Source of the DNA: Erwinia tasmaniensis Et1/99
GTDB taxonomy: Bacteria; Pseudomonadota; Gammaproteobacteria; Enterobacterales; Enterobacteriaceae
Reading direction: 5' to 3'
NCBI RefSeq assembly: GCF_000026185.1
Contig: NC_010694.1
Coordinates: forward strand, 2,480,001 to 2,544,000
Length of the DNA stretch: 64,000 nucleotides
A model generated the notes under the pieces. The model was given only the letters and a program-made list of their open reading frames with translations, was not told the origin of the DNA and made no database searches. Below are positions 1 through 64,000 of the stretch, piece after piece (positions within the stretch are counted from its first letter, which is position 1; each line of letters begins with the position of its first letter). A program made the position numbers and the translations under genes.

Positions 1-1385
1 TTGCGCGTTTCCGGCACGCACCTGATAACAAAAGCACCCGACAGGATGCCGATCAGCGCGAAGCTTAAGAACGTGCCAGACAAACCTACGCTGGCTAACA
101 GCATCGGGAATGCCAGTGAAATCATAAAGTTGGCAATCCACATCGCGAAAATCGCACTGCCCATAAAGACGCCGCGCAGACGCGTCGGAAAGATCTCCGA
201 CAGCAGCAGCCAGGTGGCCGGCGAGAGAAAAGCCTGCTGGAAGCTAAGGAACATCAGCATGCCGAACAGCACCAGATAGCCGCGCAGTGCATCCACCTCG
301 CCATGTACGGTTTCCGGCATAAAGAAACTGACCGCTGCGATAAACAGCAGGCTAAAGGTACAGCCAAACTGGCCAACCAGCGTCATGGTGCGCCGCCCAA
401 TTTTGCCCAATAGCCAGATGCCCACGCACGCCATCAGTACCGACACCACGCCGTTGGCAATAGTGGCAAACAGCGCCGCGTTGGTGCTCATGCCCACGGC
501 CTTCAGCATGGTCGGCGCATAATACATGATGGTGTTGACACCGGAGGTTTGCTGGATAACCGCGATACCCACACCAATAAAGAACAGCTTCAGCAGCCAC
601 GGCTTTGCCAGATCGCGCAGGCCCACTTTTCCGCGATCCTTTTCTTCTGCCAGCGTCTCCTCAATCTCTTCCATTTCCCAGTCAACGTCTTCCCGCGCGC
701 GGGTACGTTCAAGCACCCGCCTGGCTTGTGCCAGCCTGCCCTGCATCGCGTACCAGCCCGGGGTATCCGGCATAAACATCATTCCGAACCACAGCAGCAC
801 CGCCGGGACGGTGGCCAACGCCAGCATCCAGCGCCAGGTTTCGCCGCCGCCCCAGGCCGCATTAAATCCGGCATTAGAGATATAGGCCAGCAGCTGGCCG
901 CTGACGATCATCAGCTCCTGCAACGTTACCAGCTGACCGCGTCTATTAGCCGGTGCTATTTCGGCGATATACACCGGCACGGTGGCCGACGCGCCGCCGA
1001 CCGCAACGCCGAGGATCAGACGGAAGAAAATCATCCACTCAACGTTTGGCGCCAGAGCCGTGCCGATGGCTCCGATAGCAAAAACCATCGCCAGGATAAT
1101 AATGATTTTCTGACGTCCGGCCGCATTGGCAAAGAGCCCTGAAAACAATGCGCCAAAGGCGGCGCCGAACAGCAGTGAACTGGTCACCAGTCCGGTGGTG
1201 AAAGGCGTGAGATGAAGCTCATCGCCCATAAACAGCAGTGCGCCGGAGATAACGCCAGTATCATAACCAAACAGTAAGCCGCCGAGCGTGGCAACAGCCG
1301 CGATCACCTTTACAAAGGGTTCCGTTTTCGTGCTGCTGTTCGGCCCTGATGCCCGGTTAAGGGTAATATATTGTTCTTTTGTCAT
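1..1385 (-). CDS. MFS sugar porter (sugar/polyol:H+ symporter), 3' end cut by window
   Basis: Inner-membrane carrier of the sugar porter branch of the major facilitator superfamily. The 461 residues visible show the family signatures: GGLLFGYDTGVISGALL in the first membrane segment, a GRR loop motif (LLGKIGRRTM), QQTSGVNTIMYYAP in TM7, and PETR at the very edge of the window, so only a short C-terminal tail is missing. It most resembles myo-inositol or pentose/hexose proton symporters (IolT, XylE, GalP types), but the substrate cannot be read from sequence. The ATG at 1383-1385 follows an AGGTAGCACC stretch. It stands alone, divergent from the chemoreceptor gene. Confidence 0.85.
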   Translation of the reverse strand, partial: MTKEQYITLNRASGPNSSTKTEPFVKVIAAVATLGGLLFGYDTGVISGALLFMGDELHLTPFTTGLVTSSLLFGAAFGALFSGLFANAAGRQKIIIILAMVFAIGAIGTALAPNVEWMIFFRLILGVAVGGASATVPVYIAEIAPANRRGQLVTLQELMIVSGQLLAYISNAGFNAAWGGGETWRWMLALATVPAVLLWFGMMFMPDTPGWYAMQGRLAQARRVLERTRAREDVDWEMEEIEETLAEEKDRGKVGLRDLAKPWLLKLFFIGVGIAVIQQTSGVNTIMYYAPTMLKAVGMSTNAALFATIANGVVSVLMACVGIWLLGKIGRRTMTLVGQFGCTFSLLFIAAVSFFMPETVHGEVDALRGYLVLFGMLMFLSFQQAFLSPATWLLLSEIFPTRLRGVFMGSAIFAMWIANFMISLAFPMLLASVGLSGTFLSFALIGILSGAFVIRCVPETR

Positions 1386-1826
1386 GGTGCTACCTTGACC
1401 TCTTGATCAGCCTGGTTAGTAAGGATAAAGACCAGTTACGCATTCTTTGGCATTAACAATGACCACACGCCACCTTCAACTTAAACCATTTAATTCATTT
1501 TTATTAACAATGAAACTAAATTTCTGCGTCATGGATCTCATTTTCTCACCCAAACTGTGATCATGGCCGCAATAACGTTGAATTCAGCTTCCTGATGAAT
1601 GATATTGCACGCCACCACCGTCTTTTTTTTCCATTTCTTATTAAAATGAAATAAAAATACATAGTCACTATTGCGTGCCGTGAAGCAAGAGGGCTTCGGC
1701 GGGTGGCACACTTTGCAGAGCGTGACGGGTAACGTGGGAGATTTATCGTTTCGATCTTGCCTAAAGTTTTTCGCTGATGTTGACGATAACTATTTAACAT
1801 AGCTCCTCCCTACCACTGGAAACCCC
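1386..1826. promoter_or_regulatory. Divergent intergenic region, sugar porter / chemoreceptor
   Basis: A 441-bp gap between two divergent genes. It is AT-rich near 1480-1530 and 1640-1670 and must hold both promoters. I see no convincing gene: the longest open stretch, on the minus strand at 1561-1800, has no family resemblance and no ribosome-binding site. No operator was recognised. Confidence 0.5.
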
Positions 1827-3389
1827 ATGCTAAAAAAAGTCAGAACGTCGACCCTGGTATCAGGCATTATTGTCGTTTTTGTCCTGCTGCAATGTATAAC
1901 CGGAGGATTTTATCTTTACACCAGCAACAGCAATAAAAACAGCTTGTCGACCATTACCGAGTCCAATAAAAAAGTCGCACTACTGACTAACACCTGGTTC
2001 GCCATGAATGGCGTGCGGAGCAATATCAACAGAACGGTGATCTGGTTGCAGGAGGGTGGTCCCAATAGTGAAAAGGCCATCGCCACGATTAATGCAGCAG
2101 ATGAAGAGCTGGAAAAAACGCAAAAATGGTATGCGCTGTTTAAAAATGCGGGAGAGATTGAAGGACTGGACAGCCAGCTTTCAACCGATCTTGATAAGTC
2201 TTTTGATGATTTTCACCAGCAATTACAGCAAATTATCACTGTCGCTAAGGGGAAGGATCTAGAGCAGATATTATCTTACAATCTTGAGTCTTCTTTTCAG
2301 CAAATGCTTCATTCATATGATGCCTGGCGTTCGGCTGCCAATGACATTTCCAGCAAAACCTACGCCGAAAATCAGCGCGTATTTGATTCCATGATCGTCA
2401 TTCTTTCCTGCCTCGGACTGCTGATGATATTAATGGTATTTATTTGCTGGAATGCATTGCGCACCACGTTGATAACCCCCTTAAATAAAGCACTGCGCTT
2501 TATTGATTCAATTAAGTCTGGCGATCTTAGCGGTAAAATTGATACCAACGCCTCTTCTAAAACCGAAATGAACCGACTTGCCATTGGATTGATGGAAATG
2601 CAGCAGTCGCTGTATGCCACGGTGAAAAGTGTGCGTACCGGTTCAGAAGTGATACTGGCTGAAATTAGCCTGCTGGTGGATGGCAATAACGACCTGTCTT
2701 CGCGCACTGAACAACAGGCGGCTTCGCTGGAGGAAACCGCGGCCAGTATGGAGCAAATCACGCAAACCGTTGCCAGAAACTCAGAAAATGCGAATCAGGC
2801 GGCCAGCGTGGCTTCACTTGCAGCAGAAACGGCTGAAGGTGGCGGCAAGGTGGTTATTGATGTGCGCGATACCATCGCCGATATAGAAGAGAGTTCAAAC
2901 AAAATTTCCGACGTGACAAATCTGATAAAAAGCATTGCCTTCCAGACGAATATATTAGCCCTGAATGCCGCAGTGGAAGCCGCACGCGCGGGTGAAAGCG
3001 GCAGAGGATTTGCCGTGGTGGCCGGAGAGGTCAGAAACCTGGCTCAACGCTGTTCCGACGCGGCAAAAGATGTGGAAGGTCTGATCAAAGAGTCTTCCGG
3101 GCGCGTTGAAAAGAGCTCAACGCTGGCCGTAACGGCAACAAACACCATCACTGAAGTTGTTGATTCGGCTAAAAACCTCAGAGATATCATTAACGAGATA
3201 TCCGTAGCGTCACAAGAGCAGAAGACCGGGATTACGCAGGTCGGTATCGCCGTCAACGAGCTTGATAAGCTTACCCAGCTGAACTACAGCCTGGTTCAGC
3301 AATCCTCTTCATCCTGTAACTCGTTAAAAGAGCAGGTTTCACATCTGTACGATACGGTTAAATTATTCAATCTGGAGCAGGCGCGCTAA
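1827..3389 (+). CDS. Methyl-accepting chemotaxis protein (Tsr/Tar-like)
   Basis: Transmembrane chemoreceptor of 520 residues that would signal through CheW/CheA. Order: short cytoplasmic start, TM1 (about 10-32), a periplasmic four-helix-bundle ligand domain (about 33-186), TM2 (about 187-210), a HAMP linker, then the cytoplasmic methyl-accepting coiled coil. The signalling tip is almost canonical ([20 protein letters not shown] followed by [17 protein letters not shown]), and methylation-helix patterns ([20 protein letters not shown]) precede it. The C-terminus is LFNLEQAR without the NWETF-type pentapeptide that tethers CheR/CheB in Tsr and Tar. The ligand cannot be predicted. A single-gene unit with a weak ribosome-binding site (GGAAA). 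Confidence 0.93.
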
Positions 3390-3424
3390 GCCGTTGCGCC
3401 CCCGATCTTCTAACTGATGAGTTA

Positions 3425-3450
3425 CGCACGGCCTGATGACTGGCCGTGCG
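3425..3450. terminator. Hairpin between convergent chemoreceptor and efflux operon
   Basis: Perfect 9-bp stem CGCACGGCC / GGCCGTGCG with an 8-nt loop in the 80-bp gap between convergent genes. It lacks a clear T-run on either side, so it may be a weak bidirectional terminator or an mRNA end stabiliser. Confidence 0.5.
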
Positions 3451-3470
3451 TGCGCGTTACGCCATATTCC

Positions 3471-5018
3471 TTAAGGCTGCTGGGCCGCACCGAATATCGG
3501 ATAATCCGGCAGCTTCACGTTTTGCCAGCTTTCCCACCCGCCGCCGAGCGCCTTATACAGCGCCACCAGATCCAAACGACTTTGTAGCCGCGCCTGCTCC
3601 GCCTGCTGCTGCACCTGCGCCAGCTGGCGCTGCGCGTCCAGCGCGTCAATAAACGATGACAGCCCCTGACGATAGCTATCACTGGCAAGATGAAAGGCGT
3701 TTTGCAGCGCCTGTACGCTCTCATCCAGGCCGGTGACCTGCTGTAGATCGCTGCGATAGCTTACCAACGCATTTTCAACATCCTGAAGCGCCGTAAGCAC
3801 CGTTTGCCGATATTGCAGCGCCGCGCTGGCCTGCTGCGCACGCGCCAGTTTTACGCTGGAAACCAGCCTGCCCCCCTGGAAGATCGGCAGGGTTACCGAC
3901 GGCCCGAAGCTGTAAAAATGGCTGCTCCAGTTATCCAGATAGCTGGCGTCGCTGTTACGCATGCCAAACTGTCCGCTAAGCGACAGGCTGGGGAACAGCT
4001 GCGCTACCGAAACGCCGATATTGGCCGTGGCGGCATGCAGGCTGGCTTCGGCGGCGCGTACATCAGGACGGCGGCGTGCCAGTTCGGAAGGCACGCCAAC
4101 CCGTAGCGTCGGTGGTAACAGCGGCAGCGCCTTACGCGGCGTCAGTTCAGCATCCAGCGCGCCGGGCACCCTGCCGGTTAATACCGCCAGCCCGTTCATC
4201 GCCAGGTGGATTTGCGCCTGGTACTGCGGCAGCTGTGCACGCAGCGAGTTTAGCTGCGCACGCGCATTTTCTACGTTGGTCTGCGGTGCCAGCCCATTAC
4301 GCTGCTGGCTTTGCGTCAGATCCAGCGTCTGCTGCGCCACGTCAATTTGCGTTTCTACCGTGCGGGTAATGGCCTGCGCGCCGCGCAACTGCAGGTAAAC
4401 GCGCGCCACCTCGGCTTCCAGCGATACCAGCGCATCGTTGCGCTCCTCCACCGACTGCTGCTGCCGGGCATCCGCCATCTCAACCTGGCGACGCACCTTG
4501 CCCCACAGGTCCAGTTCCCATGACGCATCGAAACTGCCCTGGTAGAGGCCAATCGGTTTCTCCAGGCTGTCCAGCGCCGGGCGCACGCCGTCTGCGTTGT
4601 CTATCCCATTGAGCCGCTGGTCGATCCCTTGCGACTCCAGCTCACCTTTGACTCCCAGCTGCTGGCGCGTAAAACGCGCATTGCCACTTACCGAAGGTGC
4701 CCATCCCCCGCGCACCTGGTTTAACTGCTGGCGTGCCCCAGCAATGCGCAGCACCGCCTGTTGCAGGGACAGATTGCCCCGTACCGCCCGCTCTATCAGA
4801 CTATCCAGCTGCGGGTCGTTAAACGCTTTCCACCAGTCGGCACGTGGTGCTGATGCCAACGTCTTTCCTCCCCCCGGCATCTGCTCGCCGTGAAAAGCGG
4901 CCGGCGTATTGGCCGCGTGGGGCTGATAATCCGGCCCCAGCGCACAGCCGCCAAGCGACAGCGCTGCCGCTATCAGCACGCCGTTTCCCGGAAAACAAAA
5001 ATAACAAGGAACCTTCAT
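3471..5018 (-). CDS. Outer-membrane efflux lipoprotein (NodT/OprM family)
   Basis: Outer-membrane channel partner of the adjacent EmrA/EmrB-type pump, about 515 residues. The N-terminus is a lipoprotein signal ending in LSLGGC, with the lipidated Cys followed by ALGPDYQ, as in OprM/NodT proteins. Two outer membrane efflux protein repeats follow, with long alpha-helical barrel stretches and the ELARRRPDVRAAEASL motif. I chose the ATG at 5016-5018: it lies 1 nt after the emrB stop and 9 nt after a GGGAG site, giving MKVPCYF; an upstream in-frame GTG at 5036 would overlap emrB. Third gene of an efflux operon, so the whole tripartite system is encoded together, unlike E. coli EmrAB, which borrows TolC. 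Confidence 0.9.
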   Translation of the reverse strand: MKVPCYFCFPGNGVLIAAALSLGGCALGPDYQPHAANTPAAFHGEQMPGGGKTLASAPRADWWKAFNDPQLDSLIERAVRGNLSLQQAVLRIAGARQQLNQVRGGWAPSVSGNARFTRQQLGVKGELESQGIDQRLNGIDNADGVRPALDSLEKPIGLYQGSFDASWELDLWGKVRRQVEMADARQQQSVEERNDALVSLEAEVARVYLQLRGAQAITRTVETQIDVAQQTLDLTQSQQRNGLAPQTNVENARAQLNSLRAQLPQYQAQIHLAMNGLAVLTGRVPGALDAELTPRKALPLLPPTLRVGVPSELARRRPDVRAAEASLHAATANIGVSVAQLFPSLSLSGQFGMRNSDASYLDNWSSHFYSFGPSVTLPIFQGGRLVSSVKLARAQQASAALQYRQTVLTALQDVENALVSYRSDLQQVTGLDESVQALQNAFHLASDSYRQGLSSFIDALDAQRQLAQVQQQAEQARLQSRLDLVALYKALGGGWESWQNVKLPDYPIFGAAQQP

Positions 5019-5019
5019 G

Positions 5020-6588
5020 TCAGTGTGCTCCCGCACTGCCCTCGCTCTTAATCGGAGCCAGCAGTAAGCAAAATGGAATAAGGATCAGGGCGACAATGCT
5101 GAGGCCCATAAATACGTCAATATAGGCAAGAAAACGTGCCTGTACGATCATCTGTTTATACAGCTGCCCGGTGGCAACGGTGAGCGGGTCGCCAGCGCTA
5201 TGCACAAAGTCCCTGACGCCCTGCGTCCAACGCCCCAGCGCCAAATTAAAGGGCTCGTTAAGCGGAGTCATGCTGTCTGCCAACTGCGCGCTACGTGCCT
5301 GTGAGCGCTCGGTGATCATCGCGGTAGAGAGCGAAATACCGATCGATCCGGCAACATTGCGGAACATGGTAAACAACGCCGATGCATCGGCATTCAGCCG
5401 CTGCGGGATCGTGACAAAGGCAATGGTGGTCAGCGGGACAAACAGGAAACCCAGACCGATAGTCTGGAAGCTGCGCATCAGCACCAGGGTGGTGAAATCA
5501 ATATTCGGCGTCAGGGTTGAGGAGTAGATAAACGACACGCCCAGCAGCAGAAAACCAAAGGCAATCAGCAGGCGCGTTTGCACCAGCGGCATCAGCTTCA
5601 GTACCAGCGGGATAGAAAGGACGATCAGCACCGCTCCCGGCGATAACACCAGGCCGGACAGGGTCGCGGTGTATCCGAGATCCTGCTGTGCCAGCTGCGG
5701 AATAACCACCGAACTGCCGTAAAGAATGGCCGCCATCCCCGCCATCAGCAGGCAGGCCACCGCAAAGTTACGGTCCTTCAGCACATGCAGATCCACCACC
5801 GGCCTTTTGGCATACATCAGCCAATAGATAGCCCCGACAATGCCGGTCAGCGCCAGCAGGGCGAAAGTGACAATAAAGCTGGACTGGAACCAGTCAGCGT
5901 CTTCGCCGCGATCCATCATCACCTGGAGGCAGCCAAGACCGAGGGTGATCAGCCCGATGCCAATATAGTCGATGCTGAGCTTACCCTTCGCCCATTTGCG
6001 CTCCCACGGCGGATCTTCCAGCAGCTGATAAATAGCCAGCACGCTGAGAATACCTACCGGAATGTTGATAAAGAATACCCAGCGCCAGCTGTAGTTATCG
6101 GTGATCCAGCCACCCAGCGTTGGGCCAAGCACGGGGGCGACGATCACCGCAATGGACGAAAGGCCAAAGGCCTTACCGCGATCGGCGGGTTTAAAATAGT
6201 CCAGCAGCACCGACTGCTGGACCGGCTGTAAACCTCCGCCGAAAAAGCCCTGTAGCACGCGAAACAGAATGATCTGCCACAGTTCGGTGGCTATACCACA
6301 CAGGAAGGAACAGACGGTAAACATCACGATGCAGATCAGAAAAAACTGTTTGCGGCCCAGCAGGCGGCTAAGAAAGGCGGAGATAGGTAAAACGATGCCG
6401 TTCGCCACCAGATAAGAGGTCAAAACCCAGGTGGATTCGTCGTAACTGGCTGATAGCGACCCCGCCACGTGCGGCAGAGCAACGTTGACAATCGTGGTGT
6501 CGAGGATCTCCATAAACACCGCCAGCGTCACCGTCATCGCCACCAGCCAGGGATTACTGGCTGGCTTCCAGCTCTGGCCGGAACTCAT
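5020..6588 (-). CDS. emrB: EmrB-type MFS multidrug transporter (DHA2, 14 TMS)
   Basis: Inner-membrane proton-driven drug exporter of the DHA2 family (14 transmembrane segments), 522 residues, close to E. coli EmrB (512). It shows the family start motif LDTTIVNVALPHVAGSL in TM1, and the TM5 antiporter region VAPVLGPTLGGWITDNYSWRW. It works with the EmrA-type adaptor upstream and the outer-membrane lipoprotein downstream to export hydrophobic compounds. Its ATG overlaps the emrA stop by 4 nt (ATGA), so the two are translationally coupled. Substrate range is unknown, and paralogues such as EmrY or FarB cannot be excluded. Confidence 0.9.
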   Translation of the reverse strand: MSSGQSWKPASNPWLVAMTVTLAVFMEILDTTIVNVALPHVAGSLSASYDESTWVLTSYLVANGIVLPISAFLSRLLGRKQFFLICIVMFTVCSFLCGIATELWQIILFRVLQGFFGGGLQPVQQSVLLDYFKPADRGKAFGLSSIAVIVAPVLGPTLGGWITDNYSWRWVFFINIPVGILSVLAIYQLLEDPPWERKWAKGKLSIDYIGIGLITLGLGCLQVMMDRGEDADWFQSSFIVTFALLALTGIVGAIYWLMYAKRPVVDLHVLKDRNFAVACLLMAGMAAILYGSSVVIPQLAQQDLGYTATLSGLVLSPGAVLIVLSIPLVLKLMPLVQTRLLIAFGFLLLGVSFIYSSTLTPNIDFTTLVLMRSFQTIGLGFLFVPLTTIAFVTIPQRLNADASALFTMFRNVAGSIGISLSTAMITERSQARSAQLADSMTPLNEPFNLALGRWTQGVRDFVHSAGDPLTVATGQLYKQMIVQARFLAYIDVFMGLSIVALILIPFCLLLAPIKSEGSAGAH

Positions 6589-7727
6589 TCCAGCGTCACC
6601 TTCGGTTCAACCGACAGACCAATCGGCAGGGGATGATTGGCGTCCAGGCCGCTATCAATAACGATTTTTACCGGAACACGCTGGACGATTTTCACGTAGT
6701 TTCCGGTAGCATTTTCAGTCGGGAAAGCAGAGAAGCGCGAGCCGCTGCCCATCTGTATGCTGTCGACATGCCCTTTCAGCTTCAGATCGGGCCAGGCATC
6801 GACGCTGATATCCACTTTGCTACCCGGTTTCATGCGCGCCAGCTGGGATTCTTTAAAGTTCGCCACGATCCACATATCCGCTGATACCAGAGAAAACAGC
6901 GAAGATCCCGCCTGCACCAGCGTTCCCACCTGCACATTGCGTTTGGTGATAAAACCATCGTAAGGCGCGCGCACCTCGGTGTAAGAAAGGTTGAGACTGG
7001 CAGTATTGAGCTGGGCCTGAGCCTGATCGACCTGACTCTGACGCGCTTCGACGCTGGTTTCCTGCTGCCGGATCTGTAAAGCGACCTGTGAGGCGACGGC
7101 AACCTGAGCCTGCGCATTTTTCAGCTCCGCTTTCGCACTGCGTAGCTGGGCACTGGCCGCATCGATATTACGCTGCGAGGTGGCACGCGGATCGACGCCG
7201 CGCTGACGTTTATCATCTTCCCGCGCGTTGAGGTAGTTGGCTTCGGCCCGTGCCAGCTGCGCCAGCGCCTGCTCCTTCTGCGCCGGATACTGAACCCGTG
7301 CCAGCGCCAGCTGCGCCTGGGCCTGATGTAACTGCGCCACGGCAATGCCAAGCTGCGCCTGTGCCCGATCGCGCTCTGCGCTGGCATCGCGCAGGTCAAT
7401 CACCACCAGCAGATCCCCTTTCTTCACCCGCTGATTATCTTTCACCTTCAGCTGCGTAATATAGCCCGATACTTTCGGCGCGATGGTCACCGCATCCGCT
7501 TCGGTAAAGGCATCATCGGTGGTTTCACTATTGCGGTTCATTAACCAGAACACCAGCGCAACCGCTAGCATGACAACGATGACAATGCCCAGAATAATGA
7601 GCGGTTTTTTACCCGGTCGCGAACGGCTTTTTTCATCTTCCTGACCATCTTCTGTCGGGGATGATTCAGTTTGTGGCAGGGATCGATCGTCGGGTGCAGA
7701 GGAGGTTTGCTTAGCCATAGTATCCAT
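6585..7727 (-). CDS. emrA: EmrA-type membrane fusion protein (HlyD family)
   Basis: Periplasmic adaptor of 380 residues linking the inner-membrane transporter to the outer-membrane channel. Layout: charged cytoplasmic tail (1-43), one transmembrane anchor (about 44-65), a biotinyl-lipoyl-like half (VTIAPKVSGYITQLKVKDNQ), a long Ala/Gln-rich coiled-coil hairpin (about 115-225), then the second lipoyl half and beta barrel (RAPYDGFITKRNVQVGTLVQ). First gene of the efflux operon. A second in-frame ATG at 7718 could be the true start (MAKQTSS). No adjacent regulator of the MprA type is visible. Confidence 0.9.
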   Translation of the reverse strand: MDTMAKQTSSAPDDRSLPQTESSPTEDGQEDEKSRSRPGKKPLIILGIVIVVMLAVALVFWLMNRNSETTDDAFTEADAVTIAPKVSGYITQLKVKDNQRVKKGDLLVVIDLRDASAERDRAQAQLGIAVAQLHQAQAQLALARVQYPAQKEQALAQLARAEANYLNAREDDKRQRGVDPRATSQRNIDAASAQLRSAKAELKNAQAQVAVASQVALQIRQQETSVEARQSQVDQAQAQLNTASLNLSYTEVRAPYDGFITKRNVQVGTLVQAGSSLFSLVSADMWIVANFKESQLARMKPGSKVDISVDAWPDLKLKGHVDSIQMGSGSRFSAFPTENATGNYVKIVQRVPVKIVIDSGLDANHPLPIGLSVEPKVTLE

Positions 7728-7799
7728 CGATGCAGGGCGTCGCCAAAACGGGGACGCAATTATTCAGCGTGGTATAACCATAGGAGCAAAATTGACAAA

Positions 7800-8112
7800 T
7801 ACCAGGAGTTCCTGACAAAAAAGATTTATCTGATGCCACATCCAGCGATTACAGGCACCAGAACCGCAACGGCCAATGTGCCACGGCAGGATATTTTGGG
7901 TTTAGCCATGGCGATTTAACGGCAGACCGGCATTAATCGCCGGTATATCAAAGATAATCAGGCGGGCTGGCGCAAGCGACTCTTTCTGAAGCAGAGAGAA
8001 TGTGAGTGGCACGACGGTAATAAGCGCCACATCATTAGTGTGAAGCAGGTAGCCGTTTGGCGTCAGGAAACATTCACCGGGCGCTTCAGGCCATGCGGCT
8101 GGTAAAGGTCGT
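7800..8112 (-). pseudogene. ybiR: Decayed ybiR (anion-permease-like transporter) remnant
   Basis: The minus-strand translation between mntR and emrA contains TNDVALITVVPLTFSL, then LIIFDIPAINAGLPLN, an in-frame TAA at 7902-7904, then TQNILPW. In E. coli YbiR the same order occurs (TNDVALFIVVPLTITL, LIIFEALAVNAG, NPQNILIW), and ybiR is the gene that follows mntR there. I therefore read this as the remains of ybiR: the middle survives, while the N- and C-terminal membrane segments are gone. Boundaries are approximate. Confidence 0.7.
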
Positions 8113-8119
8113 GTGACGG

Positions 8120-8572
8120 TTATTGCTGACTTTCGCTAAATTTGCGAAAAATGGCCAGCGTTTCATCACTCACATGGTGTTCAATGCCTTCTGCGTCTCG
8201 ACGGGCAGTATCCGGGCTGATACCGAGCGCAAGAAGAAACGACTCGACGATATGATGGCGCTCACGGCTTTCGTTGGCGAGCTTCTCACCTTCAGGCGTC
8301 AGGAATACGCCACGATAGGGCACCTGCTCAACCAAACCCCCGGTGGCAAGACGTTTCAGCATCTTAGCCACGGTTGGCTGCGAGACGCCAAGACGAGCGG
8401 CCATATCCACCTGACGCGCCTCGCCAAATTCACGGATCAGGTCTGAGATCAGCTCAACATAGTCGTCGATTAATTCACGACGGTGCGCTTCACGTACCTG
8501 GCGGAAGCCTTCGACATGCTCTTCGATATCTTTCAGTGGCGCGGACACTGCAACTTTTGCGCGACGACTCAT
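8120..8572 (-). CDS. mntR: Manganese-responsive transcriptional regulator MntR
   Basis: DtxR/MntR-family metalloregulator of 150 residues, usual family length. An N-terminal winged helix-turn-helix ([21 protein letters not shown], about 54-75) is followed by the wing ([16 protein letters not shown]) and the metal-binding dimerisation half ([17 protein letters not shown] and [14 protein letters not shown], with the His/Glu/Asp ligands of MntR). With Mn(II) bound it represses or activates manganese uptake genes. It is divergent from mntS, as in E. coli, with a palindrome between them. The ATG at 8572 is preceded by GAGGAAG. Confidence 0.95.
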
Positions 8573-8679
8573 TCAGCTTCCTCTTATTATTGACCAATAC
8601 ATTTAACCACCGTATCGGTCTCTTGGTGGCACATTGTAAACGAACCGTCGGGAAGCACAAAATTTTGCATGTTAGCTCT

Positions 8680-8696
8680 GGCTATACGGTATAGCC
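8680..8696. promoter_or_regulatory. Candidate MntR operator (17-bp perfect palindrome)
   Basis: GGCTATAC-G-GTATAGCC is a perfect inverted repeat in the mntR/mntS divergent region, 56 nt before the mntS start. Further GCTATACC sequence follows at 8700-8707. Known MntR boxes of E. coli contain ATAGC/GCTAT half-sites, so this is the best candidate for metal-dependent repression of mntS. Assignment is by position and symmetry. Confidence 0.6.
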
Positions 8697-8751
8697 TATG
8701 CTATACCTGTTGATAATTCGTTCATAACCTGACTGACCGGAGGGCCATCAG

Positions 8752-8859
8752 ATGAAACTTCCACTGCTATTAAAATTATTTTGCCGCTCGCCGTTTACGT
8801 TGCGTCTGATGCTGCTGGAAATGCTGGTAAAACCTGCCCCCGCCGCACGCGCTTCCTGA
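8752..8859 (+). CDS. mntS: Small manganese-response protein MntS
   Basis: A 35-residue protein preceded by a GGAGGG ribosome-binding site at 8739-8744. Its core CRSPFTLRLMLLEML aligns with SHSPFKVRLMLLSML of the 42-residue E. coli MntS, and it lies divergent from mntR exactly as in E. coli. MntS raises manganese availability by inhibiting the MntP exporter; E. coli mntS is repressed by Mn-MntR. The tail here (VKPAPAARAS) is shorter than in E. coli and unlike it. Easily missed by automatic gene callers. Confidence 0.82.
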   Translation: MKLPLLLKLFCRSPFTLRLMLLEMLVKPAPAARAS

Positions 8860-9043
8860 TCCCTTCGTTCAACGCATTGCCATTAACCCACCTTCTTATA
8901 CGCAAATAGCGCAGGATAATGGCACCGGGTTTTCGCACCCTATTACCTGCCTGACCTGTAACGCCAAGCCAGCAGATCCCCTTTCTCATTTTTGCAAACA
9001 AAAACGGGCGGCAAGACGCTGGCGTAGGATCGTTGATTATGCG

Positions 9044-9074
9044 CAAAAAAAATCCGCCCAGAAGGGCGGATTTC
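9044..9074 (-). terminator. ompX rho-independent terminator
   Basis: Perfect 10-bp stem AAATCCGCCC / GGGCGGATTT with an AGAA loop. On the minus strand it is followed by a run of T, placing it about 40 nt after the ompX stop. Confidence 0.88.
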
Positions 9075-9113
9075 TACAACGTCAGTCCGAAAAACGGACT
9101 TGCGGCTGACAAC

Positions 9114-9623
9114 TTAGAAGCTGTAACCTACGCCAGCAGTCCAGGTGCCAACGTCAACGCTGCGGATACGGCTCTGCTCGTAGCCCACATCCAGAGCGAC
9201 GTTCTGGATTGGGTTGAACTGCATGCCGGCACCGTAGGAGAAGCCTACGTCGCTGAAGTCAGACTTGGCGCGATCTGCACCAGTTGACTGGAATTTACCG
9301 TAGCCGATACCTACAACACCGTAGATGCTCGCCCAGTCATTCAGACGGAAAGCAGGACCACCGGTGACGCCATAGTACTGGCCTTTTTTGTATTCACCAG
9401 CATCTGTACGATCTTTCTCTGTATAGGTGAAAGAACCGATCCAGCCCAGTGGATCGCTGCCGTTCTCGTAGCGGTATTTCAGGTTGAAGCCGTTAGCTTT
9501 GTTAGCCTGGCCCTGATAATCGCTCTGCGCGTAGCCGCCGGAAACGGTGCTCTGTGCCATTGCTGAACCAGCAGATACTGCCAGTACGCAAGCTAATGCT
9601 GAAAGACATGCAATTTTTTTCAT
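9114..9623 (-). CDS. ompX: Outer membrane protein OmpX
   Basis: Small eight-stranded outer-membrane beta-barrel of the OmpX/Ail family, 169 residues (E. coli OmpX 171). A Sec signal peptide (MKKIACLSALACVLAVSAGS, cut after AMA) leads to mature QSTVSGGYAQSD. Alternating aromatic strands follow, and the C-terminus is Phe (WTAGVGYSF), as BamA substrates require. The start is the ATG at 9621-9623 after a GGTGG site; an upstream extension lacks homology. In plant-associated relatives, OmpX-like proteins are linked to adhesion and stress response. Confidence 0.95.
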   Translation of the reverse strand: MKKIACLSALACVLAVSAGSAMAQSTVSGGYAQSDYQGQANKANGFNLKYRYENGSDPLGWIGSFTYTEKDRTDAGEYKKGQYYGVTGGPAFRLNDWASIYGVVGIGYGKFQSTGADRAKSDFSDVGFSYGAGMQFNPIQNVALDVGYEQSRIRSVDVGTWTAGVGYSF

Positions 9624-9987
9624 AACCACCTCAAATGTGAAAGTACTTCTCTCCTGACAACGTTCAAAATATAACAAAAAATGGCCCGAAACTCTGCCCC
9701 GATTTTGTTGTCCAACGAAATGTTTGGTGTAACAGAAAGTTAATGATAGGGCTTATCTCATTATTTTTACTTATTTTTTTCTTAAAAACAGCGCCATTGC
9801 GTTAGTGAAAAAAAAATCCCCATTGAGATAAATCCTAATAAAAGATGACAATTTTTTACCTTTTTCGCATCAATTTTGACCTCTGAAGGGACTTTTTTTA
9901 ACCTGCCAAGGTCAGTTTATTCACTTAATCCATTACACTAAACGCCAGTTCTAACCCCACTACGGATCATTAAAGGCTGGAAACAGG
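9624..9987. promoter_or_regulatory. Divergent ompX / rhtA promoter region
   Basis: 364 bp of strongly AT-rich sequence with long T and A runs (9765-9785, 9808-9818, 9880-9900), as expected for ompX and rhtA promoters with bend-prone DNA. No open reading frame of note and no recognised operator. Confidence 0.5.
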
Positions 9988-10884
9988 ATGTCTTCTCTAC
10001 AGGTTAAAAATACTGTCTGGCAGCCCGTTGCGCTGCTACTCATCGCCATGACCTCTATTCAGGGAGGAGCCGCGTTGGCTAAGACGCTGTTTCCCACCGT
10101 TGGCGCGGCAGGTATCACCGCGCTGCGCCTGGGTTTGGCAACCCTGATCCTCTGTATCATCTTCAAGCCCTGGCGGCTGCACTTTAGCCGGCAGCAGATT
10201 GTGCCGCTAATTATCTACGGCCTGGCGCTTGGAGGAATGAACTATGCGTTCTATATGTCCATCCGCACCGTACCGCTGGGTATTGCGGTGGCGTTAGAAT
10301 TTACCGGCCCGCTGATGCTTGCTTTAGTCGGTTCGCGGCGAGCGCTGGATTTTATCTGGATCGCGTTGGCCGTGACCGGACTGCTCTTTCTGCTGCCGGT
10401 GGGTCATGATATTAGCAGCGTTGATCCTGTCGGGGCGTTGCTGGCATTAACCGCCGGGGGGTGTTGGGCCATCTATATTCTGGCCGGACAGCGTGCAGGT
10501 AGCCAGCACGGTCCGGCAACCGTGGCAGCAGGAACGCTGATTGGCGCACTGGTCTTTGTTCCGCTCGGGCTGGTGTACGCCAACCCGGGTATCTGGACGC
10601 TGTCACTTATTCCTATTGGGCTGGCGATCGCCGTTATGTCCAGCGCCCTGCCCTATTCGCTGGAGATGATGGCATTGACTCGTCTGCCGGCACGCACCTT
10701 CGGAACGCTAATGAGCCTCGAACCGGCTATGGCGGCGATTTCAGGCATGCTGTTCCTCGGCGAGGTGCTCACGCTTGTCCAATGGCTGGCGCTGCTGGCC
10801 ATTATTATGGCATCAGCAGGGTCCACCCTGACCATGCGACCAGCAAAAGCGAAAATTACGCCAATAAAAGAGTTCAACGAATAA
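9988..10884 (+). CDS. rhtA: Threonine/homoserine exporter RhtA
   Basis: Inner-membrane amino-acid exporter of the EamA (drug/metabolite transporter) family, 298 residues with ten predicted membrane helices in two EamA halves. It tracks E. coli RhtA along its length: AMTSIQGGAALAKTLFPTVGA, PLGIAVALEFTGPL, YILAGQRAG and ALPYSLEMMALTRLP. It lies next to ompX as in E. coli. A downstream 7-bp inverted repeat (GCCTGCG/CGCAGGC, 10893-10918) without a T-run may end the transcript. Confidence 0.94.
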   Translation: MSSLQVKNTVWQPVALLLIAMTSIQGGAALAKTLFPTVGAAGITALRLGLATLILCIIFKPWRLHFSRQQIVPLIIYGLALGGMNYAFYMSIRTVPLGIAVALEFTGPLMLALVGSRRALDFIWIALAVTGLLFLLPVGHDISSVDPVGALLALTAGGCWAIYILAGQRAGSQHGPATVAAGTLIGALVFVPLGLVYANPGIWTLSLIPIGLAIAVMSSALPYSLEMMALTRLPARTFGTLMSLEPAMAAISGMLFLGEVLTLVQWLALLAIIMASAGSTLTMRPAKAKITPIKEFNE

Positions 10885-11159
10885 GCGTTACCGCCTGCGT
10901 GAGGCCGATCCCGCAGGCACTCCTTTGGCAAAAAGGGAATTACCGGCCTGAGGTTGATTGACACCTTAATCCATTAAGTCATTTGCTGATCACGGATTAT
11001 TCTTTTCTATTAATAAAAAATAAGCGTAAAAAGACAGTAAAAACAAAAAGCTAAAATACGAATGAAAATAAAACGCATTATTAGCCTTATTAAGATTTGA
11101 AGAGTTTATTTGTTATTAGATCAACAGCTCGCCGCTATGCCATCAATAGGTGCGACCTT

Positions 11160-11239
11160 TCCGGCAGGCGTTCAAATTGGTGCTATACTTATTCCCGTAT
11201 TCAATTCGGAACAACAAGACCATTAAGAGGATATTAATG
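11160..11239 (+). promoter_or_regulatory. dps promoter and leader
   Basis: A -10 element TATACT at 11184-11189 is preceded by TGC, giving the TGCTATACTT context favoured by RpoS and extended -10 promoters; the E. coli dps promoter is very similar. The leader ends in an AAGAGG ribosome-binding site at 11225-11230. Confidence 0.65.
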
Positions 11240-11743
11240 ATGAGTACCGCTAAACTGGTTAAAACAAAATCATCTGATCTGATTTACACCCGTAACGACG
11301 TGGCAGAAGACGAGAAAAAAGCCACCATCGAGGTGCTTAATCGTCTGGTTACTGAACTTATCGATCTGTCGCTGATCACCAAGCAGGCACACTGGAACAT
11401 GCGTGGCGCCAACTTTATTGGCGTACATGAGATGCTGGACGGTTTCCGCACCGCCATCACCGATCATCAGGATACCATCGCCGAGCGTGTTGTTCAGCTG
11501 GGTGGGGTCGCGCTGGGTACGGCTCAGGTTGTCAATGACAGAACGCCACTGAAAAGCTACCCGCTGAACATTCACAGCGTACAGGATCACTTAAAAGCGC
11601 TGGCCGATCGCTACGGCGTTGTGGCTAACGATATGCGCAAAGCTATCGGCGAGGTTGAAGATGAAGACACGGCCGATATCTTTACCGCCGCATCGCGTGA
11701 CCTGGACAAATTCCTGTGGTTCATCGAGTCCAATATTGAATAA
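11240..11743 (+). CDS. dps: DNA-binding starvation protein Dps (ferritin-like)
   Basis: Forms a 12-subunit shell that binds DNA in stationary phase and oxidises Fe(II) with hydrogen peroxide. 167 residues from the second of two consecutive ATGs, matching the E. coli start MSTAKLVK. The Lys-rich DNA-binding N-terminus is present, and the inter-subunit ferroxidase ligands are kept: H in KQAHWNM, H and D in VHEMLDGF, D and E in DHQDTIAE. The C-terminus FIESNIE matches E. coli. Single-gene unit with its own promoter and a strong terminator. Confidence 0.97.
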
Positions 11744-11776
11744 TATCGTCTGACGCCTCGTCAGCGTATTAATCAG

Positions 11777-11810
11777 GGAGCAGATGGCCACGCCACCTGC
11801 TCCTTTTTTT
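11777..11810 (+). terminator. dps rho-independent terminator
   Basis: GGAGCAG / CTGCTCC stem closed around a GC-rich loop and followed by seven T. It ends just before the ybiI ribosome-binding site, so ybiI is probably read from readthrough or a weak local promoter. Confidence 0.88.
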
Positions 11811-11823
11811 ATCTGGAGGTTTT

Positions 11824-12087
11824 ATGGCCAGTGGTTGGGCACGCGATGATGCCGTGCAGGAACAGATTGATTCCACCGTGGATGATGCCGTACTGCGCGC
11901 GCGCCGCGCTCTGCATCAGGGCGTCAGCGCGACTGAATGTGAGGAGTGCGGAGAACTTATCCCTGAAGCCCGCCGTTTAGCACTGCCGGGAGTCAGATAC
12001 TGTATTCAGTGCCAGCAGCTGCATGACGACCGCCAGTCAGCCAGCCTGTACAACCGTCGTGGCAGCAAAGACAGTCAGCTGCGCTAA
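11824..12087 (+). CDS. ybiI: YbiI, DksA/TraR-type zinc finger protein
   Basis: An 87-residue protein with the C4 zinc finger of the DksA/TraR family, CEECGELIPEARR...YCIQCQQ (about residues 39-65), but without the DksA coiled coil. It aligns end to end with E. coli YbiI, including MASGWA at the start and YNRRGSKDSQLR at the end. Members of this short class are thought to act near RNA polymerase, but the function of YbiI is not established. Good GGAGG ribosome-binding site. Confidence 0.9.
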   Translation: MASGWARDDAVQEQIDSTVDDAVLRARRALHQGVSATECEECGELIPEARRLALPGVRYCIQCQQLHDDRQSASLYNRRGSKDSQLR

Positions 12088-12182
12088 ACACATTCCTGTT
12101 TAAAACATGCGCCCGGTAGCATTAACAACATTTCCGTCGTTACCCGAGTTGTTTTTGACCTGATATTAGCGAAGTATCTTAT

Positions 12183-12216
12183 GCACCATTATGATTGCAG
12201 TGCACCATAATGGAAC
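12183..12216 (+). promoter_or_regulatory. Two NtrC-like enhancer sites upstream of glnH
   Basis: Two adjacent matches to the NtrC consensus GCACC-N5-GGTGC: GCACCATTATGATTGC (12183-12198) and GCACCATAATGGAAC (12202-12216). They lie about 90-120 nt upstream of the sigma-54 promoter, typical enhancer spacing and similar to the E. coli glnHp2 arrangement. Confidence 0.72.
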
Positions 12217-12302
12217 CCCAAAAAAGTGCAACACGCCTGTCGTGCCGGTTGTTAAGACGAAAGATACGGCTAAACGGCTGTTTTTAATCGCATTTATCAA
12301 AC

Positions 12303-12318
12303 TGGCACGATTCTTTCA
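12303..12318 (+). promoter_or_regulatory. Sigma-54 promoter of glnHPQ
   Basis: TGGCACGATTCTTTCA has the -24 GG and -12 element spacing of RpoN promoters and differs from E. coli glnHp2 by one base as I recall it. Together with the NtrC-like sites it predicts induction under nitrogen limitation. Confidence 0.8.
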
Positions 12319-12377
12319 TAGGGCTGCGGGCATGTAATTGGGTGAGACCTTTCCCAAAAAGCGATAAGGATAAGATG

Positions 12378-13124
12378 ATGAAGTCAATTTTTAAGGTTTC
12401 GATTGCCGCTTTGACGCTGGCATTTTCTCTCTCTTCCACGGCTGCCGAAAAAAAACTGGTTGTTGCTACCGACACCGCGTTTGTCCCCTTCGAATTCAAA
12501 CAGGATGGAAAATACGTCGGCTTCGACGTTGATCTATGGGATGCGATTGCCAAACAGCTCAACATGGAATACACGCTGAAGCCAATGGATTTCAGCGGTA
12601 TTATTCCCGCGCTGCAAACGCGAAATATTGACCTTGCGCTGGCCGGTATCACCATTACCGATGAGCGTAAAAAAGCGATCGCTTTCTCTGACGGATACTA
12701 CAAAAGCGGCCTGCTGGTGATGGTTAAGGCCAATAACGATTCGGTAAAAGGGATCGACGACCTGAACGGCAAGGTGGTTGCGGTGAAGAGCGGCACAGGT
12801 TCCGTTGACTATGCGAAACAGCACATCAAATATAAAGACCTGCGCCAGTTCCCTAATATCGACAATGCCTACATGGAGCTGGGCACCAACCGCGCCGATG
12901 CGGTACTGCACGATACGCCAAACATTCTTTACTTTATCAACACTGCGGGTAAAGGCCAGTTCAAGGCCGTAGGTGATTCGATTGAAGCTCAGCAGTACGG
13001 TATTGCTTTCCCGAAAGGCAGCGACGATCTGCGTGAAAAGGTCAACGGCGCGCTGAAAACCCTGCGTGAAAACGGTACTTATAACACGTTGTACAAAAAA
13101 TGGTTTGGCAGCGAACCTAAATAA
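12378..13124 (+). CDS. glnH: Glutamine-binding periplasmic protein GlnH
   Basis: Periplasmic receptor of the GlnHPQ high-affinity glutamine ABC importer, 248 residues as in E. coli. A Sec signal peptide (about residues 1-22, ending STAA) precedes the two-lobe solute-binding fold; [19 protein letters not shown] and the ligand-contact segment [12 protein letters not shown] match E. coli. I chose the second of two tandem ATGs (MKSIFKV), 7 nt after AAGGA, by homology. First gene of the operon. A hairpin after its stop should lower expression of glnPQ relative to the binding protein. Confidence 0.96.
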
Positions 13125-13152
13125 AAAACGGTGATTGGTATTCATTTAACGC

Positions 13153-13186
13153 AAGGGGATTTGCACACGCGATCCCCTTCGTTTTT
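13153..13186 (+). terminator. Intraoperonic attenuator between glnH and glnP
   Basis: Eight-bp stem AAGGGGAT / ATCCCCTT followed by CGTTTTT. Such hairpins after binding-protein genes give excess receptor over membrane components. Confidence 0.78.
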
Positions 13187-13225
13187 CCCATAAGCAACAT
13201 AGGGTTTTCTACCCGGAGAATAAAC

Positions 13226-13885
13226 ATGCAGTTTGACTGGAGCGCTATCTGGCCTGCTATTCCCATCCTGCTTGAAGGCGCGAAGATGACCCTGCTCATC
13301 TCCGTGCTTGGGCTGGTTGGCGGAGTCATTATTGGGCTGGTGGCCGGTTTCGCCCGTGCCTACGGCGGCTGGCTGTCACGTAACATCGCGCTGGTTTTTA
13401 TTGAGCTGATACGCGGTACGCCGATTGTGGTGCAGGTGATGTTTATCTATTTCGCCCTGCCGATGGCGTTTAACGACTTGAGGATCGACCCGTTCAGCGC
13501 GGCGGTGGTCACGATTATGATCAACTCCGGCGCTTATATCGCCGAAATTACCCGTGGTGCGGTGCTGTCGATTAACCGTGGGTTCCGTGAGGCGGGGCTG
13601 GCGCTGGGCCTTTCCGGCCGCGAAACGCTGCGCTATGTCATTATGCCGCTGGCGCTGCGCCGCATGCTGCCACCGCTGGGTAACCAGTGGATTGTCAGCA
13701 TCAAGGATACGTCGCTGTTTATCGTGATCGGCGTGGCAGAACTGACCCGTCAGGGCCAGGAAATTATTGCCGGTAACTTCCGCGCGCTGGAGATATGGAG
13801 CGCCGTCGCCGTTATCTATCTGATCATTACCCTGGTGCTGAGCTTTGTGCTACGCCGACTTGAGAGAAGGATGAAAATCCTGTGA
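13226..13885 (+). CDS. glnP: Glutamine ABC transporter permease GlnP
   Basis: Inner-membrane permease of the glutamine importer, 219 residues, with five predicted helices of the His/Glu/Gln/Arg permease family. It carries the ABC-contact EAA loop ([23 protein letters not shown]) and the family start [22 protein letters not shown] homodimer of GlnP would pair with two GlnQ. Its stop overlaps the glnQ GTG start by 4 nt. Confidence 0.95.
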
Positions 13886-14604
13886 TTGAATTTAAAAACG
13901 TTTCCAAGCACTTTGGTGCTACCCAGGTGCTGCACGACATCGATCTGAACATCAAACAGGGTGAAGTGGTGGTGATTATCGGGCCGTCGGGTTCCGGCAA
14001 ATCTACCCTGCTGCGCTGTATCAACAAGCTGGAAGACATCACCAGCGGTGAACTGATTGTTGACGGCATAAAGGTTAACGATCCTAAGGTTGACGATCGC
14101 CTGATCCGCCAGGAAGCGGGTATGGTGTTCCAGCAGTTCCATCTGTTTCCGCAAATGAGCGCGCTGGATAACGTGGCGTTTGGCCCGATCCGCGTGCGCG
14201 GCGCTAAAAAAGAGGATGCGCAGCGTCTGGCCCGCGAGCTGCTGGGTAAAGTCGGCCTGGCGGAGCGAGCCGATCACTTCCCCTCCGAGCTTTCCGGTGG
14301 GCAGCAGCAGCGCGTTGCCATTGCACGCGCGCTGGCGGTAAAACCCAAGATGATGCTGTTCGATGAGCCAACCTCGGCGCTGGATCCGGAACTGCGTCAT
14401 GAAGTGTTAAAGGTGATGCAGGACCTGGCCGAAGAAGGCATGACGATGGTGATCGTGACTCATGAAGTCGGCTTCGCGCAGAAAGTGGCATCTAGGCTGA
14501 TCTTTATTGATAAAGGCCGTATCGCCGAAGACGGCAACCCGGATGAATTAATCACAAACCCACCCAGCGCACGTCTGCGCGAGTTTTTACAGCACGTTTC
14601 GTAA
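13882..14604 (+). CDS. glnQ: Glutamine ABC transporter ATPase GlnQ
   Basis: Cytoplasmic ATPase of the glutamine importer, 240 residues. Walker [11 protein letters not shown]-loop [10 protein letters not shown], signature LSGGQQQR, Walker B MMLFDEP and switch His (VIVTHE) are all intact. The GTG start overlaps the glnP stop (GTGA), so translation is coupled. A GC-rich hairpin follows the gene. Confidence 0.96.
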
Positions 14605-14611
14605 TACCCTC

Positions 14612-14640
14612 CAGGGGCGAGCGAATGCCCGCCCCTGCTT
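14612..14640 (+). terminator. glnHPQ terminator
   Basis: Perfect 8-bp stem CAGGGGCG / CGCCCCTG followed by a T/C-rich stretch, 8 nt after the glnQ stop. Confidence 0.75.
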
Positions 14641-14728
14641 TCCTTTGAGTAACAAAATGGCTGTTGTTGCTGCCAGCCCGTTCTGACGGTCTATACTTTT
14701 CTGCTGCACGTCATGAAAGGAGAAGAGG

Positions 14729-16978
14729 ATGCCGGGACTTACCTCGCTGCTGCGTATACTGCTGTTGTTAACGGCCATCGCTGGCTGGCTGCCACAGGCC
14801 CAGGCCGTGACATTACCTGCGGCGGTCGCCGCCACGCAGCCGCAGTCTGGCAGTAGCAGCCAGCCAGAACCCAGTCCGGACGAGAAAAAAGCTGCCTGGG
14901 CCGCCCTTGCCAATATCCTCGACAATGACAGCTCGCGCAGGGAGCTGATCGCGCAGCTACGCACGGCGGCGGCGCAAACGACCTCAACTGAGCCGATACT
15001 GACGCCGCCCGCTGAAGAAGAAGATAAAACCGTTTTGCAGAGCGTGACCGACGTCAGCCGCCATTTCGGCGGACAATTTGCCACCCGCCTGCACAATCTG
15101 CATGACAGTATCGCCGATGCCCCACATAAGCCTTTCAATCAGCAAACTTTTTTTAAGGCACTGCGTCAATTCGCCATGCTGACAGTCGCGCTTTACGCCT
15201 TTTACTGGCTGTTACGCTGGGCGGTGTCACCGCTCTATCGCCGGATGGGAGACTGGGGCCGCCGGAAGAATCAGGATCGCCGCAACTGGCTGCACCTGCC
15301 GGCCGCCATTGTGGGTGCCTTTATCATTGACCTGCTGCTGCTGGCATTAGCGCTATTTGTCGGCCAGATACTCAGCGACAATCTGAACGCCGGCAGCCGC
15401 ACTATCGCCTATCAGCAGGGCCTGTTGCTCAACGCCTTTGCTCTGATTGAGTTCTTTAAGAGCATCCTGCGTATGATATTTTGCGCACGTTACCCACAGC
15501 TGCGTTTTTTCCACCTCTCGGACGTGCGCGCCGCCTACTGGAATACTCGTTTAAGCTGGTTGAGCGGATTAGTCGGTTACGGGCTACTGGTGATTGTCCC
15601 GATTGTCTCCAATCAGGTTAACGTGCAGGTCGCAGCACTGGTTAACGTGGTGATTATGGGGCTGGTCACGATCTGGGCGCTGTACCTGATTTTTCATAAC
15701 AAGCAGCATATTCAGCAGGAGCTGACCCACCTGGCCGATCGCTCTCTGGCCTTTTTCGCGCTATTTATCCGTGCATTTGCACTGATCTGGCACTGGCTGG
15801 CCTGCGCCTATTTTATCACCCTGTTTCTGTTTTCAATATTCAACCCCGGCAATAGCCTGAAGTTTATGATGGCCGCCAGCGTACTTTCACTGGCGATTAT
15901 CGGCAGCGCAGCACTGGTTTCCGGTGTGCTAACGCGCTGGATCCATAAAACTATTGTTCTCTCCCCGGAACTGCGCAACAGCTATCCCGAGCTACAGAAC
16001 CGCGTCAATGGCTGGGTTTCAGCCATGCTTAAACTGGCACGCGTACTGACCGTCTTTTCCGCCACCCTGCTGCTGCTGAATGCCTGGGATCTGTTCGACC
16101 TGTGGCACTGGCTAACGGAAGGAGCAGGAGAGAAGATGGTGGATATTTTGATCCGCATCGTGGCGATCCTGTTCTTTTCCGCCGTGGGCTGGACCTTACT
16201 TGCCAGCCTGATAGAGAGCCGCCTTGCCTCCGACTCGCACGGACGACCCATGCCGAGCGCCCGCACACGCACGCTGTTGACCCTGTTCCGTAACGCCCTG
16301 GCGGTGATCATCAGCAGTATTACCATTATGATCCTTCTCTCCGAGATCGGCGTTAATATCGCCCCGTTGCTGGCGGGTGCAGGCGCGCTGGGGCTGGCGG
16401 TATCATTCGGCTCACAAACCCTGGTGAAAGATATTATTACCGGGGTGTTTATTCAGTTTGAAAACGGCATGAACACCGGGGATCTGGTGACTATTGGTGC
16501 GATAACCGGGACGGTGGAACGCATGTCGATCCGTTCGGTCGGCGTGCGGCAGGACACCGGGGCTTACCATATTATCCCCTGGTCATCGATCACCACCTTT
16601 GCTAACTTCGTGCGCGGCATCGGCTCTTTCGTCGCCAATTATGATGTCGACAGGCGTGAAGATACCGGGCGGGTCAATGCCACCCTACAGGCGGCGGTCA
16701 AAGAACTGCTGGAGGATAACAACATTCGATCGATGGTGATCGGTGAACCCGCATTTTCCGGGCTGGTGGGATTAACTCATCAGTCATTTACCGTACGCGT
16801 CTCCTTCACCACCCAACCGCTGAAGCAGTGGACGGTACGTTTCGCGCTGGACAGCATGGTCAAACAGCACTTCGACGCAGCGGGGATCAGAACCCCGCTA
16901 CAGACGGTACAGGTCATGCAGAGCGGCGCAGATATTGAAGGCGCGGCCAGCTTTGCGGTGCTGAACGCGCCAAAATAA
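14729..16978 (+). CDS. ybiO: Large mechanosensitive channel YbiO (MscS family)
   Basis: Inner-membrane MscS-family channel of 749 residues (E. coli YbiO 741). A signal peptide (about 1-26, ending QAQA) and an Ala/Gln-rich periplasmic segment are followed by about ten membrane helices; the conserved pore helix and beta domain lie near the end (LLAGAGALGLAVSFGSQTLV, then FENGMNTGDLVTIGAITGTV). Opens under membrane tension to release solutes at osmotic downshock. It follows glnQ as in E. coli but behind a terminator, and converges on rlmF with only 5 bp between stops. Confidence 0.93.
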   Translation: MPGLTSLLRILLLLTAIAGWLPQAQAVTLPAAVAATQPQSGSSSQPEPSPDEKKAAWAALANILDNDSSRRELIAQLRTAAAQTTSTEPILTPPAEEEDKTVLQSVTDVSRHFGGQFATRLHNLHDSIADAPHKPFNQQTFFKALRQFAMLTVALYAFYWLLRWAVSPLYRRMGDWGRRKNQDRRNWLHLPAAIVGAFIIDLLLLALALFVGQILSDNLNAGSRTIAYQQGLLLNAFALIEFFKSILRMIFCARYPQLRFFHLSDVRAAYWNTRLSWLSGLVGYGLLVIVPIVSNQVNVQVAALVNVVIMGLVTIWALYLIFHNKQHIQQELTHLADRSLAFFALFIRAFALIWHWLACAYFITLFLFSIFNPGNSLKFMMAASVLSLAIIGSAALVSGVLTRWIHKTIVLSPELRNSYPELQNRVNGWVSAMLKLARVLTVFSATLLLLNAWDLFDLWHWLTEGAGEKMVDILIRIVAILFFSAVGWTLLASLIESRLASDSHGRPMPSARTRTLLTLFRNALAVIISSITIMILLSEIGVNIAPLLAGAGALGLAVSFGSQTLVKDIITGVFIQFENGMNTGDLVTIGAITGTVERMSIRSVGVRQDTGAYHIIPWSSITTFANFVRGIGSFVANYDVDRREDTGRVNATLQAAVKELLEDNNIRSMVIGEPAFSGLVGLTHQSFTVRVSFTTQPLKQWTVRFALDSMVKQHFDAAGIRTPLQTVQVMQSGADIEGAASFAVLNAPK

Positions 16979-16983
16979 GGCGC

Positions 16984-17913
16984 TTACCTGGCCAGCAGCC
17001 GGGCACGCTGCGGCTGTTCCATAAAGCTCCAGGCAATAAAGCGACTCTGCTTCTGCCCCTGGGCCATATCAATAGTGCGCATTGCCGCCACGTCGGCCTC
17101 TTCCAGCGCCCGCCACAGTTCCGGCAGGTTCTCCTTGCGTGACACCAGTGAGGTAAACCATATGCACTGACGGCCAAAACTGACGCTCTCTGCAATCATA
17201 CGGCGCATAAACGCGATTTCCCCGCCCTCACACCAGAGTTCGTCCTGCTGACCGCCAAAATTCAGCGGTGAGTGACGATCGAGGCCGAGATTGCGCAGTT
17301 TACGCTGGCTGCCCTGATGCGCATCGGCGGCCGAGGCGTGAAACGGTGGGTTGCACAGCGTGGCCTGGTACAGCTCGTTTTTGTGGATCACGCCGCTAAA
17401 TATCGCCTGGCTGTCTTTCTGGCGACGCAGTCGGATAGCGCGATTCAGTCCTGGGTTACCGGCGATAATGGCATTGGCTGCGGCCATGGCCCGCTCATTC
17501 ACTTCGCTGCCGGTAAAGCGCCACTGATATTCACTATGACCGATCAGCGGATAGATCAGATTCGCGCCGCAGCCAACGTCCAGCACGTTGATTTCACGTG
17601 GCACCACGCGGCGGTTATCTTCCGCCAGCAGGTCGGCAAGGTGGTGGATATAGTCAGCGCGCCCCGGCACCGGCGGGCAAAGAAAACCTTCAGGAATGTC
17701 CCAGTGGGCGATATGGTAAAAATGGTGCAGCAACGCCTGATTCAGCGCCTTCACCGCGTCGGGATTGGCAAAGTCTATTGACTCGCTGCCCCAGTTATTC
17801 ACCGCGACAAACGGTGCCAGCGGCGGATGGCTGGCAATCAGCGCAGCAAAATCATAGCGACCGCGATGGCGGTTACGCGGGTGCAGCACGGTTTTTTCGG
17901 CAGCGGTTTTCAT
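16984..17913 (-). CDS. rlmF: 23S rRNA (adenine(1618)-N(6))-methyltransferase RlmF
   Basis: S-adenosylmethionine-dependent methyltransferase modifying A1618 of 23S rRNA, 309 residues (E. coli YbiN/RlmF 308). It has [13 protein letters not shown] at the N-terminus, a degenerate SAM-binding motif I ([17 protein letters not shown]), and the N6-adenine catalytic motif NPPF in [11 protein letters not shown]. The [12 protein letters not shown] signature near the C-terminus is also conserved. Single gene, convergent with ybiO. Confidence 0.95.
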
Positions 17914-18011
17914 AAATGACCCTCTTATCAGCAGGCGCGTAAGATACCTGCTGTGGTAATAATGGTAAACCAGTGGCGACTTTTTTCCGCCTCGTATCCT
18001 GAAGGAGTTTT

Positions 18012-18638
18012 ATGACACGTAGCCGCTATAGCTTTCAACCCAAACAGGGCCACGGCCTGCCGCACAATCCGCTGAATGCAATTATCGGCCCACGTCCGGT
18101 CGGCTGGATCAGTTCACAAAATGCCCGCGGCCAGCGCAACCTGGCACCTTACAGTTTTTTTAACTGCTTCAACTACGACCCGCCGATTATTGGTTTTGCC
18201 AGCAGCGGCTGGAAAGACAGCGTGCAGAATATCGTTGAAACCGGTGAGTTTGTCTGGAATCTTGCTACCCGTCCTCTGGCGGTGGCGATGAATGAAAGCT
18301 CTGCCCCCCTGCCCCACGGCGAGGACGAATTTGCCTTTGCCGGACTGACCGCGCAGCCGGCCAGCCTGATCGCTGCCAGCATGGTGGCAGAAAGTCCGGT
18401 GAACTTTGAGTGCCGCCTCACGCAGTGCATCCAGCTGAAAAACGCCGATGGTGAGGCCATTCCGAGCTGGCTGGTTTTGGGTGAGGTGGTGCTTATTCAT
18501 ATCGATGAGGCGCTGCTGGAGGACGGTGTTTATCAGACGGCAAAAGCTGAACCTATTCTGCGTGCAGGCGGACCCAGCGCCTACTACACCATCAGCGAAG
18601 CACATCGATTCGATCTGACCAGGCCGGATGCCCGTTAA
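18012..18638 (+). CDS. Flavin reductase-domain (DIM6/NTAB) FMN-binding protein
   Basis: 208-residue protein of the flavin-reductase-like/flavoredoxin family with a split-barrel FMN fold: RPVGWISSQNARGQRNLAPYSFFN is the characteristic FMN-contacting segment, followed by GFASSGWKDSVQNIVETGEFV and FECRLTQCIQL. It probably reduces or carries FMN for a partner oxygenase, but no partner is adjacent, so the substrate is unknown. GGAG ribosome-binding site before the ATG. Single gene. Confidence 0.85.
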   Translation: MTRSRYSFQPKQGHGLPHNPLNAIIGPRPVGWISSQNARGQRNLAPYSFFNCFNYDPPIIGFASSGWKDSVQNIVETGEFVWNLATRPLAVAMNESSAPLPHGEDEFAFAGLTAQPASLIAASMVAESPVNFECRLTQCIQLKNADGEAIPSWLVLGEVVLIHIDEALLEDGVYQTAKAEPILRAGGPSAYYTISEAHRFDLTRPDAR

Positions 18639-18737
18639 CGGCGACGGAACGCGTAAAAGTCACCGCGGCGCTGCCGTTTCTCAGCCTTTTTTTTGTTATG
18701 ATATCGGTCCTTTTTCACCGTTTATCATGGAGCGATT

Positions 18738-19259
18738 ATGAAGCGTATTGCCATTGATATGGATGAAGTCATTGCCGACTTCCATCCTAAAATTGTTGAC
18801 ACCTGGAACAGCCATTTTCCCCAGCAGCTTAGCGCGGAAGAACTGAACCTGTTCGATCTGCATCAGGATTCTCCAGAACAGCTGGCCGAGCTGTTTGCCC
18901 TGGTGGACCATCCAACCTTCTTTGACGATCTGGCGGTGATTGCCGACAGCCAGCAGGTTATCGCCCGGCTGAGTGAGCATTACGAGATTTTTATCACCAC
19001 CGCGGCCATGCTGATGCCGAGCTCGTTCAATGCCAAATTCCGCTGGCTAAACACCCACTTCCCGGCTATTCCGCACGGCAATATCGTTTTCTGCGGCGAT
19101 AAAAGCATCATTAATGCTGACTATATGATTGATGATAATGCGATTAATTTTGCCGGGTTCTGCGGCGAGGGCATTCTCTATTCCGCCCCGCATAACCGCA
19201 AGGTGACCGGCTATCGCCGCGCTGAAAACTGGCAGGATATTGCCACCCTGCTGCTGTAG
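18738..19259 (+). CDS. 5'(3')-deoxyribonucleotidase family protein (HAD)
   Basis: HAD-superfamily nucleotidase of 173 residues. Motif I is DMDEVIADF (nucleophile Asp and general acid Asp), motif II is in FITTAAM, and the motif IV acidic cluster is DYMIDDNAINF. It probably dephosphorylates (deoxy)nucleoside monophosphates in nucleotide-pool control. Its 3' part, from about residue 95 to the stop, is duplicated 5.8 kb downstream at 24.8-25.1 kb, so this gene is the integration site of the reverse-transcriptase island and was kept intact by the imported copy of its end. Confidence 0.85.
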   Translation: MKRIAIDMDEVIADFHPKIVDTWNSHFPQQLSAEELNLFDLHQDSPEQLAELFALVDHPTFFDDLAVIADSQQVIARLSEHYEIFITTAAMLMPSSFNAKFRWLNTHFPAIPHGNIVFCGDKSIINADYMIDDNAINFAGFCGEGILYSAPHNRKVTGYRRAENWQDIATLLL

Positions 19260-19324
19260 TCAGCGGATGGAAAGGCGCGAAATCTCGCGCCTGATACGCT
19301 ATGGCTGGCGGCCCTGATGTTGCA
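19036..19324. repeat. Left 289-bp direct repeat of the island (attL side)
   Basis: Identical to 24813-25101 (constant offset 5777) except for two substitutions at 19296 and 19302; weaker identity extends upstream to about 19020. It covers the last 74 codons of the nucleotidase gene, its downstream region, and a copy of the final codons of hutG. Both mismatches lie in the last 30 bp, as expected if this outer part came with the element. Confidence 0.93.
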
Positions 19325-19525
19325 GTACTATGAATTTATTTTAATTAATTGATAAATATCAGCTTTGTTTATATTGCATTCAATTGGAATGCTAATGGCA
19401 TACTTTTAAGGCGTGTCTTTTTCCTACAAATGTAGTTTGTGGGGTTTTACTGCTGTGGTCTTTAGGTTAGATTTTTAAAGTGTTAGTATGTGGCTATATG
19501 AATAGTATTAGGACAATGACAATAC

Positions 19526-20452
19526 ATGGTTGATATAATGGATACACCATTTTGTTTTTTGAAATTCGTTAAACAAGATAGAATTGATATCTTAAAAGAT
19601 GGATATATTAGATTTACACCGCCTAAAGATTTGAATGACCCATTCGAAGTTAACCCTGTCATAATACCACATGATCCCTATAATCTTCATTTATTAGAAT
19701 CTGGATATGATTTTAATAGCCATAAATTTACAAAGAGTGATCACGAATATTCACGGAAAAGATTTAATAAGATTGAAGATTATAAATCAATGTATTCAAA
19801 ATTTTCCAATAAGTATGGGATTCTTTCCCTCTCTAGCTCTAAAGATATGTGCTCAATTCCATCAGTTGCTATTTTTAGTGAAGAAGACCCACGTCGTAAT
19901 TTATTAATGTGGTCCCACTATACAGATGAACATAGAGGTTTTATTATTGAATTCCACCGCAATTTCATTGATAATTTTGACATTTCAAAGGTATCCTACT
20001 CCGAAGAGCGACCAATAATAACCCAAGAAGAAATACAATCTGAAGCACTATTTCCTTTTTTTGTTAAGGGTGAAAAATGGTCTTATGAAAAAGAGTGGCG
20101 AATCATTAAACCTTTGGAACAAGCGGATGAAAAAGTATGTTTAAGTAATGGAAATATCGTACATTTATTTAAAATAAAAAAATCCCATATTCGTTCTATA
20201 ACTACAGGTTGCAATATGGATTCCAATAAAATAGAAGAATTAAAAAGCATTGTATTTGATGATCCAGAATTAAGAGACTGTTTATTTTATGTTTCCAAAA
20301 TCGATAATGAAGGATTTTCCTTGGATTTCAGATCATATTCGGCTCATGGTTGGACTAATGATGATGTGTTAGGATTCCCTATGATATCTCAACACCCTAC
20401 ATTAATAAATCCTGACCATGTAAAAACAAATGTAACTAAAAGTGAAGAGTAG
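19526..20452 (+). CDS. DUF2971 family protein (island cargo)
   Basis: 308-residue soluble protein with the DUF2971 hallmark near its start: an aromatic-rich strand, GYIRFTPP, then the NDPFEVNP motif (about residues 26-42). CSIPSVAIFSEEDPRRNLLMWSHYTDEHRGF and EKEWRIIKP are the other family blocks. The biochemical function of DUF2971 is not established; such genes are frequent on genomic islands and beside defence genes. It points away from the RT operon, which lies on the opposite strand, so it may be separate cargo rather than a subunit. A second ATG at 19538 is possible. Confidence 0.8.
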   Translation: MVDIMDTPFCFLKFVKQDRIDILKDGYIRFTPPKDLNDPFEVNPVIIPHDPYNLHLLESGYDFNSHKFTKSDHEYSRKRFNKIEDYKSMYSKFSNKYGILSLSSSKDMCSIPSVAIFSEEDPRRNLLMWSHYTDEHRGFIIEFHRNFIDNFDISKVSYSEERPIITQEEIQSEALFPFFVKGEKWSYEKEWRIIKPLEQADEKVCLSNGNIVHLFKIKKSHIRSITTGCNMDSNKIEELKSIVFDDPELRDCLFYVSKIDNEGFSLDFRSYSAHGWTNDDVLGFPMISQHPTLINPDHVKTNVTKSEE

Positions 20453-20487
20453 CAGAAATATAATTTAAATCACAGGCTTCTTGGTGC

Positions 20488-20612
20488 GGCTACACTGAAA
20501 GGACGGTTTGGGTATCACCGCGCCACTAAAGCCAGTTACCTCGGTTCAGAAGAGTTACCGCTCAACGGGAAGCAGGTCACTGCATCTTCATCTCAATTCA
20601 AATTCTTTTAAT
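20488..20612 (+). other. GC-richer patch, possible gene remnant
   Basis: Within the AT-rich island this stretch has chromosomal-like composition and an open frame without a start (GRFGYHRATKASYLGSEELP ... GKQVTA) ending in TAA. I do not recognise the family. It may be the tail of a gene lost when the island was rearranged. Confidence 0.3.
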
Positions 20613-20648
20613 TGACTATCTTTACATTGAACATAGATTTATAGAAAG

Positions 20649-20674
20649 CAAAAAGCCAGCTCGAAAGCTGGCTT
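20649..20674 (-). terminator. Terminator of the RT operon / ncRNA
   Basis: Perfect 9-bp stem AAGCCAGCT / AGCTGGCTT with a TTCG tetraloop, read on the minus strand and followed by TTTTGC. It lies about 190 nt beyond the second RT stop, leaving a long untranslated segment that I assign to the ncRNA. Confidence 0.9.
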
Positions 20675-20850
20675 ATGCACTATAAGAGTCAGGCTCAACA
20701 TCAGGTGTGTAGCACAATAAAGTGCCTCAACTCGAAATTTTGAACAGTGTTCGCACTGAGCAAAACAACAAGAGAATACCACTGCGAACAGTGATTGCCG
20801 CTAAAAAACATGGCAGGAGCAATATTGCCCTTCTCTCAAAGCCTATGTAA
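20650..20850 (-). ncRNA. Candidate DRT3 noncoding RNA with ACACAC template tract
   Basis: Structured, non-coding segment after the second RT gene on the same strand. Read on the minus strand it has, in order: a GCAATATTGC palindrome (20828-20819); a hairpin CACTG-TTCG-CAGTG (20793-20780); a hairpin CAGTG-CGAA-CACTG (20758-20745) whose loop region is complementary to the first; an ACACAC tract (20710-20705); and the terminator. Type 3 DRT systems include an ncRNA; as I recall, an ACACAC segment in it is reported to template GT-repeat DNA, and that is what is found here. Ends are approximate; no separate promoter was identified, so processing from the operon mRNA is possible. Confidence 0.7.
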
Positions 20851-20859
20851 TGTATCACT

Positions 20860-22869
20860 TTAATATCCGGTCCTCAACTCTTTCCTTTCTAAAAGGTTAA
20901 GATTATTAAGTTGGTCCCACTTTACAAACCAGTACTTGGTCAGTAAGTAGGTTAGATCATCATTTATTTCTTGATTATTTCTTGCAATGCCAAATTTTGC
21001 AATAAACTTTCTATAAAGCAACTCCCTAACCGTATTCGAAATATATTTACAACTCATAACATCTAAGAAGAGATGAGCAATCTCTGAGCTTTTATCCAAA
21101 TCAAAACCATCTTCAAACTTCTCTTTGATAATATTTTCAACTTCTATCCTTTTCTCAGAAAAGACAGCATGATCTTTATAGTAATATAGGAGACTAATTA
21201 TAAAGAAGTAGTTATAATTTTTTATTTTCTCTAATGCTTCATTTAATTGAAATTGATCCATTAAAAAGTTTGGGCCAAAGTTGCTCGTTGCGAGTATTAC
21301 ATTCATTTTCTCAATAGACGTAAATCCATCTCTTAGCTCTACATCTGAATTATAAAATCGCATGTTTTGTATTTGATGCATTACTGTATCTTTGAATAAA
21401 TCGAGATGAACTTGCGAATTTATTTTGTAGAACTCTTCTACCGATATTATTGCCTTGGCTATCCTATTAGAAGATGTAACATTAGGTTTAATGCAGTGGA
21501 AAAAAAACATCATTTTAATGATGATTATTATAGCACTATGGAACTTGTTTATATCGTCATGATCATTAGTATGATCATACATTTCAACAATCCTCGCTAT
21601 TCTCTTTGATAAAGCTGCCAAGAGATATGGTGCAACATTTTTATACCCATCACCAGTTTCACAACAGCGTGACTTTATCAAATCAAGTGTGCTTTTTGTT
21701 AATCTATCGGGCCTATGGATATAATTTATCTTGCTTGCGCTGTCACTATTTTTATCTATTTTGGCAAAGATATTTTCATCAAAATGAGTTAGTATTTTCT
21801 TTGCTTCTATAACCATTTCTGATTTATTTGTTAAGAATGGCCTTTCTATTTTACTTAGTTTTTTATCTCCTAAGTAAAGATTATATTTACCAAGCTCATC
21901 ACTGATGATTCCATGAACCCTTTCTGCTACACTTTCATTTATTGCAAAAATAAAGTAATCATCGACGTATCTTAAAATTTCAAAATGTGTTTTTAATTTA
22001 TACTGATAAACTTCTTCTAACTTTCTAACGATACAATCGTCTATGTTTTGAAATATCAACTCTGCGAAAACTCGGCTAAATTCAGCCCCAATTGGAATAC
22101 CATTGGTTTCGTTATTATTACTCCGTTGCATAATTGAATCTAACTCGTCACCAAACTGTTTTCCCTTGTTTAAATTAGACTTTATAAACCCCTTGCTTTT
22201 TATTGCCCATGATATTGTATGTGTATAAATGCTGTCGAAACAGTTAGCTATATCTAAGGACCACATAACATTAAATTTTTTTTCTAATGTGATATATTCC
22301 CCATTCTCAAATAACTTATAAATTCTATCATATCCTTTATAGGAAAAAAATGATGATGCATGTTTACTCCAGATCTCACTATCTAAAGTATCAATTTTTG
22401 TTTTTTTATAGGCTAATTTACCAACTATTTTCTTCTTCGTGTAAAATGAATTTGCAATTTTAACAGGTGCTCTTATCGATAATTTACTTTGAGAGCACAG
22501 AGATGTGATTGCACTTGCAAAACGATGATAGAACCCCACATAGTTATATTGTGAACGCGGATGGATTAACGATAACGTCCTTAATTTTCTTTCATCTTTA
22601 AATATTTTAAATTTCAATGGATACGTTTGTTCTGACTGTTTCGTTACTCTTACAGTATCATTAGGTAAATTTAAATCCTCCTTGGGAGCTACTATTTTCC
22701 TGAAAAATGTCACTATTGGATTATACTGACCATTACTTTGATTACTTAAATGAGAATTAATATAAAAACCATCATTAGAAAAAATGATAGGAGCATCTGA
22801 AGGAGATGTGTCCGTTAATAACGCCCTTCTATAATCTTTCTTGTCAAGCTTTACGGTTTGTATACTCAT
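20860..22869 (-). CDS. drt3b: Defence reverse transcriptase, Drt3b-like
   Basis: Large RT of 669 residues. Conserved polymerase motifs: motif A LDIANCFDSI (Asp206), motif B GIPIGAEFSRVFAE (257-270), and the catalytic box RYVDDYFIFA (YVDD at 301-304). The roughly 350-residue C-terminal half has no maturase, endonuclease or protease motif I recognise and looks alpha-helical, as in UG/Abi RTs. The start is the ATG at 22867-22869, overlapping the upstream RT stop by 4 nt (ATGA), 7 nt after AAGGA; a TTG two codons earlier is less likely. Very AT-rich. The partner RT and downstream ncRNA argue for DRT type 3, where two RTs and an RNA give phage defence. Confidence 0.85.
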   Translation of the reverse strand: MSIQTVKLDKKDYRRALLTDTSPSDAPIIFSNDGFYINSHLSNQSNGQYNPIVTFFRKIVAPKEDLNLPNDTVRVTKQSEQTYPLKFKIFKDERKLRTLSLIHPRSQYNYVGFYHRFASAITSLCSQSKLSIRAPVKIANSFYTKKKIVGKLAYKKTKIDTLDSEIWSKHASSFFSYKGYDRIYKLFENGEYITLEKKFNVMWSLDIANCFDSIYTHTISWAIKSKGFIKSNLNKGKQFGDELDSIMQRSNNNETNGIPIGAEFSRVFAELIFQNIDDCIVRKLEEVYQYKLKTHFEILRYVDDYFIFAINESVAERVHGIISDELGKYNLYLGDKKLSKIERPFLTNKSEMVIEAKKILTHFDENIFAKIDKNSDSASKINYIHRPDRLTKSTLDLIKSRCCETGDGYKNVAPYLLAALSKRIARIVEMYDHTNDHDDINKFHSAIIIIIKMMFFFHCIKPNVTSSNRIAKAIISVEEFYKINSQVHLDLFKDTVMHQIQNMRFYNSDVELRDGFTSIEKMNVILATSNFGPNFLMDQFQLNEALEKIKNYNYFFIISLLYYYKDHAVFSEKRIEVENIIKEKFEDGFDLDKSSEIAHLFLDVMSCKYISNTVRELLYRKFIAKFGIARNNQEINDDLTYLLTKYWFVKWDQLNNLNLLERKELRTGY

Positions 22870-24137
22870 TTCCAAATCCTTGTTATTTCTTTCAATCTAT
22901 TTAGGCTGTATTTTTTGTGTATTTTTTTAGTAAATCCTCTTGCGAAGCTTATTTTAAGCAAAGTTTTTACCTGGCTTTTACTCAATGAAGCATCTAATTT
23001 TTTTGATAACCGGCAACCAGAACCAAGTGTTAATGCTCTGATATAAAAATCAATGACCTTTAGTGACTCACTATCATCGTTGACTAATGGATAGTTGTAA
23101 AATATTCCCGTTGGCATCTTCCGATTTTTATCTTTATTTATTAAAAGCCTATTCGTAGATAAAAATATTATCCTGTCGAGTAATAATGTGAAATCTCTAT
23201 TCAACTCATAGTTGTAAAATGCTTTGCATAGTTTTGTTTTTATTTTATTTAATTTTTTATCACTTACCCCAATAACTACTTTTCTATATACTGAATTAGC
23301 TTTTCCTTCTGATGAAGCACATTTCTTGGCTGGTGGTATATGAGTGTCTATAACTTTTATCTTGTACCCCAAATAATCAATAATTGCTGCTAATTTTCCT
23401 TTTACATCATTTGGCGAATGAGTTCTCTTTTTTATTTTAATAATTTTGGTTTTTAAATCATTGACACATAAATTTGCTGGTAGTTTATTCTTTATTGAGG
23501 TTAAAATAGACTTCCCATCTACTTTATGATCCGTCATGATTAGGATGTCATCAACAAATCGTTTATAGAGAAACACTCCGTCAATTCTTTTTATCCATTC
23601 ATCAAATTCTTGTAAGTATAAATCAGCAAGTAAAGAGCTTAGTTCTATGCCTCTTGGCACACCTTTACCCCCAAGACTCCTATGTTCTTCCAGTACTAAG
23701 TCAATAAGTTTTTTTGAATGATATGAAAGTGAGCCTATTTTAGCAGCTTTGCTTAATAGAGAATCTATGTCGATAGATTCATAAAATGATTTTAAATCAA
23801 TACATATTACTTTGCTCTCTACCCCTTCCTGTAGGTAAGAAACTAAATTTCTAACAATTTCATTACGCTGTAACCTATCTGTTTCAATCTTATTTCTAAT
23901 ATTACTCTGTAATTTCCTTAAAATTAATTTATATGAAAGTCTATCAACATAATATACATCTTTTCCCTTAGATACAGTGTTGCTTATCACTGGTGCTGTT
24001 AATCCATGAGCTAACTGATAGGACTCTTCAATCACTTTTTCAAAGATTTGTTCATCAGCGAGATTTTTACACTTATAAAAATCACTTTGCCTTATCATTT
24101 TTGATAGGGAAAACTTATCAAAACTTTGCTCCCTCAT
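22866..24137 (-). CDS. drt3a: Defence reverse transcriptase, Drt3a-like
   Basis: RT of 423 residues, first gene of the two-RT operon. Motif A VICIDLKSFYESID (Asp114), motif B GVPRGIELSSLLADLYL (159-175), and catalytic box KRFVDDILI (FVDD, 194-197) are intact. The C-terminal third is Lys-rich and without recognised domains. Strong AGGAGG ribosome-binding site 5 nt before the ATG. It lacks group II intron maturase/HNH domains and retron hallmarks; tandem pairing with a second, larger RT and a downstream ncRNA fits Drt3a of DRT type 3. Assignment to the exact UG group needs a phylogeny. Confidence 0.85.
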   Translation of the reverse strand: MREQSFDKFSLSKMIRQSDFYKCKNLADEQIFEKVIEESYQLAHGLTAPVISNTVSKGKDVYYVDRLSYKLILRKLQSNIRNKIETDRLQRNEIVRNLVSYLQEGVESKVICIDLKSFYESIDIDSLLSKAAKIGSLSYHSKKLIDLVLEEHRSLGGKGVPRGIELSSLLADLYLQEFDEWIKRIDGVFLYKRFVDDILIMTDHKVDGKSILTSIKNKLPANLCVNDLKTKIIKIKKRTHSPNDVKGKLAAIIDYLGYKIKVIDTHIPPAKKCASSEGKANSVYRKVVIGVSDKKLNKIKTKLCKAFYNYELNRDFTLLLDRIIFLSTNRLLINKDKNRKMPTGIFYNYPLVNDDSESLKVIDFYIRALTLGSGCRLSKKLDASLSKSQVKTLLKISFARGFTKKIHKKYSLNRLKEITRIWK

Positions 24138-24220
24138 ACGATCCTCCTTTAAAGGGGTGGGTATTTTGCTGAGGCTAATAACGAATTATACAAGTTAGGG
24201 CTATTCTTAAGTAGGTACAA

Positions 24221-24604
24221 TTAGATTTTCTGCAGTGCGCCATACACTCGTTTTTCATCCAGCTCTGAGTATCTCTCTGTAGGGTCGGTTGTGTTACTGT
24301 GGTTCAGAAACCTCTTCACCACAACATAGGACGTTAACTCTTATGCAATACGGCCAAAAGTACGCCTAAGATTATGCGTGCCTAACTTCACTATACCTGC
24401 CTTCATGAAAAGATACTCTCGTAGGCTTTTGCTATCTAGATAGTGTCCTGTTTTACTTCGTGGCGAACGTTCAGGGGATCCCCATCTTCTACAGTGTGCT
24501 TTCAATTCGTTGTTGAACACTATATCCCTTCGGTCTCCTAACAAGCACTTCACCCCATCGCAGATAGGCAACACATGATTTGATCTCTTCCCTTTGCTCA
24601 GCAC
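24221..24604 (-). pseudogene. Broken tyrosine recombinase (integrase) remnant
   Basis: The minus strand encodes the catalytic half of a phage-type integrase: LSKGKRSNHVLPICDGVK, the box HNLRRTF, then VVVKRFLNHSN and the Tyr region TERYSELDEKRVYGAL before a stop at 24221-24223. A TAA at 24341-24343 interrupts the frame between the Arg box and the rest, and the N-terminal half is missing (stops just upstream of 24604). The gene cannot make an active enzyme. Position beside the right repeat marks it as the element's former integrase. Confidence 0.82.
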
Positions 24605-24812
24605 TTCACCACGCGCACTTGTTTACAGCTTCTGTAAATCTGCTAGCGATAAAAGAATCCCGCTCATGCCTTTCACTCCCTTCGTTGAATTGAGCATAGA
24701 CACACGCAGACATGACATTAAAAAATACTTAACGACATTAAACTCAGTAAAAAGCATCGTTCAATCAGATTAGGTTGAGGGAGTTTTTTCTACTGAAGTT
24801 CGTTCAATGCTT

Positions 24813-25101
24813 AATTCCGCTGGCTAAACACCCACTTCCCGGCTATTCCGCACGGCAATATCGTTTTCTGCGGCGATAAAAGCATCATTAATGCTGACTA
24901 TATGATTGATGATAATGCGATTAATTTTGCCGGGTTCTGCGGCGAGGGCATTCTCTATTCCGCCCCGCATAACCGCAAGGTGACCGGCTATCGCCGCGCT
25001 GAAAACTGGCAGGATATTGCCACCCTGCTGCTGTAGTCAGCGGATGGAAAGGCGCGAAATCTCGCGCCTGATGCGCTACGGCTGGCGGCCCTGATGTTGC
25101 A
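24813..25101. repeat. Right 289-bp direct repeat of the island (attR side)
   Basis: Second copy of the nucleotidase gene 3' end (identical to 19036-19324 except at 25073 and 25079). It is a promoterless gene fragment: the reading frame upstream has a TAA at 24812-24814 where the intact gene has AAA. Its right end is continuous with the hutG stop region, so this copy carries the resident chromosomal sequence on the outside. Confidence 0.93.
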
Positions 25102-25870
25102 ACATCGTTTCCATCAGCTGCTTTAACAGCGGCCGTACGCGCTGCGCCTTATCACTACGCCATGTAAAAAGCGGATGCTCGTCCATATAATTATCCTGCG
25201 CCAGCTCAAGCTGAAGCGCGTGCTGGTTCTCCCCCGGCTTACCGTAGGCGCGGGTAATGTATCCCCCCTTAAAACGCCCGTTCAGTACCCAGCTGAATTC
25301 CGACTGCGCAGCACAGCACTGGGTCAGCCGCTGGGTCATCTCCGGCGTACAGCTGGCCCCCCCGTTGGTTCCCAGATTGATATCCGGCAGCTGCCCCTCA
25401 AACAGTCGCGGCACCCGCGAAGCAATAGAGTGGGCGTCAAACAGCAGCGCATAGCCAAAACGCCGTTTGATCTGCGCCAGCTCATACTGAATTTTATCGT
25501 GATAGGGCTGCCAGATCTGTTGTAACCAGAGGTGACGCAGCGGGGCATCCGGCGTCATACCCGGCTTAAACGTGGGCGTACCGTCAAACAGCGTTTCCGG
25601 ATACAGCCCGGTGGTCGCAGTGGTATAGAGCGCCTGATTGTCCGGCGGGCGGTTAAGATCGATGACAAATCGCGAGTAGTTCGCTGACAGCACGCTCACC
25701 CCCATCTCGCGGGCAAAATCGTACAGATCGGGAATATGCCAGTCGGTATCCGGCAGGCTGCGCGCCTTATCACTCAGCCCGGACTCGACCTCCGGGGTAA
25801 GCCGGGTGCCCGCATGGGGAATACTAAGGAGCAGCGGCAGTGTACCGGCACTAAATTGATAAGCGTTCAT
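25076..25870 (-). CDS. hutG: N-formylglutamate deformylase HutG
   Basis: Last step of the five-step histidine pathway: N-formylglutamate to glutamate plus formate. 264 residues with the N-formylglutamate amidohydrolase motifs: [40 protein letters not shown] (metal and substrate residues) and LFDAHSI. Its ATG overlaps the hutI stop by 4 nt, forming a hutI-hutG operon. The last nine codons lie inside the right copy of the island repeat. Confidence 0.93.
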
Positions 25871-27084
25871 CGTTCTTCTCCACGGAAAATGACCCGACAG
25901 GGCAGCTGCCCGCCCAGCCAGTAAACCAGTTCGGCCGGGCGTGCAAGCGGCCAGTGAACAAAATCGGCCATTTTACCGCTTTCCAGCGAGCCGATGCGCT
26001 GCGCCAGGCCCAGCGCCCGCGCGGCGTGTAGGGTCACCCCGGCCAGCGCCTCCTCCGGCGTCATGCCAAACAGCGTACAGCCCATGTTCATCATCAGACG
26101 TAGCGACAGCGCGGGTGACGTGCCGGGATTGGCATCGCTGGCCAGCGCCATCGGCACCTGATAACGACGGAACAGTTCCACCGGGGGACGCTGTTTTTCA
26201 CGCAGCAGATAGAAAGCGCCGGGCAGCAGCACCGCCACCGTACCGTGCTGCGCCATCGCCGCGACGTCACTTTCCGTGGCATACTCCACATGGTCAGCAG
26301 AGAGCGCGTCAAATTCAGCCGCCAGCGCACTGCCGCCCAGCGATGAGAGCTGTTCCGCATGCAGTTTCAACGCGAAGCCCAGTGCTTTAGCGGCGATAAA
26401 CACCCGCCGCACCTGGTCTGGCGAAAAGGCCAGGTGCTCGCAGAAGGCATCCACCGCGTCCGCCAGCCCTTCTGCCGCCACCTGGGGCAGCAGCTGGTCA
26501 CAAATTACATCAACCCATGCCTCAGGGTCGTGCCGGTACTCCGGCGGAACCGCATGTGCAGCCAGACAGGTGGCCTGAATCTGTGCGGGCACCTGCTGCG
26601 CCAGCTGGCGAATGGCCTGCAACATACGCAGCTCGCTGGCCACCTCCAGCCCGTAGCCGGATTTAATCTCAACGGTCGTCACCCCCTCCGCCAGCAAATG
26701 CTGTAAGCGCTGCCGGGCAGCGTCCACCAGCTCGGCCTGCGAGGCGCTGCGCGTGGCGCGCACCGTGGCGAGTATTCCCCCGACCTGAGCGGCAATCTCG
26801 CTGTAGCTCACGCCGTTAAGACGCTGTTCAAATTCATCGCTGCGGTCACCGCCAAACACCAGATGCGTATGGCAGTCCACCAGGCCGGGGGTGACGATCC
26901 CGCCGCCAAGATCGGTGCGCTGGCGCGCCTGGATGTGCGCCGAGTCCGCATAAGGGCCTACCCAGATAATCTGTTGGCCGCTGACCGCTATCGCACCCTG
27001 TTCAATGATGCCGTAGCGCCCATTCTGCATGGTGACGATATCCGCCCCGAACCATAAATGGTCACAGCTGAGTTGCTGATTCAT
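25867..27084 (-). CDS. hutI: Imidazolonepropionase HutI
   Basis: Metal-dependent amidohydrolase converting 4-imidazolone-5-propanoate to N-formimino-L-glutamate, 405 residues. Metal-binding HTH in [20 protein letters not shown], the later His in KLHAEQ and ADHVEYA, and the Asp of SDANPGTSP identify the enzyme. I chose the ATG at 27082-27084 (MNQQLSCD), preceded by GGGAGAAAGG; an upstream GTG would add seven residues. Divergent from hutF, with a palindromic TGTATATACA in between. Confidence 0.95.
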
Positions 27085-27126
27085 CCTTTCTCCCACGTCG
27101 TGCACTTTACTGCTGGCTTATAAGTA

Positions 27127-27142
27127 TGTATATGTATATACA
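27127..27142. promoter_or_regulatory. Candidate HutC operator between hutI and hutF
   Basis: Overlapping TGTATATG and the perfect palindrome TGTATATACA (27133-27142), of the TGTA-N2-TACA type described for HutC, centred between the divergent hutIG and hutFD operons (81-bp gap). Confidence 0.65.
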
Positions 27143-27165
27143 ACCTCATTGCACAGGAAGCAACC

Positions 27166-28521
27166 ATGACTCGCTTTTTTGCGCCACGCGCACTTATGGC
27201 CGATGGCTGGCAACATAATGTCCTGATTGACGTCGATGCCCAGGGATTTATCAGCGCAACCACCGCCAACGCCGGGCCACAGGATGCGCAGCGTCTTAAT
27301 GGCAGCGTGCTGCCCGCGATGGCCAATCTGCACTCCCACGCCTTTCAACGCGCGATGGCCGGACTGGCCGAAGTGGCGGGTCACCCGCAGGACAGTTTCT
27401 GGACCTGGCGTGAACTGATGTACCGCATGGTAGCGCAACTGACCCCAGAGCAGGTCGGGGCCATCGCCACCCATCTCTACGTCGATATGCTGAAAGGCGG
27501 CTACACCCAGGTAGCGGAGTTCCACTATCTTCACCACCAGCCCGACGGGCAACCCTATCCCGATGACGACATGCTCCGCCAGCTGATCGCTGCCGCAGAA
27601 CGCAGCGGCATCGGCCAGACGCTGCTGCCGGTGTTGTACAGCTATGCCGGTTTCGGTAGCCAGCCAGCCCAGGCAGGGCAGAAGCGTTTTATTCAGGATA
27701 CGCAAAGCTATCTGGCGCAACAGCAGCGTCTGCAACAAATGATTAAGGCCAGACCGCTGCACAACCAGGGCCTGTGCTTTCATTCACTGCGCGCCGTCAA
27801 TGAACAGCAGATGCAGGACGTTCTGGCGGAAAGTGAGCCACATCTGCCGGTGCATATTCACGTCGCCGAACAGGAAAAAGAGGTGAGCGACTGCCTGACA
27901 TGGAGCGGCGAGCGCCCGGTGAGCTGGCTGCTCGACCGTTTCAAGGTTGATGCACGCTGGTGCCTGATCCACGCCACCCATCTTAACCAGCAGGAAATCA
28001 GCCGCCTGGCCGCCAGCAGCGCGGTGGTGGGTCTTTGCCCGACCACCGAAGCCAATCTCGGCGACGGTATTTTCCCTGCCGTCGACTATATCGCGCAGAA
28101 TGGCCGCTGGGGGATCGGCTCCGACAGTCATGTTTCACTGGACGTGGTGGAAGAGCTACGCTGGCTGGAATATGCGCAGCGGCTGCGCGACCGCCGCCGC
28201 AACCGCATTGTCACGCCACGGCAGCCATCGGTGGGTGAAGTCCTGTTTCAGCAGGCGCTCGCGGGGGGCGCTCAGGCCTGTGGGGTAAAGACGGGCAGCC
28301 TGCAGCCGGGTTACCGGGCCGACTGGTTGGTTCTGGGCGACGATGCGCTGCTCGCCAGCACCGCCGATAGCGCCCTGCTTAACCGCTGGCTGTTTGCCGG
28401 TCATCGCGCGCACATTCAGGATGTGTTTGTCGCCGGACAACAGCGTATCCGGGCGGGACAGCATGCGCAGCAGGCGCAGATTGATGACGATTTGCGTCAG
28501 GCGCTGGCGGTACTGCAATGA
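27166..28521 (+). CDS. hutF: Formimidoylglutamate deiminase HutF
   Basis: Amidohydrolase that deaminates N-formimino-L-glutamate to N-formyl-L-glutamate, the branch that requires HutG. 451 residues. Metal ligands in ANLHSHAFQRAMAG, the catalytic segment HIHVAEQEKEV, the His of IHATHLNQQE, and GSDSHVSLDVVEELRWLE are typical. The stop overlaps the hutD ATG by 4 nt. Confidence 0.95.
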   Translation: MTRFFAPRALMADGWQHNVLIDVDAQGFISATTANAGPQDAQRLNGSVLPAMANLHSHAFQRAMAGLAEVAGHPQDSFWTWRELMYRMVAQLTPEQVGAIATHLYVDMLKGGYTQVAEFHYLHHQPDGQPYPDDDMLRQLIAAAERSGIGQTLLPVLYSYAGFGSQPAQAGQKRFIQDTQSYLAQQQRLQQMIKARPLHNQGLCFHSLRAVNEQQMQDVLAESEPHLPVHIHVAEQEKEVSDCLTWSGERPVSWLLDRFKVDARWCLIHATHLNQQEISRLAASSAVVGLCPTTEANLGDGIFPAVDYIAQNGRWGIGSDSHVSLDVVEELRWLEYAQRLRDRRRNRIVTPRQPSVGEVLFQQALAGGAQACGVKTGSLQPGYRADWLVLGDDALLASTADSALLNRWLFAGHRAHIQDVFVAGQQRIRAGQHAQQAQIDDDLRQALAVLQ

Positions 28522-29060
28522 TCCATGCCTATGACAGCCGCACTCTGCCGGTCGGCCGCTGGAGAAACGGCGGCGGGGAGACGCGGGAAATTATCAGCTT
28601 TCCCCCCGGCGTGGAGGATTTTGACTGGCGCATCAGTATTGCCACCATCGCCGCCGACGGTGACTTTTCGCCGTTCCCCGGCGTAGATCGCCTCATCACT
28701 CTGTTGAACGGCGGGGTCACGCTCTACCGCGAGGACAGGATCTACCAACGTCTGGCGTTGAATCAGCCTTTTGCCTTTGCCGGGGAAGAGAGCATCAGAG
28801 CGCGTATTGACGATACCCGCAGCAGCGATTTTAACATTATGGTGCGGCGCGACCGCTTTCGGGCGCTGGCAGGCATCAGCCGCCAGGCTCTGACGCCCGC
28901 GTCAGTCTGCGGCGTGGTCTATGTCATTTCAGGACGCTGGCAGCATGGGGAAACCCGGCTGTCGGCCGGTCAGGGGGCGTGGTGGCAGCAGGGCGCGGAA
29001 ACCTTTGTTCCCCTGTCCAGAGACGCGAAGCTGTTGTGGTCAACCATCGTGCCCCGGTAA
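28518..29060 (+). CDS. hutD: HutD family protein
   Basis: 180-residue cupin-like HutD protein, usually encoded in hut operons. It shows the family start LPVGRWRNGGGETREI and DFDWRISIATIAADGDFSPFPGVDR. HutD is proposed to moderate hut expression by sensing a pathway intermediate; the mechanism is not settled. Translationally coupled to hutF. Confidence 0.92.
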   Translation: MIHAYDSRTLPVGRWRNGGGETREIISFPPGVEDFDWRISIATIAADGDFSPFPGVDRLITLLNGGVTLYREDRIYQRLALNQPFAFAGEESIRARIDDTRSSDFNIMVRRDRFRALAGISRQALTPASVCGVVYVISGRWQHGETRLSAGQGAWWQQGAETFVPLSRDAKLLWSTIVPR

Positions 29061-29063
29061 ACA

Positions 29064-29819
29064 TCAGCCGTGTCCTTTGAAGCGCCCCAGCAGCTGATAA
29101 CGTGAACCGGGATACAGCAGACGGGCATAGGTCACGATCTTGCTGTCGCTCCAGGTCTGGCGGCGGATCAACAGGCAGGGGTCCTGCGCCGCAATCGCCA
29201 GATGCTGGCACTGGCTGGCGTTCGGCAGCACCGCTTCGACGATATGCTCTCCCGCCGTCAACGGCGCGACCTGCATCAGATAGGTGTAGGGCGTCAGGCT
29301 GTGGTAATCCTGTTGCAAATAATCGGGTGCGATTTGCGGGTTAACCAGCCGATCCTCAAGCTGCACCGGCAGCTCATTCTCAAAGTGCACCATCAGTGAG
29401 TGAAATATCGGCTGCCCGGCGCGTAAACCCAGCATAGCCGCCTGCTCCGGGCTGGCTTTACTTTCTCCCAGCGTCAAGATTTTACAGCTGTGGCGATGAC
29501 CGCGCTCGGCGATCTCTTCAGCAATATTGTGGACTTCCAGCATGGCGGTGTAGCCCTTCATCTGTGCGACAAAGGTGCCCACCCCCTGCATACGCATCAG
29601 ATAGCCTTCACTGGTCAGTTCTCGCAGCGCCCGGTTAATCGTCATGCGGCTGACGCCAAGCTCGTTCACCAGCTCGCTTTCTGAGGGTACGCGCTGATTG
29701 GGCTGCCATACCCCTTCGCTAATCTGACTGACAATGGCCTCTTTCACGCGTTGATAAATCGGAGCAGGTCGATCGCTCATCGCTGCTGAAAGTTGAGAAA
29801 TGGCGGTCTGGCGAACCAT
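29064..29819 (-). CDS. hutC: Histidine utilisation repressor HutC (GntR family)
   Basis: GntR/HutC-type repressor of 251 residues: N-terminal winged helix (QRVPSESELVNELGVSRMTINRALRELTSEGYL, about 43-75) and a UTRA effector domain that binds urocanate in this family. It stands between hutFD and hutHU, convergent with hutD (3-bp gap) and divergent from hutH. An operator-like decamer lies 53 nt upstream of its start, suggesting autoregulation. AAGGA precedes the ATG at 29819. Confidence 0.94.
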   Translation of the reverse strand: MVRQTAISQLSAAMSDRPAPIYQRVKEAIVSQISEGVWQPNQRVPSESELVNELGVSRMTINRALRELTSEGYLMRMQGVGTFVAQMKGYTAMLEVHNIAEEIAERGHRHSCKILTLGESKASPEQAAMLGLRAGQPIFHSLMVHFENELPVQLEDRLVNPQIAPDYLQQDYHSLTPYTYLMQVAPLTAGEHIVEAVLPNASQCQHLAIAAQDPCLLIRRQTWSDSKIVTYARLLYPGSRYQLLGRFKGHG

Positions 29820-29871
29820 AACGAATTCCTTGTTGTCGTAATGGATGCAGTTTACTGGCTAATATCCGATA

Positions 29872-29881
29872 TGTATAGACA
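29872..29881. promoter_or_regulatory. HutC operator-like decamer near hutC
   Basis: TGTATAGACA, the same decamer as at 30008 and, inverted, at 30077. Within the hutC promoter region. Confidence 0.55.
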
Positions 29882-30007
29882 TGTGGGTTGCACCCCCATG
29901 TGGCACGGTGAACCCTAAAAGTGCAGCCCGCCAACGGCGACTGTGTTGATCGCCGCGTGGCGCTTAGCCCGGCATTTTGTGACAGAGCTGGCACAACCCT
30001 TGCTGGT

Positions 30008-30086
30008 TGTATAGACAAGACTATACAGATGTGATTCACTCAACATCATTCAAACAAGAGTCACTGCAAACACACTTGTCTATACA
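30008..30086. promoter_or_regulatory. Paired HutC operator-like sites before hutH
   Basis: TGTATAGACA at 30008-30017 and its inverted copy TGTCTATACA at 30077-30086, 60 bp apart, with another CTATACA between them at 30021-30027. The downstream copy overlaps the hutH ribosome-binding region (CAGGAG). Repression by HutC, possibly with looping, is the likely reading. The rest of the 276-bp hutC/hutH gap holds no gene. Confidence 0.6.
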
Positions 30087-30095
30087 GGAGTAAAC

Positions 30096-31646
30096 ATGTC
30101 ACTGACCGCGCATCACTGCCTGCTGACCCCAGGAAAGGTGGACCTCGCCACCCTCAAATCTATCTATCGCGGCGGGGTTACCCTGGCGCTGGACGCCGCC
30201 TCACGCCATCTTATTGAGCAGGCACATACCACGGTGGCGGATATCGTCCGTTCGGGCAAAGTGACCTACGGGATCAACACCGGCTTTGGCAAACTGGCCC
30301 AAACCACCATTCCCACCGAGCGTCTGGCTGAACTGCAACGTAATCTGGTGCTGTCACACAGCGTTGGGCTGGGCGAACTGCTGCCCGATGACGTGGTGCG
30401 GCTGATTGTGGCAACCAAGGTGGTTAGCCTGGCGCGCGGCCACTCCGGCATTCGCATCGAGCTGGTTGACGCCCTGATCGCGTTGTTTAACGCCGGGGTT
30501 ATGCCCTGCATCCCGGAAAAAGGCTCGGTCGGCGCCTCGGGCGATCTGGCACCGCTGGCGCATCTTTCGTTGATGCTGCTGGGCGAAGGCGAGGTGCGCG
30601 TGGCGGGTAAACGGCTCCCTGCGGCACAAGGTTTAGCCCTGGCCGGACTGCAACCCTTTGTTCTTGGGCCGAAAGAGGGCCTGGCATTGCTCAACGGCAC
30701 CCAGGTATCCACCGCGCTGGCGCTGCGCGGCCTGTTTGAGGGCGAGAACGTGTTCGCCGCCGGACTGGTGGCGGGTGCCCTGTCGCTGGAGGCGATCAAA
30801 GGTTCGGTGAAACCTTTCGACAGTCGTATTCATGCCGCGCGCGGTCAGCCGGGGCAAATTGCCGTGGCGGCGGCGGTTGCTGCGCTGCTGGAGGGCAGCA
30901 ACATCCTGGCTTCGCACGTTAACTGTGGGCGTGTTCAGGATCCCTACTCGATTCGCTGCGTACCCCAGGTGATGGGGGCCTGCCTTGACAACCTCAATCA
31001 CGCGGCGCGGGTACTGCAAATTGAGGCCAACGCCGCCTCTGATAACCCGCTGGTGTTCACCGACAGCGGCGAGGTGATTTCCGGTGGGAACTTCCACGCC
31101 GAACCGGTGGCGTTTGCCGCCGATATTATCGCGCTGGCGGTGGCGGAAATCGGCGCGATCTCAGAACGGCGTATGGCGCTGCTGCTGGACAGCGGCCTCT
31201 CCGGCCTGCCGCCGTTCCTGGTTAACGATGGCGGGGTCAACTCAGGCTTTATGATCGCCCAGGTCACCGCCGCCGCGCTGGCCTCTGAAAACAAATCTCT
31301 CGCTCATCCGGGCAGCGTTGACAGCCTGCCGACCTCCGCGAACCAGGAAGACCACGTATCGATGGCCACCTATGCCGCGCGTCGCCTCGGCGCAATGTGC
31401 TTTAACAGCGCCGCCGTGGTGGGCATTGAGGCGATGGCCGCCGCGCAGGGCATAGATTTTCATCTTCCGCTCACCAGCTCGCCGCAGCTGGAAAAGGTCA
31501 TGACGGCCCTGCGGGAACGGGTCGCATTTCTGGAAAAAGATCGCCTGATGGCACCCGATATCGAACAGATGCGCCAGTGGGCCAGCGCCGACTGCTGGCC
31601 GGAAGCGGTCGCCGCCCTGCAACCTTCACGCGCTGTTAAATTTTGA
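30096..31646 (+). CDS. hutH: Histidine ammonia-lyase HutH
   Basis: First enzyme of histidine catabolism: L-histidine to urocanate plus ammonia. 516 residues. The self-made MIO cofactor tripeptide Ala147-Ser148-Gly149 lies in [16 protein letters not shown]; the catalytic Tyr region [12 protein letters not shown] and QDPYSIRC are intact. First gene of the hutHU operon, 18 nt before hutU. Confidence 0.97.
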
Positions 31647-31664
31647 TTTAAAAAGGAATAGACC

Positions 31665-33350
31665 ATGACTGAATCCCTGAAACATGCCGTTGCCCGCACC
31701 CTTCGCGCCCCGCACGGCAGCCAGCTGCACTGTGCCAACTGGCTGATAGAGGCGGCCTGGCGCATGATCCAGAATAACCTCGACCCGGACGTCGCCGAGC
31801 GGCCCGAAGACCTGGTGGTGTATGGCGGCATCGGTAAAGCGGCGCGTAACTGGGAATGTTTTGAGCAGATCCTGCGCTCACTAGAGGCGCTTCAGCCGGA
31901 AGAAACCCTGCTGGTGCAGTCCGGTAAGCCGGTCGGGGTGTTCCGCACGCATGCGGATGCTCCACGCGTGCTGATCGCCAACTCCAACCTGGTGCCGCAT
32001 TGGGCAACGTGGGACCACTTCCACCAGCTGGATAAAGCGGGCCTGATGATGTACGGGCAAATGACCGCCGGCTCGTGGATTTATATCGGCGCACAGGGCA
32101 TTGTTCAGGGCACCTTTGAGACCTTTGCTGAAGCGGGCCGCCAGCATTATCAAGGCGACCTTGCGGGGCGCTGGATACTGACGGCCGGCCTGGGCGGCAT
32201 GGGCGGCGCACAGCCGCTGGCGGGGGTACTGGCCGGTGCATCGGTGCTGGCCATTGAGTGCCAGGAGTCACGTATTGATTTCCGCCTGCGTACCCGCTAT
32301 CTGGATCACAAAGCGTATTCGATTGACGAAGCGCTGGCGCTGATTGCCAAAGCTAACGACGAAAAGCGGGCCATTTCCGTTGGACTGCTGGGCAACGCTG
32401 CGGAGATCCTGCCGGAGCTGGTACAACGCGCCAAAGACGGTGGAATGAGGCCGGATATTGTTACCGATCAAACCTCCGCGCACGACCCGATTAACGGCTA
32501 TCTGCCCGCCGGTTGGGATTTAGCCCGTTGGGAGACAGAGCGCAAAACCGATGGCAAAGCGGTGGAAAAAGCCGCGCGCGCCTCGATGGCCGTTCATGTC
32601 CAGGCGATGCTCGATTTCTGCCATATGGGCATCCCTACCGTTGACTATGGCAACAACATCCGTCAGGTGGCGCTGGATGAAGGCGTGAAAAACGCCTTCG
32701 ATTTCCCCGGCTTCGTGCCCGCCTATATCCGGCCGCTGTTCTGTGAAGGCAAAGGGCCGTTCCGCTGGGTGGCACTCTCCGGTGACCCGGAAGATATCTA
32801 TAAAACCGATGCCAAACTCAAAGAGTTGTTCCCGCAGCACCAGAACCTGCACCGCTGGCTGGATATGGCCCAGGAGCGCATTGCCTTTCAGGGGTTACCG
32901 GCGCGCATCTGCTGGCTGGGGCTGGGCGAGCGCCATCTTGCCGGTCTGGCCTTCAACGAGATGGTGCGCAACGGCGAGCTGAAGGCGCCCGTGGTAATAG
33001 GCCGCGATCATCTTGACTGTGGATCGGTGGCGTCGCCAAACCGTGAAACTGAGGCGATGAAGGATGGCTCCGATGCCGTTTCCGACTGGCCGCTGCTGAA
33101 CGCCCTGCTGAATACCGCTGGCGGGGCCACCTGGGTGAGTCTGCATCATGGCGGCGGCGTGGGTATGGGCTTCTCACAACACTCTGGCGTCGTGATAGTC
33201 TGTGACGGCAGTGAGGAAGCCGATCGCCGTATTGGCCGCGTGCTGTGGAACGATCCGGCGACCGGCGTGATGCGCCATGCCGATGCGGGTTATGAACAGG
33301 CACAGGCCTGTGCCCGTGAACACCAGCTTAATCTGCCGATGATCCCTTAA
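31665..33350 (+). CDS. hutU: Urocanate hydratase HutU
   Basis: NAD-dependent urocanase: urocanate to 4-imidazolone-5-propanoate. 561 residues, normal length. Conserved blocks include [13 protein letters not shown], the glycine-rich [13 protein letters not shown] (NAD site), TDQTSAHDP, and the catalytic-region [18 protein letters not shown] plus [15 protein letters not shown] near the C-terminus. AAGGA ribosome-binding site before the ATG. A hairpin at 33357 probably ends the operon. Confidence 0.97.
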
Positions 33351-33356
33351 TCCTTT

Positions 33357-33385
33357 ACGGGCCTGGCTGAAAACGACAGGCCCGT
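33357..33385 (+). terminator. hutHU terminator-like hairpin
   Basis: Perfect 9-bp stem ACGGGCCTG / CAGGCCCGT with an 11-nt loop directly after hutU. No T-run follows, so its efficiency is uncertain. Confidence 0.6.
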
Positions 33386-33477
33386 CGTACCACACCCGCC
33401 CCCTTCTAACGATAATCTGTGCTAACTTAGTTTCTGTACGCCAGCGGACAGCCCACTCTGTACAGGAGAATTTCCTC

Positions 33478-34671
33478 ATGACCATCCCCCTATCGCTTAT
33501 CGCAGAGGCCACCGCCTGGCGCAGAAAGCTGCACGCCTGCCCTGAGCTCGGCTATCAGGAGCATCAGACGGCCCAAATGGTGGCGCAACAGCTGACGGCG
33601 CTGGGGTTGCAGGTACATCGAGGGCTGGCAGGCACCGGCGTCGTCGCCACGCTGGAAAACGGCCCCGGCCCGGCTATCGGCCTGCGCGCGGATATGGATG
33701 CCTTGCCGATAACCGAACTCGGAAACGTCGATCATCGCTCCACACGACCCGGCGTGATGCACGCCTGCGGCCATGACGGGCACACCGCCATCCTGCTGGC
33801 CGCCGCCAAACATCTCTCCACCACCCGCCGCTTTAGCGGCAGCGTGCGCTTTGTTTTTCAACCGGCGGAAGAAAACCTTGGGGGCGCACGCCGTATGGTG
33901 GAAGAGGGTCTGTTCAGCCTGTTCCCGATGGAGGCGATTTACGGCATGCATAACTGGCCCGGTCTGGCTGCGGGGGATGTTGCGGTCAACGACGGGGCGA
34001 TGATGGCCTCGCTGGATTCATTCGAAATTACGCTGCGCGGACGCAGCTGCCATGCGGCGATGCCGGAAAACGGTGCCGATCCGGTGGTGGCAGCGGCCCA
34101 GCTGATCCTCGCCCTGCAAACCATTCCGTCGCGCCGTCTTTCTCCGCTGGCCTCGGCGGTGGTCAGTATTACCCAAATCAACGGCGGTGAGGCGATCAAC
34201 GTGATCCCGGAAGTGGTGGTGCTGCGCGGCACCCTGCGCTGCCTACAGGCCGATGTGCGCGTTCGCGTACGCCAGATGATCGACGAATTTGTCACCGCCT
34301 TTACCGCCCCGTTCGGCATTGTCGGGCACATCGACTACCAGACCGGCTATCCGGTCACGGTAAATGATGCACGGCAGGCGGCAAGGGTGCGTGACTGCGC
34401 GCTGACGCTGCTCCCTGCTGAACGGGTGCACGGGAATATTAATCCGTCAATGGCTTCGGAAGATTTTGCCTGCATGCTGGAAGCCTGTCCGGGCGCTTAC
34501 TTCTGGCTGGGCGCTGACGGTGCCAGCGCTTCCGCACCGCTGCACAATGCCCATTATGATTTTAACGACGAGCTGATCGGCCCGGGCATCGCGCTGTGGA
34601 CGGCGCTCGTCGAGCGGCTGCTGGTGCAGCAGTCATCCACGGCGCGGCAGGTGGCTGCCGTGCGGAGGTGA
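33478..34671 (+). CDS. M20 family amidohydrolase (hippurate hydrolase-like)
   Basis: Zinc-dependent amidohydrolase/carboxypeptidase of 397 residues, M20D type. Metal and catalytic motifs: GLRADMDALPI, MHACGHDGHTAILL, FQPAEE, GMHNWPG, and the C-terminal HNAHYDFND. It cleaves N-acylated amino acids (hippurate, indole-3-acetyl amino acids or N-acetyl amino acids in relatives); the substrate is not predictable here. Own ribosome-binding site (CAGGAG) and probably its own promoter 127 bp after hutU. Tail-to-tail with ybiB. Confidence 0.88.
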   Translation: MTIPLSLIAEATAWRRKLHACPELGYQEHQTAQMVAQQLTALGLQVHRGLAGTGVVATLENGPGPAIGLRADMDALPITELGNVDHRSTRPGVMHACGHDGHTAILLAAAKHLSTTRRFSGSVRFVFQPAEENLGGARRMVEEGLFSLFPMEAIYGMHNWPGLAAGDVAVNDGAMMASLDSFEITLRGRSCHAAMPENGADPVVAAAQLILALQTIPSRRLSPLASAVVSITQINGGEAINVIPEVVVLRGTLRCLQADVRVRVRQMIDEFVTAFTAPFGIVGHIDYQTGYPVTVNDARQAARVRDCALTLLPAERVHGNINPSMASEDFACMLEACPGAYFWLGADGASASAPLHNAHYDFNDELIGPGIALWTALVERLLVQQSSTARQVAAVRR

Positions 34672-34672
34672 C

Positions 34673-35644
34673 TTAATACCCTGCCTGGGCTATCTGCGCC
34701 AGCGCCGCCGCCAGATCCGGCGCGCGTCCGGTCGCCAGGTAGCAGCAGGCAATTTGCAGCCTTAATGACTGCGGCACGGCGACCTCTCGCGCCAGGCAGC
34801 GGCGGGTCCAGGCTGCGGTGGTCAACGCATCTTTTGCTAACGGCAGCCGGTCGGCGTCCGTCACCAGATCGGGCTGGCGCTCCGTCAGTACCTGCGGCAC
34901 CTCTCCGGCAATCAGGCTGATGGACGGGCAGCGTTGCGGGCTGGCATAGACCTCTCCTTCCGTACCGTTGAGCAGCAGCCCACGGCCGCCGACGGCGCTG
35001 AAGAATTTGGCGATGCGCGGAATGTACTCCGGGTGCGATACGCTGGCGATGCGCAGCGCGGCGTCTTCGGCAAACGGCGTGGCCAGTTTGGCAAGGGTAT
35101 GCGCACTGTTGCGCACGCCCATGCGCCAGCGCAGTGCCAGCTGCTGCTCCAGCGGAGCGCACAGCACGCCCACCGGCATAAACGCCAGTTCGCCCGCATC
35201 CAGCTTCGCCTGGGCCTCCGTGGCTGAACGCACGGCGGTAACGCCGAGCGCGGCAAATACCGCTTCACTGGTTACCCTTGTCGCATCCTCGCTGATGCCG
35301 TGCACCAGCACCGGAAAACCCAGTTCAGCCAGCAGCATCGCCAGCAGCGGCGTGAGATTGCCCTGCTTGCGCGCCCCGTTGTAGCTGGGGATCACCACCG
35401 GCATCGGACGCCGTGCGGGGGGCGTCAGGCGCGGCATCAGCTCCTGCATCGCCCGGTAAAAGCCGAGCATCTCCTGCTCGCCTTCACCTTTGATACGCAG
35501 CGCTATCAGTATTGCGCCCAGCTCCAGCGGCGGCACCTCTGCGGCCAGCATCTGGCGATAGAGCGCCCGCGCCGTGTCGGCGTCGATATCCCGGGCATGG
35601 TTCTTGCCGCGACCAATCTCTTTGATAATCTTGTTATATTCCAT
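34673..35644 (-). CDS. ybiB: YbiB (TrpD2-like DNA-binding protein)
   Basis: Member of the TrpD2/YbiB family: anthranilate phosphoribosyltransferase fold, without proven enzyme activity. E. coli YbiB binds nucleic acids and belongs to the LexA regulon with dinG. 323 residues; IIKEIGRGKNHARD at the N-terminus, VIPSYNGARKQGNLTPLLAMLL, MGVRNSAHTLAKLATPF and GTEGEVYASPQRCP match E. coli. It lies 22 nt after dinG on the same strand, as in E. coli, so co-transcription after DNA damage is likely. Confidence 0.93.
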   Translation of the reverse strand: MEYNKIIKEIGRGKNHARDIDADTARALYRQMLAAEVPPLELGAILIALRIKGEGEQEMLGFYRAMQELMPRLTPPARRPMPVVIPSYNGARKQGNLTPLLAMLLAELGFPVLVHGISEDATRVTSEAVFAALGVTAVRSATEAQAKLDAGELAFMPVGVLCAPLEQQLALRWRMGVRNSAHTLAKLATPFAEDAALRIASVSHPEYIPRIAKFFSAVGGRGLLLNGTEGEVYASPQRCPSISLIAGEVPQVLTERQPDLVTDADRLPLAKDALTTAAWTRRCLAREVAVPQSLRLQIACCYLATGRAPDLAAALAQIAQAGY

Positions 35645-35666
35645 GCTTATCTGCTCGCTAATTCGG

Positions 35667-37829
35667 TTAACGTCGTCGCCGGACGGCAGGTTTCTTATGC
35701 CCGGCGGCAGGAACGGCTTTGGGCAGTTCGCCTTCCGGCATCGGCGGCTGCTCTATCGGGAATACCGGCAGCGCCCCCAGCAGGCGTGCGCCGTAGCTTT
35801 TACTTAACAGCCGGCGATCGTAAATCACTATCTCGCCGTAACAGTCGTGGCTGCGGATCAGCCGCCCAACCTGCTGGATCAGATTAAAAGAGGCGCTGGG
35901 CAGACTCTGTACCTCAAAAGGATAGCGCTTCAGGCTTTTCAGCCACTCACCCTCGGTCAAAATAACCGGGCTGTCCACCGGCGGAAAGGCAATTTTATGA
36001 ATGTGCACCTGCGACAGCAGCTCCCCTTTCAGATCCAGCCCCTCGGCAAAGGACTGTAGGCCAACCAGGACGCTGGTTTCGCCCTGCTCCACGCGTTTGC
36101 GGTGCAGCGCCACCAGCGCGGGGCGCGGCTTATCCCCCTGTACCAACATCATCAGACGCAGTTCGGGCAGATAGCTGAGAAACTGCTGCATGGCGCGGTT
36201 GCTGGCAAACAGCACCAGAATGCCTTTATGCGCCGCGAGGCGGATCTGCTGGCGGAAAAAGTGCGCCATTTCCGCCAGGTGCTGTACCTCGTTGGCGAGC
36301 AGAGGCTCAACCTTCATCTGCGGGATAATCAGCTTGCCCTGCGCGACATGGTTAAACGGCGAGTCGAGCGCCACAAAACGATCGCCGGCCTTTTCGCTAA
36401 GGCCGGACATCTCCTGCAAACGCTGGAAGCTGTTGAGCGAGCGCAGCGTGGCCGAGGTCAGTACCACGTGAGGAATTTTGCGCCACAGCAGCTTTTCCAG
36501 CTGCTCGCTGACGCGGATGCCGGCACAGTGGAACAGGTAATGCACGTTGCCGTCGCGTATTTCGCGCGTGACCCATTTCGACACCGGTGCGCCGGACGCC
36601 TGCTCCATCGACGCCAGCCGCCACAGCTTGCTGCTCGCCTCAAAGGCACCCAGCGCCCGGCTCATCTGGATCAGCGTGCGTTGCAGGCGCACCACGTCAT
36701 ACTGCCCGGTTTTCTCACTTAAATCGTTCATCAGCCCTTCGGCCAGCCCGCGCAGGGCGTCGCTGAGCTTAAACAGCCGGGCGCACAGGGTCATTATCTC
36801 CTCCGGCAAACGGCCCATCTCGAAGCGGAACTCATCTTCTTCTGCGCCGGCGGGGAGATACAGCGCGAAAATCTGCGTCAGCGTCTGCAGCTGTTCACGC
36901 ATCTCTTCACAGTGCGCTTTCAGTTTATCCGCATGGCTGAGCGGCGGCGGTCGTTTCGGGCGGAACTGCGCCAAGCACTGCTCCACCAGGCGACAGAACA
37001 GATCGAGCTGCACCGCGTTCCAGCCCGGCGTCACGTCACCGCTCATTTCCAGCGCATCACGCGCCACCTCCGGCAGATGATGGCCTTCATCCAGCACCAG
37101 CAGCAGATTTTTCGGCGGTGGCAGCACCGATTCCGTTTCCAGCGCCGCCATCACCAGCGCGTGGTTAGCCACCACCACGTCGGCGTGTTCGATTTCACGC
37201 CGCGCGATATAAAACGGGCATTCGCGGAACCAGTGGCAGTGACTGCCCAGGCAGTTGGCCTTATCGGTACTGAGGCGCTGCCAGAGGGAGTCTTCGATAT
37301 TTTCCGCGCTGTGATCGCGCAGCCCGTCCCACTGATGGCGGTTAAGGGATTTTTCCAGTTCGCTACAGACCGCGCGCTCGTCCTTACTGGCGGTCATCTG
37401 GTCGTCGAGAAACAGCAGTAAATCGCCCTGCTGCTGGTCATCACCCGCCAGCGCCGACAGGTTACGCGGACAAACATAGCGCCCACGGCCAAAGGCGGCG
37501 GTAAACTTCAGTTCGGGAATAATCTTTTTTAACAGCGGCAGATCCTTGCTGAAAATCTGATCCTGTAGCGCCACGTTGGCGGTACTCACCACCAGCGGTT
37601 TTTCCTCGGCGCGGCTCACGGCAATGCCGGGGATCAGATAAGAGAGGGTCTTACCCACCCCGGTAGGGGCTTCTATCGCCAGGTGGCGGCCGTCGTCCCC
37701 CGCCAGCGTTTTCGCCACTTCGGCGATCATCTGCCGCTGCGGGGCGCGCGGAATAAAATCGGGGACTTGCTGTTGCAGGGCTTTGTACCACCCGGCAATC
37801 TGCGTTTTTAACGCGACAGTTAACGCCAT
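35667..37829 (-). CDS. dinG: ATP-dependent DNA helicase DinG
   Basis: XPD-like 5'-3' superfamily 2 helicase with an Fe-S cluster, about 720 residues (E. coli 716). Walker A EAPTGVGKT, DEGH box (LLVLDEGHHLPEVARD), cluster cysteines spread over RGRYVCPRN and NCLGSHCHWFRECPF, and the C-terminal motif VI QQVGRLIRSHDC. It unwinds R-loops and other structures. I start at the ATG at 37827-37829 (MALTVALK) as in E. coli. No obvious LexA box was seen in the 95-bp upstream gap, but I cannot score it. Confidence 0.95.
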   Translation of the reverse strand: MALTVALKTQIAGWYKALQQQVPDFIPRAPQRQMIAEVAKTLAGDDGRHLAIEAPTGVGKTLSYLIPGIAVSRAEEKPLVVSTANVALQDQIFSKDLPLLKKIIPELKFTAAFGRGRYVCPRNLSALAGDDQQQGDLLLFLDDQMTASKDERAVCSELEKSLNRHQWDGLRDHSAENIEDSLWQRLSTDKANCLGSHCHWFRECPFYIARREIEHADVVVANHALVMAALETESVLPPPKNLLLVLDEGHHLPEVARDALEMSGDVTPGWNAVQLDLFCRLVEQCLAQFRPKRPPPLSHADKLKAHCEEMREQLQTLTQIFALYLPAGAEEDEFRFEMGRLPEEIMTLCARLFKLSDALRGLAEGLMNDLSEKTGQYDVVRLQRTLIQMSRALGAFEASSKLWRLASMEQASGAPVSKWVTREIRDGNVHYLFHCAGIRVSEQLEKLLWRKIPHVVLTSATLRSLNSFQRLQEMSGLSEKAGDRFVALDSPFNHVAQGKLIIPQMKVEPLLANEVQHLAEMAHFFRQQIRLAAHKGILVLFASNRAMQQFLSYLPELRLMMLVQGDKPRPALVALHRKRVEQGETSVLVGLQSFAEGLDLKGELLSQVHIHKIAFPPVDSPVILTEGEWLKSLKRYPFEVQSLPSASFNLIQQVGRLIRSHDCYGEIVIYDRRLLSKSYGARLLGALPVFPIEQPPMPEGELPKAVPAAGHKKPAVRRRR

Positions 37830-37924
37830 GACAACCACTTCCAACTAAACAGGGCTGTATTTTTACACAGTATGGCGCTGCCGTCAGCCTGCAAACGCCA
37901 TCGGGTTAAAACTCGCGTGCTGGA

Positions 37925-38443
37925 TTAGTCGTCGCGCTGCTTATACATCACCGTGGTGCCGCCCAGTTCGCCCTCCGTGGACCGGGCATAGCCGGGGATC
38001 TGCCCGGCGACCTGCCAGCCCAGCTGATGGTAAAGCGATTCGGCAATATCGCCGCTGCGCGTATCCAGCACCAGCAGACGGCGTCCGGCCTGCCATGCCC
38101 GCGCTTCGGCACGGCACATCAGCTGGCGGGCGATGCCGCGTCGACGCGCGTCCGGGTGAACCAACAGCTTAATAATTTCACCGCGATGCGCCCCGTTCGC
38201 CGGCATGGCCAGCACCAGCATCACCGTTGCCACAATCCTTCCCGCAATGCGCGCCACCAGCAGCTGCTTATCGCCACGGGCCAGAGCGATCGCCGCATCC
38301 TGCCAGAAATGGTGCAGCGCATCAGGATCGCGATGGATAAAGCCGATACTGGCACCCTCTGCAATACAGCCATCCAGTACCGTACAAAGTGCAGGAAGTT
38401 CCGCCTGTGCCTGCTGCGCCGTTAGCCATTGATATTCTATCAT
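37925..38443 (-). CDS. GNAT family N-acetyltransferase
   Basis: 172-residue acetyltransferase. The acetyl-CoA pyrophosphate loop is LLVHPDARRRGIARQLM (motif A), followed by LLVLDTRSGDIAESLYHQLGW (motif B). The acceptor is unknown. The ATG overlaps the stop of the upstream XRE-cupin regulator by 4 nt (ATGA), a common pairing in which the regulator controls its partner enzyme. Confidence 0.85.
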   Translation of the reverse strand: MIEYQWLTAQQAQAELPALCTVLDGCIAEGASIGFIHRDPDALHHFWQDAAIALARGDKQLLVARIAGRIVATVMLVLAMPANGAHRGEIIKLLVHPDARRRGIARQLMCRAEARAWQAGRRLLVLDTRSGDIAESLYHQLGWQVAGQIPGYARSTEGELGGTTVMYKQRDD

Positions 38444-39003
38444 GGGCGTGCCACCACCAGCGCGTAGTGCGCCCCCGCGGCCTCCGTCGCATGAAAAGAG
38501 GTACGGCCAAACAGATGGAAGCGCAGGCAGTCCCCCTGCTCCAGCCGCCACTGACGATCGTCCATAGCGAACTCCAGCACGCCGCCAAGCATCCAGATAT
38601 GCTGCTCCAGACCGGCCAGCGGCGGTATGTCGTAATCGATGCGCGCGCCGGCATCAAGCCGTGCTTCCACCAGTTCCGCATGAAACGCCGCCGCGGTGGG
38701 AGAAACGCTGCGCCGCTGATAGCCGTTTTGTGCATCGCGCCACAGGCTCTGACTTTCAGGGCGCAAAAGCTGGATGCCATCCCGCTCAACGTCACTGAGC
38801 AAGCGTGACATGGTTAAACCATAGGCATTGCACAGACGGTTGAGCAGAGTGGCCGTTGGGCTGCTCTCCGCCCGCTCAATGCGCGATAGCGAGGCGCGGC
38901 TTATGCCGGTCAGTTCTGCCAGCGTCTCCAGCGACCAGCTTTTTTCCCTACGCAGGTCGCAGAGCCGTTGGGCGAGCCGCTTTTCTGTTGCGTTGACATC
39001 CAT
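38440..39003 (-). CDS. XRE family regulator with C-terminal cupin domain
   Basis: 187-residue repressor-like protein: helix-turn-helix (ETLAELTGISRASLSRIERAESSPT, about 26-50) joined to a small cupin/RmlC-like sensor domain (DIPPLAGLEQHIWMLGGVLEF...GDCLRFHLF). Same architecture as PuuR/SutR types. First gene of a two-gene operon with a GNAT acetyltransferase and divergent from mlrA, so the 150-bp gap (with GTACA-rich repeats around 39072-39098) may hold its operator. Confidence 0.88.
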   Translation of the reverse strand: MDVNATEKRLAQRLCDLRREKSWSLETLAELTGISRASLSRIERAESSPTATLLNRLCNAYGLTMSRLLSDVERDGIQLLRPESQSLWRDAQNGYQRRSVSPTAAAFHAELVEARLDAGARIDYDIPPLAGLEQHIWMLGGVLEFAMDDRQWRLEQGDCLRFHLFGRTSFHATEAAGAHYALVVARP

Positions 39004-39153
39004 CTTTTCATCTCATTTAAGGGAAATAATCTCTTATATAAGATATAACCGCATTTGCCCGTCTCACCAAGTTGTACACAAAGAAATAGTTTGTACAACA
39101 AAGCAGAATTGAGTAGTTTGGTGGCAGGTCTGACGGTAAGTAAGAGGTAAATC

Positions 39154-39885
39154 ATGACCCTGTACAGTATCGGCGACGTCGCGGAACGTTGCGGCATCAA
39201 TCCGGTTACACTGCGCGCCTGGCAGCGACGTTACGGGCTGCTGAAACCCCAGCGCACCGAGGGTGGCCACCGCCAGTTCGACGATGAAGATATCCAACGC
39301 ATAGAAGAAATAAAACGCTGGATAGAGAGCGGCGTGTCGGTTGGCAAGGTTAAGGCCCTGCTGGAAGGCGGTAATGTGAGCCAGGATGACGGTCTGGTCG
39401 CGCTTCAGGAAGACATTCTTAGCGTAGTTCGCCTGGCGCGCCCGGCTAAGCTGCGGGCAAAAATCGCGTCTTGCGGTAAAGAAGTTCCGGTTGATACCTT
39501 AATTGACCACGTTTTAATCCCCATCCGCCAGCGCCTGGGTCTTGACCAAAATACGGCGCGCACCCTGTGCAGTTTTCTCGACGGCGCGTTAATTGACTAC
39601 ATCGCCTTCTGTCTGACCGGCGCACGCAAAAAGGCCGGGAAAGATGCGCTGCTAATGGGCTGGGGAATAACCGACCGCACGCGCCTGTGGCTGGAAGCCT
39701 GGCGGCTGTCGCAGCAGGGCTGGCGCATCGATCTGCTGGCCGAACCGCTGGAATCACTGCGCCCAGAGCTTTTCCCAGGTCAACATATTTTTGTCTACAG
39801 CGGTAAAACGCTGACCATGCGTCAACAGGAACAGCTGACCCACTGGCAGGAGCAGGGACTCTCCATCACCTCGCACGGTATCTAA
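39154..39885 (+). CDS. mlrA: MerR-type regulator MlrA
   Basis: MerR-family activator of 243 residues with an N-terminal winged helix: [20 protein letters not shown] then [19 protein letters not shown], nearly identical to E. coli MlrA. The C-terminal half ([20 protein letters not shown]...[15 protein letters not shown]) also follows MlrA; it is a B12-binding-like fold without evident cofactor ligands. In E. coli MlrA activates csgD and curli under c-di-GMP control. Here it heads an operon of lipid-modification genes, reminiscent of MerR regulators (LitR/CarH type) next to similar clusters in other bacteria. Confidence 0.88.
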
Positions 39886-39896
39886 AGGAGCCACCC

Positions 39897-40328
39897 ATGC
39901 CGCAGCAGCCCGCACTGAAACAACTGATGGCGTTTTATCAACAGCTTGATACCAGCCGCCTGCCGATGTTGGCAGAAATCTATCATCCACAAATTCGCCT
40001 GTGCGATCCGGTTGGCGAACATCAGGGGCTGGCGGTGGTGGAAGGTTATTTTGCCGCACTGCTGAAAAATATGCGCTATTGCCGTTTTGAGGTGACGTTA
40101 ACCCGTGAATTCGACGCCGATGCCCTGCTGCTGTGGCGTATGGAGTATGCGCACCCGGCGCTTCAGGGCGGCGCGCATCAGACTCTTGAAGGCAGCAGCT
40201 ACCTGCAATTGCGCGACGGTAAGGTGTTTTTCCAGCGTGATTACTACGACATGGGCGCGATGCTTTACGAAAAGCTGCCGCTGCTGGGCACGATAGTGCG
40301 TCGGGTTAAAAAGAGGCTACGGCCATGA
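39897..40328 (+). CDS. SnoaL/NTF2-like protein
   Basis: 143-residue member of the NTF2-like superfamily (cone-shaped alpha+beta fold), with MAFYQQLDTSRLPMLAEIYHPQIRLCDPVG at the start and the conserved RDYYDMG segment. No enzyme activity can be assigned. Good GGAG site; its stop overlaps the ATG of the next gene (ATGA). This type often starts operons with SDR, FAD-oxidoreductase, DUF1365 and CFA-like genes, as here. Confidence 0.8.
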   Translation: MPQQPALKQLMAFYQQLDTSRLPMLAEIYHPQIRLCDPVGEHQGLAVVEGYFAALLKNMRYCRFEVTLTREFDADALLLWRMEYAHPALQGGAHQTLEGSSYLQLRDGKVFFQRDYYDMGAMLYEKLPLLGTIVRRVKKRLRP

Positions 40329-41041
40329 AACGCGTTCTGATAACCGGAGCCAGTTCCGGTATTGGCCTGCAGCTGGTGCGCGATTACGCCGCTGACGGCT
40401 GGCATGTCACCGCCTGCGGGCGCAACCAGCAAAAGCTGGCGGGGCTGCACGCCGGGCAGGCGCATATCGATATCTGCACCTTTGATATCACCGACCTGGC
40501 GGCAACGCGAGCCGCGCTTTCCGGCCGCAGCGTCGACCTGGCGATCCTGTGCGCCGGCACCTGTGAATACCTCGATCACGGCATTGTTGATGCCGAGAAG
40601 GTTCACCGCGTGATGCTGACCAACTTTAGCGGCCCGATAAACTGTCTGGACATCCTGCTGCCGCAAATGCAGCCCGGCAGTCGCGTGGCGCTGGTGGGAT
40701 CTGTCGCCAGCCTGGTTGCCCTGCCCCGCGCCGAGGCCTATGGGGCGTCAAAAGCGGCGCTGGCTTACTTCGCGCGCAGCCTGGCACAGGATGTCAAACG
40801 CCAGCAGATCGGCATCAGCCTGGTGCTGCCCGGCTTTGTCGACACCCCGCTTACCCAGCGTAATGACTTTGCCATGCCGATGATAGTCGATACGGTGCAG
40901 GCTTCGCGCTTTATCCGCCGTGGGCTGGCGAAAGGACAGGCTGAAATTGCCTTTCCCCGTCTGTTTGCCTTTATGCTGCGGCTGACATCCCGTTTGCCCC
41001 TTGCCCTTCAACGTCTGCTCACACAAAAAATAGCGAGGTGA
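40325..41041 (+). CDS. Short-chain dehydrogenase/reductase
   Basis: 238-residue classical SDR. Nucleotide-binding TGASSGIGLQL (about 7-17), the LCAG turn, catalytic Ser (GSVAS) and the YGASKAALAYF motif holding Tyr and Lys. Substrate unknown; operon context suggests a lipid or fatty-acid intermediate. Translationally coupled to the gene before it. Confidence 0.88.
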   Translation: MKRVLITGASSGIGLQLVRDYAADGWHVTACGRNQQKLAGLHAGQAHIDICTFDITDLAATRAALSGRSVDLAILCAGTCEYLDHGIVDAEKVHRVMLTNFSGPINCLDILLPQMQPGSRVALVGSVASLVALPRAEAYGASKAALAYFARSLAQDVKRQQIGISLVLPGFVDTPLTQRNDFAMPMIVDTVQASRFIRRGLAKGQAEIAFPRLFAFMLRLTSRLPLALQRLLTQKIAR

Positions 41042-41044
41042 TCC

Positions 41045-42310
41045 GTGCGGGTTGCAATTATTGGTAGTGGAATTGCAGGTATGAGCTGCGCATGGAAGCT
41101 GGCTGCAAACACAGAGGTCGACCTGTATGAAGCGGCAGCCACTCCCGGCGGGCATACCGCCACGGTTGACGTCGAACTGGAGGGGGAAAGCTGGGCGATC
41201 GATACCGGGTTTATCGTTTATAACGATCGCACCTATCCACGCTTTCTGGCGCTGTTAGCCGAGCTGGGGCTGGAAAGCAGGCCGACCGAAATGAGCTTTT
41301 CAGTACAGAATCAGCGTACGGGGCTGGAATATAACGGCCACTCGCTCAGCAGCCTGTTTGCCCAACGTCGCAATCTGCTTAAGCCCTCTTTTTATCGCTT
41401 TCTGCTGGAAATTGTGCGCTTCAACCGCTGCGGTAAAACGTGGCTGGCGCAACCCCGGCAGCAGGGCGTGCTGGATGACTTTTTGCGTGAGAACGGATTC
41501 AGCGACTTCTTTGCCCAGCACTATATCCTGCCGATGGGATCCGCCATCTGGTCGACCTCGCTGGCGCAGATGCGCACCATGCCGCTGGCGCAGTTTCTCA
41601 CCTTCTTTCACCATCACGGCCTGCTGGATCTCCGCCAGCGCCCGCAGTGGTTCGTGGTGCCCGGCGGCTCACGTCAGTATATCCGGCGTATGATGCAGCT
41701 GATGGGTGAAAAGATAAATCTGTGGCTGGCAACGCCGGTCACGCGGGTAACCCGCGATGCTGATGGCGTCACGCTGGAAAGCGCGCGCGGCATGCAGCGC
41801 TATGACCAGGTGATTTTCGCCTGTCACAGCGACCAGGCGCTGGCCCTGCTGAATGATGCCACCGCTGATGAGCGCACCATGCTCTCTGGCGTGCCCTATG
41901 CCGCGAATGAAGTGGTGCTGCATACCGATACCCGCATGCTACCTCAGGCACGCGCCGCCTGGGCCAGCTGGAACTACCATCTTGGCGACAGCGGTGCAGG
42001 CGATGAGCAGGCTGCGGCCAGCGTCACCTACAATATGAATATCCTGCAGGGCCTGAACGCCAGGCACACCTTCTGCGTCAGCCTGAATCCCACGCGGCCC
42101 ATTGAGGCAGCTAAAGTGCTGCGCCGTTTCACCTACCATCATCCGCAGTTTGGTGCGGACTCGCCGGGAGCCCAGCAGCTGCGGCTGCGGATCAACGGCG
42201 ACAACCGCAGCTGGTTCTGCGGTGCCTGGAGCTACAACGGTTTTCATGAGGACGGCATCCGCAGCGCGCTCGACGTGATTAGCGGCATGGAACAAAAGGG
42301 GCTGCTATGA
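41045..42310 (+). CDS. FAD/NAD(P)-dependent flavin amine oxidase-like protein
   Basis: 421-residue flavoprotein with an N-terminal dinucleotide-binding site (VAIIGSGIAGMSCAWKLA), acidic strand end (EVDLYEA) and a C-terminal FAD motif (NGFHEDGIRSAL). Family of flavin amine oxidase/desaturase-like proteins found with DUF1365 and CFA-synthase genes. Related genes of Rhodobacter sphaeroides are in the singlet-oxygen response. GTG start at 41045; the stop overlaps the next ATG by 4 nt. Confidence 0.88.
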   Translation: MRVAIIGSGIAGMSCAWKLAANTEVDLYEAAATPGGHTATVDVELEGESWAIDTGFIVYNDRTYPRFLALLAELGLESRPTEMSFSVQNQRTGLEYNGHSLSSLFAQRRNLLKPSFYRFLLEIVRFNRCGKTWLAQPRQQGVLDDFLRENGFSDFFAQHYILPMGSAIWSTSLAQMRTMPLAQFLTFFHHHGLLDLRQRPQWFVVPGGSRQYIRRMMQLMGEKINLWLATPVTRVTRDADGVTLESARGMQRYDQVIFACHSDQALALLNDATADERTMLSGVPYAANEVVLHTDTRMLPQARAAWASWNYHLGDSGAGDEQAAASVTYNMNILQGLNARHTFCVSLNPTRPIEAAKVLRRFTYHHPQFGADSPGAQQLRLRINGDNRSWFCGAWSYNGFHEDGIRSALDVISGMEQKGLL

Positions 42311-43020
42311 ACAGCGTGCTGTACAGCGGCCACGTCCGTCACCGCCGCTTCACGCCGGTGGATCACCGCTTTAGCTATAAAATTTTTATGCCGCTGATCG
42401 ATCTTGATGAACTGTCGCAGCTCGGGGAAGCCGGTATCGGCAGCGGACGGCTGTGCGCCGCCAGCTTCTGTCGCGACGATTATCTGGGCGGCGGAGATAT
42501 CAAGCAGCGTGCCCAGGCGCGTATTGCCGATCTGACCGGAGAGCAGCTGACCGGACGGGTGATGTTGCTCACCCAGCTGCGCTACTTCGGCTGCTCTTTT
42601 AACCCGGTTAATTTTTACTATCTCTACGATGATGCCGATACCCTGCGCTGGATGCTGGCGGAGGTGCGCAACACGCCGTGGAATGAGCGCCATACCTACG
42701 CGGTCAAACCGGATGGCAGTGAAACTACCGAGAAGGCGTTTCATGTTTCACCGTTTAATCCCCTGGAGATGATCTATCACTGGCGGCTCTCTCCACCCGG
42801 TAAGTCATTGCTGGTGCACATTGAGAATCACCGCACGGGTCGTGAGTTTGACGCCACTCTGCATCTTCGTCGCCAGCCGTTAACCCGGAAAAACCTGCGC
42901 CATTTCCTCTGGCGTTTTCCGCTGATCACCGCCCGCACCGCGCTGGCCATTTACTGGCAGGCCTGGAAACTCTGGCGCAAAGGCGCGCCGATTTATGCCC
43001 ATCGCAAAGCAGAGAAATGA
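42307..43020 (+). CDS. DUF1365 family protein
   Basis: 237-residue DUF1365 protein: LYSGHVRHRRFTPVDHRFSYKIFM at the start and the conserved FGCSFNPVNFYYLYD and EVRNTPWNERHTY blocks. Function unproven, but the family is almost always beside the FAD oxidoreductase and CFA-like methyltransferase, implying a joint step in fatty-acid modification. Coupled to both neighbours. Confidence 0.88.
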   Translation: MNSVLYSGHVRHRRFTPVDHRFSYKIFMPLIDLDELSQLGEAGIGSGRLCAASFCRDDYLGGGDIKQRAQARIADLTGEQLTGRVMLLTQLRYFGCSFNPVNFYYLYDDADTLRWMLAEVRNTPWNERHTYAVKPDGSETTEKAFHVSPFNPLEMIYHWRLSPPGKSLLVHIENHRTGREFDATLHLRRQPLTRKNLRHFLWRFPLITARTALAIYWQAWKLWRKGAPIYAHRKAEK

Positions 43021-43023
43021 CCG

Positions 43024-44268
43024 ATGACTGACACAAATATTAGCCTGACGCGCCGTGACAAAACGGGCAAATGCTGCCCGGTCTCACGCCGTGCGGTCTT
43101 CTCCCTGCTACAGGCCGTGCAGGGGGCGGGGCTTACCCTGCACGATCCGCATTTGGGCCGGCAGTTCTTTGGTGATAGCGACGCGCCGCTACAGGCGGAA
43201 ATGGTGGTGCACCATGCGCGCACCTACCGCAGAGCGCTGCTGGGCGGCACCATTGCCGCCGCCGAAAGTTTTATGGATGGCGACTGGGAAAGCCCGGACC
43301 TCACCGCCCTGCTGCTGCTGCTCGCCAGGAACATCCAGGTGGCGGATAAGCTGAGGTCGCGCCTGAGCTGGCTGACGGCACCGCTGAATCAGCTGGTCCA
43401 CGTCCTGCGCAGCAACAACGTGCGCCAGGCGAAGCGTAACATTGCCGCGCATTATGACCTCGGCAACGATTTCTACGCCAGCTTCCTTGACCAGGCGATG
43501 CTCTATTCCAGCGCCTGGTTCCGCCAGCCGGAAATGACGCTGGAACAGGCGCAGCAGGCTAAAATGCGGCGGCTGTGCGACCAGCTGGCGCTTGGGCCAC
43601 AGGATCATCTGCTGGAGATCGGCAGCGGCTGGGGGGCCATGGCCGAATATGCCGCGCGGGAATACGGCTGCCGGGTCACCACCACCACCATCTCACGCGA
43701 ACAGTATGAATATAGCTGTGAACGTATTGCCGCCGCGGGGTTGACCGATCGGGTCACGGTATTGTGTGAAGATTATCGCCATCTTAGCGGGCAATACGAC
43801 AAGATTGTTTCAATAGAGATGATTGAAGCGGTGGGTAAAGCCTATATTCCGCTGTTTATCCAGCGCTGCCAGCAGCTGCTGAAACCCGGCGGCCGCATGG
43901 CGTTGCAGGCGATCACCATCAGCGAAGAGCGCTTTTCCTCCTACGCCCGCGGCGTCGACTTTATTCAGCGCTATATCTTTCCCGGTGGCTTCCTGCCCTC
44001 CGTCAGTTTGTTAGACGATACGCTGAAAGCGGTCAGTGATTTCAGCGTTATCGACCGGTTTGAAATCGGTGAAGATTATGCCCAGACCCTGAAATGCTGG
44101 CGACAGCGCTTTGATCATGCCTGGCCGCAGCTGGCACAGGGGCGTTTTGACTCACGCTTTCGTCGTATGTGGCTTTTCTATCTCTGCTACTGTGAGGCGG
44201 GCTTTCGCGCCCACACTATCGGCACCGTGCAGCTCACGCTGCAACGGCATGAACCTCTGGTACTCTGA
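43024..44268 (+). CDS. Cyclopropane-fatty-acyl-phospholipid synthase family protein
   Basis: SAM-dependent methyltransferase of 414 residues acting on unsaturated acyl chains of membrane phospholipids, or a close variant. N-terminal lipid-binding region, then NIAAHYDLGNDFYASFLDQAM and MLYSSAWF, the SAM motif LLEIGSGWGAMAEYAA, and YDKIVSIEMIEAVG with the active-site Glu. It is a paralogue type of E. coli Cfa found in this operon class; the product could be cyclopropane or methylated (furan-precursor) fatty acids. Last gene of the mlrA operon. Confidence 0.9.
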   Translation: MTDTNISLTRRDKTGKCCPVSRRAVFSLLQAVQGAGLTLHDPHLGRQFFGDSDAPLQAEMVVHHARTYRRALLGGTIAAAESFMDGDWESPDLTALLLLLARNIQVADKLRSRLSWLTAPLNQLVHVLRSNNVRQAKRNIAAHYDLGNDFYASFLDQAMLYSSAWFRQPEMTLEQAQQAKMRRLCDQLALGPQDHLLEIGSGWGAMAEYAAREYGCRVTTTTISREQYEYSCERIAAAGLTDRVTVLCEDYRHLSGQYDKIVSIEMIEAVGKAYIPLFIQRCQQLLKPGGRMALQAITISEERFSSYARGVDFIQRYIFPGGFLPSVSLLDDTLKAVSDFSVIDRFEIGEDYAQTLKCWRQRFDHAWPQLAQGRFDSRFRRMWLFYLCYCEAGFRAHTIGTVQLTLQRHEPLVL

Positions 44269-44364
44269 CATTGACCTTCCGGCGTGCTGAAAGCGCCACT
44301 TTAGCTTAAATCTGGCGGGGGAAGGCGCTATACTGCGCCCCTCTTTGAAAAAACAGGTCACGAT

Positions 44365-44469
44365 ATGAACTGGCAAAAAATCGGTGTGATATTTATCTTT
44401 CTGCTGATGGCGATCGGCGGCATCGGCGGCGTGATGCTGACCGGGTACACCTTTATCGTACGTTCCTGA
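44365..44469 (+). CDS. Small membrane peptide, 34 residues
   Basis: A single predicted transmembrane helix ([20 protein letters not shown]) with a short polar tail YTFIVRS. Supported by an AGGT ribosome-binding site, a TATACT -10 element at 44329-44334 about 30 nt upstream, and a hairpin after the stop. I do not recognise a named family. Too short for most gene callers. Confidence 0.65.
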
Positions 44470-44479
44470 AGCGTCGTCA

Positions 44480-44496
44480 GGCGGCTTCCTGCCGCC
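44480..44496 (+). terminator. Hairpin after the 34-residue ORF
   Basis: GGCGGC-TTCCT-GCCGCC followed by GTCTTCC; a short GC stem with a weak T-rich tail. Confidence 0.5.
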
Positions 44497-44499
44497 GTC

Positions 44500-45685
44500 T
44501 TCCGCGCTCAATGTTACGATACATTTTACCCTTAAACGCCCTCATACCCGCTTGAGAAACAGATATAACCCATGCCTGGGCGCGCTTTCATGTCATATTC
44601 TTCCGCAATGAAGAAGACATAACTTAACACTCATCCATTTTTAGCTTGAATTTAACTCCGCTATAAGTGAACACATCTGATACAGATCACTAAATTTACC
44701 CACCCGAGGTAATCATATAATTAGTTATTATCGACAAGAGATATCCCGAAAAGAGAAATATAATAACAGACGGAAAAAATGCTTAGTTAAACTTCAGATA
44801 TAACAACCTCTGCCTGCATTTCATTACGCTAAGAAAAAAATAATTTAAAAATAATAACCACCTGATACTCAGGAGTATTCAATTTTTCAACACCGACAGA
44901 CATCACTATTATTTACCTGTTAAATGAAGTGACATAAACCAATAAAAGACAGGTTTCAATATTTCAAAAAAGAAAACCTACGCGTGCTCCCGACCAAAGG
45001 GATGGCTAAATTAACCCACCCGAATCTCTATTAACAGATTAAGCTGGCTGCGGCACCACAGTGTATTGCGCTTATTGCCATTTCTGGGGCTACGCAAAAT
45101 ATAGAATTAAAACTTCTGAATTCAATCCCGACAGAAAAAAAGGCTATTTCCGCTAAGCTGCACGTCCTGCATCCGCCCCAGCCAATACTGAATGAAAAGG
45201 TGCGCAACCACAGCGTAGTAAGAATGACGTTCACTTTTACCGGTTTGGATTACTATCGCAAAGGCGGCTTGCCTTTCACCAGCGGTTTGAGGAAGGTTTA
45301 ATTAATGCAGATACGGTGCGGGTTAACGTCCTTAGTGAGTTGGCGCGCGGGCACAATATCACCCACGAGCGTTTCAGGATGATGAGACTTTCTATACCCG
45401 GATAGAAAGGCTGCTGGCCAACGTCCCCGTTTTCAAACATCCTCATTCGCTGCCCAATGCGCAGTTCCTGACGCAACGGAAGGATCATGTTACCGCTATC
45501 CTACGTGACAAAAATAGGCGTAATTGACGTTCGGCAGGAGCTTTAGCCAGGATCAGGCTTGAGCGCGATCCCGCCGCGTTTCGTAACCAGCTGAATAACA
45601 TTGATCGGTCTTAACAGAGATCCTGCCACAGGCCCAAAGCGCCTCACTTTAATCACCGGTATTCACATGCAGTGGCCGTTTTCAG
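44500..45685. other. AT-rich, gene-poor region with a degraded ORF
   Basis: About 1.2 kb without a credible intact gene. 44600-44990 is strongly AT-rich and featureless. On the plus strand, 45037-45300 is open (GATQNIELKLLNSIPTEKKA ... VRMTFTFTGLDYYRKGGLP), and after a frame change near 45275 another stretch continues (HQRFEEGLINADTVRVNVLS). This suggests a frameshifted gene of unknown family, about 45037-45530. It may be a scar of a lost island. Confidence 0.4.
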
Positions 45686-46231
45686 TCAACCAACGGCAGA
45701 CTGCCGGGCAATGTACTGTGCGAACTCGGCCGGGATGCGCGCAAAGGTGTAGAGAAACCACGGAGTGAAGCGCTCCGGGTGAGCCTGAATTTCATGCTGA
45801 ATATCTGCCAGCGAGCCGTAGCGCCAGTCGTCCGCTTCTTCAGGATTAACGGTCGGCAGCGCATCGCTGATGGCGAAATAGACGTGGCCGTACTCGTGTT
45901 CGGTAAGACCGTTACTGAGCGGCAGGTTGTAGCTAAGTTCAAACACCGGCTGCAACCTCAAATCAAGCCCCATCTCTTCACGCAGGCGGCGCTGCGCGGC
46001 ATCGGCGGTCGACTCCTGCGGATAGGGGTGGCCGCAGGTGGTATTACTCCACAGCCCGCCACAGTGATATTTACCGCGCGCGCGCTGTTGCAGCAGCAGC
46101 TGATGCTGCGAGTTGAATACGTAAATGGTCACCGCCCGATGCAGTAAGCCCTTTTCATGAACCTCAAGTTTTTCCATCTTACCGGTGGGATGGTCGTGGC
46201 GATCGACCAGGATAACTTCAATAGCTGACAT
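45686..46231 (-). CDS. idi: Isopentenyl-diphosphate delta-isomerase (type I)
   Basis: Nudix-fold enzyme interconverting isopentenyl and dimethylallyl diphosphate, 181 residues. Active-site Cys in SNTTCGHPYPQE, metal-binding Glu residues in the Nudix helix (AQRRLREEMGL) and the Glu of HEYGHVYF are present. It supports isoprenoid supply (quinones, undecaprenyl phosphate, carotenoids where made); no crt genes are in this window. ATG at 46229-46231; single gene. Confidence 0.95.
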   Translation of the reverse strand: MSAIEVILVDRHDHPTGKMEKLEVHEKGLLHRAVTIYVFNSQHQLLLQQRARGKYHCGGLWSNTTCGHPYPQESTADAAQRRLREEMGLDLRLQPVFELSYNLPLSNGLTEHEYGHVYFAISDALPTVNPEEADDWRYGSLADIQHEIQAHPERFTPWFLYTFARIPAEFAQYIARQSAVG

Positions 46232-46375
46232 GCCGACTCCTTAACGCGAATGCCGGCTATTTTGACATAAGACAAGGCGTTCGATCTGCATATAATCGTG
46301 CGAAAAATATCGTTAACGTGCGAATTGAACACCGGCAGCAGGCACCCGCACGCGCGTCTGGATCGGGCTATCTCT

Positions 46376-47485
46376 TTATATTCCTGGCTCAACCACCGGC
46401 GGACGCGCGCGGAAGATATGCCCGCAATCATGCTGCAACAGCCGCGCTACCAGCTGCTGTCCGCCGTCAGTTTCGCGCTGGGCAAAATCCAGTTCCGGCG
46501 CGGTAACCGGTGCAGCCCATAGCAGATTGACGTTATCGCCGTGACGTTTGGCTACCGCGGGCTGCCCGCCGTCACCCGCTATGACGCCGGAGAGGACAAA
46601 GCCCGCGAAGCCTACCGGAGCGAGCGCTGACTCCAGCGTATGGCCTTCTCCCAACCAGCTAAGACGCGACCACGGCATATGGGCAAAGCCCGCCAGCGCG
46701 CTGGCCATTTGTACCGCGTTGTCTTCCGTCATCACCGCACCATCGATGGCGAGGCCCAGTTCACAACGGCGATACGCCGGGGCCAGATCCTGATAGAGAA
46801 AGTCAACCCGCGGCATCGGACGCACGGACATGCCCAGCGTCAGGAAATACCAGTTTCCCTGGTGGTAATGCTGCGAGATGGCCATCGGCGGCCAGCTGCC
46901 TTGGTCGATGGCGTAGTATTTCAGGGCGTTGCCGTATTGCGTCTGGTAACGCTGCAACATCTCCTGCTGTAAGGGCTCCCACGGCTGGCCATCCTGCCAT
47001 TCACGCCAGAACTGGCGGTGCTGCTGCGCCGCCGCATAATATTCGTTGGTTGAGGCGGAGCCAAGCGGTGCGGTCAGACGGCCGGCTTTGATACAGCCCG
47101 CCGAAAAGCTAATCTGCTTGTCCTGATACAGACTCCAGCCGGGGATCACCGCCAGCAGCTGCCCCTGATACCACAGCGCGGCGCCGTCATCACTGGGCTC
47201 CCAGACGATGTGCAGCGCGGCGGGGTCGAGCATCGGCTCCGCCTCCAGCGTGCGGCAGTATTCTGCGCTGAGCAGCGGCGCGATGCCCTGCTGCATCGCT
47301 GCCACGTCTTCCTGCTGCGGCGCGGGCAGCAGGTTGCGTAACCAGCAGCCGCGTACGGCAAACTGCGTGCGCAACGCCTCAGACGGCCAGATATAGAAAT
47401 AGGCCGTGCGTTCGTCCTGTTCGACGATGGCGATCAGCGTCTGCTGCTGATTGCTGACTTCGGCAATCTGATGGGGCCGTATCAT
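46376..47485 (-). CDS. Suppressor of fused (Sufu) domain protein
   Basis: 369-residue protein whose C-terminal half matches bacterial Sufu-domain proteins: YFLTLGMSVRPMPRVDFLYQ, then YRRCELGLAIDG and LSWLGEGHTLES. The N-terminal half (about 1-170) resembles nothing I can name. In bacteria Sufu-domain proteins are often immunity or accessory proteins; no toxin is adjacent, so the role here is unknown. GAGG site 5 nt before the ATG. Confidence 0.8.
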   Translation of the reverse strand: MIRPHQIAEVSNQQQTLIAIVEQDERTAYFYIWPSEALRTQFAVRGCWLRNLLPAPQQEDVAAMQQGIAPLLSAEYCRTLEAEPMLDPAALHIVWEPSDDGAALWYQGQLLAVIPGWSLYQDKQISFSAGCIKAGRLTAPLGSASTNEYYAAAQQHRQFWREWQDGQPWEPLQQEMLQRYQTQYGNALKYYAIDQGSWPPMAISQHYHQGNWYFLTLGMSVRPMPRVDFLYQDLAPAYRRCELGLAIDGAVMTEDNAVQMASALAGFAHMPWSRLSWLGEGHTLESALAPVGFAGFVLSGVIAGDGGQPAVAKRHGDNVNLLWAAPVTAPELDFAQRETDGGQQLVARLLQHDCGHIFRARPPVVEPGI

Positions 47486-47593
47486 AACGCCTCGACGATG
47501 GTGTGGCGTGAGCCGTGGTTACTGAACAATAAGCCAGCATGCCGCGTGGCGCTCCTCACGGCAAGGGTAATAGTCTCAAAAAAGCGGCGTGCG

Positions 47594-48460
47594 CTAACGC
47601 CCTACCCGCGTCATGGCGCGCTGAAAGGCACCGCGATGGATCGCCCAGCGCAGCAGCGCGGCGATGCCATGAATACGTACACGGATAACGCGTCGTTTCA
47701 ATGGTGAAAAATGCAGGCCAAAAGCCTGCTGTGCCCAGCCGGGCAGCAGTTCGATACCGCCCGCCAACATCGCTTTCATCGCAGGACGCGCCTGCCAGGT
47801 CGGAGCGGGAGTATTTAATAACAGCGACAGCACCTCCTGCGTGCGCTCATCGCAGCGCAGCTGCGGCCGCATGCCCTGCAAATAAGCCTCTACGGCCGCC
47901 ACGCTTTTGGGCACGTTTTCCGCGCCCAGCGCTTCTGCCACCCGCGCCGCCTCACGGTAGTATCTGTCCTGTTGCGCCAGGCAGAGGTGCGGATTTTTGT
48001 AGCGCAAATGTGCCGCAAGGAAGCGGCTGGTTTCCGCCACATGAACCCAGGTGAGCAGCTGCGGATCGCTGGCCGCATAGGGCTTGCCCTGCGCATCCTC
48101 GCCGTAAATATGTTGGTGAATGCCCTTAACACGGGCGATCAGAATATGCGCATCTTCCGTATTTCCGAAGGTAGTGACGGCAATAAACTGACTGGTACGC
48201 CGCAGTCTTCCCATCATATCGCTGCGAAAAGTGGAGTGATCCCAGACGCCGGCCAGCGCCAGCGGGTGCAGCATCTGTAGCAGCAGCGCGGAAATCCCAC
48301 CGCACAGCATGGAAGAAAAGTCGCCGTGCACGCGCCAGATAACGCTGTCCGGGCCGTAAAGCCCGGGATCGCCCGGCGGCTGCGAGAGGTCAAACTCATT
48401 CAGCGACAGGCCGTTAATGCGGAAAACCTGCTGCTGAATTTTATTGCGTAAACCGGACAT
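47594..48460 (-). CDS. Oxygenase MpaB-like protein (DUF2236)
   Basis: 288-residue member of the DUF2236/MpaB family, predicted haem-binding oxygenases. It shows the typical GDPGLYGPDSVIWRVHGDF, the LLLQMLHPLALAGVWDHSTF segment with the conserved His, and LLTWVHVAET with a second His. Substrate unknown. The start is the ATG at 48458-48460. It may share a transcript with bglX, 45 bp upstream. Confidence 0.85.
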   Translation of the reverse strand: MSGLRNKIQQQVFRINGLSLNEFDLSQPPGDPGLYGPDSVIWRVHGDFSSMLCGGISALLLQMLHPLALAGVWDHSTFRSDMMGRLRRTSQFIAVTTFGNTEDAHILIARVKGIHQHIYGEDAQGKPYAASDPQLLTWVHVAETSRFLAAHLRYKNPHLCLAQQDRYYREAARVAEALGAENVPKSVAAVEAYLQGMRPQLRCDERTQEVLSLLLNTPAPTWQARPAMKAMLAGGIELLPGWAQQAFGLHFSPLKRRVIRVRIHGIAALLRWAIHRGAFQRAMTRVGR

Positions 48461-48505
48461 CAATGCCGCACCTTAAGTTCAGAGCGGGGCAGGCCCCTCC
48501 GCCGT

Positions 48506-50803
48506 TTACAGATAGTCAAATTCGGCATTCTCAGTGCGTACCGAGTCCAGCCCGATCATCACGCTGAATTTACCCGGCTCCGCCACCTGCTGCATTTTAG
48601 CATTCCAGAACTTCAGCGCGCTGGCGTCGATGGGGAAAGTGACGGTTTGCGATTCCCCGGCCTTCAGCATAATACGCTTAAAGCCTTTGAGCTCTTTCAC
48701 CGGACGGCTGATGCTTGCCACCTCGTCGCGCAGATAAAGCTGTACCACCGTGGCCCCGTCGCGTTTGCCGCTGTTGGTCACCGTAATGCTGGCATTGACC
48801 GATCCGTTTCTCGTCATGGTGGCAGCCGACATCTTCACCGGCGAGAGCGTAAAGTGGGTGTAGCTCAGACCATAGCCGAACGGGAACAGCGGGCCGTTGG
48901 CCTCATCAAAATAATGCGAAGTGTATTTGTTAGGATGTTCGAAATCATAGGGCCGCCCGGTGTTCAGATGGTTGTAGTACATCGGGACCTGCCCCACCGA
49001 ACGCGGGAAGGTCATCGGCAGCTTGCCGGAAGGGTTGTCATCACCGAACAGCACGTCGGCAATGGCGTTGCCGCCTTCGGTGCCGCTGTACCAGCTTTCC
49101 AATAGCGCATCAGACTGCTGCGTTTCCTCTACCAAAGTTAGCGCCCGCGCATTCATCAGCACCAGCACCAGAGGCTTACCGGTCGCTTTTAACGCCCGGA
49201 TAAGCTGGCGCTGGCTGTCCGGCAGCGTCAGATCGGTGCGGCTGGAAGCCTCGTGCGCCATACCGCGCGCCTCACCCACCGCCAGAACCACCACGTCAGC
49301 TTTCTGTGCCGTTGCCACGGCCTCATCCCGCATCTGTTGCGGCGTGCGCACATCAACGGTGACCGCTTTTTCATACAGGTTAAGGAAGTCCTGAATGCCT
49401 TTGTTATCGGTGACGTTAGCCCCTTTGGCATACAGCAACGTGGCCTGACCCGCGGTGGCATTTTTCATTCCCTGAAGCAGCGTGACCGACTGGCCAGCGA
49501 CCCCGGCCGCCGACCAGCTGCCCATAATATCAATCTGGCTGTCGGCCAGCGGGCCAATCAGCGCAAGGGTGCCGTTTTTCTTCAGCGGCAGCGTATCCTG
49601 ACGATTTTTCAGCAGTACCAGCGTTTTGCGCGCCACATCGCGCGCTTCTGCCCGGTGCAGGCGGCTTTCCGCATTGGTATCGGCCGGATCGCTGCTGGCC
49701 GGGCCAAGATGGCTGTAAGGATCGTTAAACAGCCCCATATCGTATTTCACGTTCAGTACATGGCGGGTAGCGTCATCAATCTCAGCCATGCTGACCGCGC
49801 CGCTTTTCACCAGACCCGGCAGGTACTTGCTGTAGTACTCATCGCTCATACTCATATCGATGCCGGATTTAAGCGCAATACGCACCGCATCCTGCGGATC
49901 GCGCGCCACGCCGTGCTGGATCAGCTCTTTAATCGCGCCGTGATCGCTGATGGTAATGCCCTTGAATTTCCAGTCATCCCGCAGGATATCTTTGAGCAGC
50001 CAGCTATCGGCGCTGGCCGGAACGCCGTTCAGCGAATTCAGCGCCACCATCACGCCGCCGCTGCCCGCATCCAGCGCCGCCTTATACGGCGGCAGATAGT
50101 CCTGGAACAGGCGCTGGGGGCTCATATCAACGGTATTGTATTCACGCCCGCCTTCCACCGCGCCGTAGGCGGCAAAGTGTTTCACGCTGGTCATCACCGA
50201 ATAGCGATCCGCCGGACTGTTGCCCTGCATCGCCTTGACCAGCACGCGCCCCATTTCACCGGTCAGCCAGGTGTCTTCGCCAAAACCTTCCGAGCCCCTA
50301 CCCCAGCGCGGTTCACGTGTCACATCCACCATCGGTGCCCAGGTCATATTGAGGCCGTCATCGGCCGCTTCATAAGCCGCAATACGGCCCACCTCAGCCA
50401 CCGCCTCCAGATCCCAACTGGCGGCCAGCGCCAGCGGGATTGGGAACTGGGTGCGCTGCCCGTGGATCACATCATAGGCAAAAAACAGCGGGATCTTAAG
50501 GCGGCTAAGCTGCATCACCTGATCCTGCATCTGACGAATATCCTGCCGGGTCACGGTATTGAAAATCGCCCCTACCTGCCCCTGTTGGATCATGTCACGA
50601 ATGGCGGATTTAGGATTTTCCGGCCCCACGGTGATAAGGCGCAGCTGGCCAATCTTTTCATCAAGGGTCATTTTTTTCAGCAGTCCGCTGACGAAAGCGT
50701 CACGCGCCTGCGGAGTTTGCTGATGAGGGCCGATGATATCATCGGCAAACGCTGGCTGAAGCGCCAGAGTGACGGCAAGGCTGACAGAACAAATCCAATT
50801 CAT
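48506..50803 (-). CDS. bglX: Periplasmic beta-glucosidase BglX (GH3)
   Basis: Glycoside hydrolase family 3 beta-glucosidase of 765 residues, as in E. coli. Signal peptide (MNWICSVSLAVTLALQPAFA) directs it to the periplasm. The catalytic nucleophile Asp is in GITISDHGAIKEL; KHFAAYGAVEGGREYN forms the substrate pocket; GH3 C-terminal and fibronectin-like domains follow. In plant-associated bacteria such enzymes release sugars or aglycones from plant glucosides. Start chosen at 50801-50803 by signal peptide and homology. Confidence 0.95.
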   Translation of the reverse strand: MNWICSVSLAVTLALQPAFADDIIGPHQQTPQARDAFVSGLLKKMTLDEKIGQLRLITVGPENPKSAIRDMIQQGQVGAIFNTVTRQDIRQMQDQVMQLSRLKIPLFFAYDVIHGQRTQFPIPLALAASWDLEAVAEVGRIAAYEAADDGLNMTWAPMVDVTREPRWGRGSEGFGEDTWLTGEMGRVLVKAMQGNSPADRYSVMTSVKHFAAYGAVEGGREYNTVDMSPQRLFQDYLPPYKAALDAGSGGVMVALNSLNGVPASADSWLLKDILRDDWKFKGITISDHGAIKELIQHGVARDPQDAVRIALKSGIDMSMSDEYYSKYLPGLVKSGAVSMAEIDDATRHVLNVKYDMGLFNDPYSHLGPASSDPADTNAESRLHRAEARDVARKTLVLLKNRQDTLPLKKNGTLALIGPLADSQIDIMGSWSAAGVAGQSVTLLQGMKNATAGQATLLYAKGANVTDNKGIQDFLNLYEKAVTVDVRTPQQMRDEAVATAQKADVVVLAVGEARGMAHEASSRTDLTLPDSQRQLIRALKATGKPLVLVLMNARALTLVEETQQSDALLESWYSGTEGGNAIADVLFGDDNPSGKLPMTFPRSVGQVPMYYNHLNTGRPYDFEHPNKYTSHYFDEANGPLFPFGYGLSYTHFTLSPVKMSAATMTRNGSVNASITVTNSGKRDGATVVQLYLRDEVASISRPVKELKGFKRIMLKAGESQTVTFPIDASALKFWNAKMQQVAEPGKFSVMIGLDSVRTENAEFDYL

Positions 50804-50982
50804 CAGATGATCTTCTCTCAAGTGATTGCGGCAAATCGATTATTTTATCGCGTACGCACTGATGCGCGCAGTGTGTCATACCTTGATCATAGCAGCTAGT
50901 TTTACCACCATGAATTACCGCATTTTCAGCGGGGACTTTATCCGGTGCTAAAGTAAAAGGGAGAAACTGACAAGGATAAGAC

Positions 50983-52704
50983 ATGCACACTTCCCAACCC
51001 GCAGCACAAAAACTGGTTGCAGAGCTGGGCCGTATCGTTGGCCGCAGCCATCTGTTGAGCGAACCTGAAAAAACCGAACGTTATCGCAAAGGGTTCCGAT
51101 CCGGCGAAGGGGACGCGCTCGCCGTGGTATTCCCCGGCAGTTTACTGGAACAGTGGCGCGTCCTTCAGGCCTGCGTTGACGCCGATGTGATTATTCTGAT
51201 GCAGGCGGCGAATACCGGACTGACCGAAGGCTCGACCCCCAACGGCAATGATTATCCGCGTGATATCGTGATTATCAGCACGCTGCGCATGGATAAAATT
51301 CAGCTGCTGGACGAGGGTAAGCAGGTGCTGGCATTCCCCGGCAGTACCCTTTATCAGCTGGAAAAAGCGCTTAAGCCGCTCGGACGTGAGCCGCATTCGG
51401 TGATCGGTTCGTCCTGCATTGGCGCATCGGTGTTGGGGGGCATTTGTAATAACTCCGGCGGATCGCTGGTGAAACGCGGCCCGGCCTATACCGAGATGGC
51501 GCTGTACGCGCAGATTGATGCCAACGGTAAATTGCAGCTGGTCAATCATCTGGGGATCGATCTCGGCAGCACGCCGGAGCAGATTCTCGCTAAGCTGGAC
51601 GATGACAGCTGGCAGCCGTCTGACGTGCAGCACGACCAGCGCCACGCCTCCGATCCGGACTATGCCGAACGGGTGCGCGATGTCGATGCCGCTACGCCAT
51701 CGCGATTTAATGCCGATGCCCGCCGACTGTATGAAGCTTCCGGCTGCGCCGGAAAGCTGGCGCTGTTTGCCGTGCGGCTCGATACCTTTGCCAGTGAAAG
51801 CGCCCAGCAGGTGTTCTATATCGGCACCAACGACACGGCGGTGCTCGACCAGCTGCGCCGTCATATGCTGTCCCGCTTTACCCACCTGCCGGTGGCCGGA
51901 GAATATATGCATCGCGATATTTTTGATATCGCGGAGACCTACGGCAAAGATACCTTTGTGATGATCGATAAGCTCGGCACCGATAAAATGCCGCTGTTCT
52001 TTACGCTCAAAGGACGGGTGGATGCGCTGCTGGCGCGGGTAAAATGGCTGAAGCCCCACTTCAGCGACCGCCTGCTGCAAAGGCTGTCCGCCCTGCTGCC
52101 CGCGCATCTGCCGCCGCGCATTAAGCAATATCGTGACCGCTTTGAACATCATCTGATGCTGAAAATGTCCGGCGATGGCGTGGCGGAAGCGCGCGCGTAT
52201 TTGCAAACCTTTTTCCAGCAGGCGCAGGGCGAGTTTTTCGAATGCGAAGGGAAAGAAGGTGCGCATGCCTTTCTGCACCGCTTTGCCGCCGCCGGTGCGG
52301 CGGTGCGCTATCATGCGGTGCACCACGATGAGGTCGAAGATATCCTGGCGCTGGATATCGCCCTGAGGCGTAACGACCGCGACTGGTTTGAACAGCTGCC
52401 GCCAGAATTCGACGGTGCAATGACCCATCGACTGTATTACGGCCACTTCCTGTGTCACGTCTTCCATCAGGACTATATTGTGAAAAAAGGGGTCGATGTA
52501 CACGCGCTGAAGGAGAAGATGCTGGCTATTCTTGAGGCGCGCGGAGCGGAGTATCCGGCTGAACATAACGTGGGGCATCTGTATCAGGCCAGGCCGCAGC
52601 TAAAGGCGTTTTACCAACGGCTCGACCCGACCAACAGTTTCAACCCCGGCATTGGTAAAACCACCAGGGCAAAAAACTGGGATGAGGGCGGCTGCGGGAA
52701 GTAG
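50983..52704 (+). CDS. dld: Quinone-dependent D-lactate dehydrogenase Dld
   Basis: Peripheral membrane flavoprotein of 573 residues (E. coli 571) passing electrons from D-lactate to quinone. FAD-binding type 4 domain (VIILMQAANTGLTEGSTPNG, GSSCIGASVLGGICNNSGGSL) followed by the Dld-specific membrane-binding domain (HHLMLKMSGDGV, LYYGHFLCHVFHQDYIVKKG). Divergent from bglX; AAGGA before the ATG. Same bglX-dld-pbpG order as E. coli with two genes inserted. Confidence 0.96.
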   Translation: MHTSQPAAQKLVAELGRIVGRSHLLSEPEKTERYRKGFRSGEGDALAVVFPGSLLEQWRVLQACVDADVIILMQAANTGLTEGSTPNGNDYPRDIVIISTLRMDKIQLLDEGKQVLAFPGSTLYQLEKALKPLGREPHSVIGSSCIGASVLGGICNNSGGSLVKRGPAYTEMALYAQIDANGKLQLVNHLGIDLGSTPEQILAKLDDDSWQPSDVQHDQRHASDPDYAERVRDVDAATPSRFNADARRLYEASGCAGKLALFAVRLDTFASESAQQVFYIGTNDTAVLDQLRRHMLSRFTHLPVAGEYMHRDIFDIAETYGKDTFVMIDKLGTDKMPLFFTLKGRVDALLARVKWLKPHFSDRLLQRLSALLPAHLPPRIKQYRDRFEHHLMLKMSGDGVAEARAYLQTFFQQAQGEFFECEGKEGAHAFLHRFAAAGAAVRYHAVHHDEVEDILALDIALRRNDRDWFEQLPPEFDGAMTHRLYYGHFLCHVFHQDYIVKKGVDVHALKEKMLAILEARGAEYPAEHNVGHLYQARPQLKAFYQRLDPTNSFNPGIGKTTRAKNWDEGGCGK

Positions 52705-52750
52705 CCTGCCGGGCGGGGATCGTTTCTCCGCCCGCTAAAGGCTAACCACA

Positions 52751-55183
52751 CTACTCTTGCGGCGCTTCTTTTAGCACCAGCTGTTCATCCTTATGTTCGA
52801 TAATCATGGTTTGCGGCGTCGACAGCACCACGCCCTCTTTACGCAGCCGGGTCAGAATGTCAAACAGCAGGTCGCTTTTCACTCCGCTGACCTGGCGCGG
52901 GCTGGCCACGTTACCGGTTACCGCCAGCACAATTCCGCTGCTGGTCAAATCCTTAAACGATACCGATGGCTCCGGCGTTTCCAGCACCCGCTCATTTTCG
53001 CCGTACACATCTAACAACAGCTGACGCACCTGTTGCGGGTCGATATCCAGCGGGAAGGTCAGAGTGATGGTCGCCACCCCCTGGGCGTTACCCATGGTGG
53101 CGTTACGCACGTTCTGCGAGATCAGCTGCGAGTTAGGGACAATCACCGTTGACTTATCGGTCAGCTGGATCTCGGTCGCGCGCACGTTGATACGGCGAAT
53201 ATCACCTTCAATGCCGCTGATGCTCACCAGATCGCCAACTTTTACCGGACGCTCGGTCAGCAGGATCAGACCGGAGATAAAGTTCTTCACGATCTCCTGT
53301 AAGCCGAAACCGATACCGACAGACAGGGCGCTGACGATCCACGCCAGCTTGTTCCACTGCAGGCCCATAATCGACAGCGTCATCAGAATAACCAGCACAA
53401 AGCCGATATTGCTGAACAGGGTGATCAGCGACACGCGCATCCCGATATCCATCGTGGTTTTGGGCAGGAAATCATGCTCCAGCCAGCGTTTCACCGAGCG
53501 CAGCGCCCAGATACCCACCACCATACAGATCAGCGCGTTAACCATATGCGCCGGTACGATATTCAGCGATTCCAGCCCTTTACCGCCCCAGAACTCGATG
53601 GCCTTCTGCACCAGCTCAAGCGGCGTTGAGCTGCCAAAAGTTCCGTTAAGCAGCGCCATGGCCGCCACCAGCACCAGCAGGGTTTTGCCTGCCGCGCCGA
53701 GCAGCGCGGCTATCTGCCCAAGATGCCGCTCGTCGATATTCAGCGAGCTTTGAATACGTTTCCCAGAGGCGCTGTTGGTGGAAAACAGGCTTTCACTGGC
53801 ATCGGCCACCAGCTGGCTACAGATATAGAAGGAGCCGAAGACAATGCCCATCCACACCAGCTCATAGCTGAGGAAGCGCGCCATCGTGACATAACCGATC
53901 GCCAGGGCAACCATAATCGCCACACCGACCAGCGTTAGCGCCATCTGGATCAGGCCGACTACCGTCGATTTCGCCTCCGGCTGGTGCCCTTCCTGCAACA
54001 TGCGCCGCCGCACGCGGTTGGTGCGCATACTGATCGACAGTGCCGTAGCGCCAATCAGCAGCGCGGTCATACCGTTGGCGAAGATCGTGGTGCCAACGCT
54101 GGTATTGACGCTGCTGTTGACGGTTTCCACCGTTTGAAAGATAAATACCAGCGCTGCGGTCAGTGGAGGATAGGGTTTTAACGCCAGCGCCACCTCATTC
54201 GAAATGGTGGGCAAACGCCACGACGGACGCCGTGTAGAAAGGAAAGCACGACCTAAACCGGCAATCAGCCCACAGATAATGCTCTGGCCTACCAGCCTGT
54301 CGACAAAGGCACGTACGTCATCCATCACCTGATCGTGACGGGTGAAAGCCAGATCGAGGAAGTTAAACGCCAGCGCGACCGCCAGCAGCGTGGTCAGTGC
54401 GGTGGCTGCGGCAAGGAAACTGCGGCGCAGACGGCCCTCCGGCAGATGATGGATGCCCACCCAGGCAAGAAACTCTTCCAGATAGCGGCGGCCCAGCGTG
54501 GCCACCAGCATCGCTGCCAACACCCAGGCGATGGTGCCAAAGCGCCAGTCCGGCTCCCAACTTAGTGCTGCCGTGGTACTCAGTTCATCAACAAAAGCGC
54601 TGATTTTATCGCTGTCGCCGCTTTGGCTATTAAATAACGGTGACCAGAAGCGCGCCCCGAAGATGCTGCCTGCATTTAGCGCCAGCTGGGTTTTCAGCGC
54701 ATCGCGTCGGAGGTTAACAATTTGTGCGGAGAGGTTGATCGAGCCGTTTTTTATCGCTTCAGCCTGCTTGATCTGGTCGTCCATTTTGCCTTTCTGGTTT
54801 TCCAGCTTGCTGCGCTTGCTGGTCACCTCGGCAGTCTCCTTTACCCCGACGCCAGCCTGCGGAGCCGGTCCAAGCACCGCCAGCTGGGCATGGAGCTGGG
54901 CGCGCTGCGGAATGATATCCTGCATCAGGGTATCGGCATCGCCAGAAAGCTCCAGCGCCAAATCATTCAGCTCATTTAGCCTGCTGTCATTGGTTTCCCC
55001 GGAAACCCGCTGCTTAATGTTGTCCAGCACCTTCTGCATTTTTGGCAGCTCGGCGGCGGCATTAACCTTATGCGGCGCATCACCATTTTGCTGAACACCG
55101 TCATTTTCTGCTGCCAGAACCGGATGAGGTAAAAGCGTGACCAGTGCCAGCAGACAGATACGAAGAAAAGTAAACAAGCCAGA
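52751..55183 (-). CDS. DUF3772-containing MscS-family mechanosensitive channel
   Basis: About 810 residues. Signal peptide (about 1-25), an N-terminal periplasmic DUF3772 coiled-coil region (LPKMQKVLDNIKQRVSGETN), about ten membrane helices, then the MscS pore and beta domain (SALSVGIGFGLQEIVKNFIS, then LTERPVKVGDLVSISGIEGD). It belongs to the large MscS paralogues such as MscM/YjeP but is distinct from YbiO at 14.7 kb. The ATG at 55181-55183 fits the AGGAA site better than the one three codons earlier. Confidence 0.9.
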   Translation of the reverse strand, partial: SGLFTFLRICLLALVTLLPHPVLAAENDGVQQNGDAPHKVNAAAELPKMQKVLDNIKQRVSGETNDSRLNELNDLALELSGDADTLMQDIIPQRAQLHAQLAVLGPAPQAGVGVKETAEVTSKRSKLENQKGKMDDQIKQAEAIKNGSINLSAQIVNLRRDALKTQLALNAGSIFGARFWSPLFNSQSGDSDKISAFVDELSTTAALSWEPDWRFGTIAWVLAAMLVATLGRRYLEEFLAWVGIHHLPEGRLRRSFLAAATALTTLLAVALAFNFLDLAFTRHDQVMDDVRAFVDRLVGQSIICGLIAGLGRAFLSTRRPSWRLPTISNEVALALKPYPPLTAALVFIFQTVETVNSSVNTSVGTTIFANGMTALLIGATALSISMRTNRVRRRMLQEGHQPEAKSTVVGLIQMALTLVGVAIMVALAIGYVTMARFLSYELVWMGIVFGSFYICSQLVADASESLFSTNSASGKRIQSSLNIDERHLGQIAALLGAAGKTLLVLVAAMALLNGTFGSSTPLELVQKAIEFWGGKGLESLNIVPAHMVNALICMVVGIWALRSVKRWLEHDFLPKTTMDIGMRVSLITLFSNIGFVLVILMTLSIMGLQWNKLAWIVSALSVGIGFGLQEIVKNFISGLILLTERPVKVGDLVSISGIEGDIRRINVRATEIQLTDKSTVIVPNSQLISQNVRNATMGNAQGVATITLTFPLDIDPQQVRQLLLDVYGENERVLETPEPSVSFKDLTSSGIVLAVTGNVASPRQVSGVKSDLLFDILTRLRKEGVVLSTPQTMIIEHKDEQLVLKEAPQE

Positions 55184-55374
55184 CATGAACATGTTCCTGA
55201 TACCAAGAGCGGTGCCTCAGGCACCTTGAAATTTGCCGAACAGTTTAGGCTGTTGCCCTGACCGACACTATAGGATTCGTGATGTAAAGTTGCGGTAGTT
55301 ATCATAAGAATAAACGATGAGCGAGATCGGTGTATCTTATGTCTAATGACTCAATAAACACTGCCGGAGGCAAT

Positions 55375-55914
55375 ATGCCTGCTCTCCCCTCTTTTCTGGT
55401 ACGTGACGCCACGACCGACGATATGTCCGCCATGACATCTGTTTATGCCGGGCATGTCTTACACGGCTGCGGCTCATTTGAAGAAACACCGCCCGACCTG
55501 GCCGAGATGACAGCCCGTTATGTCAAAGTACGCGATCTCCAGCTACCGTGGCTGGTGGCGGAGATGGACGGTGAGGTGGCGGGTTTTGCCTATGCCAGCC
55601 TGTATCGTCCACGCGCGGCCTACCGTTTTACCGTTGAAGATTCAGTCTATATCGCAGCCCATCTGGGCGGCCGTGGCATCGGCAGCGCGCTGCTGGAAGC
55701 GCTCATTGTGCGCTGCCAGCAGCAATCCTTTCAGCAAATGCTGGCGAATGTCGGGGACGGCTATCGCAACACGGCATCGGTCAGCCTGCATAAAAAAATG
55801 GGCTTTGAGGTTGTCGGTCACCTCCGCGCCGTGGGTTTTAAACACGGCGAATGGCGCGATACGCTGCTGATGCAGCGGGCGCTGAATTCGCATATCAACA
55901 GCACCCCTGGCTGA
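55375..55914 (+). CDS. GNAT acetyltransferase, phosphinothricin/methionine-sulfone type
   Basis: 179-residue N-acetyltransferase of the Pat/YncA-MnaT group: VRDATTDDMSAMTSVYAGHVL and GSFEETPPDLAEM at the N-terminus, acetyl-CoA loop HLGGRGIGSALLEAL, and NTASVSLHKKMGFEVVGHLR. Such enzymes acetylate phosphinothricin-like or methionine sulfone/sulfoximine amino acids. Start chosen at 55375 (MPALPSF) because GGAGG precedes it at 55366-55370. Confidence 0.88.
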   Translation: MPALPSFLVRDATTDDMSAMTSVYAGHVLHGCGSFEETPPDLAEMTARYVKVRDLQLPWLVAEMDGEVAGFAYASLYRPRAAYRFTVEDSVYIAAHLGGRGIGSALLEALIVRCQQQSFQQMLANVGDGYRNTASVSLHKKMGFEVVGHLRAVGFKHGEWRDTLLMQRALNSHINSTPG

Positions 55915-55933
55915 AAAGTGTTCTCCGTCGCGT

Positions 55934-56884
55934 CTATTCAGGCACGCTATCGTCAGCCCGTACGTTATTCGCCACGCGTGCGGCCTTATCTTTTTTGTAG
56001 CTCAGGGCAGCAGGCGGTACCGCGGAGACTTTACCGGTTTCAATCCACTGACGCAGGCGATTGGCATCCGCAAAGTGGGTATATTTGCCAAACGCATCCA
56101 GCACCACCAGTGATACCGGCCGCTGATTAATCACGGTGCGCATCACCAGACAGTGCCCCGCCTCGTCGGTGTAGCCGGTTTTCGTCAGCTGGATATTCCA
56201 GTCCGGGCGATACACCAGGTGGTTAGTGTTACGGAATGGCAGCGTGTAATTCGGGCTGCGGAAACTGGCCATATCCTCATGGGTGGTGCTCAGTTGGCCG
56301 ATCAGCGGATAACGTTTTGTCGCCAGCAGCAGCTTGCTCAAGTCGCGCGCGGTGGAAACGTTTTCGATCGATAGTCCGGTCGGCTCAACGTAGCGGGTAT
56401 GGCTCATGCCCAGCGCCCGCGCTTTCGCATTCATTGCGCGGATAAAAGCATCGTAGCCGCCGGGATAGTGGTGCGCCAGACTGGCGGCAGCGCGGTTTTC
56501 TGACGACATCAGCGCCAGCAGCATCATGTTTTTGCGGCTGATTTCACTGTTCAGCCGCACGCGTGAGTAGACGCCACGCATTTCTGGCGTATGACTGACA
56601 TCCACTTTCAGCATCTCATCCAGCGGCAGATGGGCATCCAGCGCCACCATCACCGTCATTAACTTGGTGATTGAGGCGATGGGCCGCACCCGGTCCGGGT
56701 GGCTTTCATAGATCACTTTATTGCTGTTCAGATCCACGATCATCGCACTGCCAGAGGCAATGGCCGGCTGGGCAGCGCTGCTTAACTCAGGCTGGCGATC
56801 GCGAGCGGCGGCCTGAGTTATCAGGTATGGAGTGGAAATCAGCATGGCCAGACTAAACAGGGATAAACGAATTTTTGCAGGCAT
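55934..56884 (-). CDS. pbpG: D-alanyl-D-alanine endopeptidase PbpG (PBP7)
   Basis: Periplasmic penicillin-binding protein 7, 316 residues, that cleaves D-Ala-meso-DAP cross-links in peptidoglycan. Signal peptide (about 1-27), then active-site SITK (SxxK), SSEN (SxN) and KTG ([15 protein letters not shown]). Matches E. coli PbpG in length and motifs; follows the usual dld-pbpG-yohC-yohD order. Confidence 0.94.
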
Positions 56885-57026
56885 CGGCGAAGACTTAACG
56901 GCTGGTTATTCAGGTGTGACAAGCACACGCCGCTTCCCGTCAGTGTGACGGGGGCTGGCCTCGGCATAATAAGCTGGGAGACAAGATTTTTCCTACTGAA
57001 TATTCGTTTCACCACGTTAATGGAAA

Positions 57027-57048
57027 TACCGCCGGTTGCCCGGCGGTA
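57027..57048 (-). terminator. yohC terminator-like hairpin
   Basis: Perfect 9-bp stem TACCGCCGG / CCGGCGGTA with a 4-nt loop, 8 nt after the yohC stop and followed on the minus strand by TTTCCATT. Confidence 0.7.
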
Positions 57049-57055
57049 CGGGTAC

Positions 57056-57643
57056 TCAGAACAACTGGAAGCCGTAACCCCAAAGAAGCACCGTTAGTGC
57101 CAGTAACACTTCAAGTACCAGCACACCGATGGCCAGAGTGGAGCCAATAAAACGCAGGCTCTCTTCCTTGTCGATATTGAGAAACATCGGGATACCGACA
57201 TACATCAGATAACCGGTGTAAACCAGTGCCAGCGTGCCTACCAGCGCGCACAGCCATGCCAGGGGATAGAGCGCCACCAGCCCGCTCAGGAACATCGGCG
57301 TGGCCACATACCCGGCAAATACCCGGCAGCTGGCAAGCGTAGGCCGCTGCGGATAGTCACGCGCCATCCACCAGACGACCCGCCCCATCACGGCCACGCC
57401 CGTCAGCATCAGCGCATAGAACAAGACCGCCAGCCCGAACGCCGTGGATAACGACAGCACAATCGCGGGATGATCGCCGGACCTCCAGCCGATCTGGGTC
57501 GTGCCGACAAACGCGCAAATCACCGGGATTAGCGCCATCAGCAAGACATGATGGACGTAGTGGTGAGAGAGAGATTCGTTCTCCTGCCTGATGTCGCGCA
57601 TCTCACGGCCGGGATGCGCAAGAAGTCCCCATACATGGTTCAT
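57056..57643 (-). CDS. yohC: YohC, Yip1-domain inner membrane protein
   Basis: 195-residue polytopic inner-membrane protein of the Yip1 family, with about five helices. It follows E. coli YohC closely (VWGLLAHPGREMRDI, HHYVHHVLLMALIPVICAF, STLAIGVLVLEVLLALTVLL). Function unknown. Start at the ATG of 57641-57643 by homology; an upstream extension is not conserved. Confidence 0.92.
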   Translation of the reverse strand: MNHVWGLLAHPGREMRDIRQENESLSHHYVHHVLLMALIPVICAFVGTTQIGWRSGDHPAIVLSLSTAFGLAVLFYALMLTGVAVMGRVVWWMARDYPQRPTLASCRVFAGYVATPMFLSGLVALYPLAWLCALVGTLALVYTGYLMYVGIPMFLNIDKEESLRFIGSTLAIGVLVLEVLLALTVLLWGYGFQLF

Positions 57644-57861
57644 ATCTTCACTCCTCTGAACAACGGACCGCCAGTTGGCCATCTCTCGGGCGGCATCTCT
57701 TCAAGTATAAGTGCCCGTGAAAATTTTGTGATGAGGCAGCCGGGTACCGGGGGTAACCGCCTCAATTTCAGGACAAAATAAAATAAAAAGTCGGCATTCA
57801 TTCCTGCTACGGTGATAAAAGCGCTAGACTTAGCCGCCGGGAAATAAAAAGGAGTGCCGTT

Positions 57862-58425
57862 TTGCAGATTGACGTCAATACGCTGATATCCCAGTACGGC
57901 TACTGGGCACTGTTTATCGGTTGCCTGGCCGAGGGGGAAACCTTTACGCTGCTGGGGGGCATAGCCGCCCATGAGGGACTGTTACGCTATGGCGGCGTGG
58001 TTCTGGCGGCCATGTTAGGCGGTATGCTCGGCGACTGCGCCCTGTTTTTTATCGGTCGTCGCTACGGTGAGACTATCCTGCTGCGTTTTAAAAAACATCG
58101 CCAGCATATTGCCCGCGCTAACCGCCTGATCCGCAACAGGCCAGTACTTTTTGTGATCGGCGTACGCTTTATGTACGGACTGCGCATTGTCGGGCCGATT
58201 ATTATTGGTGCCAGCCAGCTCTCTCCACGCAAGTTCCTGCTATGTAACCTGATCGGCGCGGCGCTGTGGGCAACCATTTTTGTTTCGCTCGGCTATCTCG
58301 GTGGTCAGGTTATTGCCCCCTGGCTGCATCAGCTGGACCATCATCTGAAACAGCTGTTCTGGTTGCTGTTGATAGTCGCCATCGTATGGGGCATCCGTAT
58401 TGCCTTGAAAAAGCGTAATAAATAG
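57862..58425 (+). CDS. yohD: YohD, DedA family membrane protein
   Basis: 187-residue DedA/SNARE-associated family membrane protein (E. coli YohD 192). The family signature GDCALFFIGRRYGE and the Arg-containing RFMYGLRIVGPIIIGAS are present. DedA proteins are implicated in lipid-carrier flipping and proton-motive-force homeostasis. TTG start at 57862 after AAAAAGGAG, divergent from yohC. Confidence 0.9.
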   Translation: MQIDVNTLISQYGYWALFIGCLAEGETFTLLGGIAAHEGLLRYGGVVLAAMLGGMLGDCALFFIGRRYGETILLRFKKHRQHIARANRLIRNRPVLFVIGVRFMYGLRIVGPIIIGASQLSPRKFLLCNLIGAALWATIFVSLGYLGGQVIAPWLHQLDHHLKQLFWLLLIVAIVWGIRIALKKRNK

Positions 58426-58678
58426 CCACTTCGCCGACGTTGAGCAGGTAAGTTTCACCGCCTGAGCGGCGTTACGGCGCTGGTTAATCGTAAAGATAGT
58501 TCCACAACAATAAATGCAGGTTCCCTCAAAAGCGATTATGCACATATAATGCGCAGCCGGTCGTATTCGTCACACTTCGCGTTACAGATCACCTGCTGCA
58601 ACTCGAACGTTTCGACTATCGTTGACCGGTATTGGGTCGTTTATCAACAGTCTACATGGCGCTACACCTGAAATTAAT

Positions 58679-59764
58679 ATGAAAAAAAGCATCCGAGCGT
58701 TTGTCACCCTAATCCTTACCGCAGCGGCCTTAAGCCACTCGGCTTTCGCTGTCGTTTACCCTCTTCCGGCCGCCAATAGCCGCCTGACCGGGGAAAACCT
58801 GGAAATTACCATTCCTCAAGACAGTAAACTTCCACTGGAAGCTTTCGCCGCTCAGTACCAGATGGGTCTGAGCAACATGATGGAAGCGAATCCGGGGGTG
58901 GACGTCTATCTGCCTAAAGCCGGCAGCAAACTGATTATTCCTCACCAGCTGCTGCTGCCAGACGCCCCGCGTGAAGGCATTGTGATCAACAGCGCAGAAA
59001 TGCGCCTGTATTACTATCCGAAAGGCACTAATACCGTGGTGGTTCTGCCAATCGGTATCGGCGAGCTGGGCAAAGACACGCCGATCGACTGGACCACTAC
59101 CGTTCAGCGTAAAAAAGATGGCCCGACCTGGACGCCGACCAAGAAAATGCATCAGGAGTACGCCGCGCGTGGAGAATCTCTGCCGGAGGTGTTCCCCGCG
59201 GGCCCTGACAATCCGATGGGCCTCTACGCCCTCTATATTGGACGCCTGTATGCTATCCACGGAACCAATGCCAACTTTGGTATTGGCCTGCGCGTAAGCC
59301 ACGGCTGCGTGCGCCTGCGTGCTGAAGATATTCAATGGCTGTTCAGCAATGTGCCGGTGGGTACCCGCGTCCAGTTCATCGACCAGCCGGTTAAAGCAGC
59401 GGTAGAACCGGATGGTTCACGCTATGTGGAAGTTCATAATCCGCTGTCACAAACCCAGGAGCAATTTGCTTCGCGTGAGCCGGTTCCGCTGAAGCTGGGC
59501 GATAAGGTGAACAAAGTGGTCTCCGATGCCAGCGTTAACGGTTCCAGCCTGGAAGCCGCTCTCAAGATGCGTTCAGGTATGCCGGTGAAGGTTAACGGTG
59601 CTGCCGGGGAGCCGATGGCCGCTCCGGTCACCACGCCTGAGCAGGAGGCGACGCCAGCCTCACCAGAGGCTTCGCCGGAAAGCCAGCAGGACGCCCCGTC
59701 GGAAGGGCAAAATGTGCCCGTACTCAATCAGCCAGGCCCGATTTACAGCCAGCCGAAATCTTAA
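58679..59764 (+). CDS. erfK: L,D-transpeptidase LdtA/ErfK-like
   Basis: Periplasmic L,D-transpeptidase of the group attaching Braun lipoprotein to peptidoglycan. Signal peptide (about 1-24), a LysM-like segment ([20 protein letters not shown]), then the YkuD domain with the catalytic Cys in [20 protein letters not shown]. Closest by eye to E. coli ErfK/LdtA. At 361 residues it is about 50 longer than ErfK; the extra is a Pro/Glu/Ser-rich C-terminal tail. Start taken at 58679, where the signal peptide begins, although no clear ribosome-binding site precedes it. Confidence 0.88.
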
Positions 59765-59776
59765 TTTTTATGCGTT

Positions 59777-59812
59777 AAAAACCCCCCGTTCCACACGGAA
59801 CGGGGGGTTTTT
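59777..59812. terminator. Bidirectional terminator between erfK and dusC
   Basis: Very strong symmetric stem (AAAACCCCCCGTTCC / GGAACGGGGGGTTTT) with an ACAC loop and T-runs on both strands, shared by the two convergent genes. The dusC stop codon touches its right edge. Confidence 0.92.
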
Positions 59813-60743
59813 ACTGCGCATCGATAACGACCGCGATTTCATCCGAGGTTTTCAGCACCCGAACCTGCATAAACAGATCGGTCGCTTCTTCATATTCCTT
59901 GCGCAGATAGCCGAGCCACTGCTTAATGCGCGCCACATGATACAAACCGGTATCGCCCTGTTTTTCCAACCGGACATAGCGTTGTAGCAGCTGGACCACC
60001 TGTCGCCACGCCATGCGCGGCTCATTGTGTTTGATCACCCGACTGAGGTTTGGCACATTCAGCGCGCCGCGCCCGATCATCACCGCATCACAGCCGGTGA
60101 TCGCCATACAGTCCTGTGCGCTCTGCCAGTCCCAGATTTCTCCGTTGGCTATGACCGGAATCGACAGGCGCTGCCGGATCGCGCCAATCGCCTGCCAGTT
60201 TATCGCTTCTGCACGGTAGCCATCCTCTTTGGTACGCCCATGGACGGCCAGCTCGCTGGCCCCGGCCTGCTGCACCGCATCGGCAATTTCAAACTGACGT
60301 GAACCGGAGTCCCAGCCCAGGCGAATTTTTACCGTCACCGGAAGATGGGAAGGAACGGCTGCGCGCATCGCTTTTGCCCCCTGATAAATCAGTTCGGGAT
60401 CTTTAAGCAGCGTGGCCCCGCCACCGCTGCCGTTGACGGTTTTTGACGGGCAGCCACAGTTAAGATCCACGCCCCAGGAGCCGAGTTCAACCGCTCGGGC
60501 GGCATTTTCCGCCAGCCATTCGGGATATTGCCCTAGCAGCTGTATGCGAACCGGGGTGCCCGATGGGGTTCGGCTGGCGTTATCCAGTTCGGGGCAAAGA
60601 CGTTGAAAGCATTTGACCGGCAGCAGAGCATCCACTACCCGCAGAAATTCAGTAATACAGAGATCGTAGTCGTTGACGTCGGTCAGCAGCTCGCGCACCA
60701 GCGAATCGAGAACGCCTTCCATCGGGGCAAGTAATACGCGCAT
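59811..60743 (-). CDS. dusC: tRNA-dihydrouridine(16) synthase DusC
   Basis: FMN enzyme reducing U16 of tRNAs, 310 residues (E. coli 315). Motifs: [20 protein letters not shown], catalytic Cys in [28 protein letters not shown], and [10 protein letters not shown]. Start at the ATG 60741-60743; the open frame upstream overlaps nothing conserved. It lies 55 nt after rhlE on the same strand. Confidence 0.94.
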
Positions 60744-60798
60744 GGTAAACCTGTGGGGGGGTGATAACAGGGGGAAGCGGGCGCTTCCCCCCGATTGA

Positions 60799-62205
60799 TT
60801 AGCCGTTGTTCGCCGGGTTGGCGCGGCGCGGACGGGTTTTGTTAACGCGCGGAGCGCCGCCGTTGCCGCCTTCAGGACGTGCACCGCGTGCAGTACCCGC
60901 AGCGTTACCGTTGCCCTGACGACGTTCTCCGCCGGTACCGCTACGGTTTGCGCTGGCACTACGATCGCCGCCGCCACGAGGTGACTGTCCCTGACCACCG
61001 CGCCCGCGTCCACCGCCACCACGCTGCTGCTGACGACCGTTGATAATTGGCTCGGCCTTAATGCTTGGGTCAGGTTCAAAACCCTCGACCGCCATGCGCG
61101 GAATTTCACGTTTCAACAGGCGCTCAATATCGCGCAACAGCTTATGCTCATCCACGCACACCAGCGACAGCGCTTCACCCACGGCCGCAGCACGACCGGT
61201 ACGACCAATACGGTGTACGTAGTCTTCCGACACGTTTGGCAACTCGTAGTTCACCACATGCGGCAGCTCTTCGATGTCGATACCACGCGCGGCGATATCG
61301 GTCGCGACCAGCACGCGAATTTTACCCTCTTTAAAGTCGCTCAGTGCACGAGTACGCGCACCCTGGCTTTTATTGCCATGAATGGCGGCGGCGGTAATAC
61401 CATCTTTATTCAACTGCTCGGCCAGGTGGTTAGCACCGTGCTTGGTACGGGTAAACACCAGCACCTGCTGCCAGTTGCCGCGACCAATCAACAGCGATAA
61501 CAGCTCGCGCTTGCGCTTTTTATCCACCAGGTGAACATGCTGAGTCACCTGCTCGGAAGCGGTATTGCGGCGGGCGACTTCAACCTGCTCGGGGTTGTGC
61601 AGCAGTTTTTCCGCCAGGGTTTTGATTTCATCAGAGAAGGTCGCAGAAAACAGCAGGTTCTGACGTTTGGCTGGCAGTTTCGCCAATACGCGGCGGATAT
61701 CGTGAATAAAGCCCATGTCCAGCATGCGATCCGCTTCGTCCAGCACCAGGATTTCTACTTGTGACAGGTCAAGAGCATTCTGATGTTCAAGATCCAGCAG
61801 GCGGCCGGGAGTCGCCACCAGCACGTCCACACCGCCACGCAGTTTCATCATCTGCGGATTGATGCTTACGCCGCCAAATACCACCAGCGAGCGCATATCA
61901 AGATATTTACTGTAATCCTGCACGTTTTCGCCGATCTGGGCCGCCAGCTCACGCGTTGGGGTCAGGATCAGGGCGCGCACTGGACGCCGTCCTTTCGGGT
62001 GCGGATTGTGGCTGCTCAGCAACTGTAGCAGCGGCAGGGTAAAGCCTGCCGTTTTACCGGTGCCGGTTTGGGCACTGGCCATCAGGTCGCGGCCAGCAAG
62101 TACTACCGGGATTGCCTGGCGCTGGATTGGCGTCGGCTCGTTATAGCCCTGTTCAGCAACAGCGCGTAAAATATCGGCATTAAGGCCGAGAGAATCAAAT
62201 GACAT
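60799..62205 (-). CDS. rhlE: ATP-dependent RNA helicase RhlE
   Basis: DEAD-box RNA helicase of 468 residues involved in ribosome assembly and RNA turnover. Q motif ([13 protein letters not shown]), Walker [13 protein letters not shown] box ([14 protein letters not shown]), SAT, and HRIGRTGR are intact. The last about 85 residues form a Gly/Arg-rich low-complexity RNA-binding tail ([18 protein letters not shown]). Single promoter upstream, dusC downstream. Confidence 0.95.
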
Positions 62206-62591
62206 AAAGTTGACTGACTCCGGATCCGCCCTGACCGCATCGCGGCGTAGTTTCCAGGGGGAGAGTTGACGCCAGGATCATTCCTGACGCTTGAATGAGA
62301 GCACAAACCACGGTGCATAAGGCGCTTATTATAGCAGACCCCGACGCGTTAAAGGCATTTATTATTATCTGTATCTGGCGAAATTTCCCTACGGGCTATT
62401 GCCGCACGGCCGCGTGTGTACACTAAAGTGACTGGAGACGCGCGGACAGTATAAAACCTGTGGCTGACTTACCCAGACAGGGCTGCTGTCAAACGGGTAG
62501 TCGCAGAATGATATTGCCGATATGACAACGTGCTCAAAACGGTATTCCAGGGGTACAAATGGCAGCGGGCCACCGAAGTGGCCCGTCTGGA
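62206..62591. other. Intergenic region rhlE / ybhQ with hairpin
   Basis: 386 bp holding the rhlE leader and promoter. A perfect 8-bp hairpin CGGGCCAC-CGAA-GTGGCCCG (62566-62585) directly follows the ybhQ stop and is its likely terminator. No gene seen. Confidence 0.55.
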
Positions 62592-62990
62592 CTAGCGTGG
62601 ACGCTGGCCCCGGTGCTGGGGCTGTACGCGCTCTTTCACCAGTAAAGAAACCAGTGCCGGCCCGGTCAGCATCATAACGCCGAAAGCGCCAAGCAGCAGA
62701 TTATTATGGATCACCCGTGACAGTACCAATAGCACCATCATCGCGGCACCAAAATAGTAGGTTGTGGTGACATCCTCGAGGAAATCGCCGATACGCCGCA
62801 GGCGCGGCAGGCGTTGAGTAAGTAACATCGCGGTAAACACGCCGGCGTATAACGCCAGCAGAATGGTACAAACCTGTAGCAGCGCCTGGTGTTTCCAACC
62901 CCACACCAGCGCGGCGATCAGCAGCAGGTGCAGTGCGATATGTACACAGTTTTGTCCAGTGACAATCTGAATACGATGGGACCATTTCAT
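62592..62990 (-). CDS. ybhQ: YbhQ, inner membrane protein
   Basis: 132-residue protein with four predicted transmembrane helices, resembling E. coli YbhQ (136): MKWSHRIQIVTGQNC at the start, LEDVTTTYYFGAAMMVLLVLSR and LTGPALVSLLVKE later. Function unknown. Start by homology at the ATG 62988-62990, after a GGGAGAAAT stretch. Confidence 0.88.
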   Translation of the reverse strand: MKWSHRIQIVTGQNCVHIALHLLLIAALVWGWKHQALLQVCTILLALYAGVFTAMLLTQRLPRLRRIGDFLEDVTTTYYFGAAMMVLLVLSRVIHNNLLLGAFGVMMLTGPALVSLLVKERVQPQHRGQRPR

Positions 62991-63476
62991 GTATTTCTCC
63001 CGGCAGACCCAACGGAGGTCGCCCAAGCGGGTTACCGAAACCAGTCAGTAACGTATTACCTCAGACTAACGTAGTTTTAGGATAATGCCGTAAATGTAAG
63101 CGCACATTACCCGGTTTTGTGACCAAGACTACACTCTTTCTTTCACTGGTTGAAAGCAAGAGTGTCATCAGTATGCCACAAAAGACGCGCGATTTTCATT
63201 TAAAGTCCCGATGAAGCCTGTTAGCGGCTGTCAGTCACCACGCCAGGTAGAATTCTGCCTCTGCGGGCAACGCTGGACGTTGAGCACTGGCATGGCCGGA
63301 CAGCATGAAGAAAACGACAGACGGCCTGTTTTAGAAAAGATGGTGCTTCTGGAGGGGAGAACGGCAAAGATAATAAGTTGGTGAGCAGGGGTGCAACATT
63401 AGGTCGCTTACCGTATTGCGAAGCAGTAGGGCTGGCACAGGGTCGAATTCTCCCACTCTGCGCCAGCCCCATTGTG
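62991..63476. other. ybhL-ybhQ intergenic region with two hairpins
   Basis: 486 bp without a convincing gene. Contains a nested stem ACACTCTT/AAGAGTGT plus CTTTCA/TGAAAG (63131-63165) and a second stem GGGCTGGC/GCCAGCCC (63429-63469) right after ybhL. The latter encloses GGGTCGAATTCTCCC, which resembles a tRNA T-arm; it is probably the ybhL terminator or a decayed tRNA-like element. Confidence 0.45.
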
Positions 63477-64000
63477 TTAACGGCGATTACCGAAGATGCG
63501 CAGCAACATAAGGAAAAGGTTAATAAAGTCGAGATACAGCGTCAGCGCCCCCATAATTGAGTAACGACGCAGATTTTCCTTGTCTGACACATCGATCCCT
63601 TCACCGATGTTTTTCAGTTTTTGCGTGTCGTAAGCCGTCAAACCGACGAACACGACCACTCCAATGTAGGTCACTGCCCACATTAATGCGGTGCTTTTCA
63701 GCCAGATATTCACCAGCGATGCCAATACAATGCCAATCAGCGCCATAAAGAGCATGCTGCCCATGCCGCTCAAGTCGCGTTTGGTGGTGTAACCCCACAG
63801 GCTCATGGCACCAAACATCCCGCCGGTCACCACAAAGGTGCTGGCGATAGAGGAATAGGTATAAGCAAGGAAGATGCTGGCCATCGTCAACCCGGTCAGG
63901 GCCGAATAAAGCATAAACAGTCCGGTTGCCACGGTTCCACTGAGCTTATGCACCATGCCTGACAGGACAAAAACCAGGGCCAGCTGGGCAATGATCAGGC
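63477..64000 (-). CDS. ybhL: YbhL, Bax inhibitor-1 family protein (5' end cut by window)
   Basis: C-terminal about 174 residues of a BI-1/YccA-type membrane protein; the N-terminus lies beyond the window edge (E. coli YbhL is 234 residues). Visible are the family blocks TGGMFGAMSLWGYTTKRDL, VVVFVGLTAYDTQKLK and the C-terminal LTLYLDFINLFLMLLRIFG. The family includes pH-gated calcium-leak channels; the role of YbhL is not established. Confidence 0.9.
   Translation of the reverse strand, partial: LIIAQLALVFVLSGMVHKLSGTVATGLFMLYSALTGLTMASIFLAYTYSSIASTFVVTGGMFGAMSLWGYTTKRDLSGMGSMLFMALIGIVLASLVNIWLKSTALMWAVTYIGVVVFVGLTAYDTQKLKNIGEGIDVSDKENLRRYSIMGALTLYLDFINLFLMLLRIFGNRR

Follow-up and report, generated by a model that had tools for sequence, protein, structure and literature searches.

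The closest described relatives of the locus are DRT3 systems, in which two reverse transcriptases (RTs) act together with a noncoding RNA (ncRNA). As described in the main text of PMC13174585, Drt3a copies the ACACAC of the ncRNA into poly(dTdG). According to the same text, Drt3b needs no nucleic acid template for its product, poly(dCdA); synthesis is primed on Y666, and the A and C gates in EcoDRT3b are E22 and R241, respectively. The poly(dTdG) and poly(dCdA) strands give double-stranded DNA, which is limited by RecBCD, and infection may be sensed through Gam and RecBCD (PMC13174585); the discussion there also refers to other work on the phage T1 protein ST61. The same main text counts Drt3b among a small number of known enzymes in which amino acids alone dictate a DNA sequence, and reports E22D from a substantial share of natural homologs, with partial poly(dCdA) synthesis when the change is made in the E. 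coli enzyme (PMC13174585). Drt3a is equated with the RT group UG3 and Drt3b with UG8 (PMC13174585; PMC13314766), and an independent study, as reviewed, describes a 6:6:6 complex (PMC13314766). Here, a locus of this kind is described from a 64,000-nt stretch of DNA (the window).

Genes and functional residues

The gene drt3a (22866..24137, minus strand) encodes 423 aa and drt3b (20860..22869, minus strand) encodes 669 aa, and the two overlap by 4 nt, ATGA, at 22866-22869. The layout agrees with a preliminary description of this DNA, which had also noted a strong ribosome-binding site on the first gene, found here as AGGAGG 5 nt upstream of the drt3a ATG, and intact catalytic boxes, found as FVDD together with the motif A Asp in Drt3a and as YVDD in Drt3b. 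The 669 aa of drt3b are counted from an ATG; an alternative TTG start is listed, which gives 671 aa. The promoter scan at the locus returned 16 sites against 19 in shuffles, which is no excess.

The proteins were compared with family models, one of the checks that the preliminary description had proposed. Drt3a scored 354 bits with the NCBIfam equivalog NF041747 (cut-off 200) and Drt3b scored 625 bits with NF041748 (cut-off 350), and the best PADLOC models were likewise Drt3a (PDLC02175, 398 bits) and Drt3b. Among the sequences of solved structures searched with phmmer against the PDB, the nearest to Drt3a was 9z6y_A (E 1.9e-57) and the nearest to Drt3b were 9z6y_H (E 1.8e-111) and 26cz_A (E 9.4e-71), and these solved relatives align to both RTs over nearly their full length. 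The two 9z6y chains belong to a solved complex of Drt3a with Drt3b. The Drt3b of 26cz is a SUMO fusion, and, because its residues match the published EcoDRT3b numbering, 26cz is probably the EcoDRT3b of PMC13174585. The assignment of drt3a as an RNA-templated RT of UG3 and of drt3b as a protein-primed, protein-templated RT of UG8 draws on the family-model scores and on the two papers cited above for the equivalence of the names. Relative to the locus of E. coli isolate 538 (L004), both RTs have few amino-acid changes, with dN/dS of 0.08 for drt3a and 0.04 for drt3b, values that are rough given a dS of 1.8-2.2, near saturation.

Functional residues were mapped by alignment to the solved Drt3b and by position, with their roles taken from the main text of PMC13174585. 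The EcoDRT3b residues E22, R71, D182, F187, R241, and Y666 correspond to D25, R97, D206, F211, R266, and Y669 of the window protein. The priming tyrosine is kept as Tyr669, the last residue of the protein, and a Tyr lies within the last four residues in 50/50 complete Drt3b sequences. The C-gate arginine (Arg266) and the R71 equivalent (Arg97) are both kept. The glutamate of the A gate is absent, with Asp25 in its position, and glutamate is no condition of DRT3 membership.

Noncoding RNA and proposed mode of action

The putative ncRNA region extends from the drt3b stop to the terminator (20653..20859, minus strand), and the window sequence 3' of drt3b reads GCUACACACCUGAUG. The preliminary description had reported a structured noncoding region at this place; it folds at -70.8 kcal/mol (z -3.5), better than 200/200 dinucleotide shuffles. 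Its DNA is 88% identical over 217 nt to L004 and 77% identical over 197 nt to the locus of E. coli strain 504838 (L005). The terminator given in the same description corresponds to a terminator-like hairpin with a T tract at 20653..20674 (minus strand, read 20674-20653), found by a pattern scan that returned 3 sites against 1.5 in shuffles, so that a single site is weak evidence. No Rfam family was found over the ncRNA region at gathering scores, and at E up to 1 the only match in the island was a sub-threshold PreQ1 match inside drt3b, which was taken as chance.

The sequence ACACAC, the putative template for poly(dTdG), is located at 20705..20710 (minus strand). For the template count, 58 loci were gathered including the window and six were dropped, namely L012 (contig ends), L026, L070, L081, and L084 (drt3b broken, with an end other than that of the gene), and L093 (a weak relative with no Drt3a found in its stretch). 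In 50 of the remaining 52 loci, ACACAC lies no more than 270 nt past drt3b; the exceptions are L018 with CACACA and L020 with CACACG. Across 100 sets shuffled by dinucleotide over 450 nt, the motif appeared on average in 3.5 of the 52 loci and never in more than 8.

A closing stem of 12 pairs, P1, was placed with its 5' arm at 20827..20838 and its 3' arm at 20683..20694 (both minus strand) and was evaluated in eight loci whose Drt3b belongs to the Asp-gate lineage described below. Over 96 cells, 85.4% were paired against 53.4 in shuffles, and 31 cells were changed on both sides against 12.1. The covariation score was 0.89, compared with 0.24 in shuffles and 0.06-0.27 in slid versions, where the placement of the arms with the help of a duplex prediction favours the unslid version. 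Changes on both sides were seen for 10 of the 12 pairs, one of five measures, and this was equalled by 39/500 shuffles. In a swapped-arm test the arms of the same locus gave a mean of -21.9 kcal/mol against -15.1 for exchanged arms. Since a locus's own arms were best in just 3/8 rows of this test, the case for P1 rests on the covariation count.

Taken together, the family models, the mapped residues, the ncRNA, P1, and the template make it very likely that the locus is a complete and probably working DRT3 anti-phage system, the identity that the preliminary description had proposed. The products, the priming, and the link to RecBCD are known from published work on other DRT3 systems, and by analogy the locus would act in the same way. 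Drt3a would bind the downstream ncRNA and copy ACACAC repeatedly into poly(dTdG), and Drt3b would start DNA on its own Tyr669 and alternate dC and dA without a nucleic acid template, with Arg266 picking C and Asp25, which replaces the glutamate of the studied enzyme, picking A. The two strands would pair into repetitive double-stranded DNA, which the host RecBCD would degrade until a phage disabled RecBCD; the repeat DNA would then build up, the infected cell would halt, and phage spread would be blocked. The host recB is present (1307 bits, cut-off 696).

Drt3b sequences with Asp at the A gate

A tree was built from 50 complete Drt3b sequences, with L012, L026, L035, L070, L081, L084, L091, and L093 left out of the 58 and with the gate columns left out. 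This tree and an earlier one of 30 sequences are both quick trees with some long branches. The A gate is Glu in 36 and Asp in 14 of the 50 sequences. The Asp in the window was counted against the reading of a working system, since E. coli Drt3b carrying E22D retains only part of its poly(dCdA) synthesis (PMC13174585). Of the 14 Asp sequences, 11, that of the window included, form one starred group (SH-aLRT 100), referred to here as the D-gate lineage. The others, L030 together with L082, and L083, fall elsewhere in the tree, and the A-gate residue has therefore changed more than once. A single origin was considered and rejected: it agrees with the tree of 30 sequences, which has one change (support 77), but the tree of 50 has three, at least two of them forced by starred branches.

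Further positions distinguish the lineage. Position 262, four residues before the C-gate Arg and by count P237 in EcoDRT3b, is Ala or Ser in 11/11 lineage sequences, Pro in 36/36 sequences with Glu at the gate, and Pro, Pro, and Asn in the other three Asp sequences. Position 24 is Tyr or Phe in 33/36 Glu sequences and Ser, Gly, Thr, or Asn in 10/11 of the lineage, and position 209 is Lys in 27/36 Glu sequences, Asn or His in 11/11 of the lineage, and Lys, Lys, and Arg in the other three. Complete separation of the lineage from the Glu sequences is seen at positions 25 and 262 only. Among the genes excluded as broken, L070 and L081 combine an Asp gate with Ser262 and L084 also has Ser262; the broken gene of L026, with a Glu gate, has Gln262, a counter-case to a strict rule at this position. 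No position in Drt3a marks the lineage as sharply, the best being 194 (FVDD or YVDD) and 119.

The RNA carries a mark as well. Directly 3' of the template, CUGAUG (20699..20704 in the window, minus strand) was found in 11/11 lineage loci and in 0/39 of the others, and it is also present in the broken-gene loci L070, L081, and L084. The template itself is ACACAC in all 11 lineage loci, and the idea of an altered template in these systems was thereby ruled out. Since the template is unchanged, the poly(dCdA)/poly(dTdG) product of the lineage is probably unchanged too.

The occurrence of E22D in nature is already known, and what the lineage adds, namely co-changes near the gates and in the RNA, is modest. 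The main text of PMC13174585 contains no mention of P237, Y21, K185, or CUGAUG. These co-changes may reflect shared descent alone. A tentative proposal, for which the odds are somewhat unfavorable, is that the lineage has a second, co-adapted protein-templating active site, in which Asp25, a smaller residue 24, the loss of Pro262, and Asn or His209 would together enforce the alternation of C and A in a differently built pocket, inherited with the ACACAC-CUGAUG RNA. The partial activity of E22D in the E. coli enzyme would then stem from the absence of these companions. A lineage with changes in the gate area and a constant template lends itself to asking which residues underlie the rule and to what extent it can be rebuilt.

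Applied to the locus itself, a rebuilt Drt3b active site (Asp25, Ser24, Ala262, and Asn209) would mean a DRT3 system whose DNA is made with a different efficiency or fidelity, with Drt3a still making poly(dTdG). The full separation of the 11 lineage from the 36 Glu sequences at positions 25 and 262, the near separation at 24 and 209, and the partial activity of E22D when introduced alone into the E. coli enzyme, as given in the main text of PMC13174585, are in keeping with such a site. It is nevertheless unlikely: the constant ACACAC of the lineage leads one to expect complementary poly(dCdA) still, the lineage leans in the same manner at positions 531, 22, 243, 267, and more, as any old lineage would, L030 and L082 have an Asp gate and retain Pro262 and Lys209, and the Gln262 of L026 accompanies a Glu gate.

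Genomic setting, distribution, and comparison with known systems

The preliminary description had placed the system in an AT-rich island, and the GC content is indeed 0.30-0.31 at 21001-24000, compared with 0.54-0.58 on one side (14-19 kb) and 0.57-0.65 on the other (25-39 kb). Its further claim of an insertion in a nucleotidase gene was not borne out, as the NT5C nucleotidase gene is intact at 18738-19259 and the island (about 19325-24796) sits behind it, between two copies of a 300-nt repeat of the NT5C 3' end that are 98% identical. The left copy (19020..19319) comprises the 3' end of the intact NT5C and the sequence beyond it, and the right copy (24797..25096) is a 5'-truncated NT5C that, by comparison within the genus, is continuous with the native flank. 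NT5C stays intact because the duplication preserves the gene. It is uninterrupted in the four same-genus loci compared (L049, L050, L051, and L057; 16 other genomes match). Two origins were considered for the duplication: it may be the att-type repeat of a recombinase, or a plasmid carrying the NT5C end may have recombined.

Besides drt3a and drt3b, the island holds a candidate defence gene of the DUF2971/PDC-S31 type (19526..20452, plus strand; PDLC04990, E 2.2e-36; PF11185, 30.8 bits, cut-off 22) and two fragments. One is an approximately 80-nt remnant of a ColE1-type replication control region (20485..20566), which resembles a segment found in small enterobacterial plasmids; in the two plasmids examined, this segment overlaps the Rfam family RNAI. 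Two queries holding it were matched by 524 and 543 records, and among the matches listed, 19/20 for the first query and 8/8 for the second fall on 20485-20566. The other, close upstream of drt3a, is a decayed tyrosine recombinase remnant (24344..24604, minus strand). Over 81 aa it shares 65% identity with the integrase of L005 and 63% with that of L004, and it matched neither a Pfam model nor a plasmid. Because it resembles the integrase directly upstream of drt3a in L005, the association of an integrase with drt3a-drt3b is probably older than the present site, and the DRT3 module here has probably lost its integrase mover, of which this fragment would be what is left.

Both fragments, and the broken drt3b of the relatives L026, L035, L070, L081, and L084, would suit a reading in which the island is dying and the defence system has decayed to a remnant without function. 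Such decay is very unlikely for the present locus, where neither RT gene is broken, the catalytic residues are in place, few amino acids differ from L004, and the stem, the template, and the terminator-like site are intact. That the two RT genes are unrelated (of intron, retron, or other UG type) and only happen to be neighbours has a negligible probability, since the matches to group II intron and retron models, which the preliminary description had named as possible counter-evidence, are weak and far under their cut-offs (62 of 300 and 37 of 235 bits), the family-model scores rule out these identities, and the order of a Drt3a-like ORF directly before Drt3b with ACACAC after it recurs in distant genomes.

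At E up to 1e-40, NF041748 was found in 7/295 genomes of the family, 12/394 of the order, 2/398 of the phylum, and 2/369 of the class, in partly overlapping samples that each include the window's own genome, and the locus is one more complete DRT3 among the 2-3% of family and order genomes in these samples that hold one. Related DNA was present in 29/5426 E. coli genomes, in 25 over at least 80% of the query. Protein coverage of at least 80% was reached in 8 of 200 matching plasmid records and in 0 of 9 matching phage records. A single-protein scan of GTDB genomes returned one relative. Among viral contigs, the single-protein query found none and an alignment query found 32 relatives, 25 of them with more than 100 bits to the window Drt3b.

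The genome encodes another defence RT elsewhere, of the AbiP2 type (L014, 638 bits to AbiP2), which is also covered by the DRT models but is a single RT outside the DRT3 locus. The E. coli loci L004 and L005 belong to the same D-gate lineage and have the same RNA motif as the window; the operon DNA is 78% identical in L004, across 100% of the query, and 69% identical in L005, across 95% of it. Both carry a full-length tyrosine recombinase ahead of drt3a, adjoining it in L005 and separated from it by one gene in L004, and lie next to mutS, whereas in the window the recombinase is only a fragment and the island is behind NT5C. With EcoDRT3 (PMC13174585, main text; probably PDB 26cz) and the system of PDB 9z6y/9z6z, the locus shares the gene order, a downstream ncRNA with ACACAC, the catalytic motifs, the C-terminal Tyr primer, the C-gate Arg, and the R71 equivalent. 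It differs from them in having Asp25 for the Glu of the A gate, Ala262 for the Pro four residues before the C-gate Arg, Ser24 for the Tyr before the A gate, and Asn209 for the K185 equivalent. Its RNA has CUGAUG after the template, a feature defined against the loci of relatives gathered here.

Flanking repeat and plasmid-like stretch of the island

The 3' end of the nucleotidase gene NT5C is present as a direct repeat of 300 nt (window 19020-19319 and 24797-25096), which exceeds an ordinary att core in length. Within the island, about 80 nt at window 20485-20566 resemble the RNAI/RNAII control region, of the ColE1 type, of small enterobacterial plasmids, and this likeness hints that a plasmid contributed to island formation.

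Other defence genes and an RNA family match

DRT3 shares its island with a gene for a DUF2971 protein (window 19526-20452), which was matched to the PADLOC candidate defence family PDC-S31. A second defence RT, of the AbiP2 type (638 bits), is located in another part of the same genome, at 1045-2559 of locus L014 (genome C2, near 3742701). Within the window, Peptidase-S11 RNA was matched using Rfam at 56893-56973 (51.6 bits).

DRT3 loci in other genomes

The template run after drt3b reads CACACG in locus L020, the sole interrupted one among 52 loci. The E. coli locus L039, a DRT3 with Glu at the A gate of Drt3b, lies beside ssrA, between a gene for phage polarity suppression protein and an integrase gene, a setting reminiscent of P4-like satellites.
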